Assembly (NCBI GenBank): GCA_905234695.1
Contig: CAJOHZ010000021.1
Span: 1 to 64,000 of the forward strand
Direction of reading: 5' to 3'
Origin: an uncultured Bacteroidales bacterium
GTDB lineage: Bacteria; Bacteroidota; Bacteroidia; Bacteroidales; P3
DNA length: 64,000 bases
The notes under the pieces were generated by a model. That model was not told where the DNA came from and did not search any database. It worked only from the letters and a program-made list of their open reading frames with translations. The number at the start of each line of letters is the position of its first letter. Within the stretch, counting starts at the first letter, position 1. Shown here one piece after another: positions 1 through 64,000 of this stretch. The translations under genes were made by a program, and so were the position numbers.

Positions 1-3000
1 GGCGGCTACAGCGGCTTTAACAACACCTCGGGTGTTCCTACGGGCGGTATCGCCATCGACGGTGCCTACCGTCTGAACCTCGTATCCTCTTGGCAGACCC
101 AGGTGGGTGAGATCACCGTCACCGACACCGGCCTCTACAAGATTGTCTTCATGTGGCGCAACGACAACAGCGGCGGCACACAGCCTCCCGCAGCAATCGA
201 CAATGTGATGCTCCGTCAGGCCAACTGCCCGATGCCGCAGAATGTCGTGGCCAGCCCCACCCACAACAGCATCACGCTGACTTGGACACCCGCCGGCAAC
301 GAGACCTCCTGGGAGGTCAGCTGCGGCAATACCGTCCAAACTGTCAACACTGCTTCGTACACCTTCTCCGGCCTCACCGCCAACACGGACTACACTGTTG
401 GCGTTCGCGCCCTCTGCAGCGCCAACGAGTCCAGCATGACGGTCTCGCAGACTGTCCACACCTCCTGCGACCTGATGACCACCCTACCCTACACCTACGG
501 CTTCGAGGGTGATGCCACAGGCAGCAGCACCAGCGCGGTCTTCGCCGCCGAGTGCTGGCGTCGTCTGAACAACGGTACGCAGTACTTTGGCTATCCCTAC
601 ATTTCCAGCACGGCCTCCTACTGCCACACCGGCACCCGCGGCACCTACTGGTATGTGACCACGACCACCGGCACCTACGGCGACTACCAGTGCCTCGTCC
701 TGCCCAGTGTCAACACCACCACCTATCCCATCAACACGCTGCGCCTGAAGTTCTGGGCCAAAGGCTCCGCCGCCACCGTCCGCAACTTCCTCGTGGGTGT
801 GATGACCAACCCGACCGACATCAACACCTTCACGACTGTTGATACCGTCACCGTGAACAGCAACGACTGGGTGGAGCACACCGTCGTCCTGGACAACTAC
901 ACCGGCACAGGTGCCTACGTAGCCATCCGCCAGAACCGTGCCACGTCGTCCTATACGACCTATATTGACGACATCACCCTCGAGGTGGCTCCCACCTGTG
1001 TTGAGCCTGCCAATGTGACTGTCGACAGCATCACCACCAACAGCGCTCTTGTCGCCTGGACCGGCACTGCCAATGCTTACTCTGTGGCCTACGGCACCGG
1101 CACCAACCCCGACTCGATGTCCACCGTCTCTGCCACCGGCAACAGCACCATGATCACCGGCCTCACGCCCAACACGGCCTACAACGTCTACGTCAAGGCC
1201 ATCTGCAGTGCTACCGACCAGAGTCCCTGGACCAACGCCACTATCTTCCGCACCAACTGCGTGGCCCTGACCGCCAACGACCTGCCCTACTTCGAGAACT
1301 TCGACAACTACACCACCAGCACCACCGCCGCCACCGGCGTACAAGTGCCCTGCTGGACGCTGGCACATCAGGATGTCTCCATGACCGTCGCACAGCAGCC
1401 GCAGATTTACTATAGCAGCACCGCTTCCTACAACCACAGCGGCAACTATACCCTGCGACTCTACTACCGCGGTATCTATGCCCTGCCGGAAATCACCGCC
1501 AACATCAACACCCTGCGCATGAACTTCTGGGTACGCCAGACCACTGCCGCCTACAAGGTGATTGTCGGTGTGATGAGCGACCTGAACGATGCCACGACCT
1601 TCGTGCCCATCGACACCATCGACAACGGTTCCAACACCTCGACGATGGCTGAGCATACCGTCAACTTCAGCAGCTACACCGGCAACGGCCACTACATCGC
1701 CTTCCGCAACATCCACACCAGCTACAACTACAGCTACAACTACATCGACGACGTCACCGTCGAATTCCTCCCCAGCTGCCAGGAAGTCACGGCTCTCGCT
1801 GTTGCAGGTGCCACCAACAACAGCATCACGCTCTCTTGGACGGATGCCGCCAACACCAATGCCACCTACACCGTGTATAACGACACGACCACCGTGGCCA
1901 CCGGCATCACCGGCACGACCTACACGGTTACCGGCCTCACCGCCAATACCGATTACACCTTCTATGTCGAGGCCAACTGCTCGGCCACATCCGCTTCGAC
2001 CGCTATCAGCGTCGCGGCCCATACGATGTGCAACAGCTTCACCCTGCCCTTCACGGAAGGCTTCGAGACCGGTACCCTCTCCTCTTGCTGGAGCACCGAT
2101 GGTTCTGGCTCATGGAGCGTCGGCACGGGTGACTACAGCACCAGCACCGGTGCCCACACCGGCAGTTACAATGCCAAGATTTACGGCAATGGCACTGGCA
2201 ATAGCACCAAGCTGATTACCCCGGTCATCGACTTCACGGGCGTCACCAATGCCGAACTCCGCTTCTGGCACATCCAGCGCAGCTGGAGCGGCGACCAGGA
2301 TGAACTGACCGTCTACTACCGCACCTCCTCCTCCGGCACATGGCAGACCCTCGCCGCCTATACGAACGAGGTATCTACCTGGACCGAAGAGGTCATCACT
2401 CTGCCCAACCTCAGCAGCACCTACCAGGTGGCCTTCGAGATGTATGACGGCTATGGCTACGGCGTGGCTATCGACGATATCACCATCGACCTGCCGCCCG
2501 CCTGCGCCGCCGTCACGGCTCTGACTGCCACCAATGTTACCTTTAACAGCGCCACCCTCACCTGGGCCGACACCAGCAACACTGGTGCCACCTATACGGT
2601 GTACGACGACACGACGGTTGTGGCCTCCGGTATCACCGGTACCAGCTACACCGTCACTGGTCTCACCGCTGAGACGAACCACACGCTCAGAGTGAATGCC
2701 AACTGCTCGGCCACGGCCTCGTCTATACTCACGTCTGTCAACGTCTACACGGGCTACTGCCAGCCCAACCCGACTTCGGTTGACGGCAGCGGCATCACCA
2801 GCGTGGCCTTCGGCGGCATGACCAACGACGCCGCTCGTCCCTCGGGAGCCGGCTACCGCAACTACAGCAACATGGTTGGCACCGTGTCCGCCGGCACCAC
2901 CGCCACGGTAGACATCACCTATGCCACCGGTTATGACTACGGTACCATCATCTGGGTGGACTGGAACAACAACATGACTTTCGACAGCAACGAGGTGGTC

Positions 3001-4944
3001 TATGTGGGCGTAGCCCCCAACACCAACCCCACCACGCTGAATGCCACCTTCACCATCCCCGCCACGCAGGATACCGGCAACTACCGTATGCGTATCCTTG
3101 GCGCCGACAGCTACTTCGACAGCTACACCGGCTCCATTGCCGCAGCGGCCAACGCCAATCCGTGCGCCAGCTACCTCTACGGTGTGGCCGAGGACTACAC
3201 CCTCCATGTGACCGAGGCACCCAACTGCCTGACCCCGACGAACCTCCAGATGGTCTACATCGGTGGCAGCAGCAATGCCGCCGTCGTGAGCTGGACCTCC
3301 GATGCCAACGCATGGAACCTCAGCTTGAACGGTGTCGTGACTTACAACATCACGGCGAACCCCGACACAATCACCGGCCTTGATCCCAACACCACCTACA
3401 CTGTCATGGTGCAGGCCAACTGCGGAAATGACACTAGCGACTGGACACTGCCCGTGAGCATCACCACTCCGTGCGCAACCATCGACATGCCCTTCGTGGA
3501 GAGCTTCGATTCCTCCAGCACCACCCGCAACTGCTGGGACTTCGTCTCGAACAACACTGCCAACATCGGCGGCACCAACGGCATGGGCTTCGTCACCCTC
3601 AACGGCAACACCGTCTGGCGTTTCAGCTCGTACAGCAGCGCCAGCGACTACAACCAGTATGCCTACTCGCCGCTGTTCAACACCCCGACCACCAGCAACG
3701 CCCTGCGTGTCCGCGTGCGCTACGCCACTTATGGCAGCAGCGACCACCTCTGGTTCGGCTACCGCACAGCCAACGACACGGACTATACCTGGACACCTAA
3801 CTACTACACCACGACCAGTCAGAACGACTTCCAGACCCTCGAAGCCCTCCTGCCGCTCAATGTGGCCCAGCTGGCCATCCACTACTATGGTGACTATGCC
3901 TACTACGCATGGATCGACAGTGTGGAACTCACGCCTATCACCTGCCCGACCGACACCACGGTTGTGTCTGTCTTGGCTTGCGACAGCTACCTCTGGAACG
4001 ACAATGTCTACACTCAGAGCGGTGTCTACCCTGCCGTACTGACCACCGCCAACGGTTGCGACAGCAATGTGGTCCTCAACCTGACAATCAACCACAGCGC
4101 TGCCACTACCGACACTGTCACCGTTTGCGACAGCTATGTGTGGAACGACTCGGTCTACACCGCCTCGACGATTATGGTCGACACCCTGACCAACGTCGCC
4201 GGTTGCGACAGCGTGGTGACAATCAACCTCACAATCAACCACAGCACGTCGTCGAGCGACACCGTCTCCGCTTTCAACAGCTATGTTTGGAACGGTAACA
4301 CTTACATGCAGAGCGGCATCTACACCTACACGACCCTCAACGCTGTGGGTTGCGACAGTGTGGCCACTCTCGTGCTGACAGTGACAATGCTTGACACCGT
4401 GACGCTGACGGTCAACGACACTACGATGGGTAGCGTCCGCGGCGCGGGTGTCTACACCGATGGCGACACCATCACGCTGTACGCTATCGCCAACACCGGC
4501 TACCACTTCGTGAACTGGAGCGACGGTGACACCAACGCCATCCGCACCATTGTGTTGACCGACAACATGAACCTGACTGCCTACTTCGCCATCAACCAGT
4601 ACACTATTGCACTGGCTGTGAACGACACGCTGATGGGTATCGTCCGCGGTGCAGGCATCTACAACTACGGCGACACTGCTGTATTGACCGCCGTGGCCAA
4701 CACCGGTTACCACTTCGTGAACTGGAGCGACAACGACACCAATGCCCTCCGCACCGTTGTGGTGACCACCGATGTGAACCTGACCGCCAACTTCGCCGTC
4801 AACCAGTACACCCTCACCGTGGCTGCCAACGACAGCACAATGGGTAGTGTGACCGGTAGCGGTGTCTACAACTACGGCGCCACCGCCACGCTGACCGCCA
4901 CCGCCGACAGCGGCTACCACTTCCAGAACTGGAACGACCTGTGA
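1..4944 (+). CDS. T9SS-type surface adhesin, 5' part: FN3-like repeats, choice-of-anchor/MAM-like domains, GEVED-like domain, CDSYxWN repeats, InlB-like repeats. Open at the left window edge and ends at a premature TGA
   Basis: Frame 1 is open from base 1. Repeated 'NSITLTWT..NTDYTV' FN3-like motifs, 'WVDWNNNMTFDSNEVVYVG...VAEDYTLHV' GEVED-like segment, 'GxxxxGxGxYxxGDTxTLxAxANTGYHFxxWxDGDTN' repeats. Confidence 0.85.
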   Translation, partial: GGYSGFNNTSGVPTGGIAIDGAYRLNLVSSWQTQVGEITVTDTGLYKIVFMWRNDNSGGTQPPAAIDNVMLRQANCPMPQNVVASPTHNSITLTWTPAGNETSWEVSCGNTVQTVNTASYTFSGLTANTDYTVGVRALCSANESSMTVSQTVHTSCDLMTTLPYTYGFEGDATGSSTSAVFAAECWRRLNNGTQYFGYPYISSTASYCHTGTRGTYWYVTTTTGTYGDYQCLVLPSVNTTTYPINTLRLKFWAKGSAATVRNFLVGVMTNPTDINTFTTVDTVTVNSNDWVEHTVVLDNYTGTGAYVAIRQNRATSSYTTYIDDITLEVAPTCVEPANVTVDSITTNSALVAWTGTANAYSVAYGTGTNPDSMSTVSATGNSTMITGLTPNTAYNVYVKAICSATDQSPWTNATIFRTNCVALTANDLPYFENFDNYTTSTTAATGVQVPCWTLAHQDVSMTVAQQPQIYYSSTASYNHSGNYTLRLYYRGIYALPEITANINTLRMNFWVRQTTAAYKVIVGVMSDLNDATTFVPIDTIDNGSNTSTMAEHTVNFSSYTGNGHYIAFRNIHTSYNYSYNYIDDVTVEFLPSCQEVTALAVAGATNNSITLSWTDAANTNATYTVYNDTTTVATGITGTTYTVTGLTANTDYTFYVEANCSATSASTAISVAAHTMCNSFTLPFTEGFETGTLSSCWSTDGSGSWSVGTGDYSTSTGAHTGSYNAKIYGNGTGNSTKLITPVIDFTGVTNAELRFWHIQRSWSGDQDELTVYYRTSSSGTWQTLAAYTNEVSTWTEEVITLPNLSSTYQVAFEMYDGYGYGVAIDDITIDLPPACAAVTALTATNVTFNSATLTWADTSNTGATYTVYDDTTVVASGITGTSYTVTGLTAETNHTLRVNANCSATASSILTSVNVYTGYCQPNPTSVDGSGITSVAFGGMTNDAARPSGAGYRNYSNMVGTVSAGTTATVDITYATGYDYGTIIWVDWNNNMTFDSNEVVYVGVAPNTNPTTLNATFTIPATQDTGNYRMRILGADSYFDSYTGSIAAAANANPCASYLYGVAEDYTLHVTEAPNCLTPTNLQMVYIGGSSNAAVVSWTSDANAWNLSLNGVVTYNITANPDTITGLDPNTTYTVMVQANCGNDTSDWTLPVSITTPCATIDMPFVESFDSSSTTRNCWDFVSNNTANIGGTNGMGFVTLNGNTVWRFSSYSSASDYNQYAYSPLFNTPTTSNALRVRVRYATYGSSDHLWFGYRTANDTDYTWTPNYYTTTSQNDFQTLEALLPLNVAQLAIHYYGDYAYYAWIDSVELTPITCPTDTTVVSVLACDSYLWNDNVYTQSGVYPAVLTTANGCDSNVVLNLTINHSAATTDTVTVCDSYVWNDSVYTASTIMVDTLTNVAGCDSVVTINLTINHSTSSSDTVSAFNSYVWNGNTYMQSGIYTYTTLNAVGCDSVATLVLTVTMLDTVTLTVNDTTMGSVRGAGVYTDGDTITLYAIANTGYHFVNWSDGDTNAIRTIVLTDNMNLTAYFAINQYTIALAVNDTLMGIVRGAGIYNYGDTAVLTAVANTGYHFVNWSDNDTNALRTVVVTTDVNLTANFAVNQYTLTVAANDSTMGSVTGSGVYNYGATATLTATADSGYHFQNWNDL

Positions 4945-6470
4945 CTGAGAATGCCAGTTACACTGCCATCTTCGTTATGGACAGCGTACCTCCTGTGCCG
5001 ACCTACACCGTCACCCTGGCTGTGAACGACACCCTGATGGGTAGCGTCCTCGGTGCAGGTGTCTATATGAGCGGCAGCCAGATTGCCGTATCCGCCATCG
5101 CCAACTACGGTTACCACTTCACTATGTGGAGCGACGGCGACACGAACAACCCGCGCACCCTCACCGTAACTTCCGACACCACGCTGACCGCGACCTTCGC
5201 TGTCAACCAGTACACCATTGCACTGGCTGTGAACGACACCCTGATGGGTAGCGTCACCGGCGCCGGCGTCTATAACTACGGTGCCACTGCCACGCTGACC
5301 GCTGTGGCCAACACCGGCTACCACTTCATTATGTGGAACGACGGCGACACCAACGCCATCCGCACCATTACTGTCAACGACGATGTGACGCTGACCGCCA
5401 ACTTCGCCATCAACCAGTACACTGTTGCACTGGCTGTGAACGACAACATGATGGGTAGCGTCCGTGGCGCGGGTATCTACAACTACGGCGACACCGCCAC
5501 GCTGTACGCTGTGGCCAATACCGGCTACCACTTCACCATGTGGAACGACGGCGACACCAACGCCATCCGCACCCTTGTGGTGACCAACGACGTGAACCTG
5601 ACCGCCAACTTCGCCATCAACCAGTACACCATTGCACTGGCTGTGAACGACAGCACGATGGGCATCGTCCGCGGTGCGGGCGTCTACAACTACGGCGATA
5701 CCGCCGTGGTGACCGCCGTGGCCAACACCGGCTACCACTTCGTGAACTGGAGCGACAACGACACCAACGCCCTCCGTACCCTTGTGGTGACCGACAACGT
5801 GAACCTGACCGCCAACTTCGCCGTGAACCAGTACACCCTCACCGTGGCTGCCAACAACAACACGATGGGTAGTGTGACCGGTAGCGGTGTCTACAACTAC
5901 GGCGCCACCGCCACGCTGACCGCCACCGCCGACAGCGGCTACCACTTCCAGAACTGGAACGACCGACGGCAACGTGGAGAATCCGCGTACCGTGATTGTG
6001 ATGAACGATGCCAGCTACACTGCCATCTTCGTCATGGACAGCGTACCTCCTGTACAGACCTACACCGTCACCCTGGCTGTGAACGACAGCACCATGGGTA
6101 GCGTCCACGGCGCCGGTGTCTATGTGAGCGGCAGCCAGATTACCGTGACCGCCGTGGCCAACTACGGCTACCACTTCACCATGTGGAACGACGGCGACAC
6201 CAACAACCCGCGTACTCTCACCGTGACTTCCGACACCACGCTGACCGCCATCTTCGCCACCAACCAGTACACTGTTGCACTGGCTGTGAACGACACCCTG
6301 ATGGGTAGCGTCACCGGCGCAGGTGTCTACAACTACGGCGACACCGCCACGTTGACCGCCACGGCCAACGCTGGCTACCACTTCACCCTGTGGAGCGACG
6401 GCGACACCAACAATCCGCGTACCCTCGTCGTGAATGACGATATGTCACTGATTGCTTACTTCGCCATCGA
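4393..6470 (+). repeat. Tandem protein-coding repeats, 207 bp (69 aa) period where regular
   Basis: 'AACCAGTACAC' recurs at 4594, 4801 and then at 5205, 5412, 5619, 5826, exactly 207 bp apart within each run. Confidence 0.9.
4941..5963 (+). pseudogene. Middle segment of the same adhesin, in a different reading frame (five InlB-like repeats). The ORF track continues out of frame to 6101
   Basis: GTG at 4941 overlaps the TGA at 4942-4944. The repeat pattern continues in this frame until about 5963, where it jumps to the frame of the next ORF. Confidence 0.75.
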
Positions 6471-7743
6471 TCCTGTTGTGCCCACCGACAGCGTGACCTT
6501 CGTTGTCACTGTTAACGACAGTGCCATGGGTACCACAGTTCCCGCTCCTGGCACCTACCGCTTCGCCGTGGGTGACACTGCCTCTGTGCAGGCTGTGGCC
6601 GCCACTGGTTACCACTTCGCGAACTGGACGCTGACCAGCGGTAACATCAACCAAACGCTGAGCACCAACCCGCTCACCACTGTGATTAACCAGATGATGG
6701 CCAACCAGACCATCGTGCTGACCGCCAACTTCAGCGTCGACAGCGTTATCAACGTCGACAGCGTCACCGTTGTCCTGACCATCAACGACACCGCTCGCGG
6801 TACCACCAACCCGGCACCCGGTACCTACCGTTTCGCCGTGGGTGACTCCGTGTACGCTGTGGCCACACCTAGCACCGGCTACCGCTTCCTCGGATGGTTC
6901 GTCGACGTGGCTGGCAACACCACTACCGTCAACGACAACCCGATCCGCTTGGAGGTTCCCGCCCTTGCCGCTAACATGACGATCAACGTCACCGCCAACT
7001 TCGTGCCCATGGGCGACGATACCTACACCGTTATCGCTACACCTGTCACCACCGATGGCGACATCAACGCGGGCGGTACTATTACCGGCAACGGAACCTA
7101 TCCTGCCGGCAGCAACGTGACCCTGACCGCCATGGCTGACGAAGGCTACCGCTTCGTGGGTTGGTACAACGCCAATGACACCACCTTCGACATGCCGCTC
7201 TCCACTGAGTACAGCTACAGCTTCATCATCATGGAGAACCTCAGCCTGATTGCACTCTTCACTCCTGAGAGCAACCCGACCGCTGTTATCACCATTGCCA
7301 CGGCCGACAGCACGATGGGTTATGTGTTGCTCAACAATGACACCGTGCTCCGCTACGTCGGCCAGATTGGCGAAGAGGTGACCATTGAGGCCATTGCTTA
7401 CGAAGGCTACCGCTTCGTGGCCTGGAACGACGGCGACACCAACGCTCTCCGCACTATCATACTCGACATGCCGGTGACCATGCTCACCGCTCGCTTCGAG
7501 TTGATCCCGAACAGCATCGACGATGCTGAGGAAGCTGAGGAGATTGTCATCTACACTGAGAACGACCGCATCACCGTCCGCGGTGCCGAGAACCGTCCTG
7601 TGTACGTGTTCGACGTCGTGGGACGCCTCGTGGCCAAGAGCGCCAAGGCATCGGCCGAAGAGACCTTCCGGATGACCAACACGGGCATCTACATGGTCAA
7701 GGTCGGCAACGCCCCCGCCCGCCGCGTCGTGGTACGTCGATAA
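5974..7743 (+). CDS. 3' part of the same adhesin with InlB-like repeats and a C-terminal T9SS type A sorting domain
   Basis: Same frame as the first segment. C-terminus 'RPVYVFDVVGRLVAKSAK...TNTGIYMVKVGNAPARRVVVRR' is typical of a type A sorting domain. Confidence 0.85.
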   Translation: MENPRTVIVMNDASYTAIFVMDSVPPVQTYTVTLAVNDSTMGSVHGAGVYVSGSQITVTAVANYGYHFTMWNDGDTNNPRTLTVTSDTTLTAIFATNQYTVALAVNDTLMGSVTGAGVYNYGDTATLTATANAGYHFTLWSDGDTNNPRTLVVNDDMSLIAYFAIDPVVPTDSVTFVVTVNDSAMGTTVPAPGTYRFAVGDTASVQAVAATGYHFANWTLTSGNINQTLSTNPLTTVINQMMANQTIVLTANFSVDSVINVDSVTVVLTINDTARGTTNPAPGTYRFAVGDSVYAVATPSTGYRFLGWFVDVAGNTTTVNDNPIRLEVPALAANMTINVTANFVPMGDDTYTVIATPVTTDGDINAGGTITGNGTYPAGSNVTLTAMADEGYRFVGWYNANDTTFDMPLSTEYSYSFIIMENLSLIALFTPESNPTAVITIATADSTMGYVLLNNDTVLRYVGQIGEEVTIEAIAYEGYRFVAWNDGDTNALRTIILDMPVTMLTARFELIPNSIDDAEEAEEIVIYTENDRITVRGAENRPVYVFDVVGRLVAKSAKASAEETFRMTNTGIYMVKVGNAPARRVVVRR

Positions 7744-7751
7744 CCCCTCCG

Positions 7752-7777
7752 AAAGCGATGCTGCAATGCATCGCTTT
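7752..7777 (+). terminator. Hairpin terminator after the adhesin
   Basis: Arms AAAGCGATGC / GCATCGCTTT with a 6-nt loop, followed by T. Confidence 0.7.
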
Positions 7778-7806
7778 TGACCCTACCGGCCATCACGGCC
7801 GAAACC

Positions 7807-7840
7807 CAAGAGGGTGCCACTTCCAAGAGGCACCCTCTTG
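7807..7840 (+). terminator. Second hairpin terminator
   Basis: Perfect 12-bp arms CAAGAGGGTGCC / GGCACCCTCTTG followed by CTTTTC. Confidence 0.75.
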
Positions 7841-7862
7841 CTTTTCCCCTGTCGCGGAAGGA

Positions 7863-7897
7863 TTTTTTGCATATATCGGAAAAAATTCGTACATTTG
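7863..7897 (+). promoter_or_regulatory. Bacteroidota promoter (-33 TTG-like, -7 TACATTTG)
   Basis: TTTTTTGC ... TACATTTG at 7890-7897, upstream of the symporter. Confidence 0.55.
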
Positions 7898-7977
7898 CAC
7901 CGCGAAATCACCTAGGAGCCCGCCCCTATGCAGAAGGTAATTCCGCCAACAACAGGCTCAACAACCAATACCCGACT

Positions 7978-9528
7978 ATGGATAAAATCATCACCTTAAT
8001 CAACGAATGCGTGTGGAGCTGGCCATTGGTAGGCTTGTGCCTGCTGGGGGGACTGTACTTCACGTTCGGCACTCGGTTTGTGCAGATACGACACTTGGGG
8101 GAGATGGTGCGTTTGCTGTTCAAAAACGACCGCTCAAAGAAAGAAGGCATCTCGTCATTCCAGGCTTTCGCCCTTGCCCTCTCAGGACGGGTGGGCACAG
8201 GCAATATCGTTGGCGTTGCCATTGCCATCTGCTTCGGCGGTCCCGGTGCCATTGTATGGATGTGGATTATCGCCTTCTTCGGGGCTGGCACAGCCTATGC
8301 TGAGGCATGTCTGTCCCAAATATACAAAGAACGCCACGGAAACCAGCTACGCGGCGGCCCCGCCTACTATATCGAGAAAGGACTGAACAGCCCGTGGTTG
8401 GCCGTCATATTCGCTGTATTGACAGTACTGGCCTGCGCACTGTGCCTCCCTCCCGTACACTCCAACAGCATCGCCGCCGCATTCTCCAAGACATTCCACA
8501 TCGAGCCTTGGCTTGTCGGCATCATCGTGTCCGCCATTATCGCCATTGTGGTGTTGGGCGGTGTCAAACGTATCTCGAAGGTGGCCGAAATCGTGACCCC
8601 TTTCATGGCCATTACCTATATCATCCTCTCTATCGTGGTGCTGATCGCCAATGCCAGTGCCGTACCCGGAGCCCTCATGGAAATGCTCTCTTGTGCCTTC
8701 GGCACCCACCAAGCGCTGGGTGGCATTATCGGTTCAGCTATCGCCTGGGGTGTGAAGCGAGGCATCTACTCCAATGAAGCCGGCCAAGGCACCGCCCCCA
8801 TCGTGGCTGCCGCCGCCAAGGTAGACCACCCCGTGAAACAGGGGTTAGTTCAGGGTTTCTCTGTCTATGTGGACACCCTGCTGGTATGCACCGCCACAGC
8901 GCTGATGCTGCTAGTCACTCACTGCTACAACGTGGTGGACCCTGTAACCGGCGACTATCTGGTGCAGGCCACTGATCAAAGCCTGAGCAAGCCCGGTGTG
9001 GAATATGTGGAATACACCATCGCCGCACTGAGCACCCTACTCGGGAAAGGATGGGGCGGCATCGTTATCAGCATCACCCTATTCTTCTTTGCCTTCACCA
9101 CCATCATGGCGTATTACTACTACGCCGAAACCAACCTGGTATATCTCTTCTTGCGAATCAAGGAACGCCGCCGCCGTATCATGGGAAAATACTTCGACAT
9201 GAAGGACAGCCGCCAGAACCTACGACGCGAGGTGGCCATTTTCGGAGACGACCGAGGCGAAAAAATTGTGGTGACAGTGCTGCGAGTGCTGTTTGTTGGT
9301 GCCGTTATGTTTGGAAGCCTGAAAGAGGCCAAAACCATCTGGGACCTCGGCGACACCGGCGTGGGCATGATGGCATGGATTAACATCATCGCCATCCTGC
9401 TGCTCTCGCCCAAGGCGTTCAAGATACTGAAAGACTACGAACGACAGAAGAAGCAGGGGCGCAATCCCAAATTCGACCCCCACGAACTAGGAATAAAGAA
9501 CGCCGATTTTTGGGAGGAGGAGCAATGA
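7978..9528 (+). CDS. Alanine/sodium symporter family (AGCS) protein
   Basis: 'FTFGTRFVQIRHLGEMVRLL', 'SSFQAFALALSGRVGTGNIVGVAIAI', 'GVKRGIYSNEAGQGTAPIVAAAA'. ATG 7978 fits better than the longer ORF. Confidence 0.93.
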   Translation: MDKIITLINECVWSWPLVGLCLLGGLYFTFGTRFVQIRHLGEMVRLLFKNDRSKKEGISSFQAFALALSGRVGTGNIVGVAIAICFGGPGAIVWMWIIAFFGAGTAYAEACLSQIYKERHGNQLRGGPAYYIEKGLNSPWLAVIFAVLTVLACALCLPPVHSNSIAAAFSKTFHIEPWLVGIIVSAIIAIVVLGGVKRISKVAEIVTPFMAITYIILSIVVLIANASAVPGALMEMLSCAFGTHQALGGIIGSAIAWGVKRGIYSNEAGQGTAPIVAAAAKVDHPVKQGLVQGFSVYVDTLLVCTATALMLLVTHCYNVVDPVTGDYLVQATDQSLSKPGVEYVEYTIAALSTLLGKGWGGIVISITLFFFAFTTIMAYYYYAETNLVYLFLRIKERRRRIMGKYFDMKDSRQNLRREVAIFGDDRGEKIVVTVLRVLFVGAVMFGSLKEAKTIWDLGDTGVGMMAWINIIAILLLSPKAFKILKDYERQKKQGRNPKFDPHELGIKNADFWEEEQ

Positions 9529-11018
9529 AAAGAGTGGCATGGATTCTGCTGGCAGTGTGCGCCTGCCTGACCACCCATGGGCAAGTGTCGCCGTTGGACT
9601 TCGGATTGCACGAAGTCACCTCCGACAGTGCCCGTTATTGGGTATTGTACAACACCCACCGCACCGCCGCCGACTCAGGTTGGACGGTGAGTTACAAAGG
9701 CATCGACACGATACTGATAAGCATTCCATCCGATGCAAAAAGCCTGCCACTGACAGACAGCAACGATTTCGGACATGTGGTACTTGTGGTCAAGAATAAC
9801 GCCCGCAACCTGTTCCTTTTTACCTCCACCCCCAAGATGGTACCCCTGTCCTACCCCGACATCGAGGGGCTGAATGACGCCATTGACGAGGGACGTTATT
9901 TCGCCCTCGACACCTTGCGCGAAGGTCGATGGTTGCTGGAGGTGACCGACAGTACCCTGTGGGTGGACAACCGCGAAGACCACACCTATGGCCATTACCG
10001 TAACGAGTTGATCCGAGTAAGCGACGGTCTCAGCACCGACCTCCCAGCCATGCCCTATAGCGGCACCGACTCGCGCCCCCACCTTCGCGGACGGCGTGTG
10101 GACGGCGACCTGCCATTCCTCTTCGCCAACCTCACCCTGATTCGCGACAGCGGAGCCTCCTGCCGAACCTACCTTCTTGATGTGGAGAACCGCCAGAAGG
10201 TGACGCTACGAGGCATCGTTGTGTCCACCCCGATAAATCCCAAGATGGTGAGCGACGCCATCATCAAGGTGTACAACTGCGCGGAGGTAGAGCTGGACTC
10301 TGTGGTTCTGTGGGGCAGCTACTCCCGCCCCAACCACTCGGGATACGGACTAGTGATGAACAATCTGCGCGACACCCGCGTGCGACGACTCACCGCCGTA
10401 TCGCCCTGGGGCATCTTCGGCACCAACAACATGTACAACACACTGATGGAGGATTGCGACTTCAACCGCTTCGACATACACTGCTATGGACGCGACGTAA
10501 CCTTCCGCAACTGCCGCCAAAGAAACGGATACAACCAGTTTTCATCAGTAGTGGGGAACATCGTGTTTGACCACTGCCTGTTCGACAACTTCACCCCGGT
10601 GTTGATAGAAGACTCATATAACGCCTACACCCATTTCGTACTGCACATGGACAGCTGCCAGTGGTGGCTGACCAGGGACTGCCACACATTGATGCACGCC
10701 GGACGGCTGGGATTCAACCCAAATACTCGCAAAGAACTACAAACACCCAGTCTGCCCGATATCGAGATAGAAGGATTGACAACCCACACGCCTAAAAACG
10801 TAAAAGAGCTGAGGCTATTCTACTACTCGGGAAAGAAACCGCAAACCACACCCATCGGAGGCATAGGTCATATTGAACTGCGTGGATGGCAGGAGACGGG
10901 AAAGAAGGTCTCCGTCAAGTACTCCAACAAAAAGGTTCAACTGCAGCAAGAGGTACACATCACAATGCCTGATGTGGCAGGCGAGCAGTTGGAAGAACGC
11001 ATTGTACAGACGCTGTAA
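9525..11018 (+). CDS. Secreted parallel beta-helix-like protein of unknown function
   Basis: Signal peptide MKRVAWILLAVCACLTTHGQ; repeated 'RNCRQRNGYNQFSSVVGNIVFDHCLF' type strands; ATGA overlap with the symporter. Confidence 0.7.
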   Translation: MKRVAWILLAVCACLTTHGQVSPLDFGLHEVTSDSARYWVLYNTHRTAADSGWTVSYKGIDTILISIPSDAKSLPLTDSNDFGHVVLVVKNNARNLFLFTSTPKMVPLSYPDIEGLNDAIDEGRYFALDTLREGRWLLEVTDSTLWVDNREDHTYGHYRNELIRVSDGLSTDLPAMPYSGTDSRPHLRGRRVDGDLPFLFANLTLIRDSGASCRTYLLDVENRQKVTLRGIVVSTPINPKMVSDAIIKVYNCAEVELDSVVLWGSYSRPNHSGYGLVMNNLRDTRVRRLTAVSPWGIFGTNNMYNTLMEDCDFNRFDIHCYGRDVTFRNCRQRNGYNQFSSVVGNIVFDHCLFDNFTPVLIEDSYNAYTHFVLHMDSCQWWLTRDCHTLMHAGRLGFNPNTRKELQTPSLPDIEIEGLTTHTPKNVKELRLFYYSGKKPQTTPIGGIGHIELRGWQETGKKVSVKYSNKKVQLQQEVHITMPDVAGEQLEERIVQTL

Positions 11019-11144
11019 ATCAGAAAGAAATACCAAAACATTGTCTTAAAAAGACACAGAATGGGAAAAAAATCGTACCTTTGCAAAAAAATAAATCACT
11101 CACAAAAGATACATAATCTAAAAGAACCCCTAAAATAGCTTATC

Positions 11145-12350
11145 ATGAAAAAGATTGTCTTGATGCTGGCAATGACATTGGCGATGATGACCGCCGCTGC
11201 CTCCAACACATTGTACTTCACCTACAACCAAGCTTTGAGATCGGTCTCGTTCCTCAACAATCAGGACGAACTGATGATTTACTGCGGCTATGAGGATGAA
11301 CTGCCCACCTACGTACTTGTCAATGAAGTCTGGGCCGAACAAATCTCGTCGTCGTACTACGAAATCTGGCTCTATGGCTACGATGCCTATACCGGTGAAG
11401 AAATCTATATGCCGATTGACATGGAATGCATCTGGCTGGTGCGCAACAAAACAATCTACAGCGCCGCCCAGTACCTGCGGTTCCGCAGCACCCATCCGAG
11501 GCCGGTATTCACATGGGCGATGCCCCGCTACAATCCCTTTGTAAGGGCTCCAAGACCCATTACCTACTACTACACCTACCACTATGACATCCACCGTCCG
11601 GGTTGGCATTTCCACCACCATCCCGACATGCACTACCATCCCTACTATTGCCGCAAACCCCATATGCCCGCCCCGATGCCTCCTGTTCCCTTCACTCCCG
11701 GCAAGGATCGTCCCGGCTATCGCCAAATCAGCAAGGGCAACAACGGGGAAATAGGCTACGAGTACATTCCCACCAACACCACCGGCAATATCACTGCCAG
11801 TCGCTCGAAGGTGATTGTACAGAACGATCCCACATCGCGTAGCGGAAACCGTATCACCAGCAGCCGCAGCAACAACACGGTGACCACCACTGACCGTCTG
11901 ACGGGCAGCCGTTCGACTTCGCAGGCCCCGGATGTCACCCAGTCGCGTAGCAGCAACTCATCCAGCCGCAGTTCGGCTGCAAGCTCTTCCCGCAGCAACA
12001 ACAGCACTGCCACCAGCAGTTCGTCAAGCCGCAGCAACGCCACTGGCAGCTCGCGCAGCAGCAACAGCAGTAAGAGCACGGGTACTACATCTCGCAGCGA
12101 CAACAATTCGCGCAGTTCCTCGGCCAGTAGCTCACGCAGCAGCAACAGCAGCACAGGTTCCACGAATTCCCGCAGCACGTCGGCTAGTTCGTCTCGCAGC
12201 AGCAACAGCAGCACAGGCACCACGACTTCCCGTAGTTCGTCGGCCAGCTCTACACGCAGCAGCGACAACCGCACAGGCACCACGACCTCCAGAGGCACCT
12301 CCTCCACTAGTTCCCGCGGTACTACGACCTCCCAAAGAAATAGTAGATAA
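11145..12350 (+). CDS. Secreted protein with His/Tyr/Pro-rich middle and long Ser/Arg/Thr low-complexity C-terminus
   Basis: Signal peptide; 'YYYTYHYDIHRPGWHFHHHPDMHYHPYYC' then (SSASSSRSSNSSTGTTTSR)n. Confidence 0.75.
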   Translation: MKKIVLMLAMTLAMMTAAASNTLYFTYNQALRSVSFLNNQDELMIYCGYEDELPTYVLVNEVWAEQISSSYYEIWLYGYDAYTGEEIYMPIDMECIWLVRNKTIYSAAQYLRFRSTHPRPVFTWAMPRYNPFVRAPRPITYYYTYHYDIHRPGWHFHHHPDMHYHPYYCRKPHMPAPMPPVPFTPGKDRPGYRQISKGNNGEIGYEYIPTNTTGNITASRSKVIVQNDPTSRSGNRITSSRSNNTVTTTDRLTGSRSTSQAPDVTQSRSSNSSSRSSAASSSRSNNSTATSSSSSRSNATGSSRSSNSSKSTGTTSRSDNNSRSSSASSSRSSNSSTGSTNSRSTSASSSRSSNSSTGTTTSRSSSASSTRSSDNRTGTTTSRGTSSTSSRGTTTSQRNSR

Positions 12351-12353
12351 CTA

Positions 12354-13232
12354 ATGAACAATAAAGAAAGCGAATTGGTATTGGCTCCCGACGGGAGCCT
12401 TTACCATATACACATGACTGGCGAAACGCTAGCCGACGACATCTTTCTGGTCGGTGACCCCGACCGGGTGAATATGTTCAAAGGCATATTCGACAGCGTG
12501 GAATACGAGTCGTGCAATCGGGAACTGCATGCCTTGACAGGCCGCTACCACGGCCATCGTTTCACCGCCCTGTCCACCGGCATGGGCTGCGACAACATTG
12601 ACATCGTGGCCACCGAACTGGATGCCGCCGCCAACTGCGACCTCACCACCCGTACCGCCCTGCCCACCCACCGCACACTGCGAATGATACGCATCGGCAC
12701 CAGCGGCTCGTTGCAGGCCCATATCGACTGCGGAAGCCTTGTGGCAGCCCAGTATGCCATCGGCATGGACGGCCTGCTGAATTACTACCGACATGATTCC
12801 AACGGATTCGAACCAGAGATGCAACAGGCGTTCTGCCAACACATGCAACTGGGCCACGACCTCGCCACCCCCTATTGTGTACGAGGTAGCCAGCAATTAT
12901 TGGAGGCTGTGGCCACCGATATGCACAAAGGCATTACCGTCACCGCCGGCGGCTTCTATGGACCCCAGGGACGCAACATACGGCTGGCACCTGCCATCGA
13001 CAATCTTAACGAACGGCTAGCAGAGTTCCGTTGGGAGGGAGTTCCCGTCACCAACCTCGAAATGGAAACTTCGGCCATCTACGGCTTCGCGCAGGCGTTG
13101 GGACACCAGGCCCTCACCGTATGCCTGATTATCGCCAACCGTCCCACAGGCCGTTTCCTGAACGATTACCATACCCCCATGCGCAACGCCATCGGGACCA
13201 TCATTGAACGCTGCTCCCTCCTCGGAGCGTAA
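12354..13232 (+). CDS. Nucleoside phosphorylase (uridine phosphorylase-like)
   Basis: 'DIFLVGDPDRVNMF', 'TALSTGMGCDNIDIV', 'IRIGTSGSLQ', 'NLEMETSAIYGFAQALGH'. Confidence 0.9.
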   Translation: MNNKESELVLAPDGSLYHIHMTGETLADDIFLVGDPDRVNMFKGIFDSVEYESCNRELHALTGRYHGHRFTALSTGMGCDNIDIVATELDAAANCDLTTRTALPTHRTLRMIRIGTSGSLQAHIDCGSLVAAQYAIGMDGLLNYYRHDSNGFEPEMQQAFCQHMQLGHDLATPYCVRGSQQLLEAVATDMHKGITVTAGGFYGPQGRNIRLAPAIDNLNERLAEFRWEGVPVTNLEMETSAIYGFAQALGHQALTVCLIIANRPTGRFLNDYHTPMRNAIGTIIERCSLLGA

Positions 13233-13252
13233 CCCTCAATCCAATCCACACC

Positions 13253-13723
13253 ATGAAAAGAATCCTCTTCGCCCTGTTGGTATTTCTATTTTCAGTATGC
13301 AGTTTTCAATATGCGGCGGCCCAAGCACCCCCGGACTACATTCCTGAACAGTTGAACCGCGACTCACACCATATCATCCAGTCGCTAGGGGCTTTTGTGG
13401 GCAACGAGCGGGCCGAAAGCCAGTCGTTCGACATCACCTATATGCCCGCCGGAAACGGCGTGGAGGGTGTGATGATTATCAACACTGCCGACTACCGCTG
13501 TACCTTCAAACTCGATGCCCAATACGACCTGTGCTACGAACTGCTTATCGACATCCGCACACAAGAGTTCCTCACCGAATTCTACAGACTCTTCAACAGT
13601 TACCCCACCGAGAATATGGACGGGTACCGTATCATGCGGTTCGGGAACGAACGCCTGCGCATCACGGAGGCTCCCTCTACAACCTCCCGCTACCGCTCTT
13701 TCCGATTCTTGATTGATAATTAA
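13253..13723 (+). CDS. Small secreted protein of unknown function
   Basis: ORF with signal peptide MKRILFALLVFLFSVCSFQYAAAQ; 20 nt after the preceding stop. Confidence 0.6.
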   Translation: MKRILFALLVFLFSVCSFQYAAAQAPPDYIPEQLNRDSHHIIQSLGAFVGNERAESQSFDITYMPAGNGVEGVMIINTADYRCTFKLDAQYDLCYELLIDIRTQEFLTEFYRLFNSYPTENMDGYRIMRFGNERLRITEAPSTTSRYRSFRFLIDN

Positions 13724-13745
13724 TATAATCGAATTAATAGAAGTA

Positions 13746-15563
13746 ATGGAACACATAAATCAAAAAATTCTATTGATAGGAATTGTATCTGCAGCCTTAA
13801 TCATGACATCACTTTGCGGATGCAAGAAAGATAAGATAATTCAAGAGATTGTAGATACCCCTGAAAACGTCACTATGAATTGCGGTGTCGAGATTGCCGG
13901 CATTGACCCTAGTGGGTTAAAAATACTGACACCGATTGACGGTGCTGAAATCTCCTCGGGAATTACCGAATTACAATTCGTTAAAAACGATATGCCACAG
14001 TCAATTTTTGTGCTAGACTCCAACGACAACATCAGAATGTTATATAAGGGTATCATCCAACAAAATGGAACAGTCCACATTGATGCCCACAGTACAGCAT
14101 TGGCTCTAACAGTTTGCAATCCCATCGTGGCCATGCTTTGCGACTCTAATTTCTCTGAAACAGTCTCATATATTGAAAACCTCGCATCCTTTACCGAATT
14201 CGAAAACATCGTTGAATCTCAGATTGTGTCCGGGGCCGACATCTTCGACACAAACAACACTGTTTTGTTGAATGGAATCCAAGCCATATATAATGAACTA
14301 CTCGGTTCGGGTGAGGACACAATTCCCACGAAAGGAGTCGACCCCTGGAATTGCGTGAATCACTATCCACTTAAATGCGAATACGTGTCTAATGGAGACC
14401 CATCAACAGTATGGATAAGCAATTACTCGTTATGTCCTACATACTTCGGCACCCTTACCGCGGAGGGCGCAGACCCACAAAACCTCACGATTCGCACCAT
14501 TGGGAGTTACTCTTTAACAACAGCAACAATTAACCTCTTGGTTGGTAACGATGTAATATATGGAGAGCAGAAATATGTCGGCCTCGCCAAGGGCGTAGAC
14601 AATAGCATAGTATTAACGAATCTCCACAGCACCAAGGCGATTGTAGACATAGGTGCGCACTACGTCAATGATGTCTTGGATATTCTTCCGCTCCCCTTGC
14701 CAGACAACTTGAAAACCACTTTATCAACTATGGTCGGACAGTACATCGCCAATGCGGTATCCAACGTAACGACAAGCGATGACAACACCATGTGGGCAAT
14801 AGCAAAATCCATTGGGATTACTAGTGTAGACATTATCAAGGACGAGCTATTGAAATATATTGCACAAGGAGTATGGCAAGAACTCTCAACAACATATAGC
14901 GAGGAGGTCATTAAGAAGGTTATTGGGAAAGTATTTGCATGGTATAATGCGGTTGCTGGTACTGGCAACGCCGGAATACGAACATACTGCCTAATAAAAT
15001 ATCCCAATGATATTTCGTTCTGCCTGCACCACGGATATGACACACGCATCAAAAATTACTTTGTACTACCCTGTGGGAACAACAGTGTCAATTGTCAGAA
15101 CTATTCAATCCATCAATACCCATACAAACAAGGATTCGAGAACAATTTAGGGTGCTGGACCTATAACGGCTGGTCTGGTTTTAATTCCGACGGCTACTAC
15201 CATGGCAATGGTGCTCACACAGGAAAAGGAATGATTGAACTGAACTCAACAAAAATAGAATCGGATAACTATCGGTCATCGGATATCACATCTCCACCAA
15301 TTGAACTTGGAAACAATCCCGCCACACTATCTTTTTACTATCGAGGTGATATATACAATCAAGTCACTGTATGCTTTTTCAAGACCGACGGCAGTTCCTC
15401 TTTTAATATGTTCCGCCCATATCCGAATTGGTCTTTCGCAAGATTTGATCTCCCAAAAGGAACGAACAGAATATGGATTGTAAATGAAGACTACGGAAAC
15501 GAAGTGGGAGTCATCAGAACCACTTATATCGACGATATAAAAATTACACTGAACAACCATTAA
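13746..15563 (+). CDS. Lipoprotein with C-terminal MAM/choice-of-anchor-like domain
   Basis: Lipobox 'LIMTSLCGCKKDK'; C-terminal 'GFENNLGCWTYNGWSG...YIDDIKITL'; visibly AT-richer than its neighbours. Confidence 0.7.
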   Translation: MEHINQKILLIGIVSAALIMTSLCGCKKDKIIQEIVDTPENVTMNCGVEIAGIDPSGLKILTPIDGAEISSGITELQFVKNDMPQSIFVLDSNDNIRMLYKGIIQQNGTVHIDAHSTALALTVCNPIVAMLCDSNFSETVSYIENLASFTEFENIVESQIVSGADIFDTNNTVLLNGIQAIYNELLGSGEDTIPTKGVDPWNCVNHYPLKCEYVSNGDPSTVWISNYSLCPTYFGTLTAEGADPQNLTIRTIGSYSLTTATINLLVGNDVIYGEQKYVGLAKGVDNSIVLTNLHSTKAIVDIGAHYVNDVLDILPLPLPDNLKTTLSTMVGQYIANAVSNVTTSDDNTMWAIAKSIGITSVDIIKDELLKYIAQGVWQELSTTYSEEVIKKVIGKVFAWYNAVAGTGNAGIRTYCLIKYPNDISFCLHHGYDTRIKNYFVLPCGNNSVNCQNYSIHQYPYKQGFENNLGCWTYNGWSGFNSDGYYHGNGAHTGKGMIELNSTKIESDNYRSSDITSPPIELGNNPATLSFYYRGDIYNQVTVCFFKTDGSSSFNMFRPYPNWSFARFDLPKGTNRIWIVNEDYGNEVGVIRTTYIDDIKITLNNH

Positions 15564-15674
15564 GACTGTTTCATCGTCTGAATACGATAATGTTTGAAAA
15601 ACGCAGCACCCAATACCCATCATAATCTTTGCGGCCAACAATTCACGCAATCTATTGAAATACAAACCGATACA

Positions 15675-17510
15675 ATGCAAAACATTAGAAATATCGCCAT
15701 TATTGCGCATGTCGACCACGGGAAAACCACGTTGGTCGACCGTATGCTGCACCAGGCACAACTCTTCAGAGAGAACCAAGAGACCAACGACCTTATCCTG
15801 GACAACAACGACTTGGAACGCGAACGCGGAATCACCATCTTGTCCAAGAACGTATCCATAAGGTACAAAGGGTATAAAATCAACATCATCGACACCCCTG
15901 GCCACAGCGATTTCGGTGGCGAGGTGGAGCGTGTGCTGAATATGGCCGACGGTGTGCTGCTGGTGGTGGATGCCTTTGAAGGCCCCATGCCACAAACCCG
16001 TTTCGTCCTGCAGAAAGCCATCGAACTGAGGCTGAAGCCCATCGTGGTCATCAACAAGGTCGACAAGCCCAACTGCGACCCCGAGCAGACGCAAGAGGCC
16101 GTCTTTGACCTCATGTTCAACCTCGGAGCCAACAACGACCAGCTGGACTTCCCCACCGCCTACGGCTCCGCCAAGCAGGGCTGGATGGGCGAAGACTGGC
16201 GCACCCCGACGGACGACATCACCTACCTCATGGACCTCATCATCAAACATATCCCCTCGCCTATCGTGCCCGAAGGGAATACACAGATGATGATTTCATC
16301 GCTCGACTACAGCAGCTACTTGGGCCGCATCGCCGTGGGACGACTGCACCGCGGTACTCTGCAGGCCGGACAACCCATCGCCTTGGTCAAACGCGACGGC
16401 TCACATATCACCAGCAAGATAAAAGAGCTCTACACCTTTGAAGGGCTGGGTAAAGAACGCACCAAGAACGTAGTGGAGGCTGGCGAAATATGCGCCGTAC
16501 TCCTTGACCTCGATAAAAACATCATGTTCGAGATTGGCGACACCATTTGCGACAGCGAGAATCCCGAGCCGCTACCCCCCATCAAGGTTGACGAGCCCAC
16601 AATGAGCATGCTCTTCACCATCAACAACTCGCCTTTCTTCGGCAAAGAGGGTAAATATGTCACCAGCCGCCACATCCGTGAACGCCTGTACAAGGAGTTG
16701 GAAAAGAACCTGGCCCTACGGGTGGAAGAGACCTCCTCGCCCGATGCGCTACTGGTATACGGACGCGGCATCCTACACCTCTCCATCCTCATCGAGACTA
16801 TGCGCCGCGAAGGCTACGAGTTGCAGGTGGGACAGCCCAAGGTCATCATCAAAGAGATTGACGGGCAGAAATGCGAACCCGTCGAACAGCTCACCGTGCT
16901 GGTGCCCGAGGAACTCTCCAGCAAGGTCATCGACGTCGTCACCCGCCGCAAGGGCGAGGTAGGCACCATCGACACCAAGGGCGACCGAGTACAGCTGGAT
17001 TTCACCATCCCCTCGCGCGGCATCATCGGCCTGCGCAACACACTGCTCACAGCCACCAACGGAGAGGCGGTCATCGCCCACCGTTTCCTCGAATTCCAGC
17101 CTTGGAAAGGCGACATGGATGATCATAAATATGGTGCCCTCATCGCCAAAGAGACCGGCGAAGCCACGGCATACAGCATCAGCAAGCTGCAAGACCGCGG
17201 CCCATTCTTCATCGAGCCGGGCGAGCATGTCTATAGCGGACAGGTCATCGGCGAGAGCCTACGACCCGGCAACGACATTGTTATCAATGTTGTCACCGCC
17301 AAGAACCTCACCAACATGCGAACCAAAAGCGCCGATGAGAAATCCACATGCACCCCAGCCATCAAGTTCAGTCTGGAGGAAGCCATGGAATATATTCGTG
17401 ATGACGAATATCTGGAAATCACCCCGACGAGTCTCCGCATACGCAAGATTATCCTCGACGAGATAGAAAGAAAACGCGCCCGTATAGCCGCAGGACTGAG
17501 TGCGGAATAG
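15675..17510 (+). CDS. typA: Translational GTPase TypA/BipA
   Basis: '[20 protein letters not shown]', '[11 protein letters not shown]', '[18 protein letters not shown]', full BipA-like C-terminus. Confidence 0.96.
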
Positions 17511-17524
17511 CAAAGCACGCAGAA

Positions 17525-18691
17525 CTACGGTTCCTGTCGGTATTTTTTAACCGACTTCTGCATTATCTTCTGGAAAGAGTTTTCGAACGTTTCCCGGTCA
17601 AGATAACCACATTTGTGCGCCAAACGAGTCAAATCATCAGGGTCGTTAGTGCGATATTGCCGTCCCTGTTCGTCCAGAATGTGGGTAGCATATTCTATAC
17701 GAAGGATATCAATATATTCGGAGAAGTTCGTCTCATACATGCTGTGTACGGCATTAATAATATCATCCTCTGAAACGCTGAAGTGGTCGGCTAAAATATA
17801 CACCGACAAGTCGGGGTCCAAGTAAGCCTTGGAATCCACCACATATTCAGTCAGCTTACGGCCAAGGGACTCCAGATTACGGCGTGGTTGTTCTGTCAGG
17901 CGTTGTTTCTTCTCGGTAAGCACCTCAACACCAATGGGCGTGCGGAAAGCAAAGTAGCCTATTAAGAACATGTCCACGGCCTGCATGATAGCTCCAATGG
18001 CAGTTCCCAGAATAGGTCGCGGGGAGTTGAAAGGATACATAATATAGCTGAGCACCACAAAGAAGCAATTGAGAGCCACAAAGAGGTAAGTACCCAGCAA
18101 ATCGGCGCGGTGGAGTCTGTTGACGGTAAAATAATCGTCGAGCAACCGACTGAAGCGGTTGATGCGTATGAGGCTGTATACACCCACAAAGGTCGTTTCG
18201 ACGATGATAAAGAGCCAATAGAGGTAGTAGTGCACCGCAACGATGAGGTTGTAGCGCCAGCTGCCAGCAAAGAAAAGATGGGCTATACCCTCGGACCCGC
18301 GCTGAATCCACAGGCGGTACATGTCGGCACCACCAATGAATGTCGATACCGCTATAAGGATCACCACCACCATTGCCGACATAACGAGCACATTGAGTTG
18401 CGCCAGCGGCGGACGGGCCTCTCCAGTATCGGTCAAATTAGTGACTGCTGCCTGAATGAGCGGCGGAGTGAACATTGAAAGTATCATGAACATGATAACA
18501 AGCAAATACTCGCCTTTGAGGAAGCTATTGAAGAAGGTGCTATAAATGATGACGGCCAGCGACATCGACATTAATGCCGACATGATGAGCCACTGTGCAC
18601 CGAGCACACGGCGTTTGAAAAAGAGCGTCACAAAAGGCCAATAGAGCGACGAAAGGCCCAGAAGAAAATATATCAATGCTATCGGTGTCAT
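17525..18691 (-). CDS. Multi-TM N-terminus with C-terminal AraC-like HTH domain
   Basis: About seven hydrophobic segments, then 'DPDLSVYILADHFSVSEDDIINAVHSMYETNFSEYIDILRIEYA...LAHKCGYLDRETFENSFQKIMQKSVKKYR'. Confidence 0.75.
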   Translation of the reverse strand: MTPIALIYFLLGLSSLYWPFVTLFFKRRVLGAQWLIMSALMSMSLAVIIYSTFFNSFLKGEYLLVIMFMILSMFTPPLIQAAVTNLTDTGEARPPLAQLNVLVMSAMVVVILIAVSTFIGGADMYRLWIQRGSEGIAHLFFAGSWRYNLIVAVHYYLYWLFIIVETTFVGVYSLIRINRFSRLLDDYFTVNRLHRADLLGTYLFVALNCFFVVLSYIMYPFNSPRPILGTAIGAIMQAVDMFLIGYFAFRTPIGVEVLTEKKQRLTEQPRRNLESLGRKLTEYVVDSKAYLDPDLSVYILADHFSVSEDDIINAVHSMYETNFSEYIDILRIEYATHILDEQGRQYRTNDPDDLTRLAHKCGYLDRETFENSFQKIMQKSVKKYRQEP

Positions 18692-19476
18692 GACTGTTGG
18701 TTTTTATTGCGTAAATAGTCGGTTAGATAACGGGCATCATATTTCATGCGATATGTTAAACGGCCAGTTATAAACTGCACCACCGCCAACAACACCACAC
18801 CAACAATGAGCCAGTATTTATAGTAAGGCGGCCTCATATAGCTTGCATAGTATATAAATCCGGCCAGCGGAACGAAGATCCATACTATAATATTGTAGTC
18901 CCGCATATTATAGTTCATATCCTCGGCATAGAAGCTGTTGTACCGACGCTGAAAGCGGCGTATTTTCACCGTGGAGATAATTACCAGTATAAACGAATAA
19001 ACTATGAGCACTGTAGGGAAGACTCCATATTTCCATATAAGCATGAATGTCCATGCAGGATCTTCTTTACTCCAGACGAGGCCATATTCCCGGTAAGCGC
19101 GACACATCTCATCGTAGCGACGGGGACCGAGCCAGAACACTGCGATAGTGAGACCGATGACAAACAGCAGCGGAATCAAAAAAACACGCCTCTGCTCCAG
19201 CGTGGCGCCACGGGCCTCAGTATACGAACAGATGCCAATATAATACATCGGACCGCAAACCACAGCCAGTACCTCAAACGTATATGTATAGATAAAAATC
19301 TGTTCTTCCTGTCCTCGAAAAAAGACGCCGTAAACAGTCATGGCGACAGACTCTATCAAAAGCATCAGGCTCATTACCACCTGTGACCTTGTGGGGTGGC
19401 GGTGTCCTGTCACGATAACCAGTGCCCACACTGCCGAGACAAGCGCCGGCAAAAACAAAATGTAACTCCAATTCAT
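18688..19476 (-). CDS. Multi-TM (7TM-like) membrane protein of unknown function
   Basis: Hydrophobic segments throughout; 4-nt overlaps with both neighbours; same layout as the adjacent TM-HTH protein but without the HTH. Confidence 0.65.
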   Translation of the reverse strand: MNWSYILFLPALVSAVWALVIVTGHRHPTRSQVVMSLMLLIESVAMTVYGVFFRGQEEQIFIYTYTFEVLAVVCGPMYYIGICSYTEARGATLEQRRVFLIPLLFVIGLTIAVFWLGPRRYDEMCRAYREYGLVWSKEDPAWTFMLIWKYGVFPTVLIVYSFILVIISTVKIRRFQRRYNSFYAEDMNYNMRDYNIIVWIFVPLAGFIYYASYMRPPYYKYWLIVGVVLLAVVQFITGRLTYRMKYDARYLTDYLRNKNQQS

Positions 19477-20606
19477 AACTTTCTATCGTTTTCTATTAGT
19501 TTAACCAATTCCTCGACGGCATCCTTCTGGTCGATGTCGCGTTTGACGATTTCTTTTCCCTTGTAAAGGGTAATCTTTCCCCGACCGGAACCCACGTAGC
19601 CGTAGTCGGCATCAGCCATCTCACCGGGGCCGTTGACGATGCAGCCCATCACGCCAATCTTCACGCCCACCAGATGGCGCGTCTTTTCTTTGATTTCGCG
19701 TAGCGCCGTCTGGATGTCGTACTGCGTTCGGCCACACGAGGGGCAGGCGATGTACTCGGGCTGGGTGATGCGGGCGCCGACGGCCTGGAGGATGTCGTAG
19801 GCGATGGGCATCTCCTGCTCGGGGTCTTCAGTGAGGCTTACGCGCACAGTGTCGCCAATGCCGTCAAGCAGCAGTGCGCCTATGCCGGCGGCACTCTTGA
19901 GGCGTCCCTGCATTCCGTCGCCCGCCTCGGTTACACCTAGATGTATCGGGTAATCCATTCCCATGGCGTGCATTTTATGCACGAAGAGTCGAGTGCTGTC
20001 GACCATCACTTTCACATTGCTGGCCTTCATCGAGAAGACCAAGTCGTGGAAGTCTTGCTGACGGCAGACCTCGGCAAACTCGATAGCACTCTGAGCCATA
20101 CCCTCGGGGGTATTGCCGTAGCGGCTCATGATGCGCTCCGACAGCGAGCCGTGGTTGGTGCCGATGCGCATGGCGGTGTGGTGCGCCTTGCAGATGTCGA
20201 TGAGCGTGGCCATACGCTCCCCTATCCGCTTCAACTCGTCGTTGTATTCCTGCTCGGTGAACTCCAACTTGCCGGTGTTGCGGTCGGTATAGTTACCGGG
20301 GTTGACGCGCACCTTCTCCACCAACGTGGCGGCCACCTCAGCGGCCTTGGGGTTGAAGTGTATGTCCGCCACCAGCGGCACCTCGCAGCCACACTTCATC
20401 AACTCCTCCTTGATGCGGCCGAGGTTCTCCGCCGCCTTCACGTCGGGCGCGGTGATACGCACCAGTTCGCAGCCGGCCTCCACCATGCGGAGCGCCTGCT
20501 CCACGGTGGCCTTGGTGTCCATCGTGTCGGTGTTGGTCATGCTCTGCACCCTGATTGGCGCACCACCACCCATTGTCAGGTTTCCTATCTTGATTTGTCT
20601 GCTCAT
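19473..20606 (-). CDS. ispG: 4-hydroxy-3-methylbut-2-enyl diphosphate synthase, short form
   Basis: 'IRVQSMTNTDTMD', 'VADIHFNPKAA', 'HLGVTEAGDG', 'ACPSCGRTQYD', 'GVMGCIVNGPGE'. Confidence 0.95.
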   Translation of the reverse strand: MSRQIKIGNLTMGGGAPIRVQSMTNTDTMDTKATVEQALRMVEAGCELVRITAPDVKAAENLGRIKEELMKCGCEVPLVADIHFNPKAAEVAATLVEKVRVNPGNYTDRNTGKLEFTEQEYNDELKRIGERMATLIDICKAHHTAMRIGTNHGSLSERIMSRYGNTPEGMAQSAIEFAEVCRQQDFHDLVFSMKASNVKVMVDSTRLFVHKMHAMGMDYPIHLGVTEAGDGMQGRLKSAAGIGALLLDGIGDTVRVSLTEDPEQEMPIAYDILQAVGARITQPEYIACPSCGRTQYDIQTALREIKEKTRHLVGVKIGVMGCIVNGPGEMADADYGYVGSGRGKITLYKGKEIVKRDIDQKDAVEELVKLIENDRKL

Positions 20607-20965
20607 GATATACGTGCGATTGTTCTTTGCAGCGAGAGAATCTGGCTCTTGAGCTGTTTTATCTGGTCCTGTAGGTTAGCGTTCTGGCTGCGGAGCTTGC
20701 GATTCTCCTCAATCAACTCCAGCTGCGTGGGCTCGCGGTGCTCTTCATGGGCCTTCTTTTCGACACTTTGGCCAATAGTCTCATCATTAAATACCTTTCC
20801 CACGCCAGCCTGATCGGCCATGCGGATGAGTTCGGTGGGAGCGAAAGGCACTTCAAAGCCTGTCTCATCCTCTACAAACACCATGCCCCCCTGAATCTTC
20901 TTAACAATTCCGCCTCCCACAGAGTTGAGAAACTTCACCTTATCGCCTATTTCAAATTGTGCCAT
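20603..20965 (-). CDS. Small protein with N-terminal beta domain (DUF2027-like) and C-terminal coiled coil
   Basis: 'MAQFEIGDKVKFLNSVGGGIVKKIQGGMVFVEDETGFEVPF' then a Leu/Gln-rich coil. Confidence 0.65.
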   Translation of the reverse strand: MAQFEIGDKVKFLNSVGGGIVKKIQGGMVFVEDETGFEVPFAPTELIRMADQAGVGKVFNDETIGQSVEKKAHEEHREPTQLELIEENRKLRSQNANLQDQIKQLKSQILSLQRTIARIS

Positions 20966-20976
20966 AGATACTATAT

Positions 20977-21444
20977 TTATGGTTTTACGGTCATGTCTTT
21001 CTGTATGGTGTCGAGCATCCAAATGGGCGATTGGTTGCCGCATAGACGCTCGTAATCCTTGCTATTTGATGTGCTCCAGTCTGTAACCTTCACATCGGTG
21101 TAGTAAGCAGTACCGTTCGTGTGATCTACATTCACCCTGTACTGCACTGAGAAGTTCATCGTGTTGCCGTTGTCATCGACGAAACTGTAGGTGTCGTAGT
21201 TGAGCTGTTCGTTTGGAATCCAGTCGGACGAGTGGACGTCACCCTCGAAAGAAGGTGTAGAATGGCGCAGTTCGTTCCGACTGTCGTGTTTTTTACCGGT
21301 GAAGGTATATCCCTGCGCTTCGATGGCTGACACCACATCATCGACTGTCTTATTGAATGTCGGCATGGAGGTCACATATATGGGACCCGTGCAAGCTATG
21401 AAGACAAAAGCTGCCACGACTGTTATCAGTATCTTACGCATCAT
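20977..21444 (-). CDS. Lipoprotein of unknown function
   Basis: Lipobox 'AAFVFIACTG'; 4-nt overlap with mpl. Confidence 0.6.
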   Translation of the reverse strand: MMRKILITVVAAFVFIACTGPIYVTSMPTFNKTVDDVVSAIEAQGYTFTGKKHDSRNELRHSTPSFEGDVHSSDWIPNEQLNYDTYSFVDDNGNTMNFSVQYRVNVDHTNGTAYYTDVKVTDWSTSNSKDYERLCGNQSPIWMLDTIQKDMTVKP

Positions 21445-22895
21445 ATAATCTCGTCTGCCAATTGTTTGAAATCGATGCCGTCGAAGTTGCCGCTGCTCAT
21501 CATCAGCAGATTTGCGTTATTCCAATTCATGGCCTTCACCTTCTCTACCATCGCCGTGCTGTCGGTGAAGACCTCCACGTTCCTCACTGCATTGTTTTTG
21601 TTTTCATCGGTGTTCGGTTCCCCTTCGGGGTTGCCGCCGAATGCCGCTTTCACCTCCTCGGGGTCGAGGTCGGGCAGCTTCTTGAGCTGCAGGGCATGCT
21701 TGCTGTAGTAGACATAGCGCACGTCGGCCTCATCCATGGCACCTTTGTACTGCTGCAGGAACTCCTGCGTCAGCGAGCTGAAGGTGTGCAGTTCCATACA
21801 GGCCACCAGCCGACGGCTCGGGTACTGCTCGCGCATGGCGTGGATGGTGGCGCGAAGTTTCGACGGCGCATGGGCGAAGTCTTTGTAGACGGCACAACTA
21901 TCGTTCTTCTTGACGAGCTCAAGACGCTTCGAGGCGCCCTCGAATGTACTTATGGCCTCGTCAAATTGAGTATCAGTCACCCCCACCATCCCCTTGGGGA
22001 GAAAGTTGGCATCGCGCAAGGCGATGCCGACCTGCCGGCAAGCCAAGCGTGCTGCGGTGAGGTTAAGCAGATTGTGGTGCCCGAATACCTGTAGGGGTGT
22101 ACCCCCGTGTACGCCCTTGCATAGATAAGTGACACCGTTTTCCACCCTATGCTCAGGACACACATACGGCAGCTTCTGGATGTCCGTGCGTCGATTCTCC
22201 ACCGCCACACGATGCACCTCAGCATCCTCGTCGCAGTATATCAGTGTCCCCTTGGGCTCGATAAGGTCTATGAACTTCGCAAACTGCTCACGATAGATAT
22301 CAAAGGTCGGGAAAACATTGATATGATCCCACTCAATACCAGTGATGATGGCCACATTGGGCTTGTAAAGGTGGAACTTCGGCCTGCGGTCGATGGGCGA
22401 GGTCAGGTATTCGTCGCCCTCGATGACCATCACCTTGGCGGTATGGCTTAGGCGTACCATCACCTCGAAACCTTTGAGCTGTGCCCCCACCATATAGTCA
22501 GCCTCGATGCCGCAATGCGCCAGCACATGCAGTATCATCGCTGTGGTGGTTGTCTTGCCATGCGAGCCGCCCACCACGATGCGCAGTTTGTCCTTCGACT
22601 GCTCGTAGAGGTATTCGGGGTAGGAATAAATCTTGAGTCCCAACTCCTGCGCCTTTAGCAACTCGGGGTTGTCGATGCGGGCATGCATACCCAGCACTAC
22701 GGCATCCAAATCCGGGGTGATGCGCTCGGGATGCCAGCCCTCCTCCTTCGGCAACAGGCCATATTTCTCCAGCCGGCTTTTGGCGGGGTCGAATATCTCA
22801 TCGTCACTGCCGGTGACGTTAATTCCTTTTTGGCACAGGGCGATAGCGAGGTTGTGCATCGCCGAGCCACCGATGGCTATAAAGTGTACTCTCAT
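21441..22895 (-). CDS. mpl: Mur ligase family, UDP-N-acetylmuramate--peptide ligase (Mpl-like)
   Basis: 'HFIAIGGSAMHNLAIAL', 'VVGGSHGKTTTTAMI', 'VIEGDEYLTSPIDRRPKFHLYKPNVAIITGIEWDHINVF', 'YKDFAHAPSKLRATI'. Confidence 0.85.
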   Translation of the reverse strand: MRVHFIAIGGSAMHNLAIALCQKGINVTGSDDEIFDPAKSRLEKYGLLPKEEGWHPERITPDLDAVVLGMHARIDNPELLKAQELGLKIYSYPEYLYEQSKDKLRIVVGGSHGKTTTTAMILHVLAHCGIEADYMVGAQLKGFEVMVRLSHTAKVMVIEGDEYLTSPIDRRPKFHLYKPNVAIITGIEWDHINVFPTFDIYREQFAKFIDLIEPKGTLIYCDEDAEVHRVAVENRRTDIQKLPYVCPEHRVENGVTYLCKGVHGGTPLQVFGHHNLLNLTAARLACRQVGIALRDANFLPKGMVGVTDTQFDEAISTFEGASKRLELVKKNDSCAVYKDFAHAPSKLRATIHAMREQYPSRRLVACMELHTFSSLTQEFLQQYKGAMDEADVRYVYYSKHALQLKKLPDLDPEEVKAAFGGNPEGEPNTDENKNNAVRNVEVFTDSTAMVEKVKAMNWNNANLLMMSSGNFDGIDFKQLADEII

Positions 22896-24094
22896 TTATT
22901 GGGGTCTTTAGGGTAATACTTGAAATACTTGGTCACCTGCTTCTCCAGGAAGTGGCGGTCGAGTTGGTCGCTGGCTTCGCTAATGGGCAGGCAGCGACCA
23001 TCTTTATAAAGCACCTTGATTTCCTGGTCGGCAAAATCGTAACTGCGGTTATGGAGGCGACCTGTCCCTTCGAAGTAATTAGTGACACCTTTCACCTCTT
23101 CAAACGGTTCATTGCTGAAACGAATGGCAGGCAGACGTCGGTTGACCATATTACAGCACAACGTGCTCAGAATCTCGTCGTCGCAATGCTGCCAGTGTTT
23201 CATGGCCACCATGATGTCGTCGTCGTCCACCTCGGCAAAGGCGTCAAGCAAATCGGGATTGCAGCGGAAGTCTGTCTCGGTGAAAGACCTTTCCAGAAAC
23301 ATCTGTAGAGGCGCACCCCTGTGTACGCCCGTTTGTTCATTTCCTGACGCATCCCAGGAGTTGCCCACATCTCTACGGCGGCGCAATATATTCAGCAGCA
23401 GCTGGTCGGCGGCAATGACGGTTTTGTGCATATACACTTGCCAGTACATCAGCCGGCGGCTGATGATGAACTTCTCCACACTGTAGATGCCTTTCTCGTC
23501 CACCACCAATTCATCGTCATGGACGTTTAACATACTGATGATACGGTCGGTACCCACAATTCCTTCGCTCACTCCTGTAAAGAAACTGTCACGTCCGAGG
23601 TAATCCAGTCGGTCCATATCCAGCTGGCTACTCACTAGCTGATGCAGGAAATGTTTGTGGTAACGGTTGGCGAAAATCTCAATGGCAACATCCAAAGCGC
23701 CTTTCATTTCCACATTGATACGCTGCATCATCAGCAACGTAATCTCCTCATGTGGCACATCCACCAGCACACGCTCACTGGTGTGCGAGAAGGGGCCATG
23801 TCCGATGTCGTGAAGCAGAATGGCCAGCTTGGCCCCGCGACATTCCTCGTCGGTGATTTCCACCCCCTTCTGCTTCAGCACCTCCAGCGCACGCCCCATG
23901 AGGTTCAGCGCGCCGAGCATGTGGCTGAAGCGCGTATGCATCGCCCCGGGGTAGACCAGGTACGTCAGACCCAGTTGCTTGATGCGCCGCTGCCGCTGAA
24001 AGTAGGGATGGTCGATGACCTGCAGAATCACTGGGTCGTCGACCGAGAGGAACCCGTCATACACCGGATCGTTGATTATTTTGCGTTTCGTCAT
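22892..24094 (-). CDS. HD-domain phosphohydrolase
   Basis: 'RIKQLGLTYLVYPGAMHTRFSHMLGAL', 'AILLHDIGHGPFSHTSE', 'SSQLDMDRLDYLGRDSFFTGV'. Confidence 0.9.
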   Translation of the reverse strand: MTKRKIINDPVYDGFLSVDDPVILQVIDHPYFQRQRRIKQLGLTYLVYPGAMHTRFSHMLGALNLMGRALEVLKQKGVEITDEECRGAKLAILLHDIGHGPFSHTSERVLVDVPHEEITLLMMQRINVEMKGALDVAIEIFANRYHKHFLHQLVSSQLDMDRLDYLGRDSFFTGVSEGIVGTDRIISMLNVHDDELVVDEKGIYSVEKFIISRRLMYWQVYMHKTVIAADQLLLNILRRRRDVGNSWDASGNEQTGVHRGAPLQMFLERSFTETDFRCNPDLLDAFAEVDDDDIMVAMKHWQHCDDEILSTLCCNMVNRRLPAIRFSNEPFEEVKGVTNYFEGTGRLHNRSYDFADQEIKVLYKDGRCLPISEASDQLDRHFLEKQVTKYFKYYPKDPNK

Positions 24095-24447
24095 ATTACC
24101 TCAGATAACAAGCCGGTGGCGTAGGCTATCATGTCGGGACAAGGCTTCTTGCCTGCTTCAAGTAGACGGGCGCAAACGATATCTCCGTTATCCTCACGGA
24201 ATTTCTCTATCAGAGGTCGCACCTCGTCGGTGTAGCCTGCAAGGCCACAGACCATGGCCATGCCTGTGACACAGCCACATACTTCTCTTGTACCGGCAAT
24301 ACCGCGGCCGAAGGGGGCGGCCATATTTAAAGCGTGTCTAGGTTGTATCGGCAGTTTGTCGGCACATGCCATCACCACCGATTGGCAGCAGTTACAACCC
24401 TGCCGATGCAGCCCGCGGGCTTTTTCTATTCTTTCTTCTTTAGTCAT
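24091..24447 (-). CDS. C_GCAxxG_C_C family redox-type protein
   Basis: 'GCNCCQSVVMACADKL...GRGIAGTREVCGCVTGMAMVCGL'. Confidence 0.8.
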   Translation of the reverse strand: MTKEERIEKARGLHRQGCNCCQSVVMACADKLPIQPRHALNMAAPFGRGIAGTREVCGCVTGMAMVCGLAGYTDEVRPLIEKFREDNGDIVCARLLEAGKKPCPDMIAYATGLLSEVI

Positions 24448-24467
24448 AGTGTTCTCCCTTCTTTACT

Positions 24468-25022
24468 TTACTTCATTTCGTTATCGGAATGCCACTGGCA
24501 TATTTGTTTTGATATTTCCCAAATCACGATGGCGGCGGCGCAACTCACGTTGAGCGAGTGCTTGGTGCCATACTGCGGTATCTCCAGCGAGCCGTCGCAT
24601 AGTTCCATGACCGACTCCTGCACACCGTCAATCTCGTTGCCGAGAACAATGGCAATCGGGCTGTCTGTATCCACGCTGTCAGCTCCAAGCCGCAAACTGT
24701 TGTGGGCGATTTCCACTGCATATACCCTATAGCCACGCTCTCTCAACTCCTGCACACACGCGGCGGTGTCCTCGTGGTAGCTCCACTCCACCGAGACTTC
24801 GGCACCCAGGGCCGTCTTGTGAATCTCACGGTGCGGCGGTGTGGCGGTGATGCCGCAGAGGGCAATATGCTCCACGCGGAAGGCGTCCGACGTGCGAAAC
24901 ACCGAGCCGATATTGTTGAGACTCCGCACATTGTCGAGCACCACCGTCAGCGGAATCTTCTCGCTCTCGCGGAACTCCTCGACGCTCATGCGTCCCATTT
25001 CCTCTGTCGTCAGTTTCTTCAT
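24468..25022 (-). CDS. TrmH/SpoU-family RNA methyltransferase
   Basis: '[21 protein letters not shown]', '[12 protein letters not shown]', '[23 protein letters not shown]'. Confidence 0.92.
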
Positions 25023-26467
25023 CCCACGCTCCCTTCCAAACTGATGCTTAGAAGTTTCTGGGCTTCCACGGCGAACTCCATAGGAAGCTTCTTCAGCACA
25101 TCCTTGGCGTAGCCGTTGACTATCAAACCCACGGCGCTTTCAGGGCTGATGCCGCGTTGCTGGCAGTAAAAGAGCTGGTCTTCGCTGATTTTCGATGTAG
25201 TGGCCTCATGTTCAAGGATGGAGGTCGAGTTATCTGCCTTGATATAAGGCCATGTGTGCGCACCGCAGGTATCGCCCAGCAAGAGGCTGTCGCACTGTGA
25301 GTAGTTTCGGGAATTCTCTGCTCCTTTGTTAATCTGCACCAATCCACGATAACTGTTCTGGCTATGTCCTGCACTGATACCCTTGGAGATAATAGTGCTG
25401 TGGGTGTTCTTGCCCACATGCACCATCTTCGTGCCAGTGTCGGCCTGCTGGTAGTTGTTGGTGACAGCCACAGAGTAGAACTCTGCCGTCGAGTCGTCGC
25501 CTTGCAGTATGCAGCTGGGGTACTTCCAGGTCACGGCACTACCCGTCTCCACCTGCGTCCAGCTAATCTTGGAGTGTGACCCTTTGCAGATGCCTCGTTT
25601 CGTGACAAAGTTATAGATGCCGCCCTTTCCGTTTTTATCGCCGGGGTACCAGTTCTGCACCGTACTGTACTTCACCTCTGCATCTTTCATGGCCACGATT
25701 TCCACGATGGCAGCATGTAACTGGTTTTCGTCACGTTGCGGGGCTGTACACCCTTCCATGTAGCTAACGTATGCCTCCTCGTCGGCCACGATGAGCGTAC
25801 GCTCGAACTGGCCTGTGCCCTTGGCATTGATACGGAAATAACTGCTGAGTTCTATCGGACAGCGCACTCCCTTGGGAATGTAGCAGAACGATCCATCGGA
25901 GAACACCGCGCTGTTCAGGGCGGCGAAGAAATTGTCGCCCGCCGGCACCACCGACCCGAGGTACTGCTTCACCAGTTCGGGATAACGGCGTACCGCCTCG
26001 CTGATCGGACAGAAGATAATTCCCTTCTCTTCCAACATCTTCTGCGAAGTGGTCTTGACTGACACCGAGTCCATGATGGCATCGTAGGCCACCCCCGCTA
26101 ACTCCTTCTGTTCCCGCAACGGGATACCCAGTTTGTCGAACGTAGCCAACAACTCGGGGTCCACCTCGTCAAGGCTTTTCTTTTTGGGTTGTTGCTTGGG
26201 TGCGGCATAGTAGATGATGTCTTGGTAATCCACCTTGTCGTACTGGAGGTGTGCCCAGTCGGGTTCCTTCATCGTCTGCCATCGGCGGAATGCCTTCAGA
26301 CGGAAGTCCAACAACCACTCCGGCTCCTCCTTTTTCCGTGAAATTAAACGGATAACATCTTCGTTAAGGCCTTTGCCTATAGTGTCCGTGTCAATATCGG
26401 TAACGAAACCCCATTTATATTCTTCGTTCGTAACCTCTTGGATAATATCTTCTTGCTTTTCTGCCAT
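25019..26467 (-). CDS. sufB: Fe-S cluster assembly protein SufB
   Basis: '[44 protein letters not shown]', '[18 protein letters not shown]', '[22 protein letters not shown]'. Confidence 0.96.
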
Positions 26468-26494
26468 AGCGATATGCGTAACTATATTCCAACT

Positions 26495-26502
26495 GCAAAG
26501 AT
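26495..26502 (-). promoter_or_regulatory. -7 promoter element TATCTTTG upstream of sufB
   Basis: CAAAGATA on the plus strand, 28 bp upstream of the sufB ATG. Confidence 0.5.
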
Positions 26503-26521
26503 ACGAAAAAAAAGTGGAAAA

Positions 26522-27469
26522 TCAGCCGACAATCTGCTCAAGCCAATATCTGTCGCAATCATCGAACGCAGCCAGTTGACGGCTGTCGATGTCGAGCACC
26601 GCTACAATACTGCCCTCGCGCCATACCGGAACCACAATCTCGCTGCGCGACTCGGAACTGCAGGCGATATGGCCTTCAAACCGTTCCACATCAGGCACTA
26701 TCACTGTTCGTTGCCGCTGCCAGGCCGTGCCACACACGCCTTGTCCATAGGCAATGCGCATACATGCTAACGGACCTTGGAAGGGGCCCAATACCAGTTG
26801 ATCGCCCAGCACACGGTAGAACCCTGTCCACCAATGGCCAAATGTGTCATGCAGCAATGCTGCCATATTAGCCATAAGCGCCACCTCGTCAGTCTCTCCC
26901 TCGGCAAGGGATTGCATCTGTCGCAACACCAAGGCATAGCGGTCGTTTTTCTGTATCGTGTCCGTATCCCGCTGCCGGCGGGCCTCTTCAAACAACGATG
27001 ACGGCAAATGGCAATAGCCGCCAGGGGTATGGGCAAGGTAATCCTGATGATACTCCTCAGCGCGGTAGAAAGAGCTGAGTGGCAGCAGTTCTACCTGCAG
27101 CGGAGCCGAGCACCGCGAAGCCTCCTGTTCCATCACGTACTCGGCCATGGGGCGGTCATCTGCATCGGTATAGTAAATACCTGTCCGATAGCGAGTACCC
27201 TCATCGGCACCCTGACGGTTGAGGCTGGTGGGGTCAATGCTGCGGAAATACATCTCCAACAGATACTTCAATGAGATACGTTGCGGATTGTAGCGGACAT
27301 GCACAGTCTCGGCAAATCCTGTAGTGTCGGTATAAACCTCTTCATAGGTAGGGTGTTGCGTATGCCCGTTGGCATACCCTGTTTCGGTAAATACTACCCC
27401 ATCAAGTTGTTTCAAATAATGCTCGGCACCCCAAAAGCAGCCTGCTGCCAAATAGATTTCTTTTTCCAT
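26522..27469 (-). CDS. msrA: MsrA fused to a GAF-type free methionine-(R)-sulfoxide reductase (fRMsr/MsrC) domain
   Basis: N-term 'AAGCFWGAEHYLKQLDGV...EEYHQDYLAHTPGGYCHLP' (MsrA); C-term 'LVLGPFQGPLACMRIAYGQGVCGTAWQ...GHIACSSESRSEIVVPVWREGSIVAVLDIDS' (fRMsr). Confidence 0.9.
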   Translation of the reverse strand: MEKEIYLAAGCFWGAEHYLKQLDGVVFTETGYANGHTQHPTYEEVYTDTTGFAETVHVRYNPQRISLKYLLEMYFRSIDPTSLNRQGADEGTRYRTGIYYTDADDRPMAEYVMEQEASRCSAPLQVELLPLSSFYRAEEYHQDYLAHTPGGYCHLPSSLFEEARRQRDTDTIQKNDRYALVLRQMQSLAEGETDEVALMANMAALLHDTFGHWWTGFYRVLGDQLVLGPFQGPLACMRIAYGQGVCGTAWQRQRTVIVPDVERFEGHIACSSESRSEIVVPVWREGSIVAVLDIDSRQLAAFDDCDRYWLEQIVG

Positions 27470-27523
27470 ACCCTTATAACGAAACCACGGCCACTTTTAT
27501 TGTCACTTGCGACGTGACTCAGG

Positions 27524-28429
27524 CTACTTCTTGTAGTGTGGGTGATAGGACTCGATAGTCTCGCGCAAATACTGGCGACTTAGATGAGTATATATCTCTG
27601 TGGTTGCCAAACACTCATGCCCAAGCATCTCTTGTACTGCTCGAAGGTCTGCCCCGTTCTGCACCAACTCTGTGGCGAAGGTGTGGCGGAGGCTGTGAGG
27701 CGATACATGTTTGTCCAGACCGGCCTTCTCTACCGCCTCTTTGATGAACTGGAATACTGCCACTCGGCTTAGGTGGTGGCCTCTGAGATTAAGAAACACG
27801 TATTTCTCTTCGCCCGGTTTAGGCTGTATCTGGCTGCGGAGAGTCAGGATATATTCCTCCAGCAGTCGCAGGGCCCTTGCATTGATGGGAACCCACCGTT
27901 CTTTATTGCCCTTTCCAAACACCTGAAGGAAGCCCTCGTCGGCGAAAATGTTCGAGAGTTTCATATTCACTAACTCACTTACTCTCAATCCGCAACCATA
28001 CAGCACTTCAACCATTACATAATTTCTTGCCGGCCCCGGCATACTGCGGTCGAAAGTAGACTGGATGGCCTCGATATCGCTATCGGTCAACACATCGGGC
28101 AAGTGCTTGGGGCGGGTGGGCATCTCCACCATCTCGGCCGGATTCTCTCGCACCGCATCCTCGACGACCATCATCCGGTAAAAGGTACGCATGGCCGAGA
28201 TAAGTCGACATTGGGTGGAAATCTCAATACCCGTATCCGCCAACTCTTTGAGCATCTCGCGGATAAGGCCGACATCCACCTGTTCGGGAGACACCCCATG
28301 CTCCTCGGCATAACGGCGCAGATGAGCCATGTCGCGCAGATACGACTGCACCGTGTTGTCGGCATAGTTGCGTTCCAGCCGCAAATAGGTCTCGAAATCG
28401 CGTAGTGTATGTTGCCAAGGAGATGTCAT
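27524..28429 (-). CDS. xerD: Site-specific tyrosine recombinase XerD
   Basis: 'LYGCGLRVSELVNMKLSNI', 'SPHSLRHTFATELVQNGADLRAVQEMLGHECLATTEIYTHL'. Confidence 0.93.
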   Translation of the reverse strand: MTSPWQHTLRDFETYLRLERNYADNTVQSYLRDMAHLRRYAEEHGVSPEQVDVGLIREMLKELADTGIEISTQCRLISAMRTFYRMMVVEDAVRENPAEMVEMPTRPKHLPDVLTDSDIEAIQSTFDRSMPGPARNYVMVEVLYGCGLRVSELVNMKLSNIFADEGFLQVFGKGNKERWVPINARALRLLEEYILTLRSQIQPKPGEEKYVFLNLRGHHLSRVAVFQFIKEAVEKAGLDKHVSPHSLRHTFATELVQNGADLRAVQEMLGHECLATTEIYTHLSRQYLRETIESYHPHYKK

Positions 28430-28438
28430 CGGGTTCCG

Positions 28439-29275
28439 TCAGTCTTGTTTTGACATCCACAGCAGGAAGTCCAATAACGACTCGTCCGTCTGTTTCAGAT
28501 ATTTTGGATTCAGGTCTTTACGTCTTGCGTCAAGATTCACTTTCCCGTATGTGTCCATCCGCTGACGGATGGTGGAGGAGCGTTTCTTGAAATAGGGGCT
28601 CTGGTGGGCGGGGTTTCGTTTCAGCGGCGACGGAAGTGTTGCCGCCAACTGGGCAGCCTCAGCCTTGGTAAGTTTCGATGCTGGATGGTGGAAATAATGC
28701 TGGCTGGCGGCCTCACAGCCATAGATGCCATCGCCGAACTCCACAATGTTCAGATAGCATTCCATGATGCGTTTCTTGCCCCATATCAGCTCTATAAGGG
28801 TGGTGTAATAAGCCTCGGCGGCTTTGCGCCACATCGTACGATTATGCGGGAGAAAACAGTTCTTGGACGTCTGCATACTGATGGTGCTTCCCCCACGCAC
28901 CCGGCGGCCTCGTTTGTTGTCGCGATACGACTGCTTCAACTGCTTGACATCGAAGCCTCGATGATACATAAACAGGCCGTCTTCCGCCACTACCACCGCG
29001 TTGACCAGATGGGGCGACACCTCGTCAATCGACACATAGTCGCGCTCGAAACGCACGCTACGCTCCGAATCGGACACCTGCTGGAAGAACCGCTGCACCA
29101 TCAACGGGGTGAGCGGCGGATTGAACACCCCACAGAACAGCACTTGCACCACGGTGAACAGCCATACCGAAAGCACACTCACCCACAGCACTCGCCACAC
29201 CTTGCCCGGAAACGTGAGCTGCTGCCAGGAACGGCGCCCTTTTTTACCTTTCTTCCTCGGCTTTTTCTTCTTCAT
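28439..29275 (-). CDS. mtgA: Monofunctional biosynthetic peptidoglycan transglycosylase
   Basis: 'VVVAEDGLFMYHRGFDVKQLKQSY', 'RVRGGSTISMQTSKNCFL', 'KKRIMECYLNIVEFGDGIYG'. Confidence 0.93.
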   Translation of the reverse strand: MKKKKPRKKGKKGRRSWQQLTFPGKVWRVLWVSVLSVWLFTVVQVLFCGVFNPPLTPLMVQRFFQQVSDSERSVRFERDYVSIDEVSPHLVNAVVVAEDGLFMYHRGFDVKQLKQSYRDNKRGRRVRGGSTISMQTSKNCFLPHNRTMWRKAAEAYYTTLIELIWGKKRIMECYLNIVEFGDGIYGCEAASQHYFHHPASKLTKAEAAQLAATLPSPLKRNPAHQSPYFKKRSSTIRQRMDTYGKVNLDARRKDLNPKYLKQTDESLLDFLLWMSKQD

Positions 29276-29415
29276 GTAAACACCTTATTCTCATGTTATA
29301 CACTATCTTCAGACGGGGTTGCCCACCTCGTCTGGCGGTGCAAAGATACAACTTTTTTTGTTATCCGACAGCAGAGCAGCCGTTTTTAGAAGAAAGAAAA
29401 AAAGCCCCTTTTATT

Positions 29416-29580
29416 AGAAACTGTTTAAGATTAATCCAATGTTTTTCTTAACACATCAAAACGGCATCTTTCCCTCCTTTTCTCGGTCACAATGGACCCC
29501 CATTGCTCCCTCAAAAAAGAAGAAAAATCTGCTCGCCTTGCTGCATAACAAAATCCATCAATTAAATTTAAACAGTTTCT
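29416..29580 (-). repeat. MITE-like repeat, copy 1 (inverted relative to copies 2 and 3)
   Basis: Ends AGAAACTGTTTAA...TTTAAACAGTTTCT; interior matches copies at 49650 and 51280. Confidence 0.85.
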
Positions 29581-29601
29581 TAGAAATTAAAAAAAATTAC
29601 G

Positions 29602-29609
29602 TATCTTTG
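29602..29609 (+). promoter_or_regulatory. -7 promoter element TATCTTTG upstream of gap
   Basis: Consensus TAnnTTTG about 70 bp before ATG. Confidence 0.55.
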
Positions 29610-29629
29610 CATGTCGTCCCCCATTTTGA

Positions 29630-30685
<1,056 letters not shown>

Positions 30686-30714
30686 ATGGTTCTGTTTATA
30701 ATAATTATATTACG

Positions 30715-30742
30715 GAGAGGGTGTCTCAAAAGGCACCCTCTC
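30715..30742 (+). terminator. Hairpin terminator after gap
   Basis: GAGAGGGTG / CACCCTCTC arms followed by TCTTTTTC. Confidence 0.8.
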
Positions 30743-30827
30743 TCTTTTTCTCAAGAATGTTTTTTCATGCTTTTGTGCTTTATCGAGAAATTATGTGTAT
30801 CTTTGTAACTTGATAAAGCATCCGATT

Positions 30828-31103
30828 ATGTGTACAGTAACCATCAATATTGATGAAAGCCAGATACGTAAGGCCAACCCATCGTTAACCAGCAAGGATG
30901 ATATCACCCGTTGGGTCCAACATTTGCTGGATACTTGTATCGCCGACTTGTCCGCCGACAGAAGGGAGAAATTGGAGCCATACACAATTGAGGAACTTCA
31001 CGCAAGAATCGACAAGGCGGAGCATGATGCTCTCGAAGGCCGGTACAGACCCCACGAAGAAGTGTTTGCCAAATACCATCAAACGATACTTGAGACGGTA
31101 TGA
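30828..31103 (+). CDS. Putative antitoxin of a type II TA module
   Basis: Small ORF MCTVTINIDESQIRKANPSLTSKDDITRWVQHLLD..., 4-nt overlap with the toxin ORF; upstream TATCTTTG near 30799. Confidence 0.7.
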   Translation: MCTVTINIDESQIRKANPSLTSKDDITRWVQHLLDTCIADLSADRREKLEPYTIEELHARIDKAEHDALEGRYRPHEEVFAKYHQTILETV

Positions 31104-31411
31104 AGGTAATATGGTTAGAACAAGCCGACAGAGCCTTGCACCTAACAGCTGATTACATCGCCGTTGAATATGGACAGCAGTCGATGAAAAAATTTATGTG
31201 TAAGATTGACGAAGTGGGAATCCTGTTGAAGGACAATCCATACCTAGGACCCGAAGAGCCCCTGCTGACTGGACGAACTTCCGTCTACCGCAGCGTGGTG
31301 GTCGCCAAGGTAAATAAGATAGTCTATCGCATCGTGAACGACACTATTGAGATTGCCGATTTCTGGGATGTGCGCCGCGAACCTCAGTCGTTGGCCGGGC
31401 AAGTGAGGTAG
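31100..31411 (+). CDS. RelE/ParE-superfamily toxin
   Basis: 'VIWLEQADRALHLTADYIAVEYGQQSMKKFMCKID...GRTSVYRSVVVAKVNKIVYRIVNDTIEIADFWDVRREP'. Confidence 0.82.
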   Translation: MKVIWLEQADRALHLTADYIAVEYGQQSMKKFMCKIDEVGILLKDNPYLGPEEPLLTGRTSVYRSVVVAKVNKIVYRIVNDTIEIADFWDVRREPQSLAGQVR

Positions 31412-31449
31412 TGAAAAACGACTTTTTTCTTGCAATCCAGGAAAAAGTT

Positions 31450-31457
31450 GTATTTTT
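31450..31457 (+). promoter_or_regulatory. -7 promoter element TATTTTTG upstream of the preQ1 riboswitch
   Basis: TATTTTTG with an upstream TTG-containing -33 region. Confidence 0.55.
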
Positions 31458-31475
31458 GCAAATTGAAAACACACA

Positions 31476-31512
31476 CAGGGGTCTCTTGATAACCCCCTTT
31501 AACAAAACAAGA
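31476..31512 (+). ncRNA. preQ1-I riboswitch aptamer
   Basis: CAGGGGTCTCTTGATAACCCCCTTTAACAAAACAAGA: P1 AGGGG/CCCCT, P2 TCTTG/CAAGA H-type pseudoknot, conserved 'UAACCCC..UUAACAAAACAAG' core; 4 nt before the queC ATG. Confidence 0.88.
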
Positions 31513-31515
31513 ACA

Positions 31516-32187
31516 ATGGCAGAAAACACAGCACTGACAAGGGATTCGGTGATTATCTATTCTGGTGGGCTCGACTCCACTACCCTTCTCTATGAAGAGC
31601 AAAAACGGATTGCCTTGGCTGTCACTTTTGACTATGGCAGCAACCATGCCGCACATGAGATTGCCTGTGCTCAATTGCACTGCGAACGACTGGGCATCGA
31701 GCATCTGGTCATCGACCTGTCCTTCATGAAACATTATTTCAACTCATCGCTCCTCAGCGGCGCCGAGGCCGTTCCCGACGGCCACTATGACGACGAGAAC
31801 ATGAAGAGCACCGTGGTGCCGTTCCGCAACGGCATCATGCTGTCGGTGGCCTGCGGATTCGCCGAAAGCCGAGGCCTCAAGCGCGTGCTGATAGCCAACC
31901 ACAGCGGCGACCACGCCATCTATCCCGACTGCCGCCCCGCGTTTGTCGCCGCCATGAACAACGCCATGCGCGAGGGCACCTATGCCGACGTCACCCTCGC
32001 CGCCCCCTACACCAACCTCTCCAAAGCCGAAATTGTACGCCGCGGCACACAGATGGGCATAGACTATGGCCAGACCTATTCGTGCTACAAAGGCGGCCAA
32101 TACCACTGCGGCACCTGCGGCACCTGCTCCGAACGCAAGGAAGCCTTCCTCGAGGCCGGCCTGCCAGACCCGACAACGTATGTGTGA
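31516..32187 (+). CDS. queC: 7-cyano-7-deazaguanine synthase
   Basis: 'VIIYSGGLDSTTLLYE', 'PFRNGIMLSVA', 'CYKGGQYHCGTCGTCSERKEAF'. Confidence 0.96.
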   Translation: MAENTALTRDSVIIYSGGLDSTTLLYEEQKRIALAVTFDYGSNHAAHEIACAQLHCERLGIEHLVIDLSFMKHYFNSSLLSGAEAVPDGHYDDENMKSTVVPFRNGIMLSVACGFAESRGLKRVLIANHSGDHAIYPDCRPAFVAAMNNAMREGTYADVTLAAPYTNLSKAEIVRRGTQMGIDYGQTYSCYKGGQYHCGTCGTCSERKEAFLEAGLPDPTTYV

Positions 32188-32234
32188 TTACCCCCATTAT
32201 CAGCGGAAATCCATGTAAAAACAACAAACGAGAA

Positions 32235-32570
32235 ATGTACTACGTAACCAAACATATAGAAGTCTCCGGCGCCCACCGCCTCGATCTCGATTACCCCAGC
32301 AAATGCACCCAACTGCACGGCCACAACTGGCAGATTACCATCCACTGCAAGGCCCGCGAACTTGACCACAACGGCATGGTCATCGACTTTTCCAGGATTA
32401 AGAGCCAGATTGTGGATAAACTCGACCATCAGGTCATCAACGACGTCATCGGCTGCAACCCCACTGCAGAAAACATCGCCCGCTGGTGCCAGCAGCAGGT
32501 GCCTTGCTGCTACCGTGTCGACGTGCAGGAGACCGCAGGCAACACCGCCACATACGAAATCGACGAATAA
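32235..32570 (+). CDS. queD: 6-carboxytetrahydropterin synthase
   Basis: 'FSGAH'-like 'VSGAHRL', 'CTQLHGHNWQITI', 'MVIDFSRIKS'. Confidence 0.93.
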   Translation: MYYVTKHIEVSGAHRLDLDYPSKCTQLHGHNWQITIHCKARELDHNGMVIDFSRIKSQIVDKLDHQVINDVIGCNPTAENIARWCQQQVPCCYRVDVQETAGNTATYEIDE

Positions 32571-33151
32571 TGCGCATCAACGAGATATTCTACTCTCTCC
32601 AAGGCGAAGGCTACCACAGCGGTAGCCCCGCCGTTTTCATCCGTTTCAGCGGCTGCAACCTGCAATGTCCCTTTTGCGACACACAGCACGAGGCCGGCAT
32701 CGAGATGGATGAAACGGAGATAGTGGAGTCCGTAAAGCAATACCCTGCACCCCTCGTGGTCGTCACTGGCGGCGAGCCCTCGCTGCAGCTTACCGCCACG
32801 CTTGTCGACGCCCTACATGCCGCAGGACGCACCGTGGCCGTGGAAACCAACGGCACACGCCCTTTGCCCCACAACGTCGACTGGGTGACACTCTCGCCCA
32901 AAGACCTCTTCCTCGGTACCGAGGCAAAGCCTGTCCTTGACCACGCCGATGAACTGAAGGTGCTGTACGACGGCCACCACGAGCCGCATTCCTACAACCA
33001 CATCACCGTGAAGCAGCGTTTCCTGCAACCCTGCGACACCGGCGACACCGCCCGCAACACACAAATCACTGCCGCCACGGTGGAATACATCAAACGCCAC
33101 CCCGAATGGCGTCTTTCCTTACAGATTCACAAAACAATACACATACGATGA
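32570..33151 (+). CDS. queE: 7-carboxy-7-deazaguanine synthase (radical SAM)
   Basis: '[36 protein letters not shown]', '[10 protein letters not shown]'; starts on the queD stop. Confidence 0.95.
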
Positions 33152-33606
33152 ACAGAGAGAACGAACACCTGCAAGCCCTCGGCCATCCTACCGGATACCG
33201 CACCGACTACGACCCCACGGTGCTGGAGACTTTCGAAAACCAGCATCCCGACCACGACTACTGGGTGCAATTCAACTGCCCCGAGTTCACCTCCCTCTGC
33301 CCTATTACCGGCCAACCCGACTTCGCGGAAATCCGCATCCTCTATATCCCCGACCAGCGGATGGTGGAGAGCAAGAGTCTGAAACTCTACCTCTTCTCTT
33401 TCCGCAACCATGGCGATTTCCACGAGGACTGCGTGAACATCATCATGAAAGACCTGATTCGTCTCATGGACCCGCGCTATATAGAGGTCACGGGCCTTTT
33501 CGTGCCCCGCGGAGGCATCAGCATCCACCCCTATGCCAACTATGGCCGTCCCGGCACGAAGTATGAGGAAATGGCCGAGTACCGTCTCAAGAACTACAAA
33601 CTGTAA
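33148..33606 (+). CDS. queF: preQ1 synthase (NADPH-dependent nitrile reductase)
   Basis: '[52 protein letters not shown]', '[16 protein letters not shown]'. Confidence 0.96.
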
Positions 33607-33659
33607 TCCATCGCCCCTGCCCTGCAGAGGCCTATATATAACCACCAACAAACAAGCAA

Positions 33660-34409
33660 ATGAAAATTCTAGAGAACAAAGTAGCCATCGTCACCGGCGC
33701 CACCCGCGGCATCGGAAAAGCTATCGCCATACGTTTCGCCCAGGAGGGCTGTGACATTGCCTTCTGCGGCCGCAGCCGCAACGAGAAGATGATTGCCGTG
33801 GAGCAGGAACTCCTCGCCCTCGGGGTCAAAGCCAAAGGCTATGTTGTCGACGTAGCCGATTTCACCGCCGCGGCGGCATTCGTGGCCGAAGCGATGAACG
33901 ACTTCGGCCATCTGGACATCCTGGTCAACAACGCCGGTATCACCGCCGACGCAGCCCTCAAACGCATGACCGAGGAGCAGTGGGACAACGTCATCCAGGT
34001 GAACCTCAAATCGGTGTTCTGCATGACCAAGGCCGTGCAACCCATCCTATGGCGGCAAGGCAGCGGCAGCATCGTGAACATCAGTTCCGTCGTAGGCATC
34101 GCCGGCAACTACAACCAAGCCAACTATGCCGCCTCCAAGGCCGGCATCATCGGCTTCACCAAAGCCGCCGCCAAAGAGTTCGGCGCCCGCAACATCCGCG
34201 TCAACGTGGTGGCTCCGGGATTCATTGTCACCGAGATGACCGGCGAGATACCCGAACAACTGAAGGAAATCTGGCAGTCGCGCATTCCGTTGCACCGCTC
34301 GGGCACCCCGCAGGAGGTGGCCAACGCCTGCCTTTTCTTCGCCTCTGATATGAGCACCTACAGCACCGGCGCCGTACTCCCCGTGTGCGGAGGCATGGAA
34401 GACGCCTAA
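33660..34409 (+). CDS. fabG: SDR-family 3-oxoacyl-ACP reductase
   Basis: 'VAIVTGATRGIGKAIA', 'LVNNAGITADAALKRM', 'YAASKAGIIGFTKA'. Confidence 0.9.
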   Translation: MKILENKVAIVTGATRGIGKAIAIRFAQEGCDIAFCGRSRNEKMIAVEQELLALGVKAKGYVVDVADFTAAAAFVAEAMNDFGHLDILVNNAGITADAALKRMTEEQWDNVIQVNLKSVFCMTKAVQPILWRQGSGSIVNISSVVGIAGNYNQANYAASKAGIIGFTKAAAKEFGARNIRVNVVAPGFIVTEMTGEIPEQLKEIWQSRIPLHRSGTPQEVANACLFFASDMSTYSTGAVLPVCGGMEDA

Positions 34410-34421
34410 ACACCCTTGCGC

Positions 34422-35303
34422 ATGAAACGACATCTCTGGACATGGGCGGTGCTGATATGGGCTTTCGCCGCCTGCAGCCATCCCGCCGACACGCCCTCTT
34501 CCGCCACCCACTACACCTACACCGACGACTATGGGCGCACCGTGGAGGTACCCTCCGCGCCACAACGCATCGTCTCCACCTCGCCAGCAGTCACCGACAT
34601 CATCTTCGCCCTCGGGGGCGAAAGCCTGCTTGTGGGGCGCACCGATTTCTGCACCCACCCCGCCGAAGCGCTCCGCATCGAGAGCATCGGCGGCATCAGC
34701 AACCTCAATGTCGAGAAAATCCTCTCACTCGAGCCCGACCTCGTCATCAGCGGCTCGATGATACCGAAGAAAAGCACTGCCCAGATGGAGAAGATGGGCG
34801 TACCCACGGTGCATGTCATCGAGAAACACCGCTTCGACGACCTCTACCAGAACATCAGCCTCATCGGCGGCCTCATCGGCCGTACCGCCCAAGCCGACAG
34901 CCTCAACCGCACGCTACAGCAGCAGATGGAGGGACTTGTGGCGGAGGAAATCTCCCCTGTCCCGACCGTCTATTACGTGGTAGGATTCGGAGCCGCAGGC
35001 AACTTCACCGCCGGCGGCGACTCGTTCATCAACGATATCATCCGCATGGCCGGCGGCCGCAACGTGGCCGAAGACATCAAAGGATGGAGCTACAGCCTTG
35101 AGGCCCTGCTCAACGCCGACCCGGACTTTATCGTTATCCGCAAGGAGGACAAAGAGGCTTTCTGCCGCACCCAGCCCTATAACAAACTGACGGCAGTCAA
35201 AGAGGGACGTGTCATCCCTATCGAAAGTGGATTGATTGACCTACAGGTTCCCCGCAATATCGAGGCGGTACAGCTACTGCACTCAGCCTTCAGCCGTCGC
35301 TAG
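34422..35303 (+). CDS. BtuF-like ABC transporter substrate-binding lipoprotein
   Basis: Lipobox 'WAFAACSH'; 'PQRIVSTSPAVTDIIFALGGESLLVGRTDFCTHP...ILSLEPDLVI'. Confidence 0.85.
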   Translation: MKRHLWTWAVLIWAFAACSHPADTPSSATHYTYTDDYGRTVEVPSAPQRIVSTSPAVTDIIFALGGESLLVGRTDFCTHPAEALRIESIGGISNLNVEKILSLEPDLVISGSMIPKKSTAQMEKMGVPTVHVIEKHRFDDLYQNISLIGGLIGRTAQADSLNRTLQQQMEGLVAEEISPVPTVYYVVGFGAAGNFTAGGDSFINDIIRMAGGRNVAEDIKGWSYSLEALLNADPDFIVIRKEDKEAFCRTQPYNKLTAVKEGRVIPIESGLIDLQVPRNIEAVQLLHSAFSRR

Positions 35304-36613
35304 CGGCCCGTGCGCAAAAACTGCAACGCCCGTTCCATCTGGGTATCCACACCGTTGCGAAGTTTCACCTCGTCATACGGCACCTCGATGTCGGGTTCTA
35401 TGCCGTGCCCTTCCAGACTGACATGGTCCTTGTCGACAAACTGGAAAGTACTCGTGTACACATAGAAAGCAAATGTCTTGGTAGCATAGGTGGCCCCATA
35501 CTGCCAATAGTCGTAATCGCCGAAACAGCCGTTGTAAAAGACATCGTGCATGCTGTCGGAATTGGGCCATAACGCCCCCATGCCGCCCCAAGTGCGTTCG
35601 CCAATCACCGTGCCGTTGGGCAAGTTCTTCACCACCAGCGTAGCCAGTTCGGCACAACTCACCGAATTCATATCCGCCAACAGCACTATGGGTTTCTGTT
35701 TGCTCAGATGCTTATCCGGCATCTTGACGTAATACTGCGTCCAAGCACTCAAATCAAGCCGTCCCAGCCCCTCTTTCACCCGTGTGTAGCCCACATGGGT
35801 GTTTCCCTGGGTCAGCGAGCCGATGATGGGCATAAGGTCGCTCACATCGCCACCCCCGTTGCCACGCACGTCGATAATCAGGCTTTCCACCTCGTCGCGG
35901 TTGGCCCAGCCTCGCGTGCCGCTGACGCCCTCATAGTAACGCTCGCCATAGAAACTGACAACGGGCATCTGCGCCGACACCTGGTCGGAAGGCTGCATAT
36001 ATCCCAGACAGGAGACCATCTCGTTGAAATAGAAATTCGTGAAACGGAAGTACGCGATATACTTGCCCACTTCCTTCCCGGGCAACAAACAGAAGTAGGA
36101 ACCGGGAATATTGGAATTGTTGATGCTCGCGGGCTCGAAGCCATAGTAGTTCTCTATACCGGGTTGCAGCTTCAAGGCCTTCAGCTGCTTGCTGCGGTCG
36201 GTCCAATGGTAGCCCTGACGCGCGTAGACCTCGCTACTGCCCGGACTCACCCACGCCTCGATACGGTCTTTTGAGGAATAGAAACGTCCGGTGAGGTGAT
36301 GGTCCAAAATACCTGAGAACAGGCCATCCCAGGCGGCCTGGTACTCCGACTGTGTCACCGGTTTGGACGACGGACGGCTGTCGAACGCCGCAAAAACATC
36401 GTGGTACTTGTCGTAACGGGCATCCCAGTCCACCGTGTCCTCGCTCCAGAACATATACGACTGGTTCATCCCCTGCCACACCGCATCGAACTGGGCAAGG
36501 TAGGTCTGGCTCTTCATGCCGTTGGGATTGCTGAAATCCTCCGATTCCTTTCTGCAGCCAACCATGCACAGCAGCGGCAGCAGCGCAAGCACTAATGTAA
36601 CTCTCTTTCTCAT
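35300..36613 (-). CDS. S41-family peptidase, lipoprotein
   Basis: 'LLPLLCMVGCRKE' lipobox; 'SLIIDVRGNGGGDVSDLMPII', 'PIVLLADMNSVSCAELATLVVKNLPNGTVIGERTWGG'. Confidence 0.87.
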   Translation of the reverse strand: MRKRVTLVLALLPLLCMVGCRKESEDFSNPNGMKSQTYLAQFDAVWQGMNQSYMFWSEDTVDWDARYDKYHDVFAAFDSRPSSKPVTQSEYQAAWDGLFSGILDHHLTGRFYSSKDRIEAWVSPGSSEVYARQGYHWTDRSKQLKALKLQPGIENYYGFEPASINNSNIPGSYFCLLPGKEVGKYIAYFRFTNFYFNEMVSCLGYMQPSDQVSAQMPVVSFYGERYYEGVSGTRGWANRDEVESLIIDVRGNGGGDVSDLMPIIGSLTQGNTHVGYTRVKEGLGRLDLSAWTQYYVKMPDKHLSKQKPIVLLADMNSVSCAELATLVVKNLPNGTVIGERTWGGMGALWPNSDSMHDVFYNGCFGDYDYWQYGATYATKTFAFYVYTSTFQFVDKDHVSLEGHGIEPDIEVPYDEVKLRNGVDTQMERALQFLRTGR

Positions 36614-36634
36614 AGCAAATAGTTAAAGGACAAC

Positions 36635-37387
36635 CTACAGCCAGTACGTTAAACCGGCCTGCATCACCATCGTCGTGTTGTAGCGGGGGTTCAACCCTCG
36701 CTGATACTCTTTCTGTATGTCGTATACACCGTAATACCAACGCACGTCGGCACCCAGTTCCAGTTGGCGGAAGAGCATCGCGCTGACTCCTGCCCCCCAC
36801 ACAAAACCGGCGTCTTCGCGGTTGTCGCGCCGCTCGTCGAACACCACATCCTCGTCGAATGCGTTGACCTCCTCATCGCCATAGACACGCGAGGAGAGCG
36901 ACAGCGACTCGCCCGAGCGGTGGCTCGTCAGCCAGTAGCCGCCATACACGCCCCCGAACAGGCTCACCCGCACAGTTTTCCCCATGTGCAAGGCCAGCGT
37001 CAGCGGCACATTCACATATCTGTTCTCGGTCAGCGTATACGTGTAATAACGAACTGATTGCAATTGTTTTACATGATCCATACGGTAGTTCTTCTGCAAC
37101 AGCACCGCCTCGATACGCACCGAAACCCAGCGCACCGGACGGTACGTAATCTGCCCGCCGATACTGTAGCCCTCCTCATACTTGGTATACTCCATGTCCG
37201 ACATATACGACATGTCCACCACATGGTAGTTGCGGTCCTGGCCTGCCGTCAGCCCGAAGCCGAAATGGCGGAGCCGGCCGGACTGCTCCGTATGGGTGGT
37301 GCTGTCCGGTGCATCGGCCATGGGCTCACTCGCCCACCCTGCGCCGAAAACAGAGAGCAGCGCCACAATAACAATCAGTTTCTTCAT
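36635..37387 (-). CDS. Outer-membrane beta-barrel protein
   Basis: Signal peptide; alternating aromatic strands; C-terminal 'MVMQAGLTYWL'. Confidence 0.65.
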   Translation of the reverse strand: MKKLIVIVALLSVFGAGWASEPMADAPDSTTHTEQSGRLRHFGFGLTAGQDRNYHVVDMSYMSDMEYTKYEEGYSIGGQITYRPVRWVSVRIEAVLLQKNYRMDHVKQLQSVRYYTYTLTENRYVNVPLTLALHMGKTVRVSLFGGVYGGYWLTSHRSGESLSLSSRVYGDEEVNAFDEDVVFDERRDNREDAGFVWGAGVSAMLFRQLELGADVRWYYGVYDIQKEYQRGLNPRYNTTMVMQAGLTYWL

Positions 37388-37447
37388 TGATATAAAAGTA
37401 AAAAGACAGGGCGTCGGAATGGTTCCGACGCCCTGTACGCATGTTGA

Positions 37448-39082
37448 TTATTCAGCACTGCTGATAAAAGGATACTTGTAGTCGCGGGCGGGGTCGAAAG
37501 TCTCCTTGATGGCCTGCGGGCTGGTCCAGCGGATAAGGTTGAGGTACGAACCGGCCTTGTCGTTGGTGCCGCTGGCGCGGGCACCGCCGAAGGGCTGCTG
37601 GCCAACCACGGCTCCCGTGGGCTTGTCGTTGAAGTAGATGTTGCCGGCGGCGTTCTTCAACAGGTCGTAGCCTGCACGCAGGGCCTTGCGGTCGCTGGCG
37701 AAGATGGCACCCGTGAGGGCATAAGGCGAAGTGGTGTCGCACAGCTGGCAGGTCTTCTCATAGTCCTTGTCTTCATAGACATAGATGGTGATGATGGGGC
37801 CAAAGATTTCTTCGCACATCGACTTGTAGTCGGGTTTCTTAGCCAGGATGACGGTGGGCTCGACGAACCAGCCTTTCTTCTTGTCGCACTTGCCGCCGAA
37901 AATCACCTCGGCATCCTTGCTCTTCTTGGCGTGGTCGATATAGTTCTTGCAGTTGTCGAAAGATGCCTCGTCGATAACGGCGTTGACGAAGGCGCTGAAG
38001 TCGCGCACGTCGCCCATCTTGATTTCTTTCAGCATGCGGCCAATAATCTTCTCGACCTTGGGCCACATGGAGGCGGGCACGTATGCGCGGCTGGCTGCCG
38101 AGCACTTCTGGCCCTGGAACTCGAAGGCGCCACGGACGATGGCGGTAGCCACCTGGTCGGGGTCGGCACTTTTGTGGACCATGATGAAGTCCTTGCCCCC
38201 GGTCTCGCCGACAATCTTGGGATAGCTCTTATACTTGTCGATATTCTGGCCGATGGTTTTCCAGAACCCCTTGAAGGTGGCGGTGGAACCTGTGAAGTGG
38301 ACACCGGCGAGGTTCTCGTCGGCGAAAGCCACCTTGCCGATGAGGGCACCGCTGCCGGGGAGGAAGTTGACCACACCGTCGGGAAGACCGGCCTCCTTGT
38401 AGATTTTCATCAGCAGGTAGTTGGAAAGCATGGCGGTGGTAGAGGGCTTCCAGATGCAGACATTGCCCATCAGCACGGGGCTCATGCAGAGGTTGGAGGC
38501 GATGGAGGTGAAGTTGAAGGGGGTGATGGCGAACACGAAACCCTCCAAGGGACGATAAACGCAATAGTTCAGCGTGCCCTTGTCGCTGCAAGGCTGGTCG
38601 CTGTAAATCTGGCTGGCGTAGTGGGCATTGTAGCGAAGGAAGTCGCAGAGCTCGCAAGCGCTGTCAATTTCTGCCTGCATGGTGGTCTTGCCCTGGCCCA
38701 GCATCGTGGCAGCGTTGATGAGCCAACGGTATTTGCCGCTGATGAGAGTGGCGATCTTCAACATGACGCTGGCACGGTCAATCCAGGGAGTCTCGGCCCA
38801 TTCCTTCTGAGCCTTCATGGCGGCGGCGATAGCGTTCTTGACTTCCTTCTCGCCTACCTTGTGGTAGCGGGCGAGGACGTGGTGATTCTCGGTAGGCATG
38901 ACGATTTCGCCCATATCCTTGGTCTTGATTTCCTTGCCACCGATGATGGCGGGAATCTCGGTCACCTTGCCATAGAGTTCATCAAGAGCCTTGCGGATTT
39001 CCTTACGCTCGGCGCTGCCGGGCTTGTAACCCAATACCGGTTCGTTCTCCGGCTTCGGGAAAGAGAAGATTGTGTTGTTCAT
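37448..39082 (-). CDS. pruA: L-glutamate gamma-semialdehyde (1-pyrroline-5-carboxylate) dehydrogenase
   Basis: 'FVFAITPFNFTSIASNL', 'VGETGGKDFIMVHKSAD', 'AFEFQGQKCSAASRAYVP'. Confidence 0.93.
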   Translation of the reverse strand: MNNTIFSFPKPENEPVLGYKPGSAERKEIRKALDELYGKVTEIPAIIGGKEIKTKDMGEIVMPTENHHVLARYHKVGEKEVKNAIAAAMKAQKEWAETPWIDRASVMLKIATLISGKYRWLINAATMLGQGKTTMQAEIDSACELCDFLRYNAHYASQIYSDQPCSDKGTLNYCVYRPLEGFVFAITPFNFTSIASNLCMSPVLMGNVCIWKPSTTAMLSNYLLMKIYKEAGLPDGVVNFLPGSGALIGKVAFADENLAGVHFTGSTATFKGFWKTIGQNIDKYKSYPKIVGETGGKDFIMVHKSADPDQVATAIVRGAFEFQGQKCSAASRAYVPASMWPKVEKIIGRMLKEIKMGDVRDFSAFVNAVIDEASFDNCKNYIDHAKKSKDAEVIFGGKCDKKKGWFVEPTVILAKKPDYKSMCEEIFGPIITIYVYEDKDYEKTCQLCDTTSPYALTGAIFASDRKALRAGYDLLKNAAGNIYFNDKPTGAVVGQQPFGGARASGTNDKAGSYLNLIRWTSPQAIKETFDPARDYKYPFISSAE

Positions 39083-39143
39083 AATGCTGTGTGTTTTGTG
39101 TTTTTATTCAAGAGTACGTCGCTGGACATAGTCCAGTTCGAAC

Positions 39144-39255
39144 TGCAAAGATACAAATATTTTCCGAATCAAACAGCCTTTCTGGAAAAAATTCCCCGAA
39201 AAACTATCCATTGCGTTATTAATAAGCTCCCCCCTCCCCTTATATCACAGTCATG
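39144..39255 (-). repeat. Promoter-hairpin direct repeat R1 (112 bp), upstream of pruA
   Basis: Matches 39809-39920 along its length; contains minus-strand TATCTTTG. Confidence 0.8.
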
Positions 39256-39259
39256 TCTT

Positions 39260-39733
39260 TTATCTAGAGCCTGGCATATCGCCCAACCATCCATGGCCGA
39301 GGTCCCAATGCTCGTCATAGACAAATTCAAAGTAAGGCAGCGAGAACTCTTGTTCTATAAGTTCAGTGAGTTCGTCTTGTATAGGCTCTGCCCAATGACC
39401 AACGAGGACAATGAACTTATCGATTGTCCAAGTGACGCGACCACGTGGAATCTGAATGTAGTCGCCCTTGAATTTAGTTTCTGAATGCTTGGCTTGTGCT
39501 CTAAAATACTCTTTGGCCCACACCTGACGATGCAAATGTGGATAATTGATGAAAGGCTTTCCTTTCTCAGCGGCCTCCTCCACCTCTCGTGGAGTCAGCT
39601 CTTTTTTGCGCACTCCGAAAAGGGTGTGGTCTTCGGGGTCGTACCAGAAAATTCCCACGCAAGGCATTTGCTCGTCAAACGAACGCATATCGTCCATCTG
39701 CGCTTTATGTTGTTCCTCTGTCAAGTTTGTCAT
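39260..39733 (-). CDS. Conserved-looking small protein of unknown function, flanked by R1/R2
   Basis: 157-aa ORF MTNLTEEQHKAQMDDMRSFDEQMPCVGIFWYDPEDHTLFGVRKKEL... Confidence 0.7.
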   Translation of the reverse strand: MTNLTEEQHKAQMDDMRSFDEQMPCVGIFWYDPEDHTLFGVRKKELTPREVEEAAEKGKPFINYPHLHRQVWAKEYFRAQAKHSETKFKGDYIQIPRGRVTWTIDKFIVLVGHWAEPIQDELTELIEQEFSLPYFEFVYDEHWDLGHGWLGDMPGSR

Positions 39734-39808
39734 AATCCAAGTAATGTTATAATATTTGTGTGCAAGCTTGTTCCTCGCCAGTATAGGATATGTCGCTATT
39801 TTCCAATT

Positions 39809-39920
39809 TGCAAAGATACGATTTTTTTACAAAACAAACAGCCTTTCGGGGATTTTTTTCCCCGAAAGGCTGTCCATTGCATTATTAAAAAACTCCCCCT
39901 CCCCTTATATCACAATCATG
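39809..39920 (-). repeat. Promoter-hairpin direct repeat R2 (112 bp); perfect 14-bp stem inside
   Basis: ACAGCCTTTCGGGG (39838-39851) / CCCCGAAAGGCTGT (39860-39873); minus-strand TATCTTTG at its left end. Confidence 0.8.
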
Positions 39921-40056
39921 ATGAAGATTATTTTCTCAGCAAGGAATCTCATGGGATATACAATAGTCATCGTCAATATTGGGGAACATTTGACAAGCAA
40001 TTCTGTTTAATCTGCAAAAAACTGTCAAGCGATTTCAGGAAAACACACGTCGGAGT

Positions 40057-40250
40057 AGTCCCGCACTTCCTTCGGTGTGGCCTCGGTGAAACTTCGGTGA
40101 AATTTTTGTGATCTTCCCATGATCTTCCCATGATCTTCCCATGATCCTCCCATGATCTTCCCATGATCTTCCCATCGATGATGGGAGGAATATGGGAAGA
40201 ATTCGGGTGGAATTTGCCGGTCACTCCGACACCACATAAAAGGAGCAGCG
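40057..40250. repeat. Dispersed repeat copy 1 with six 11-bp GATCTTCCCAT units
   Basis: Near-identical block at 61850-62046; GATC at 40110, 40121, 40132, 40143, 40154, 40165. Confidence 0.9.
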
Positions 40251-40277
40251 AACCCACTGCGAGACTACAAAAACAAC

Positions 40278-40313
40278 AAAGGGGCACCTCTCAAAAATAG
40301 AGGGTGCCCCTTT
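40278..40313 (-). terminator. Hairpin terminator downstream of the BspA-like gene
   Basis: AAAGGGGCACCTCT / AGAGGGTGCCCCTTT with one bulge. Confidence 0.7.
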
Positions 40314-40337
40314 ATGATGAACAAAAAACTTCGCAGA

Positions 40338-42087
40338 TTACCTTATCACCACCACCTTGCAGGCGGGGTAGTTCCCGACCTTGATGAGGTAAGTGCCCGA
40401 TGCTGGCACATTGAATTGTACGGGCGTACCCCCGTGCATCTCTTCACTCTTCCGTGTGGCCAGCAGGCGGCCTGTGGCATCATACAGCATCACTGGCATA
40501 CCATCGGCCCCCTCGACGACTATCTGCCCGTCATGGACGTAAATCTTGGCATCGATTGTCATCACATCGTCGATGGCATTGCCACCGACATAAATAGTGT
40601 CGTGGATATAGATGGTATCGAAGATGTATCGATTAAGGTAGATCGTGTCGTATATGTAGTTGTTAACAGTATCGTGGAAGTAATTATTGATAGTATCATG
40701 AATATAGACAGTATCGTGAATAAAGACCGTATCAAGGATAGCTTGTGCATAGTAAGCCGTAATCAACGTATCTTGTGTCACCACAAGGGAACGAAGATTG
40801 TCGGTAATGCCGTCGCTCCAATTCGTAAAACGATACCCTGTGTTTGATACCGCATTGACAACGGCCGTCGGAGTCTGACATGTGGGGTGGATAAGAATGA
40901 CTACACCTCCCATAGTAGAGTCAGAAGAGATTGCATTGAATGAAGGCCCTGCTGCTTCTACGAAATTTGAAAAGTAATTCCACCGCGAGTAATAAGACAT
41001 CGCACTACCACAGGGAATGTTTACGGGAATTGTTGATTGAACTCCATTGAATGAAGTTGTTTCCAATGTTGGTGCTACCGATCCCAAACATGTTATTGAT
41101 GTCAAGCCGCTACAATTTCTAAAAGCATAACTTCCAATATTAGTGACAGAACTGCCAATAGTTACGGAGGTCAACCCAATGCAATTTCTAAAGGCATAAT
41201 TTCCAATGCTGATGACGGAATCACCAATAGTGACGGATGTAAGTCCGATGCACCCAGAGAAGGCGTAATTTCCAAGACTGGTGACAGCTCTAGGAATGAA
41301 TGTTGAGCCTCCTAATCCAATATATGATATTAATTGTGTTTTAGTTGAATCCGTGTAAATGAAATCGCCATCAGTGATTCCATTCATATTTGTTGCTCCC
41401 CATGGACTTCCTGAAGCAATGCCATGATATTCAATATGACGTACACCGTGAAATGCATTACTGCCAATATTGGTAACAGAATTGGGGATAGAAATAGAGG
41501 CCAGTCCTGCACAACTATAAAAAGCATTGCTTCCTATATTGGTAACAGTATTTGGAATGATGAGAACTCCGGACAACTGGCTACATCCATAGAAAGCGTA
41601 TTGGCCAATGCTAGTAATCATATTAGGAAGGGAGAGAATCCCCGTAAGTCCACTACAGTTATAGAAAGCGTAATCTCCAATGCTGGTAACCGAGTTGGGA
41701 ATTGTGACGGAAGTCAATCCGCTACACCCCGAGAAAACGCGATTCCTAATACTTGTGACAGTGCTAGGAATAGTAATTGAGGTAAGTCCACTACAATCCC
41801 GAAAAGCACCTTCACAGATGTAGGAAACAGAATAGGTACGTCCCATATATGAAACACTATCGGGAAGGATAAGATTCCCTGTAGGCATTGTATATCCAGA
41901 CCATCCCGGATTAGTACCGTCAGCTGGATATGTCAACACTACACTATTACCAAGGCTTCCATTATTATAGTTATAGTACAACCTCTGCCCACTTGGTGCG
42001 ACGTCATAAAAGTCGTAGGCTTTTACACTTTGCGGAATCGCCATTTGCCATCAACAGGATGGAGAGAAGGGATAATTTCTGTTTCAT
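40338..42087 (-). pseudogene. BspA-type leucine-rich-repeat T9SS surface protein; one-base frameshift within the signal peptide (ORF track start 42044)
   Basis: 'CSGLTSVTIPNSVTSIGDYAFYNCSGL' repeats; HDTVYIHDT linker; C-term 'MPVMLYDATGRLLATRK...GTYLIKVGNYPACKVVVIR'; signal peptide MKQKLSLLSILLMA lies in another frame at 42087. Confidence 0.8.
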
Positions 42088-42375
42088 ACTGTCTTAAAAT
42101 ATACATTTCGAGTATAAATATTTTCTCGGTAAATCATTCCTTGCGGTTTGCGACTGCAAAAATACAAACTTTTTCTGAAACAGATAGTCTTTCGGAGAAA
42201 AATTTCCCCGAAAACTGTTATTTTGCCTATACAATCTTCCGATTTCCCTAGATACCTATCACCTTTCCCAATTGGGCATGAAAAGCAAGTTTTTTTACGA
42301 AAAAAGTCTGTTTATCGGAAATAATGCGTATTTTTGCAGTTCAAAAGCATTATTCATCATCAAACAACAACCACA

Positions 42376-42825
42376 ATGAAGAGATTAAGTATCATCGCTT
42401 TGTGCTTCGCCACGTTAGCCTTTGCCTCCTGCAGTTCCCTGTCAGGTTCCTCGTCTAGCGAGAGCGCTGCCAAGACCAGCGGCCGCAACACCGCCACCGC
42501 CATTCTCTCTCTCTACAACTCTTACCGCGCTACCGGCAACGTGTCGCTCAACAACGCCACAAACCTCACCAATGCCTTGGTGCTGGCCTCGGGATACAGC
42601 AACATGCGCGCCAACAGCTCCAACCCTGAATACCGCAAGGCTTTCGCCGCGGGCATGGTCTCCGCCGGTACCGGTCTTATCACCGCCGCCAATGTCGAGA
42701 CAGTCATCGGCACAATGAACAACCTGACGGGGCTCAACGTCAACGCCGCCACCATCTCCAACAGCGTCAACACGGCCACCGCCATCATCCAGCTGCTGCA
42801 GGTGCTCGGAACCCCGGCGCAATAG
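42376..42825 (+). CDS. Small Ser/Asn/Thr-rich lipoprotein of unknown function
   Basis: Lipobox 'ATLAFASCSS'; TATTTTTG promoter at 42329. Confidence 0.7.
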   Translation: MKRLSIIALCFATLAFASCSSLSGSSSSESAAKTSGRNTATAILSLYNSYRATGNVSLNNATNLTNALVLASGYSNMRANSSNPEYRKAFAAGMVSAGTGLITAANVETVIGTMNNLTGLNVNAATISNSVNTATAIIQLLQVLGTPAQ

Positions 42826-42844
42826 TCGTAAACAATCCTATAAC

Positions 42845-42877
42845 AAAAAAGTGCAGTCCATAAGGCTGCACTTTTTT
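42845..42877. terminator. Bidirectional hairpin terminator between convergent genes
   Basis: AAAAAAGTGCAG ... CTGCACTTTTTT. Confidence 0.85.
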
Positions 42878-42897
42878 GTTATATCACATGCCCACCC

Positions 42898-44208
42898 TCA
42901 ACTGAGGGCGTCGGCGACGAGGAAGATGCTTCCGGTGACGAGCACCACATCACTCACAGGGTCAGCAGCCTCCCGGGCGGCAGCCATCGCCTCTTTCACC
43001 GTTGGAAACGCCTCGCCCGCCATTCCCAATTCCGCGGCAGCGGCCGTCAGCTGTTCCACGGGCAGGCCGCGCGGCACGCTAGGCCTCGTATAGTAGTAGG
43101 TCACCCGCTCCTGCGGGAGCATCTTTAATATCGTGCGGAAGTCTTTGTCGTTCACACAGCCATAGACCAGATGCAGATGATGGTAGGGCATCTCCGACAG
43201 CCGCTGCAGCATGGCGCGGATGCCATCGGCGTTGTGAGCCGTCTCGCATATCGTCAACGGATGTTCGCCGATACGTTCCCAGCGGCCGTGCAGGCCCGTC
43301 CGGGCCACCACGCCGGCAATGCCCGCCGCCACCTGTTCGTCTGCAAAGCGGTAGCCCGCCTCGGGCAACAACTCCAACGCCTGGAACAGCGTCGCCAGGT
43401 TGTGCAACTGGTAACTCCCCGCCAACGGACTGGTCAGTCCCTCACGGAACAAGACTCCATCGCGCAGCACCGAGAAATGCAATTCTGTATTGTCCAACCG
43501 AGGGCGTGACGGAACGTCCTCCACCACGCGGTAGCGGTCGTCGGCGAAATGCACGGGTGTGCCGCATTCCGCCGCCTTGCGTTCAAAGACGGGTCGCGTC
43601 TCGGGGTGGCTCTCGCCCACCACCAACAGGGCTCCGGGCTTGAAGATGCCAGCCTTCTCGCCGGCAATCTTGGCCAATGTGTCACCCAAGAATTGCGTAT
43701 GGTCGAATCCGATATTGGTCACGATGCACATGTCGGGCTGGATGACGTTGGTGCTGTCCAGCCGTCCACCCATGCCCACTTCCACCACCGCCACATCCAC
43801 CCGCTCGCGGGCGAAGTAGTCGAATGCCAGCCCCACGGTCATCTCGAAGAAACTCATGTCGAGTGTCTGCATGAAGGCCTTGTGCCGCTCCACGAAATCC
43901 ACCACGGTCTCCTCTCCTATCATCGCGCCATTGATGCGTATGCGCTCGCGGAAGTCGACCAAATGCGGCGATGTGTACAGCCCCACTTTGTAGCCCGCCT
44001 GCTGCAATATCGAGGCCAGCAGGTGCGACACCGACCCCTTTCCGTTGGTGCCGGCCACATGGATGCTCTTAAATTTCGTCTCGGGATTGCCCAGATGCGC
44101 CATCAGACGCACCGTGTTTCCGATATCTGCCTTGTAGGCCGCCTGCCCCACACGGTGGTACATCGGCAGGCTGTTGAAGAGATAGTCCAGCGTTTCGCGG
44201 TAGGTCAT
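42898..44208 (-). CDS. folC: Bifunctional folylpolyglutamate synthase/dihydrofolate synthase
   Basis: 'SIHVAGTNGKGSVSHLLASILQQAGYKVGLYTSPHLVDFRERIRING', 'VEVGMGGRLDSTNV'. Confidence 0.94.
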   Translation of the reverse strand: MTYRETLDYLFNSLPMYHRVGQAAYKADIGNTVRLMAHLGNPETKFKSIHVAGTNGKGSVSHLLASILQQAGYKVGLYTSPHLVDFRERIRINGAMIGEETVVDFVERHKAFMQTLDMSFFEMTVGLAFDYFARERVDVAVVEVGMGGRLDSTNVIQPDMCIVTNIGFDHTQFLGDTLAKIAGEKAGIFKPGALLVVGESHPETRPVFERKAAECGTPVHFADDRYRVVEDVPSRPRLDNTELHFSVLRDGVLFREGLTSPLAGSYQLHNLATLFQALELLPEAGYRFADEQVAAGIAGVVARTGLHGRWERIGEHPLTICETAHNADGIRAMLQRLSEMPYHHLHLVYGCVNDKDFRTILKMLPQERVTYYYTRPSVPRGLPVEQLTAAAAELGMAGEAFPTVKEAMAAAREAADPVSDVVLVTGSIFLVADALS

Positions 44209-44210
44209 CG

Positions 44211-46076
44211 CTAGTTGGGGATGGTGTAGGTAAGTCCCACGAGGAAGAGTCCTCTGTAGCTGGGATAGTTCTGCCAATAGAAATAACGCTGGAAAAGCAG
44301 GTTGTCGGCTTTCAGGAAGAAGCTGAGGGCTTTGTTATAGCGATACTCCACCTCCAGATTCAGGCCGTAACGCATGGGGAGGTACAGCGTGCTGTCGCTC
44401 CCATCGGCGGCCACCTGGGTGTCGTAAGGTGTGGGGCCCAGCAACTGGAACTCCACACGGCCGATAATCTTGTCGTGGTAGTTCACCGTGGCACTCAGGC
44501 CCGCGTCGAACGAGGGACGGTAATACAGCGGCAACGCCTCACTTTTCCCGCCCACGTTGACGGTGCGCAGGTTGCGGTAGATATAGTAGTTACCCTTGGC
44601 CTCCAGCTGCAGCATCTCGTCGTTCACAAAGAGGAAGCTGCCTCCCACCTTGATGCGGGTCAGGCTGTCGTATACGGGCGTGAAGACGTTCTGCAACTCA
44701 TAGCGGTCGTTCAGCATAAACGACAGGTCGTCGTTCAGCAAGCTGTACATGCCGTACAGGTTCAGGTCCATCTTCTTGCTGAAACTGAAACGGGCCTTGG
44801 CAAAGAAGTCGTAGTGGCTGGTAGCGCGCTGGTCGGCATCGGGAGCCACATAGGGGTTGACCAGCCGGATGGTGTTCCAGCTGTTGGCATCGATATTGCC
44901 CTGTGCGCCGAGACTTACGTTAAGCATGTCCTTCAGCAACGTCTTGCCCACCACCGCGTCGGGATAGACATGTACCTTGCCGCCGTTGGGGAAGTTATAG
45001 GCATCCAGCGCCACCACGGCACCGGCATGTACCTGGAATCCCTGGAAGAGGAAATCGAGGTAGGGATTGGCCTTGTAGAGGTTCAGGTAGTGGCGGCTGC
45101 CCAGCGAAGAGATTCCGGTGCTGTCGTCGCGGTCCAGCAACGCCACCCCCATCAGCGAGTCGGCCCCCAGCGGCAATGCCGTGGGGTTGAACTGCTCGGC
45201 GAAGCCGTTATAGGACAGGTGCAGGTAGGCGATGCCCTTGTACTTCTGGGCGATGCTGAAGCCGTAATGGATATTCCCGTCGAAGCCCACCTCGAACTGG
45301 TTCTGGCTGTAGCTGGCAAACATGTCCCACAGACCCAGATTGGCCTCATAGCCCAAGGCATGGACATCTGTGTTGAGGGTTTTCAGTCCCAAATTCAGCC
45401 CCACAAGGTTGTAGGCGGCGTTGTAGTCGCTCAGCGAGATATCATCGCGCGTGCAGTTCATCACGCTATACAGCGTACTGTCGCTGAAGCCATAATAACG
45501 GGTGAAGTCGTTCTGGTAGCTCAAATCGGCGCTCAGTTGCAGGCGGTGCTTGGTAATCATCTTGCCAAACAGGGCCACCTCGGTGAACGAGAAGGGGGCC
45601 TGTCCGTAATGGGTGGGCGACGGCAGCGAGTCGCTTGCATGGCCGATAGTGCCCCACGAGGAGTGGTGCGTGGCCCTGATACCATAGGTCTTATCCTTGT
45701 CGCGCAGAGAGTTGAAATAGACCTCCGCCAAGGGCGACCAATAGTTTCCGAACCCCAGTTTGAGGTAGTTGTTGTACAGCCGTGTGGCGGGCTCGCCGAT
45801 GATGCGGGCCGCCTTGATGCGCGACGGCACATAGAGCGAGGTCAGGCGACGCGACGAGATGTCGTAGGTGAACGACTTGGGCATGGTCGCCACGGTATCG
45901 GTGATGGCGGGCGCGACATTCACCTTGGGGTTTTCGTCAATCACCGGCCGGTAGCGGCTGGTGACAATGACACGTTCATTATACACATTGCTGTCGGACT
46001 GGGCCCGGCAGACACCCCCCGCCAGCAGCACAGGGCTGGCCAGCAGCAGGGCGACTATCTTGGTGGTATATTTCAT
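44211..46076 (-). CDS. Outer-membrane TonB-receptor-like beta-barrel protein
   Basis: Signal peptide; many aromatic amphipathic strands; C-term 'YPSYRGLFLVGLTYTIPN'. Confidence 0.7.
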   Translation of the reverse strand: MKYTTKIVALLLASPVLLAGGVCRAQSDSNVYNERVIVTSRYRPVIDENPKVNVAPAITDTVATMPKSFTYDISSRRLTSLYVPSRIKAARIIGEPATRLYNNYLKLGFGNYWSPLAEVYFNSLRDKDKTYGIRATHHSSWGTIGHASDSLPSPTHYGQAPFSFTEVALFGKMITKHRLQLSADLSYQNDFTRYYGFSDSTLYSVMNCTRDDISLSDYNAAYNLVGLNLGLKTLNTDVHALGYEANLGLWDMFASYSQNQFEVGFDGNIHYGFSIAQKYKGIAYLHLSYNGFAEQFNPTALPLGADSLMGVALLDRDDSTGISSLGSRHYLNLYKANPYLDFLFQGFQVHAGAVVALDAYNFPNGGKVHVYPDAVVGKTLLKDMLNVSLGAQGNIDANSWNTIRLVNPYVAPDADQRATSHYDFFAKARFSFSKKMDLNLYGMYSLLNDDLSFMLNDRYELQNVFTPVYDSLTRIKVGGSFLFVNDEMLQLEAKGNYYIYRNLRTVNVGGKSEALPLYYRPSFDAGLSATVNYHDKIIGRVEFQLLGPTPYDTQVAADGSDSTLYLPMRYGLNLEVEYRYNKALSFFLKADNLLFQRYFYWQNYPSYRGLFLVGLTYTIPN

Positions 46077-46130
46077 CGTTGTGTGGATTGTATTGTCAAT
46101 ATAATTGATTCACTCCTTTCGTGCGGCAGG

Positions 46131-49100
46131 CTATTCGGCCACCTCGCCGCCCGTTTCGGGTTCGTTCTCCAGTTCAATGACGACCTCTTCCTCCTCTGGC
46201 GGCTGGGTGGCGCCCTCTTCCTCCAAGATGGCGTTGCGCTTGCTCAAGGCCAGCTGCACCAGGTCGTCGCCATCGTAGTTGTCGATGATGCTCTGCAGCG
46301 TCTGCTTGGCCTGCAGATTGTTGCCGCGGGCATAGAAGATATCGGCCCACAGGATAAACGATTTGGCCAGCCAGTAGTCGCTCACGGGGTCGGCAATCAC
46401 GGCCTCGATGGCACGCTCCGAGCCGGCATAGTCGTGCATGAAATAACGCAGTTCGGCCTGACGGTAGGAGGCCTCGCCGCTGTAGTCGCCGTTGGTAGAG
46501 CTCTTCAACAGGGCATACAGGCTGTCGGCCTGGCGGTAGGTGTTGCTGTCGGCATAGTAGGTGCGCGCCATGCTGACACGCGCTTCATCGCGCAGTTCAT
46601 CGGTAATCTTGCCCTCGCCCAACAGCTGACGGGCAGCGGAGAGGATGCTGTCGCGCTGGCCCAGCCGCACCCAGCTGCGCAGGATACCCACGCGGCCCGA
46701 GAGGCGGTTGTTGTCGTTCTCCGACAGGGAGACCAGCTGGCTGTACAGGTCGAGCGACTTGGTGAAGTTGTTGAGGCTATAGGCGATGTTGGCGGCATTG
46801 TGCAGCGACCGTTCGGTGTAGTCGTTGCGACCCGCGGCGGCCACGGCCTCGTAATGCGGCAGCGCCCGCTCGGTCTGTCCGTTGCGGAACAGGCAATCGG
46901 CGGCATAGTAGTGCGCCTGCAGATGGAAGAGGCCTTCGGGGAACTTGTCGAGGTAGCTCTCAAAGCCCTTGACAGAACTCTCGCAGTCGCCGTTCATATA
47001 CAGGTTCTCGGCGGTCATGTAGGTGGTGCTGTCCTGCTCCACGGTCGAGACGCTGGTCTTGGTGGTGCGCTTGACATAGCTGAAATACTCATCCACACGG
47101 TTCTGGCTGACGTAGATGTTCTTCACCGTGCTCAGCGCGTCACGGGCCTCGTTGGTACCGGCATAGTGGGTCAGCAGGCGGTCGAAGACCTCCAGCGCCT
47201 CGGTGTTGCGGTCGGTGTTGTAGTATACCAGACCGATATTGAGGAGCGCGGTCTTAACCAGCGTGTTTTGGGGGTATTTCTGCAAGAAGTTGTTGAAGTA
47301 CATGAGCGCCATCTCATTGTTGTCGCACACCAGATAGGTGTTGCCCACCTCGAAGAGTGCCTTCGGGGCCAACGGAGAGTCTTTGTACTGTTCGAAAATC
47401 TGGTTGAGATACGACAGCTTCTCGTGGTACTTGCCTGTCGCACCATAGGAGAGTGCCTTCTGGTAGGTGGCATAGTCGGCATCGGCATCTTTCGCGTTAA
47501 TCACATGGTCGTAGTGCTTGATGGCCTCGGCATACTTGCTTTCCAAATAGTAGCAGTCGCCCAAGCGGTTGTACACGTCGTTGACCTGATGGGGGTCGAT
47601 GGAGGCATCGGCCAGGCGCAGGAATATCTTGAAATCATCCGTCGCGTCGGAGATATTATCGCGTTTCATGCAGAGGTAGCCGTGTGTATAGAGGGCTTGG
47701 CGATAATAGGGAGAGACGGTGGCGTTGGTGCTCACCATGAAGCGGTCCAGCGTGGTGCCCGCCACATCATAGTCGCCCATGCGGTAGCGTGCTTCGGCAT
47801 AGAGGTAGTAGGCGTCCGTGGTGTACTTGGGCAGGGCATTGATTTTGGTGGCCTTCTGGAAATAGGCGGCAGCCGATTTCATGTTGCCCGTGTTGAACAC
47901 CTCGATACCGCGGTTGATGACGATACGCTGGTAGGCCTGGTTCAGCATCGGTGAACGGTCGGGAATCTTCTCGATAAGGGTCAGCGCATCCTTGTAGTTA
48001 CGAGTGCTGAAATAGAGAGAGGTCAGAATCTCCTCAATTTCCGTGCGGTGCGAGGTCTTGGGGTACTTCTGCAGATAGTCCTCGAACGAGCGGATGGACT
48101 CGTTGTAGGGGTTGGCGTTCAGTTCGTATGAGAGCTTGGCGTAGTTGAACAACGCATCTTCCTTGATGCGGGGGTCAAAGTCCAGTTTGGAGGCCTGGAG
48201 GAACATGCTGCGGGCCTCGCTCTTGCGGTTCAGCTTGATGTCCACGTCGCCCAGCACATAGAGGGCATGCTGTGCCACACTGTCCTCGCAGGCGGTCTTC
48301 TTGGAGAGGTAGAACTGCGCCGAGTCATACTGGTGCAGCATATAGTAACAATAACCTATCTGATAGTAGCTGTCCTGCGGCGTGCAGAGCATCGGCTCCA
48401 GCTTGATGGTGTTGCTCCGCTTGGCTTTGGGCGAATTGGCCATGACTGCATCGTGTTCCTCATCGCTGGCGCGGTTGCGCATTGCGGCATCATAATAGTC
48501 CAAGGCATCCTTGTAGTCGCCACGGTTGAAATAGACCTCGGCCACCATCTGGCGGATTTCGTTCTTCTTGAAGACATCCTCTTCAACCAACAGCACGGGA
48601 GCCATCTCCAGCAGTTCGTCGTTCTTGCCGAGGTAGTAATAGATGCGGGCGATATACGACGGGACAATCTTGGCAAACTTGCGGTCGCTCTGGAGTTTCT
48701 GGAAGTTGCGCAGCGCCAGGTCGTATTTCCCGTCCATATACTGCAGATGGGCATAGTAGTACAGGGCGGCGTTGGTGTACTTGGACTTGCCGTTGATTTC
48801 CTGGGCGAAATACTTCTTGGCGTCGTCATACTGCTCGTCGCTGAAATAGCAGTAGCCCACCTTGAAGTTATACTCGCTGCGGTGGCCGTACTCCACCTCA
48901 CGTGCCTGCACCTTGACGTAGTATTTCAACGCCTTCTTGTAGTCACCGGCGGCATAGTGGTAGTTGCCCAAGTAGAAATTGGCCATATTGCAGTGTTTGC
49001 TCTGCGGATAGAGTCGCAGGAACTCCTGCAGCCGGAAGTCGGCATCCTTGTTGGTCAACTTCTCGGCACACACCGCACCGTAATAGCAGGCGTCGCCCGC

Positions 49101-49310
49101 CATCTGTTCGTCCACCGACATGCCTTCGGCCGCCAGTTTGTCGAAGAGATTCTGTGCCGAAGCATATTTTTCTTTCTGGTAAAGGTCGAGCGCCTGCCGG
49201 AAAAGGGCCTTCTCCGACTCGCCGGAACTCTTTTTTTGTGCCGCGGCACCCGCCGCCGAGAGCAGCATTATAGCCGCAAGTACAAGAATCTTAACTCTTT
49301 GCATCTGCAT
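46131..49310 (-). CDS. Large TPR-repeat protein
   Basis: Multiple TPR-like units, e.g. 'NDVYNRLGDCYYLESKYAEAIKHYDHVI', 'PKALFEVGNTYLVCDNNEMALMYFNNFLQKYP'. Confidence 0.9.
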   Translation of the reverse strand: MQMQRVKILVLAAIMLLSAAGAAAQKKSSGESEKALFRQALDLYQKEKYASAQNLFDKLAAEGMSVDEQMAGDACYYGAVCAEKLTNKDADFRLQEFLRLYPQSKHCNMANFYLGNYHYAAGDYKKALKYYVKVQAREVEYGHRSEYNFKVGYCYFSDEQYDDAKKYFAQEINGKSKYTNAALYYYAHLQYMDGKYDLALRNFQKLQSDRKFAKIVPSYIARIYYYLGKNDELLEMAPVLLVEEDVFKKNEIRQMVAEVYFNRGDYKDALDYYDAAMRNRASDEEHDAVMANSPKAKRSNTIKLEPMLCTPQDSYYQIGYCYYMLHQYDSAQFYLSKKTACEDSVAQHALYVLGDVDIKLNRKSEARSMFLQASKLDFDPRIKEDALFNYAKLSYELNANPYNESIRSFEDYLQKYPKTSHRTEIEEILTSLYFSTRNYKDALTLIEKIPDRSPMLNQAYQRIVINRGIEVFNTGNMKSAAAYFQKATKINALPKYTTDAYYLYAEARYRMGDYDVAGTTLDRFMVSTNATVSPYYRQALYTHGYLCMKRDNISDATDDFKIFLRLADASIDPHQVNDVYNRLGDCYYLESKYAEAIKHYDHVINAKDADADYATYQKALSYGATGKYHEKLSYLNQIFEQYKDSPLAPKALFEVGNTYLVCDNNEMALMYFNNFLQKYPQNTLVKTALLNIGLVYYNTDRNTEALEVFDRLLTHYAGTNEARDALSTVKNIYVSQNRVDEYFSYVKRTTKTSVSTVEQDSTTYMTAENLYMNGDCESSVKGFESYLDKFPEGLFHLQAHYYAADCLFRNGQTERALPHYEAVAAAGRNDYTERSLHNAANIAYSLNNFTKSLDLYSQLVSLSENDNNRLSGRVGILRSWVRLGQRDSILSAARQLLGEGKITDELRDEARVSMARTYYADSNTYRQADSLYALLKSSTNGDYSGEASYRQAELRYFMHDYAGSERAIEAVIADPVSDYWLAKSFILWADIFYARGNNLQAKQTLQSIIDNYDGDDLVQLALSKRNAILEEEGATQPPEEEEVVIELENEPETGGEVAE

Positions 49311-49469
49311 GGATATAGTATTTTCAAAGTATAAAATTACAACTTAAAAACGATACTACACCCCTGCCCCACAATATTTTATCAACAAGAGCCTGTTAGG
49401 ACGGGCTCTTTACGTTGGCCTTAACACTGGTTTTGCGTTTCGGTTTTAACTTCCGTTCCGCTCACCAAA

Positions 49470-49631
49470 CTACAAATCATTGTTGTACTGCACCGCTGCC
49501 TGGTAGTCTTCCTCGGTGATTGTCAAAGTCAGGCGGGTACTATAGATTTCTTGGACTTGAGGAATTATATTATTCGTTCAACGGCGATATTCCTTTTTGG
49601 AGATTTCCTCTTTCTCAAACAGTTCATCCAT
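49470..49631 (-). pseudogene. Remnant small ORF with in-frame TGA, probably truncated by the adjacent MITE-like element
   Basis: Minus strand: MDELFEKEEISKKEYRR[TGA]TNNIIPQVQEIYSTRLTLTITEEDYQAAVQYNNDL*. Confidence 0.4.
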
Positions 49632-49649
49632 TCTTGTTCGAGATAACTT

Positions 49650-49802
49650 AGAAACTGTTTAAATTTAATTGATGGAATTTGTTATACAGCAAAGCGAGCA
49701 GATTTTTCTTCTTTTTGAGGGAGCAATGGGGGTCCATTGTAACCGAAAAGATGCCGTTTTGATGCTTTAAGAAAAACATTGGATTAATTTTAAACAGTTT
49801 CT
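49650..49802 (+). repeat. MITE-like repeat, copy 2
   Basis: AGAAACTGTTTAAATTTAAT ... ATTAATTTTAAACAGTTTCT; about 20-bp imperfect TIRs. Confidence 0.88.
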
Positions 49803-51268
49803 TAATGGAGGAGGAAGAAGGGTTTGGATTCCTCTTCCTGTTTCTGCATCCAGGGGGCCTGCAGCAAGAAACCCGTGGCCGGCGCGGGGGTGACGGTGTA
49901 CTGCAGCTGCCCGTCGGGGTTGATGAGGATGAAATGAGGGTACGACACCACCTGGTAGTGTTCCAACAGCTTGTAGTTGCCATCGAAATGCAGCCATGTC
50001 CAACTGCACCGACGGCCCCGCTTGCTGTTGCGCAGGAAGTTGTACATCTTCTGAAACTCCCTGTCACAGTCGATGGTGATGAATTCGACATTGTCGTTCT
50101 TAGCGTAAATGCTGTCCTTGAAATGCGAGAGGGTCTCGATTTCGGCCAAACAGCTGGGATCGCCCACACGGACGAAGGAGAGGTAAACCCACTTGCCCTT
50201 CAGACTGTCGAGCGAGACGGGCTGCCGGTCGATGTCGGGCAGGGTGAACGACGGCACCTCGGAGCCGCTAGTACCCTGACGCAGATGTGCGGACATGCGT
50301 TGGGCCAACTGGCGGTGCTCGGGAAACTTGCTGCGGGCACCGAGGAGGTCTATCATCTGCACCACCTTGTCTCCCTCGTAATAGCGGGTGTCGTAGTAGG
50401 CCTCCTGCAATCCTTCGAGGGCAGCGAGTTCGCGCACCTGCTCATGGCGTAGCAGCGAGTCGGTACCCAGCGAGTCGAGCAGCACGTCGAGTTTCAACTC
50501 GTTGACCATTCGGGCCAACTGTTTGATGGGAATCTTGGCGGTACCGTTGGAGACGGCGCCGGCGAAAAGGGTGGTGAAAAACGACATATAGTTCTCGTCG
50601 TAATACAGGATGGGCTGCCCCTTGACGAGGCGGTTGGCCAGATGGCGACGCGACTCGAACTGGAGGCTATACTTCAACTCGGCGAGTTTATAGGTCTTAT
50701 AGCGGTTGAAGAAGCGGTTGTCGGTATCGGGATTGAGGCGTGCCACCTCGGCCTCCAAACTGTCGAAATAACGGCGCTGGGGGCGGAAACGGCTGTCGAA
50801 ATAGAAACGGTGGCTGTCGATATAGTTCGCCACGGTGGCCTCGAAGTCGGAGATAAGGCCGTTGAGCTCGCCCTCGGGCATACCGATGAATTCAAGCGGC
50901 AGCGCCACGGGGTCGAGGAAGATATTCTTCTTCTCGTTGATGTCCCAGTCGAAGGTGGGGACGTAGACTTCGTACTCACGACCGGGCTCGACATAGAACG
51001 ACTGACTGTAATCCTCAATCTGGAGGAACATCAGCGTGGGGTAGTTGGAATAGCCATGGAGTTCGAAGTGGCGGTTCTCGGCGATGACAGCGCGGTCCAC
51101 CAGTTCCTCGACACGGGTGAGCATGTCGCTGTAACGGTACAACTCGACGGTCTTGCCGGCACCGCCCTCCACCTCGCCGCGGATAGTGATATTGACCTGC
51201 GCAGAGAGAGAGAATCCCAGTGTCCAAAGGCAGGAACCCAGAAGTAAGAAGAAGTGTAGTTTTCTCAT
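49802..51268 (-). CDS. Secreted thioredoxin-fold (TlpA/AhpC-TSA-like) protein lacking a CxxC
   Basis: Signal peptide; 'GSEVPSFTLPDIDRQPVSLDSLKGKWVYLSFVRVGDPSCLAEIETL'. Confidence 0.78.
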   Translation of the reverse strand: MRKLHFFLLLGSCLWTLGFSLSAQVNITIRGEVEGGAGKTVELYRYSDMLTRVEELVDRAVIAENRHFELHGYSNYPTLMFLQIEDYSQSFYVEPGREYEVYVPTFDWDINEKKNIFLDPVALPLEFIGMPEGELNGLISDFEATVANYIDSHRFYFDSRFRPQRRYFDSLEAEVARLNPDTDNRFFNRYKTYKLAELKYSLQFESRRHLANRLVKGQPILYYDENYMSFFTTLFAGAVSNGTAKIPIKQLARMVNELKLDVLLDSLGTDSLLRHEQVRELAALEGLQEAYYDTRYYEGDKVVQMIDLLGARSKFPEHRQLAQRMSAHLRQGTSGSEVPSFTLPDIDRQPVSLDSLKGKWVYLSFVRVGDPSCLAEIETLSHFKDSIYAKNDNVEFITIDCDREFQKMYNFLRNSKRGRRCSWTWLHFDGNYKLLEHYQVVSYPHFILINPDGQLQYTVTPAPATGFLLQAPWMQKQEEESKPFFLLH

Positions 51269-51279
51269 TTCGACTTTTA

Positions 51280-51435
51280 AGAAACTGTTTTAATTTAATT
51301 GATGGAATTTGTTATACAGCAAAGCGAGCAGATTTTTCTTCTTTTTGAGGGAGCAATGGGGGTCCATTGTAACCGAAAAAAGGAGGGAAATTTGACGCTT
51401 TAAGAAAAACATTGGATTAATTTTAAACAGTTTCT
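51280..51435 (+). repeat. MITE-like repeat, copy 3
   Basis: Same TIRs and interior as copy 2, same orientation. Confidence 0.88.
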
Positions 51436-51437
51436 AA

Positions 51438-52808
51438 CTAGAACATGTAGCCCATTTTGACGTACAGGTTGCTGAACTTGCCGTTGTCCTGCTTGTCGAA
51501 GGCGGTGGCCCAGTCGACGGAGAGGACGAAGTTGTCGTTCATGGCCACTTTGAGACCGCAGCCGCCGGAGAGGTGCAGGGCATGCAGGCGGGAGTTGTCA
51601 TAAAGCGAGGGACTTTCCGCAAGGACGTCGGTGTACGTGATAAGATATTCCGCCCGCTGCGGGTCGGCGTACACATCATCGTAGGGCTGCACCACCATGC
51701 CGGCATCCACAAAGGGATTCAGGCCGATATAGAAGAGGTTCTTGCCGATATTGAAATGGGCCACCTGCACACGGAATTCCACGTTGGCGAAGGCCACGCC
51801 ACGGGCCAGGATGCGGTTGCGCATGATGCCGCGGATGGAGTTGCCGCCGCCCAGTCCCTCATAGACCACCCGCTGCATGTAGAGCTGGTTGAGGTAGGTG
51901 TTGAGGTAGAAAGGGCTTTCGCCAGCCACGTTGAGCTGGGTGCCCAGTCGATAGGCGAAGGTGAGCCGTTGGGGCAGCAACTGGATATATTGCCGCCAGG
52001 CGGCGTTGAATTTCAAGTCGTTGTACTCGGCCATATCACCCAGTCCTGCATAGTAGGTAAGGAACGCATCGGCATGGATTCCCCTGCGGGGGTTCTGCTG
52101 ACGGTCGCGGGTGTCGAAGGTGAGACCGCCATGCAGGTAGGGATGGGTGCCTCCATTGGCCTCACCCGCCTTGATATAGCCCAAAGAGACATACTGGTCA
52201 AAGAGGGTCGTGGTGTCGGGCAGGTGTTTGCTCTCGTCCTTGGTATAGGAGTTGAGGCGCTCGACATCGACGGAGCCAACGGAATAATGCAGCACGCCCA
52301 CGCCGGCATTCCAGTACCACGGGCTGGAGAGCTCGCCCTGGAGGTCGGCGCTGAAACGGAACATATCGCGGCGGTACTTGTAGTAGGCACGCGAGATATA
52401 ATCCGGGTCGTCTTGGGTGGAATAGGCGGAATTGTAGGCTGACTGATAGCCGTTGAAGCCATAGAAGTCGCACATGAGGTCGGGCAGATAGGACATATCG
52501 ACACTCAACCGATGGCCGGGAATGAGGTAGCGCGAGTCGTACGACAGGCGGAAAAGGCCATAGTGTTTGGTGGTGTAGGCGGCTTCGGCATAGATGGAAT
52601 GGAGATACTCAGGATAGGTGGAGCCATCGCCGAAATAGTAGATATTGGTAAGCGCCCCGAGTTGAAGACCCAGATCGGCATCGTAGGCCACACTGGGAAG
52701 CACGCCGAAGGTCCACCCCTGGCGCACCTTGCGGGTGGTGTCGGCACCCTCTTGGGCATAGAGCGACGGCACAGCCGCCAACAGAAGAAGTAAAGTTAGT
52801 TTTTTCAT
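51438..52808 (-). CDS. Omp85/BamA-like surface antigen beta-barrel protein
   Basis: 'GLTFDTRDRQQNPRRGIHADAFLTYY', 'EGLGGGNSIRGIMRNRILARGVAFANVEFRV'. Confidence 0.78.
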   Translation of the reverse strand: MKKLTLLLLLAAVPSLYAQEGADTTRKVRQGWTFGVLPSVAYDADLGLQLGALTNIYYFGDGSTYPEYLHSIYAEAAYTTKHYGLFRLSYDSRYLIPGHRLSVDMSYLPDLMCDFYGFNGYQSAYNSAYSTQDDPDYISRAYYKYRRDMFRFSADLQGELSSPWYWNAGVGVLHYSVGSVDVERLNSYTKDESKHLPDTTTLFDQYVSLGYIKAGEANGGTHPYLHGGLTFDTRDRQQNPRRGIHADAFLTYYAGLGDMAEYNDLKFNAAWRQYIQLLPQRLTFAYRLGTQLNVAGESPFYLNTYLNQLYMQRVVYEGLGGGNSIRGIMRNRILARGVAFANVEFRVQVAHFNIGKNLFYIGLNPFVDAGMVVQPYDDVYADPQRAEYLITYTDVLAESPSLYDNSRLHALHLSGGCGLKVAMNDNFVLSVDWATAFDKQDNGKFSNLYVKMGYMF

Positions 52809-54199
52809 AGTTGTTTTTTCTTGAATATTTTCTTACGGAAGATGAACAGTGCAAAGATGAGGAACGCCCCCACCAGTATGGCGAGAGTGATGAGGGTGTT
52901 GGTGAGACTTGCCGGGGCGAAGCCCATGAGCAGCAGCACTGGGAAACCGAACACAATGGCCGGGATGGTCTGCAGCACCAGATTGTTGGCGGCGGGGGTC
53001 TCGAACTTGGGGTCGATCTCGCGCAGCAGTATCATGCCGTTGGAGGCCGTACCGGTGAGCATTCCGAACATGGAAAAGAAGCCCTCGTATTGGTATTCGG
53101 GATAGAGGTGGCGGCAGCAGCGCAACACATAGATGAAGGTCACCAGCGCACCGATGGTGCAAACCAGCAGCAGCGGCAGCCAAATGCCCCGAAGGTTATT
53201 GAAGTCGATGGCGGCGGTGCCGGCCACAATCATGAAATCGAAGCAGGTGCCCGCAATGCGGTCGAGGGTGTAGTTATTGATATACTCGCGCTGGATGACA
53301 CGCTGCTTGCGCAATTTGTTGATGATGACCTTGACCAACACACCCAGCAGGGTACCCCAGAGGAAGTTGAATCCCCATACCATGGGTTTGAGGGTCTTGA
53401 CGCCGAAGTTGCCGAGGTCGAGCTGCTGCACTCCGTACATCAGCAGGAACACAAAGAAGTAGACCAACAGCACCAGACTTATCTGGACGGTAAGCTTGTC
53501 GATGGACTCCGAGTGCGGGATTTCGTTCTCCGACTCGTAGTCGGCCAGCGTATAGGTTTCCTGTCCCTTGGCCGCCCGTTGGGTGAGCCGTCCCTTGCGA
53601 CGCAGGATGTTCATATAGATAACGCCTACAAGGCTTCCCACGATAAAGCCGGCGGCGGCGATACTAAGGCCGAAGTCGATACCGTGGAAGGCAATGCCCT
53701 GATCGGCGGCTTGCCCCGCATAGACTCCGCCGAAGTTCATCGCCTGTCCGGGACCCTGGCCGTAGCCCATGGGCAGCAGCAAGCCGGAGGCGTAGAAAAA
53801 GTCGGTGCGGTTCCACCACAGGAAAAGGGGGATGGTCAGCAACAGACCCGCAATACCTTGAATGATATATGAGCTGGCGGTGACAGCGCCGGTCTCAACC
53901 ACCTTCATGGTGGTGGTGGAACTCTTGATTTTCTTGTTCTTCAACGCCATGGCCACGAAACCGAGGCCGAGGGCGTGGTAGGTGATGATTTCCATCGAAG
54001 GCTTGTCGACCAACTGGGAAAAGAAATCGAACGGTTTCAGGCAGAGAATCAGCAGGCCCGCGACAAGGGCGGAGGGCAGCAGGCTACGTTTCAGCAACGG
54101 CACGTTGCAGCGGATGAGGTTGGCCACCAACAGGGCCAGCACGATGATAAAGAACTGGATGAGCCATGCCCAAGCTGAAGGGGAAGCAAATGAGGTCAT
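52805..54199 (-). CDS. Sodium/glutamate symporter family (GltS-like)
   Basis: 'GYGQGPGQAMNFGGVYA', multi-TM, C-terminal 'MFGMLTGTASNGMILLREIDP'. Confidence 0.82.
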   Translation of the reverse strand: MTSFASPSAWAWLIQFFIIVLALLVANLIRCNVPLLKRSLLPSALVAGLLILCLKPFDFFSQLVDKPSMEIITYHALGLGFVAMALKNKKIKSSTTTMKVVETGAVTASSYIIQGIAGLLLTIPLFLWWNRTDFFYASGLLLPMGYGQGPGQAMNFGGVYAGQAADQGIAFHGIDFGLSIAAAGFIVGSLVGVIYMNILRRKGRLTQRAAKGQETYTLADYESENEIPHSESIDKLTVQISLVLLVYFFVFLLMYGVQQLDLGNFGVKTLKPMVWGFNFLWGTLLGVLVKVIINKLRKQRVIQREYINNYTLDRIAGTCFDFMIVAGTAAIDFNNLRGIWLPLLLVCTIGALVTFIYVLRCCRHLYPEYQYEGFFSMFGMLTGTASNGMILLREIDPKFETPAANNLVLQTIPAIVFGFPVLLLMGFAPASLTNTLITLAILVGAFLIFALFIFRKKIFKKKQL

Positions 54200-54304
54200 A
54201 AGCAGAAGTTTTTAGGCATTAACGCGCATCCGCGAAAATTATTGTATATGCAAAAAAAAAGAAATACTACTATGAAAAAGTCCGACTGAATGGAAAATAA
54301 AGCG

Positions 54305-54312
54305 TAAATTTG
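54305..54312 (+). promoter_or_regulatory. -7 promoter element TAAATTTG
   Basis: Consensus TAnnTTTG about 27 bp before ATG 54339. Confidence 0.5.
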
Positions 54313-54338
54313 CAGCCAAATTCAATACCAACCAACGA

Positions 54339-54860
54339 ATGAGAAGAATCAGACAATCGATTGCATGTGTGGCACTCCTGCTCATCACAGGTGCCTGCTG
54401 CACCAATCGCAACACCTCGCCACAGGTGGAGGGACACTACACCTACGAACACGCCTTCAACTACGATTTGTTCGGGAACCACTTCGATGTGCACGAGACC
54501 GGCACCATGGACTTCTACCCCGACAGCAGCGCCCTCGACTCCGCACGGCAGGTGTATGTGGCGACACTGGCGAATGGCGACACCGTGACATGGGTGTTCA
54601 ACTACATCAGCCCCAGCTGTTGGCATGTGGAGGGCGACGATTTCTACTTCTCCGGCATCAAAGAGTCTTTCCGCATGGAAGTGGCTGAGGGTGACAAAGA
54701 GGCCGAACTGGCACAAAAGATTATCGAAGTCATCAGCGGCAGTATCAACTACAAATACAAATTCCACCTTGACACGCTCACGGAAGACCGTCTGCAGTGG
54801 AGCTACACCTACCGCGACGGCCACTCCGACACGTGGGAATTCTTCAGACATGAAAACTGA
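54339..54860 (+). CDS. Lipoprotein of unknown function
   Basis: 'LLLITGACCTNR' lipobox. Confidence 0.65.
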   Translation: MRRIRQSIACVALLLITGACCTNRNTSPQVEGHYTYEHAFNYDLFGNHFDVHETGTMDFYPDSSALDSARQVYVATLANGDTVTWVFNYISPSCWHVEGDDFYFSGIKESFRMEVAEGDKEAELAQKIIEVISGSINYKYKFHLDTLTEDRLQWSYTYRDGHSDTWEFFRHEN

Positions 54861-55437
54861 GAGACTACTGCTGCGCCCGTGGCGCGAAGACGATGCCGAG
54901 GCACTATACAAATATGCCAGTGACCCCGAAGTGGGACCCCGCGCAGGCTGGCCGCCACACAAGAACGTGGAGGAAAGCCGCGAGATTATCCGCACCCTCT
55001 TCAACAGCGACCACATGTGGGCCATCGAACTCAAAGAGACAGGCGAGCCCATCGGCTGCATAGGCTATTTCGTCTATGGCGAAAGCAATATACACATCGG
55101 CGAGAACGATGCCGAGGCAGGTTACTGGGTCGCCCGCCCCTACTGGAACCGCGGCATCTGCTCCGAAGCCCTGCGGCTGCTGATAGACTACTGCTTCAAC
55201 GAGAAGCATTTCCAAACCCTCTGGAGCGACTACTTCCCCGACAATCCCGCGTCGGGTCGCGTGATTGAGAAGTGCGGCTTCCGCGACACCGGCGAGATAA
55301 ACTATTGCAGCCAACTCCAACTCGGGAGCGACAAACCCGTACGCATCATGCGATTAGACAACCCATCCACGAGCACCACTAATTCCATCAACTCCATAAA
55401 TTCCACCAACTCCCATGACAAGAAAACATTGGATTGA
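54850..55437 (+). CDS. GNAT-family (RimJ-like) N-acetyltransferase
   Basis: 'TERLLLRPWREDDAEALYKYASDPEVG', 'AEAGYWVARPYWNRGICSEALRLLI', 'NPASGRVIEKCGF'. Confidence 0.92.
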   Translation: MKTERLLLRPWREDDAEALYKYASDPEVGPRAGWPPHKNVEESREIIRTLFNSDHMWAIELKETGEPIGCIGYFVYGESNIHIGENDAEAGYWVARPYWNRGICSEALRLLIDYCFNEKHFQTLWSDYFPDNPASGRVIEKCGFRDTGEINYCSQLQLGSDKPVRIMRLDNPSTSTTNSINSINSTNSHDKKTLD

Positions 55438-56590
55438 CAACCTCCGTTGGGCGACAGTGCTGCTGGTGCTGCTCTACCACGTCATCTATTTCTACAACAA
55501 CAAAGGCGTTTTCGGCGGCGTAGGCGGCTTCGGCGACGGCCCACAATACCAAGACACACTGATGTACCTCCTCTACCCTTGGTTCATGCCGCTGCTCTTC
55601 CTGCTGGCAGGCGTAAGCGCACGGTACTCCCTACAGAGCCACAGCGGCGGGGAATGGTTCCGTTCCCGCACCCGCAAACTCCTAGTGCCCGCCACCATCG
55701 GCCTTTTCGTCTTTCAATGGATGACCGGCTACTTCAACACACAAGTGGCGGCCTACAGCCAAGGTACCAGCCCTTTCGGCGACCTCCCCACGACACTGCC
55801 CGATGGCGTTCGGGCCACCATCAAATACATAGCCTACAGTGTCTCCGGCATCGGCCCGCTGTGGTTCATCCAAGACCTGTGGCTCTTCTCGCTCATCCTG
55901 CTATTAGTCCGTAGCGTCATACGTCTGTGCACGCCCAAACGCCACAGCGTAGAGAAGGGCACGCACAAGTGTGCATTCCTTCAACCGAAATGGCCACTCG
56001 CCATTGCGTTGCTTCTCCTTGGCGTGCTTTTCTGGCTCGGCGAGCAGACCCTCGTCTTCAACCCTCGTCCGGAAAGCCTCGACGGCCTCTACAACCTCTA
56101 CAAACCCGTCTTCTACCTCATCCCCTTCCTATTGGGATACTTCGTCTTCTCGCACGACCCGGTGCAGGAAACCCTCTCCAAATACTGGATACCGCTGATG
56201 GTCTGCGCCGTCGCCTCCTGTGCGGCACTCACCATCACCACCTTCGGCCAAGACAACACCTCGCCACAATATCTTGCCAGCCCGCTCAACTGTCTTTACG
56301 GGTGGTTGATGTGCCTGGCCATGATGGGCTGGTTCAAAGCCTGCTTCGACCGCACGGGCCGCTTCGCCGCCTACATGACGCGTAGCAGCTTCGGGCTCTA
56401 TATTGTCCACTATCTCGTCATCGCCAGCATCGGCTACACAATGAAAGTCTACACCACGCTCCCACCCGTGGCCATGTACCTCATCCTCACCGTCGCCGTC
56501 CTGGTCCTCTCTCCCCTACTCTACGAAGGGCTCCGTCGAATCCCTGTCATTCGCTGGTGCGTGCTGGGCGAAACCTTTAGGAACAAGTGA
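55415..56590 (+). CDS. Acyltransferase-3-like integral membrane protein
   Basis: 'RKHWIDNLRWATVLLVLLYHVIYFYN'; about ten hydrophobic helices. Confidence 0.85.
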   Translation: MTRKHWIDNLRWATVLLVLLYHVIYFYNNKGVFGGVGGFGDGPQYQDTLMYLLYPWFMPLLFLLAGVSARYSLQSHSGGEWFRSRTRKLLVPATIGLFVFQWMTGYFNTQVAAYSQGTSPFGDLPTTLPDGVRATIKYIAYSVSGIGPLWFIQDLWLFSLILLLVRSVIRLCTPKRHSVEKGTHKCAFLQPKWPLAIALLLLGVLFWLGEQTLVFNPRPESLDGLYNLYKPVFYLIPFLLGYFVFSHDPVQETLSKYWIPLMVCAVASCAALTITTFGQDNTSPQYLASPLNCLYGWLMCLAMMGWFKACFDRTGRFAAYMTRSSFGLYIVHYLVIASIGYTMKVYTTLPPVAMYLILTVAVLVLSPLLYEGLRRIPVIRWCVLGETFRNK

Positions 56591-56698
56591 TTATGTTGAA
56601 CTGTTGAATTGTTGCCTGTTTAACAACAACTTGTCCCTGCTGATAATTGTACGTTCAATTTGAATGCTTAATATCGAAAACAATATCAAACCGTATCT

Positions 56699-58195
56699 AT
56701 GAACATCTTAAAACACACCTCGGTACTACTGATTGCCATATTATTTCTCAACGGCACACTCTTCGGACAAGAAAGCCAGCGCCAACGGCTGGAACGTCAC
56801 GTATACACCCTCGCCGCCGACAGCCTGCAAGGACGCGAGGCCGGTTCGCCTGATGCCGCCCGCGCCCGTGCCTATATTGCCCAGCAGTGGCAGGAGATGG
56901 GGCTGAAGCCCGCTATCGGCGACAGTTATGAAATGCCTTTCGACCTCTTCGGACAGGAAGGTTACTGCAACCTCGTTGCCCTTATCGAGGGCAGCGACCC
57001 TGTGCTGAAAGATGAGTATATCGTCATCGGCGGCCATTACGACCATCTCGGCGTGAGGAACAACGAAGTGTACAACGGAGCCGACGACAACGCCTCCGGC
57101 ACCGCTTGCGTCACCGAGGTGGCGCGACAACTGCTGGCACGACAAGGCGAGCTGAAACGCAGTGTCATCATCTGCGCCTTCGATGCCGAAGAGATTGGAT
57201 TGTACGGTTCCCGAGCCTTGGCCCAGAAGATGCAGGAGCAGAACACCCTCAACCGTGTGCAGCTGATGATGAGCATCGACATGGTGGGCTGGTACAAGCA
57301 AGGCGGGCACCTCACCATGGAAGGAACCGGTACCCTCCATAACGGCAGCGGCCTCACCAATCCCACCGACCTTGGCATCAATATCAAAATCAAGAACAAA
57401 GGATTCGAGAACTCCATCTTCACCGCCACCGACACAGAACCCTTTGCCAAACAAGGCATTCCCACGCTGGCCGTCACCACGGGTCTCAAGTCGCCCTACC
57501 ATAAACCCGGCGACGACGCAAACCTGATTGACTACGAAGGACTGAGCCTCGTGACAGACTATCTCACCGCGTTCATCGTGCGGGCCGCCAACCAACCCAG
57601 CCCCTTGGCCTCGGGCAAGGTAGCCACGAAACACACTAACCGGAACCGTTGTTTCGAAGTGGGCCTCCAAGGGGGGTACAACACCTCGAGTATCACCCTG
57701 CCCGATGCCGCCTTCGACACCAAATCACTCCTCGGTGGCCAGGCGGGACTGATGATGCAGGTCAACTTCAACAAACACATAGGTCTCCATGCCGATGTGA
57801 TGTACAGCTACACCCGTGCCCGGTTCCCCTATGCCGACGACCCTTTCGGTGAGGGCTGCCGCCTACAGCAACATTGCGTCACCGCACCCCTGATGCTCCA
57901 TCTTGGCATTGCCGAGGCGGGAGTGGGTGTTTATTTCCGCATCGGCGGGTACTACAGCCGTATACTGGAAGGCAATTTCTATGCACCCAAAGGCGACCTG
58001 CCGACCACTGCACCCACTTTCCAGGCCGACCGCCCCGACCACTGGGGCATCGCCTGCGGCGCAGGATTCCGCCTTGGCAACTGGCAATTGGACCTCCTCA
58101 ACCTCTTCCAGAAGGATAACCTCTTCGACACCTCCACCGGTATGCCCAAAGCCCACTACCACACGTACAACTGCTCGCTGGGATATTATTTTTAA
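56699..58195 (+). CDS. M28-family metallopeptidase fused to a C-terminal outer-membrane beta-barrel domain
   Basis: 'IVIGGHYDHLGVRNNEVYNGADDNASGTACVTEVARQL', 'FDAEEIGLYGSRAL'; then 'FEVGLQGGYNTSSITL...GVYFRIGGYYSRIL...YNCSLGYYF'. Confidence 0.85.
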   Translation: MNILKHTSVLLIAILFLNGTLFGQESQRQRLERHVYTLAADSLQGREAGSPDAARARAYIAQQWQEMGLKPAIGDSYEMPFDLFGQEGYCNLVALIEGSDPVLKDEYIVIGGHYDHLGVRNNEVYNGADDNASGTACVTEVARQLLARQGELKRSVIICAFDAEEIGLYGSRALAQKMQEQNTLNRVQLMMSIDMVGWYKQGGHLTMEGTGTLHNGSGLTNPTDLGINIKIKNKGFENSIFTATDTEPFAKQGIPTLAVTTGLKSPYHKPGDDANLIDYEGLSLVTDYLTAFIVRAANQPSPLASGKVATKHTNRNRCFEVGLQGGYNTSSITLPDAAFDTKSLLGGQAGLMMQVNFNKHIGLHADVMYSYTRARFPYADDPFGEGCRLQQHCVTAPLMLHLGIAEAGVGVYFRIGGYYSRILEGNFYAPKGDLPTTAPTFQADRPDHWGIACGAGFRLGNWQLDLLNLFQKDNLFDTSTGMPKAHYHTYNCSLGYYF

Positions 58196-58369
58196 AAACG
58201 AACCCTCACCTCCCTCCTGCTCCCCGCCCTCGGCGGGGATGATTTGCTCAAACCAAAACGTATTTTTTTCTTAACGAAATTTTAAATTGGCATAAACTTT
58301 CTTAAATATCCAACATTAGGGGGTATCCAAATCGACCCTAGTCAGTGTTTATATAGTAAAACCCCTATC

Positions 58370-61300
58370 ATGTCTCGAGTTTCACATCTCCTGCTCCTCA
58401 TGATGCTTTTGTCTGCGACCGTCTCCACGGCCCAAACATTATACGGCTATGAGTTCTCCACCGACGTGGACTCCACCAAATGGATACCCCTCACCCAACC
58501 GACAACGATGCTGGAGTGCTACTCCCAACTTCATGGTCTTCAACATGGCTCCTCTCCTATTTCCATGGGGTTTCACCTATGGATGATGGGGACGGATGTC
58601 ACCTATTTCTCTGTGCACCGCAGCGGCCGGATGCTGCTAAATAGCATCTACCAGAACAACGACTACAGAGCCATCCGCATGCAGTGGTGGAGTGACCAAA
58701 ACTATCTAATGCCATACGGGGTGATTCCCAACTTCGATTCATCCGGCACGGTGGCCTGTCAACTCTTGGGGGCTTCCGGCAATCATGTCTTGGTGTGCCA
58801 ATTCACGATGCCCGTCACCCGTGCCGCCTCACCCGACAGTTTCCAAATCCAACTCTTCGAGTCCACCTCATCCATCCGCTATGTCTATGCCCCTCGCAAC
58901 AGCTCCTTGCCTGGGCCCAGCGGTCAAATTGGCTTGGCTCAAAACTCTCTCAAATATATCAGTGTCCGCCCCGACCTCCAGACGGCAGCCGCCAATGACA
59001 ACTATGAACCTTTCAATCTCCCTTGGCCGGGCAACTGGCGCTACTACGAGTTCAACCCTCGATGCCCAGGTGTCACCGGTTTTCGCGCCGACAGCGTACG
59101 ATACGCATCCGCACGTCTTACTTGGGACACTTTCCCACAGCACACCCTGTACCTCATCGAATATGACACCGCCGGTTTCCCCTCCGGCACAGGCGGGATC
59201 GTTACCACGACAGACCACATTGTTCACCTCAACGGTCTGGTGCCCAATACCCGTTACGAAGCACGCATCCGCTCGGTCTGTGACAATGGCGACACAGCCA
59301 TCGATGCCACATCCGTCACTTTTACCACTGAGGTCTATGCCTGCTCCAATATCCAGTTCACCGACCTCAACGGTCCTGATGTGGAATGCCTGACTGGCTC
59401 TTTCGCCAATCCTGACAACATGGGACAGGTAGTGAATTATGGTCCGTCCGAAATCCGGTCGCGCCATACGGTGCATGTCGACACCGCGGAGCGCGACGCC
59501 ATGACCGGCAATATGCTCCGCACCATCCCCCCGGGACATTGCAATTCTGTACGCCTTGGCAATTCCCTCACAGGCAATCAACAAGAAAGCATCACCTATA
59601 CGCTCACTATTGACACACAAAACTACGACCTGCTGATTCTCCGCTATGCGATGGTAGACCAACTCCCAAATCACGAACCAGAGGAACAGCCCTATTTCAC
59701 ATTCTCTTTCCTGGACGGGAACGGCCACTTGATAGACTCTTGCTATTATGCCAATTTTGTCTCAGGATCAGGCACTGGATGGAATGTCTCAACCAACTCT
59801 TCCTCGGTGGTGTGGCGCGATTGGAGTGCTGTGGGGGTGGACCTCTCCCCTTTCCATGGGCAGACCGTCAAAGTGAAACTCTCCAATGCCGATTGTAGCC
59901 AAGGCGGCCATTGGGGCTATGCCTATTTCACATTGGAGGGTACATCGAAGCATATTTCGTCCACCACCTGCGGTGCCGCTATCGAGAACACGTTCCGTGC
60001 GCCACAGGGGTTCTCCTACCGATGGTACAATGCCACCGATTCCGCCACAACACTCTCCACTGCCGAAACGCTCCATGTCACCACGCCAGGTCAGTACTGC
60101 TGCCGACTCTCCTATAACCTCGGTGGACGCGATTGCGGCATCACCATGTCAACCCGTGCCGGCCCTCGTTATCCTGTGGCACGGTTCACCTCCGCCCCCG
60201 AAGACTCCTGCGAGGCAGTTCGACGGTTCTTCAACCAGAGTGTCGTGGCCACCGATGCCGCCCGTACGCAACTCACCTCCGAGCCCTGCGAGCGTTTCCT
60301 TTGGCGCTTCGACGACGGCACCACCGACACCGTCGACAACCCCGTCCACACCTTCTCCAACGGACAGCACTCCGTCACCCTTGTGGCCATGCTTGCCGAT
60401 GGAACTTGTGCCAACTCATACACCAGTACCTTCTCGGTGTTCATTCCTTCCAACACCATCCAAATCACCCGCTGTCCGGGAGCCAGCATCGTAATCAATG
60501 GCAGATGGATTACCGACACCGGGTTCTATACCTATGTGGAGGACTGCTTTGCTCATCGCATCCACTACTCTTGGTACCCCATCTCCGGAACCCTGCTGTA
60601 CGACACCCTCTGCGAGGGAGACACACTCCTTTTCGGCCCCTACCGCTGTACCGACAGCGGCCGTTATTCCTACACAACGACCGACATACACGGTTGCGAC
60701 TCCCATCTCACCTTACAGTTGCATTACATAGCCGACACCTACCTGCACATCTCCGACACGCTCCCCATCGGTGGACGGTATACCATCGGCGACACCTCTT
60801 TTGTCGCGCCCGGACGGTACTCCTATCAGATGCACACCTCTCAGGGGTGCAATATCTTTTACGACATAGAGCTCGGCTGCCGTCTCTCCCACGACACTAC
60901 AGTATGCATCTCGTCGCTGCCTGTGGAATGGGACGGACACCTCTTCACCACCGGTGGCGCCCAAACATTCTCCCACCTCAGCCAGGCAGGCACTGACAGC
61001 ATTATAGAATACACCCTGCATGTTCGTCCGAAGGCGAAGTTGCAATACCTCATCGACCAATCCTGCGAGGCAGACGGATATTTTGTCCTGCTGTTTTACG
61101 ACACCAACCAACACCAACTGATCTCCAATCCTACCGATAATACCGTCGAAATGGTCTCAGATGGTCAGCGCTACCATCTGCACCCGCAGCAGACCACACG
61201 TTATTTTCTCTATGCCGATTATGCAGATGAACCCTCATGCACAAGCGTCGACAGCATTGACCTAAACCCCGCCGACCTCATAGGCATCACACTGGATTTC

Positions 61301-61798
61301 GCCTACCAGCCGGAAATCATTACATCCGACAATACCGAACTGACCCTCACCGACCACAGCCGCCACATCCTCAGCCGCCAGTGGTACGTGAACAGGGTGC
61401 CGTTGATGGAGACGGAGCGGAATGTCCATGCGGATATACCGCCTGCGATAGATTCTCTCACGGTATGCCTTGTCGGCTATCGCTCGTTCTGCTCCGACAC
61501 CCTCTGCAAGGTCATTCCTATTCAAAAATACGTGCTGTGGTTCCCGAATGTCTTCACCCCTGGCCGCGACGAAAACAACCTCTTCCGAGCCGAAGGAGTG
61601 AATATCTACGACTTTGAACTCTGGATATACGACCGACGCGGGAAACTGGTCTTCCACTCCACCGACATCCACGGGGCTTGGGACGGCACCCACAACGGTA
61701 CACCCTGCTCCCAAGGCACATACGCCTATAACTGCCGTTATGCCATCCCCGGTGGCCAAATTCGCTCCCAGGCGGGCATTGTAACCCTTTTGCGGTAA
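58370..61798 (+). CDS. Large secreted protein with FN3/PKD-like domains and T9SS type B (CHU_C) sorting domain
   Basis: 'RFLWRFDDGTTDTVDNPVHTFSNGQHSVTLVA' (PKD); C-term 'LWFPNVFTPGRDENNLFRAEGVNIYDFELWIYDRRGKLVFHSTDIHGAWDGTHNG'. Confidence 0.9.
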   Translation: MSRVSHLLLLMMLLSATVSTAQTLYGYEFSTDVDSTKWIPLTQPTTMLECYSQLHGLQHGSSPISMGFHLWMMGTDVTYFSVHRSGRMLLNSIYQNNDYRAIRMQWWSDQNYLMPYGVIPNFDSSGTVACQLLGASGNHVLVCQFTMPVTRAASPDSFQIQLFESTSSIRYVYAPRNSSLPGPSGQIGLAQNSLKYISVRPDLQTAAANDNYEPFNLPWPGNWRYYEFNPRCPGVTGFRADSVRYASARLTWDTFPQHTLYLIEYDTAGFPSGTGGIVTTTDHIVHLNGLVPNTRYEARIRSVCDNGDTAIDATSVTFTTEVYACSNIQFTDLNGPDVECLTGSFANPDNMGQVVNYGPSEIRSRHTVHVDTAERDAMTGNMLRTIPPGHCNSVRLGNSLTGNQQESITYTLTIDTQNYDLLILRYAMVDQLPNHEPEEQPYFTFSFLDGNGHLIDSCYYANFVSGSGTGWNVSTNSSSVVWRDWSAVGVDLSPFHGQTVKVKLSNADCSQGGHWGYAYFTLEGTSKHISSTTCGAAIENTFRAPQGFSYRWYNATDSATTLSTAETLHVTTPGQYCCRLSYNLGGRDCGITMSTRAGPRYPVARFTSAPEDSCEAVRRFFNQSVVATDAARTQLTSEPCERFLWRFDDGTTDTVDNPVHTFSNGQHSVTLVAMLADGTCANSYTSTFSVFIPSNTIQITRCPGASIVINGRWITDTGFYTYVEDCFAHRIHYSWYPISGTLLYDTLCEGDTLLFGPYRCTDSGRYSYTTTDIHGCDSHLTLQLHYIADTYLHISDTLPIGGRYTIGDTSFVAPGRYSYQMHTSQGCNIFYDIELGCRLSHDTTVCISSLPVEWDGHLFTTGGAQTFSHLSQAGTDSIIEYTLHVRPKAKLQYLIDQSCEADGYFVLLFYDTNQHQLISNPTDNTVEMVSDGQRYHLHPQQTTRYFLYADYADEPSCTSVDSIDLNPADLIGITLDFAYQPEIITSDNTELTLTDHSRHILSRQWYVNRVPLMETERNVHADIPPAIDSLTVCLVGYRSFCSDTLCKVIPIQKYVLWFPNVFTPGRDENNLFRAEGVNIYDFELWIYDRRGKLVFHSTDIHGAWDGTHNGTPCSQGTYAYNCRYAIPGGQIRSQAGIVTLLR

Positions 61799-61849
61799 AT
61801 ATTACATCATTCCTCCTTGCAAAAAAGTAGACAGGTCGTGACCTCAGTG

Positions 61850-62046
61850 CAGTCCCGACCTTCCTTCGGTGTGGCCTCGGTGAAACTTCGGTGAAATTTT
61901 TGTGATCTTCCCATGATCTTCCCATGATCTTCCCATGATCCTCCCATGATCTTCCCATCAGTGATGGGAGGAATATGGGAAGAATTCGGGTGGAATTTGC
62001 CAATATCTCCGAGGTCACTCCGACACCACATAAAAGGAGTAGCGAG
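61850..62046. repeat. Dispersed repeat copy 2 with five 11-bp GATCTTCCCAT units
   Basis: Near-identical to 40057-40250; GATC at 61904, 61915, 61926, 61937, 61948. Confidence 0.9.
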
Positions 62047-62088
62047 ACCACGTAAAAGGAGTAGCGAGACCACGTAAAAGGAGCGGTG
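62025..62088. repeat. 22-bp tandem repeat, three units
   Basis: ACCACRTAAAAGGAGTAGCGAG x2 plus a partial third. Confidence 0.85.
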
Positions 62089-62142
62089 AAAATCAGGATA
62101 AAAAAATGATATAAAATAATTTTCTCCGATTGTCTTATAAAA

Positions 62143-62211
62143 TATATGCCAAATTGTTACAAAAAATAATTTAAGTATATGCCAAAATATTACAAAAAAT
62201 GCGTATTTTTG
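62143..62211 (+). promoter_or_regulatory. Promoter of the DUF4143 ATPase with two upstream direct repeats
   Basis: TATATGCCAAAttgTTACAAAAAAT and TATATGCCAAAatatTACAAAAAAT; TATTTTTG at 62204-62211. Confidence 0.65.
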
Positions 62212-62244
62212 CACCCAAAATAGAACAAACAAAAATAAAATAGT

Positions 62245-63576
62245 ATGATATATCGGACTGCATTACAATATCTTGAGAAATGGGCAGAATCTCCAGAACA
62301 CAAACCGTTGATTATTCGGGGTGCACGACAGGTCGGGAAAACGACCCTAATAAACCAGTTCTCCGAGAAATTCGACAATTATCTATACCTTAACCTCGAC
62401 CGCAAAAGGGATTGCAGTCTGTTTGTCGAAGATGACATTCCCACATTGATAGATCGCATACATATCCATTGCCGCAAACAAAAAAGCGATGGAAAAACGC
62501 TGCTGTTCATCGACGAGATACAGAACTCGCCCGAGGCGGTTCGCTTATTGCGTTATTTTCGGGAAGAGGCGCCCTCGCTTTTCGTGGTTGCCGCCGGTTC
62601 TCTCCTTGAAACACTTATAGACACCCATGTTTCATTCCCTGTAGGACGTGTCGAGTACATGGCATTAAGGCCGTGTTCATTTTTGGAGTTCCTGAATGGC
62701 ATCGGAGAAGAATATGACGCTGAAGTCATCAAAGGCCTTGCAGGCGATGCCATCCACGAGAGGCTTATGAACCATTTCCTCAACTATGTGCTGGTGGGAG
62801 GTATGCCAGAAGCCATCATGAAGTATTCCGAACGTCGCGATGTCCTGGCTGTGAATCAGATTTACAGCACCTTTCTGAACGCATACTCGGACGATGTGCA
62901 GAAGTATGCGCAAAACAAAACAATGGCTGCCGTCATACGCCATATTCTCAGGCAAGGATGGGCCTATGCGGCAGAGCCCATCAGCTTTAACAATTTCGCC
63001 GAAAGCAACTATCGTTCACGCGAAATGGGCGAAGCGTTCCGTACAATAGAGCGGGCGTTGCTGCTCGAATTGGTATATCCCATCACAGTAGAACAGATTC
63101 CACTAATGCCCAACATGCGCAGGAAACCGAAGCTGATGTGGCTCGACACGGGACTGGCAAACTATTATGCCGGTGTCCGAAGCGAGATATTCAATGTTGA
63201 CGACATCATGTCCGTTTGGAAAGGGCGTATCGCCGAGCATATTGTGGCACAAGAGTTGGTGTCAGAAAATTTCGAGTTCGGCATTCGTCGCAACTATTGG
63301 GTACGAGACAAGGAAGGGGCTTCCTCGGAAGTCGACCTAGTATATCAGTTTGGCAACAAGGTGATTCCCGTCGAAGTAAAAAGCGGCACCAATTCAAAAC
63401 TGCGATCATTGCACCAATTCATCGACCGTGCCCCTCACGATATTGCCGTGCGAGTCTGGACTGGACGATATTCTGTTGACAATGTGAAAACCCTGGCAGG
63501 AAAGCCCTTCCGTCTCGTCAACCTTCCATTCTACTATGTAGGCCAACTGGACAGGGTTCTGTCAAGAATAATGTGA
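62245..63576 (+). CDS. AAA+ ATPase with DUF4143
   Basis: 'PLIIRGARQVGKTTLINQFSEKF', 'LLFIDEIQNSPEAVRLLRYF', 'SSEVDLVYQFGNKVIPVEVKSG'. Confidence 0.94.
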   Translation: MIYRTALQYLEKWAESPEHKPLIIRGARQVGKTTLINQFSEKFDNYLYLNLDRKRDCSLFVEDDIPTLIDRIHIHCRKQKSDGKTLLFIDEIQNSPEAVRLLRYFREEAPSLFVVAAGSLLETLIDTHVSFPVGRVEYMALRPCSFLEFLNGIGEEYDAEVIKGLAGDAIHERLMNHFLNYVLVGGMPEAIMKYSERRDVLAVNQIYSTFLNAYSDDVQKYAQNKTMAAVIRHILRQGWAYAAEPISFNNFAESNYRSREMGEAFRTIERALLLELVYPITVEQIPLMPNMRRKPKLMWLDTGLANYYAGVRSEIFNVDDIMSVWKGRIAEHIVAQELVSENFEFGIRRNYWVRDKEGASSEVDLVYQFGNKVIPVEVKSGTNSKLRSLHQFIDRAPHDIAVRVWTGRYSVDNVKTLAGKPFRLVNLPFYYVGQLDRVLSRIM

Positions 63577-64000
63577 TTGTATTTCTATAACGACATAGCG
63601 GCATCGTACAGTCAGAGGTGACGATGGAGGATTTATTTGTATGATTTATTCCTAAAGATGGTTTACTCTATTGCAAACTACAGCATCTGTATCGGAATAA
63701 CTCTGAAACAAAAAAAATCACGGTAAAAATAAAGTCGCCCATAAAAATGTAAAATCTGTATGTACAAACGGAAAATAGAACAGACGTTGAGCCAGTGGAA
63801 GGCGAAGAAGGCGTACTGCCCAAAAGGATGAAATTACTACCCAAAAGGCAAATGAAGAGCTGATTTCTACTACCCAAAGGGAAGATTCAGCTGCCCCAAA
63901 AAGCAAAACAACTACCCAAAAGCCCCTTGGGTTTTGGCGCAGTTGCGCCAGCATTGCGCCACGGCCCACAACGAATACATGGAAAGACATCAGAACCAAG

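Follow-up and report, generated by a model that had tools for sequence, protein, structure and literature searches.

The window, the whole 64-kb stretch of DNA that was analysed, contains four copies of a short palindromic unit, each inside a gene. The units and their host genes are listed below; the label REP follows the interpretation developed further on.

22091 to 22116, plus strand: probable REP unit, copy A; GTAG and an 8-bp stem with a 6-nt loop, 2 mismatches to the consensus
21441 to 22895, minus strand: mpl, a Mur-ligase-family gene; copy A is in frame and read as KGVHGGTPLQ, in the turn preceding VFGHHNLLN
23305 to 23330, plus strand: probable REP unit, copy B; 2 mismatches to the consensus, encodes TGVHRGAPLQ
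22892 to 24094, minus strand: HD-superfamily phosphohydrolase-like gene; copy B lies in a loop that is absent or otherwise filled in relatives
40418 to 40443, plus strand: probable REP, degenerate; 7 mismatches, GTAC end retained, other stem arm decayed, encodes EMHGGTPVQ
40338 to 42044, minus strand: gene for a leucine-rich-repeat-like protein with a T9SS-type tail (PASGTYLIKVG); the degenerate unit lies immediately ahead of the tail motif
55911 to 55936, plus strand: probable REP, degenerate; 6 mismatches, read in the frame RRGVPPCTP
55957 to 55982, minus strand: candidate inverted partner, in decayed form, of the 55911 unit; about 10 mismatches, the two forming a putative relic REP pair 20 nt apart
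55415 to 56590, plus strand: membrane acyltransferase-like gene; the loop bearing the 55911 unit exceeds that of the closest relatives by about 8 residues, and the whole match is 87 nt longer

Scanning the window with the genus consensus at up to 7 mismatches in 26 yielded four independent sites, against 0.017 expected from 60 dinucleotide shuffles. An additional match on the opposite strand (22095-22120, 7 mismatches) corresponds to copy A read as a palindrome and is not an independent site. For the 40418 copy we relied on this shuffle test, because its E-value is circular, the model (R1) having been trained on that very copy. Relative to the gene, the same frame is used by the copies at 22.1, 23.3 and 40.4 kb (xGVHGGTPLQ, TGVHRGAPLQ and EMHGGTPVQ, respectively). 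The original prediction had described copy A as a 28-nt palindrome at 22089-22116, which corresponds to CT plus the unit; its sequence and coordinates are exact, and it encodes CKGVHGGTPLQVFGHH on the gene strand in the mpl frame. Among the neighbouring copies that it proposed, those at 23303 and 40417 indeed have the same frame as copy A, whereas the one at 55958 is weak when taken alone (about 10 mismatches); there is a clearer unit immediately upstream, at 55911, and the sequence at 55957-55982 is best read as its decayed inverted partner. An exact search of the window for the two proposed arms, GGGCGTAC and GTACGCCC, at a spacing of 3-10 nt found nothing because each copy in the window has at least one stem mismatch; the genus consensus does fit the pattern. 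Two other 100-nt repeats of the window, 99% identical (49650-49749 and 51280-51379), belong to a larger dispersed repeat, a third copy of which, near 29416, has diverged further.

The unit GTAGGGGCGTACYCCYGTGTACGCCC (A2 consensus) is 26 nt long, with an unpaired GTAG followed by an 8-bp stem, GGGCGTAC/GTACGCCC, and a 6-nt loop. It shares with GTAG REPs their unpaired 5' GTAG beside a stem-loop, which in such elements is 20-40 nt long, and their dispersal in multiple copies. The genome from which the window comes (2.47 Mb, 70 contigs) contains 10 copies at up to 3 mismatches, with none for a reversed-pattern control, and 17 covariance-model matches at E-values up to 10. With up to 3 mismatches allowed, eight of 61 genomes, all of one genus, contain the unit, and the covariance model finds 10-37 copies in several species. 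Inverted pairs (REPINs, or dimers) occur in G002, G022, G070, G077 and G080; the 55911/55957 pair is the only, decayed, candidate in the window's genome. Exact 26-mer copies in GTDB r220 come almost entirely from metagenome-assembled genomes (MAGs) of ruminant Bacteroidales. The exact 26-mer was also seen in single contigs (L272, L277 and L274) of Caldilineaceae, Nitrospirae and a Prevotella-labelled MAG, which may reflect horizontal spread, common REP ancestry or contamination.

The stem is paired in 93.6% of the cells (47 distinct sequences), and 22 cells show double changes, compared with 4.1 in shuffles (0/500). The commonest alternative stems are GGGCTTAC/GTAAGCCC and GGGCAGAC/GTCTGCCC.

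We then determined which genes carry the unit and how they read it. In the window's genome it is in frame in mpl, the HD-phosphohydrolase gene, uvrA, mnmE, prmA and an rlmI-like methyltransferase gene. In-frame hosts in relatives are pheT, alaS (coding for AlaRS), dxs, rarA and the genes of a UvrD-like helicase, a beta-galactosidase, a GT2 glycosyltransferase, an acetyltransferase and a GH97 protein, among others. Pfam or NCBIfam matches confirmed the identity of Mpl, UvrA, MnmE, PrmA, RlmI-like, PheT, UvrD-like, AlaRS, DXS, RarA, GT2 and beta-galactosidase. Longest-ORF calls alone were discarded as proof of coding for several ORFs devoid of Pfam support (e.g. L192, L147 and L006), and the copy of L008, located in a short T9SS-tail fragment after a stop, was not counted as a gene insertion. 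In the 17 ORFs whose family match covers the unit or lies on both sides of it, a tally by hand of 20 copies gave 12 in the frame xGVHGxTPLQ, five in RRGVPPCTP, two in GRTRGYAPT and one in RAYTGVRPY; a fifth frame, VGAYPRVRP, has hosts supported on one side only. The excess of the first two frames, both Gly/Pro-rich, is real in these counts, and we tentatively attribute it to compatibility with loops. Six of the 10 copies in the window's genome are within genes, against about 65% of surviving copies in a rough neutral estimate that assumes about 87% coding sequence, 5/18 coding insertions open and in frame, and survival of all intergenic insertions, and that is an indication only.

The original prediction had singled out the shared peptide. 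Were (K/T)GVHGGTPLQ a functional tag, i.e. an interaction or processing signal, the element could have spread for its useful protein sequence, and the xGVHGxTPLQ frame is indeed found in five of the six clear gene insertions of the window and its genome, besides being the commonest frame in the tally. However, other genes of the genus read the same DNA in four other frames or orientations, and the covarying stem alters the peptide, as with GGGCAGAC/GTCTGCCC in AlaRS. In addition, the hosts have no functional kinship, and there are intergenic copies as well as REPINs around a transposase gene, so that a selected tag appears highly improbable. The covariation of the stem and the use of five reading frames in host genes argue instead that the DNA hairpin, rather than the peptide, is the conserved object.

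The original prediction that the palindrome is a dispersed insertion, in frame in coding sequence, was borne out. The closest homologues of mpl, 90-91% identical, do not share its residues; they lack the unit and read ENGITYIGNTALQVFGHHN. More generally, the host sites are loops that vary in length, and in relatives they lack the unit and have shorter or unrelated sequence. According to an alignment with Escherichia coli MurC (2f00), the insertion site in Mpl is the turn ahead of the GRHN motif; modelling Mpl with AlphaFold from its sequence alone was of no use (pLDDT 36). This turn is occupied by a diverged copy in G069, a full inverted pair in G077, a palindrome-like insert of another kind in G015 and a CTTAAAG-type repeat in G002. 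One stretch of pheT is 396 bp long in G022 vs 372 in G015, G009 and G070, rlmI has 33 additional nt relative to all four aligned relatives, and one insertion in the AlaRS gene is common, at the same site, to the sister species G061 and G006. In most empty-site alignments the insert is accompanied by loop replacement or drift, and in several a variable loop has been replaced instead of a clean gain.

The differing lengths of the host loops, and the other short repeats that relatives carry there, could suggest convergent variation, with palindromes arising locally in hypervariable loops or through assembly errors. This explanation is scarcely credible, given that many unrelated genes, and MAGs assembled independently in several studies, contain near-identical 26-mers, and that sister species have same-site insertions in common, as in AlaRS.

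A second palindromic insert of mpl (21987-22028, minus strand; GGCATCGCCTTGCGCGATGCC..., GIALRDANFLPKGM) is in frame and shared with the mpl gene of G001, and it is absent from other relatives. We rejected it as a member of the family, as it is non-repeated and found only in those two mpl genes. A AATTGAGAATTGA-type repeat (peptide NSQFSILNSQF) is in frame in similar kinds of genes (L001, L053, L041 and other loci of the genus), including the RlmI-like gene of the window's genome and mpl of G019. Present in 12 of 66 sister contigs, it was the sole clearly recurrent one in a pattern hunt for other loop-filling repeats.

A putative transposase for the unit was found in relatives. Y1_Tnp (PF01797) matches above the cut-off occur at G002:C3 and G022:C32, and each of them has an inverted REP pair on either side. 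Read by eye from the translation, the protein has the HUH motif (NHVH) and the catalytic Tyr (in YIRDNP). Its best family match is NCBIfam REP_Tyr_transpos (NF047646; E 7.9e-18), at 64.7 bits under a cut-off of 80, which is an annotation threshold and not a biological feature; it also has weak matches to solved IS200-type transposases. The name RAYT is used here in the sense of RAYT-type by domain and REP flanks. RAYT genes were detected in seven of 59 genomes, and all seven are among the 10 REP-rich genomes (hypergeometric 3.5e-7, uncorrected for relatedness). Flanking REPs, usually as inverted pairs, were seen around the RAYT genes of G002, G022, G025, G069, G070 and G077. The diverged RAYT of G025 (44% identical) has inverted pairs of its own variant, GTAGGGGCATACCTYGTGTATGCCC, on both sides. 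In G069 and G077 (L186 and L180), the RAYT frame continues without a stop through REP sequence into the NamZ (exo-beta-N-acetylmuramidase) gene.

At one of these loci the RAYT gene has the following position.

1501 to 2034 of each of L336, L335, L337 and L338: RAYT gene

Its DNA is 100% identical (534/534) among G002, G022 and G070 and 99.4% in G080, whereas the flanking genes are 79-92% identical. Judging from these identities, the gene may have been exchanged or converted recently at a single locus, or be under extreme constraint.

The window's own genome, which is 97% complete, has no PF01797 or RAYT match, and no RAYT was found in the REP-rich G006 and G061, both of which are incomplete genomes. 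The copies of the window's genome, mostly single, are probably relics of past activity, unless the RAYT lies in an assembly gap; loss and gap are not distinguishable because some copies are close to contig ends.

The hairpin unit, its dispersal, the REPINs and REP-flanked Y1/HUH transposase genes of relatives and the in-frame presence of the unit in loops are observed. The palindrome is thus very probably a GTAG-type REP element, mobilized by a REP-associated tyrosine transposase (RAYT/TnpA-REP). A palindromic element of the Rickettsia type (RPE) or another MITE, with an unknown mechanism independent of RAYT, would also account for in-frame coding insertion, the hallmark of RPEs, and the text of PMC3733652 places RPE-4 and RPE-6 among REP-like elements, of CGTC type. 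The GTAG end, the REP-flanked RAYT genes, the co-occurrence of RAYT and REPs and the cognate REP at a diverged RAYT make this very improbable. The resemblance to Rickettsia in the original prediction thus holds for the insertion behaviour and not for the family.

A mechanism can be proposed for the REP element and its RAYT. The transposase would cut and paste single-stranded REP or REPIN DNA at many sites, and insertions that break the frame or the protein core would be lost. The survivors would be those that keep the frame, avoid the one frame with a stop (the TAG of GTAG) and lie in a surface turn; thus, the 9-10 extra residues would be tolerated passengers and no selected peptide. TnpA-REP enzymes recognize single-stranded REPs via GTAG and cleave at CT-type dinucleotides (PMC8266576), and REPINs have been proposed as the moving unit (PMC3116915). 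By analogy, such recognition, cleavage and mobility would apply to the rumen Bacteroidales system. A broader scenario, which we regard as rather doubtful, is that RAYT and REPINs insert into genes with about the same ease as into intergenic DNA, that in-frame hairpins, together with other short repeats, alter the same tolerant loops of core proteins again and again (one Mpl turn has at least five different inserts), and that species exchange or homogenize the transposase cassette at one locus.

The usual description of REPs is as extragenic elements, and the way in which palindromes get into coding sequence, for example in Rickettsia, is an unsettled question. A single genus of rumen Bacteroidales offers the element, its probable transposase, element-free sites in sister species and insertions in core genes, so that the origin of coding palindromes, their choice of targets and their cost to proteins become testable. 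UvrA, PheT, MnmE, PrmA and Mpl are available as natural peptide-insertion mutants.

The system resembles the REPtrons of E. coli, Pseudomonas and Stenotrophomonas, as these are described in the texts of PMC3733652, PMC8266576 and PMC3116915, in its 5' GTAG, short stem-loop and inverted pairs, and in a Y1/HUH transposase gene that lies between REPs of its own type. In contrast with REPtrons, the Bacteroidales genus has few copies (10-40 per genome), which are very often intragenic rather than extragenic. The NHVH, WQ and YI.xNP motifs are those of TnpA-REP subclasses 2.4 and 2.7 (PMC6006769), the former being abundant in Bacteroidetes, with REPs often inside the transposase gene (PMC6006769); by comparison, the RAYT frame of G069 and G077 extends into the NamZ gene. 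Like RPEs, the unit forms palindromes in frame within working genes. RPE-4 and RPE-6 differ in sequence class, being of the CGTC type, and have no known dedicated transposase according to the text of PMC3733652, whereas the Bacteroidales unit is of the GTAG type and has a RAYT. Bacteroidetes is not among the phyla named for GTAG REPs in the text of PMC3733652, where Di Nocera and colleagues (2013) described intragenic GTAG REPs, including in-frame REPs and dimers in coding genes such as uvrA, in Opitutus terrae, Thioalkalivibrio and others. Unlike in those bacteria, as that text presents them, insertion in the Bacteroidales is seen against many orthologues of the same genus and with a cognate RAYT. 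Thus, intragenic GTAG REPs are already known from that text, uvrA included, and the Bacteroidales case is unusually rich in coding insertions.
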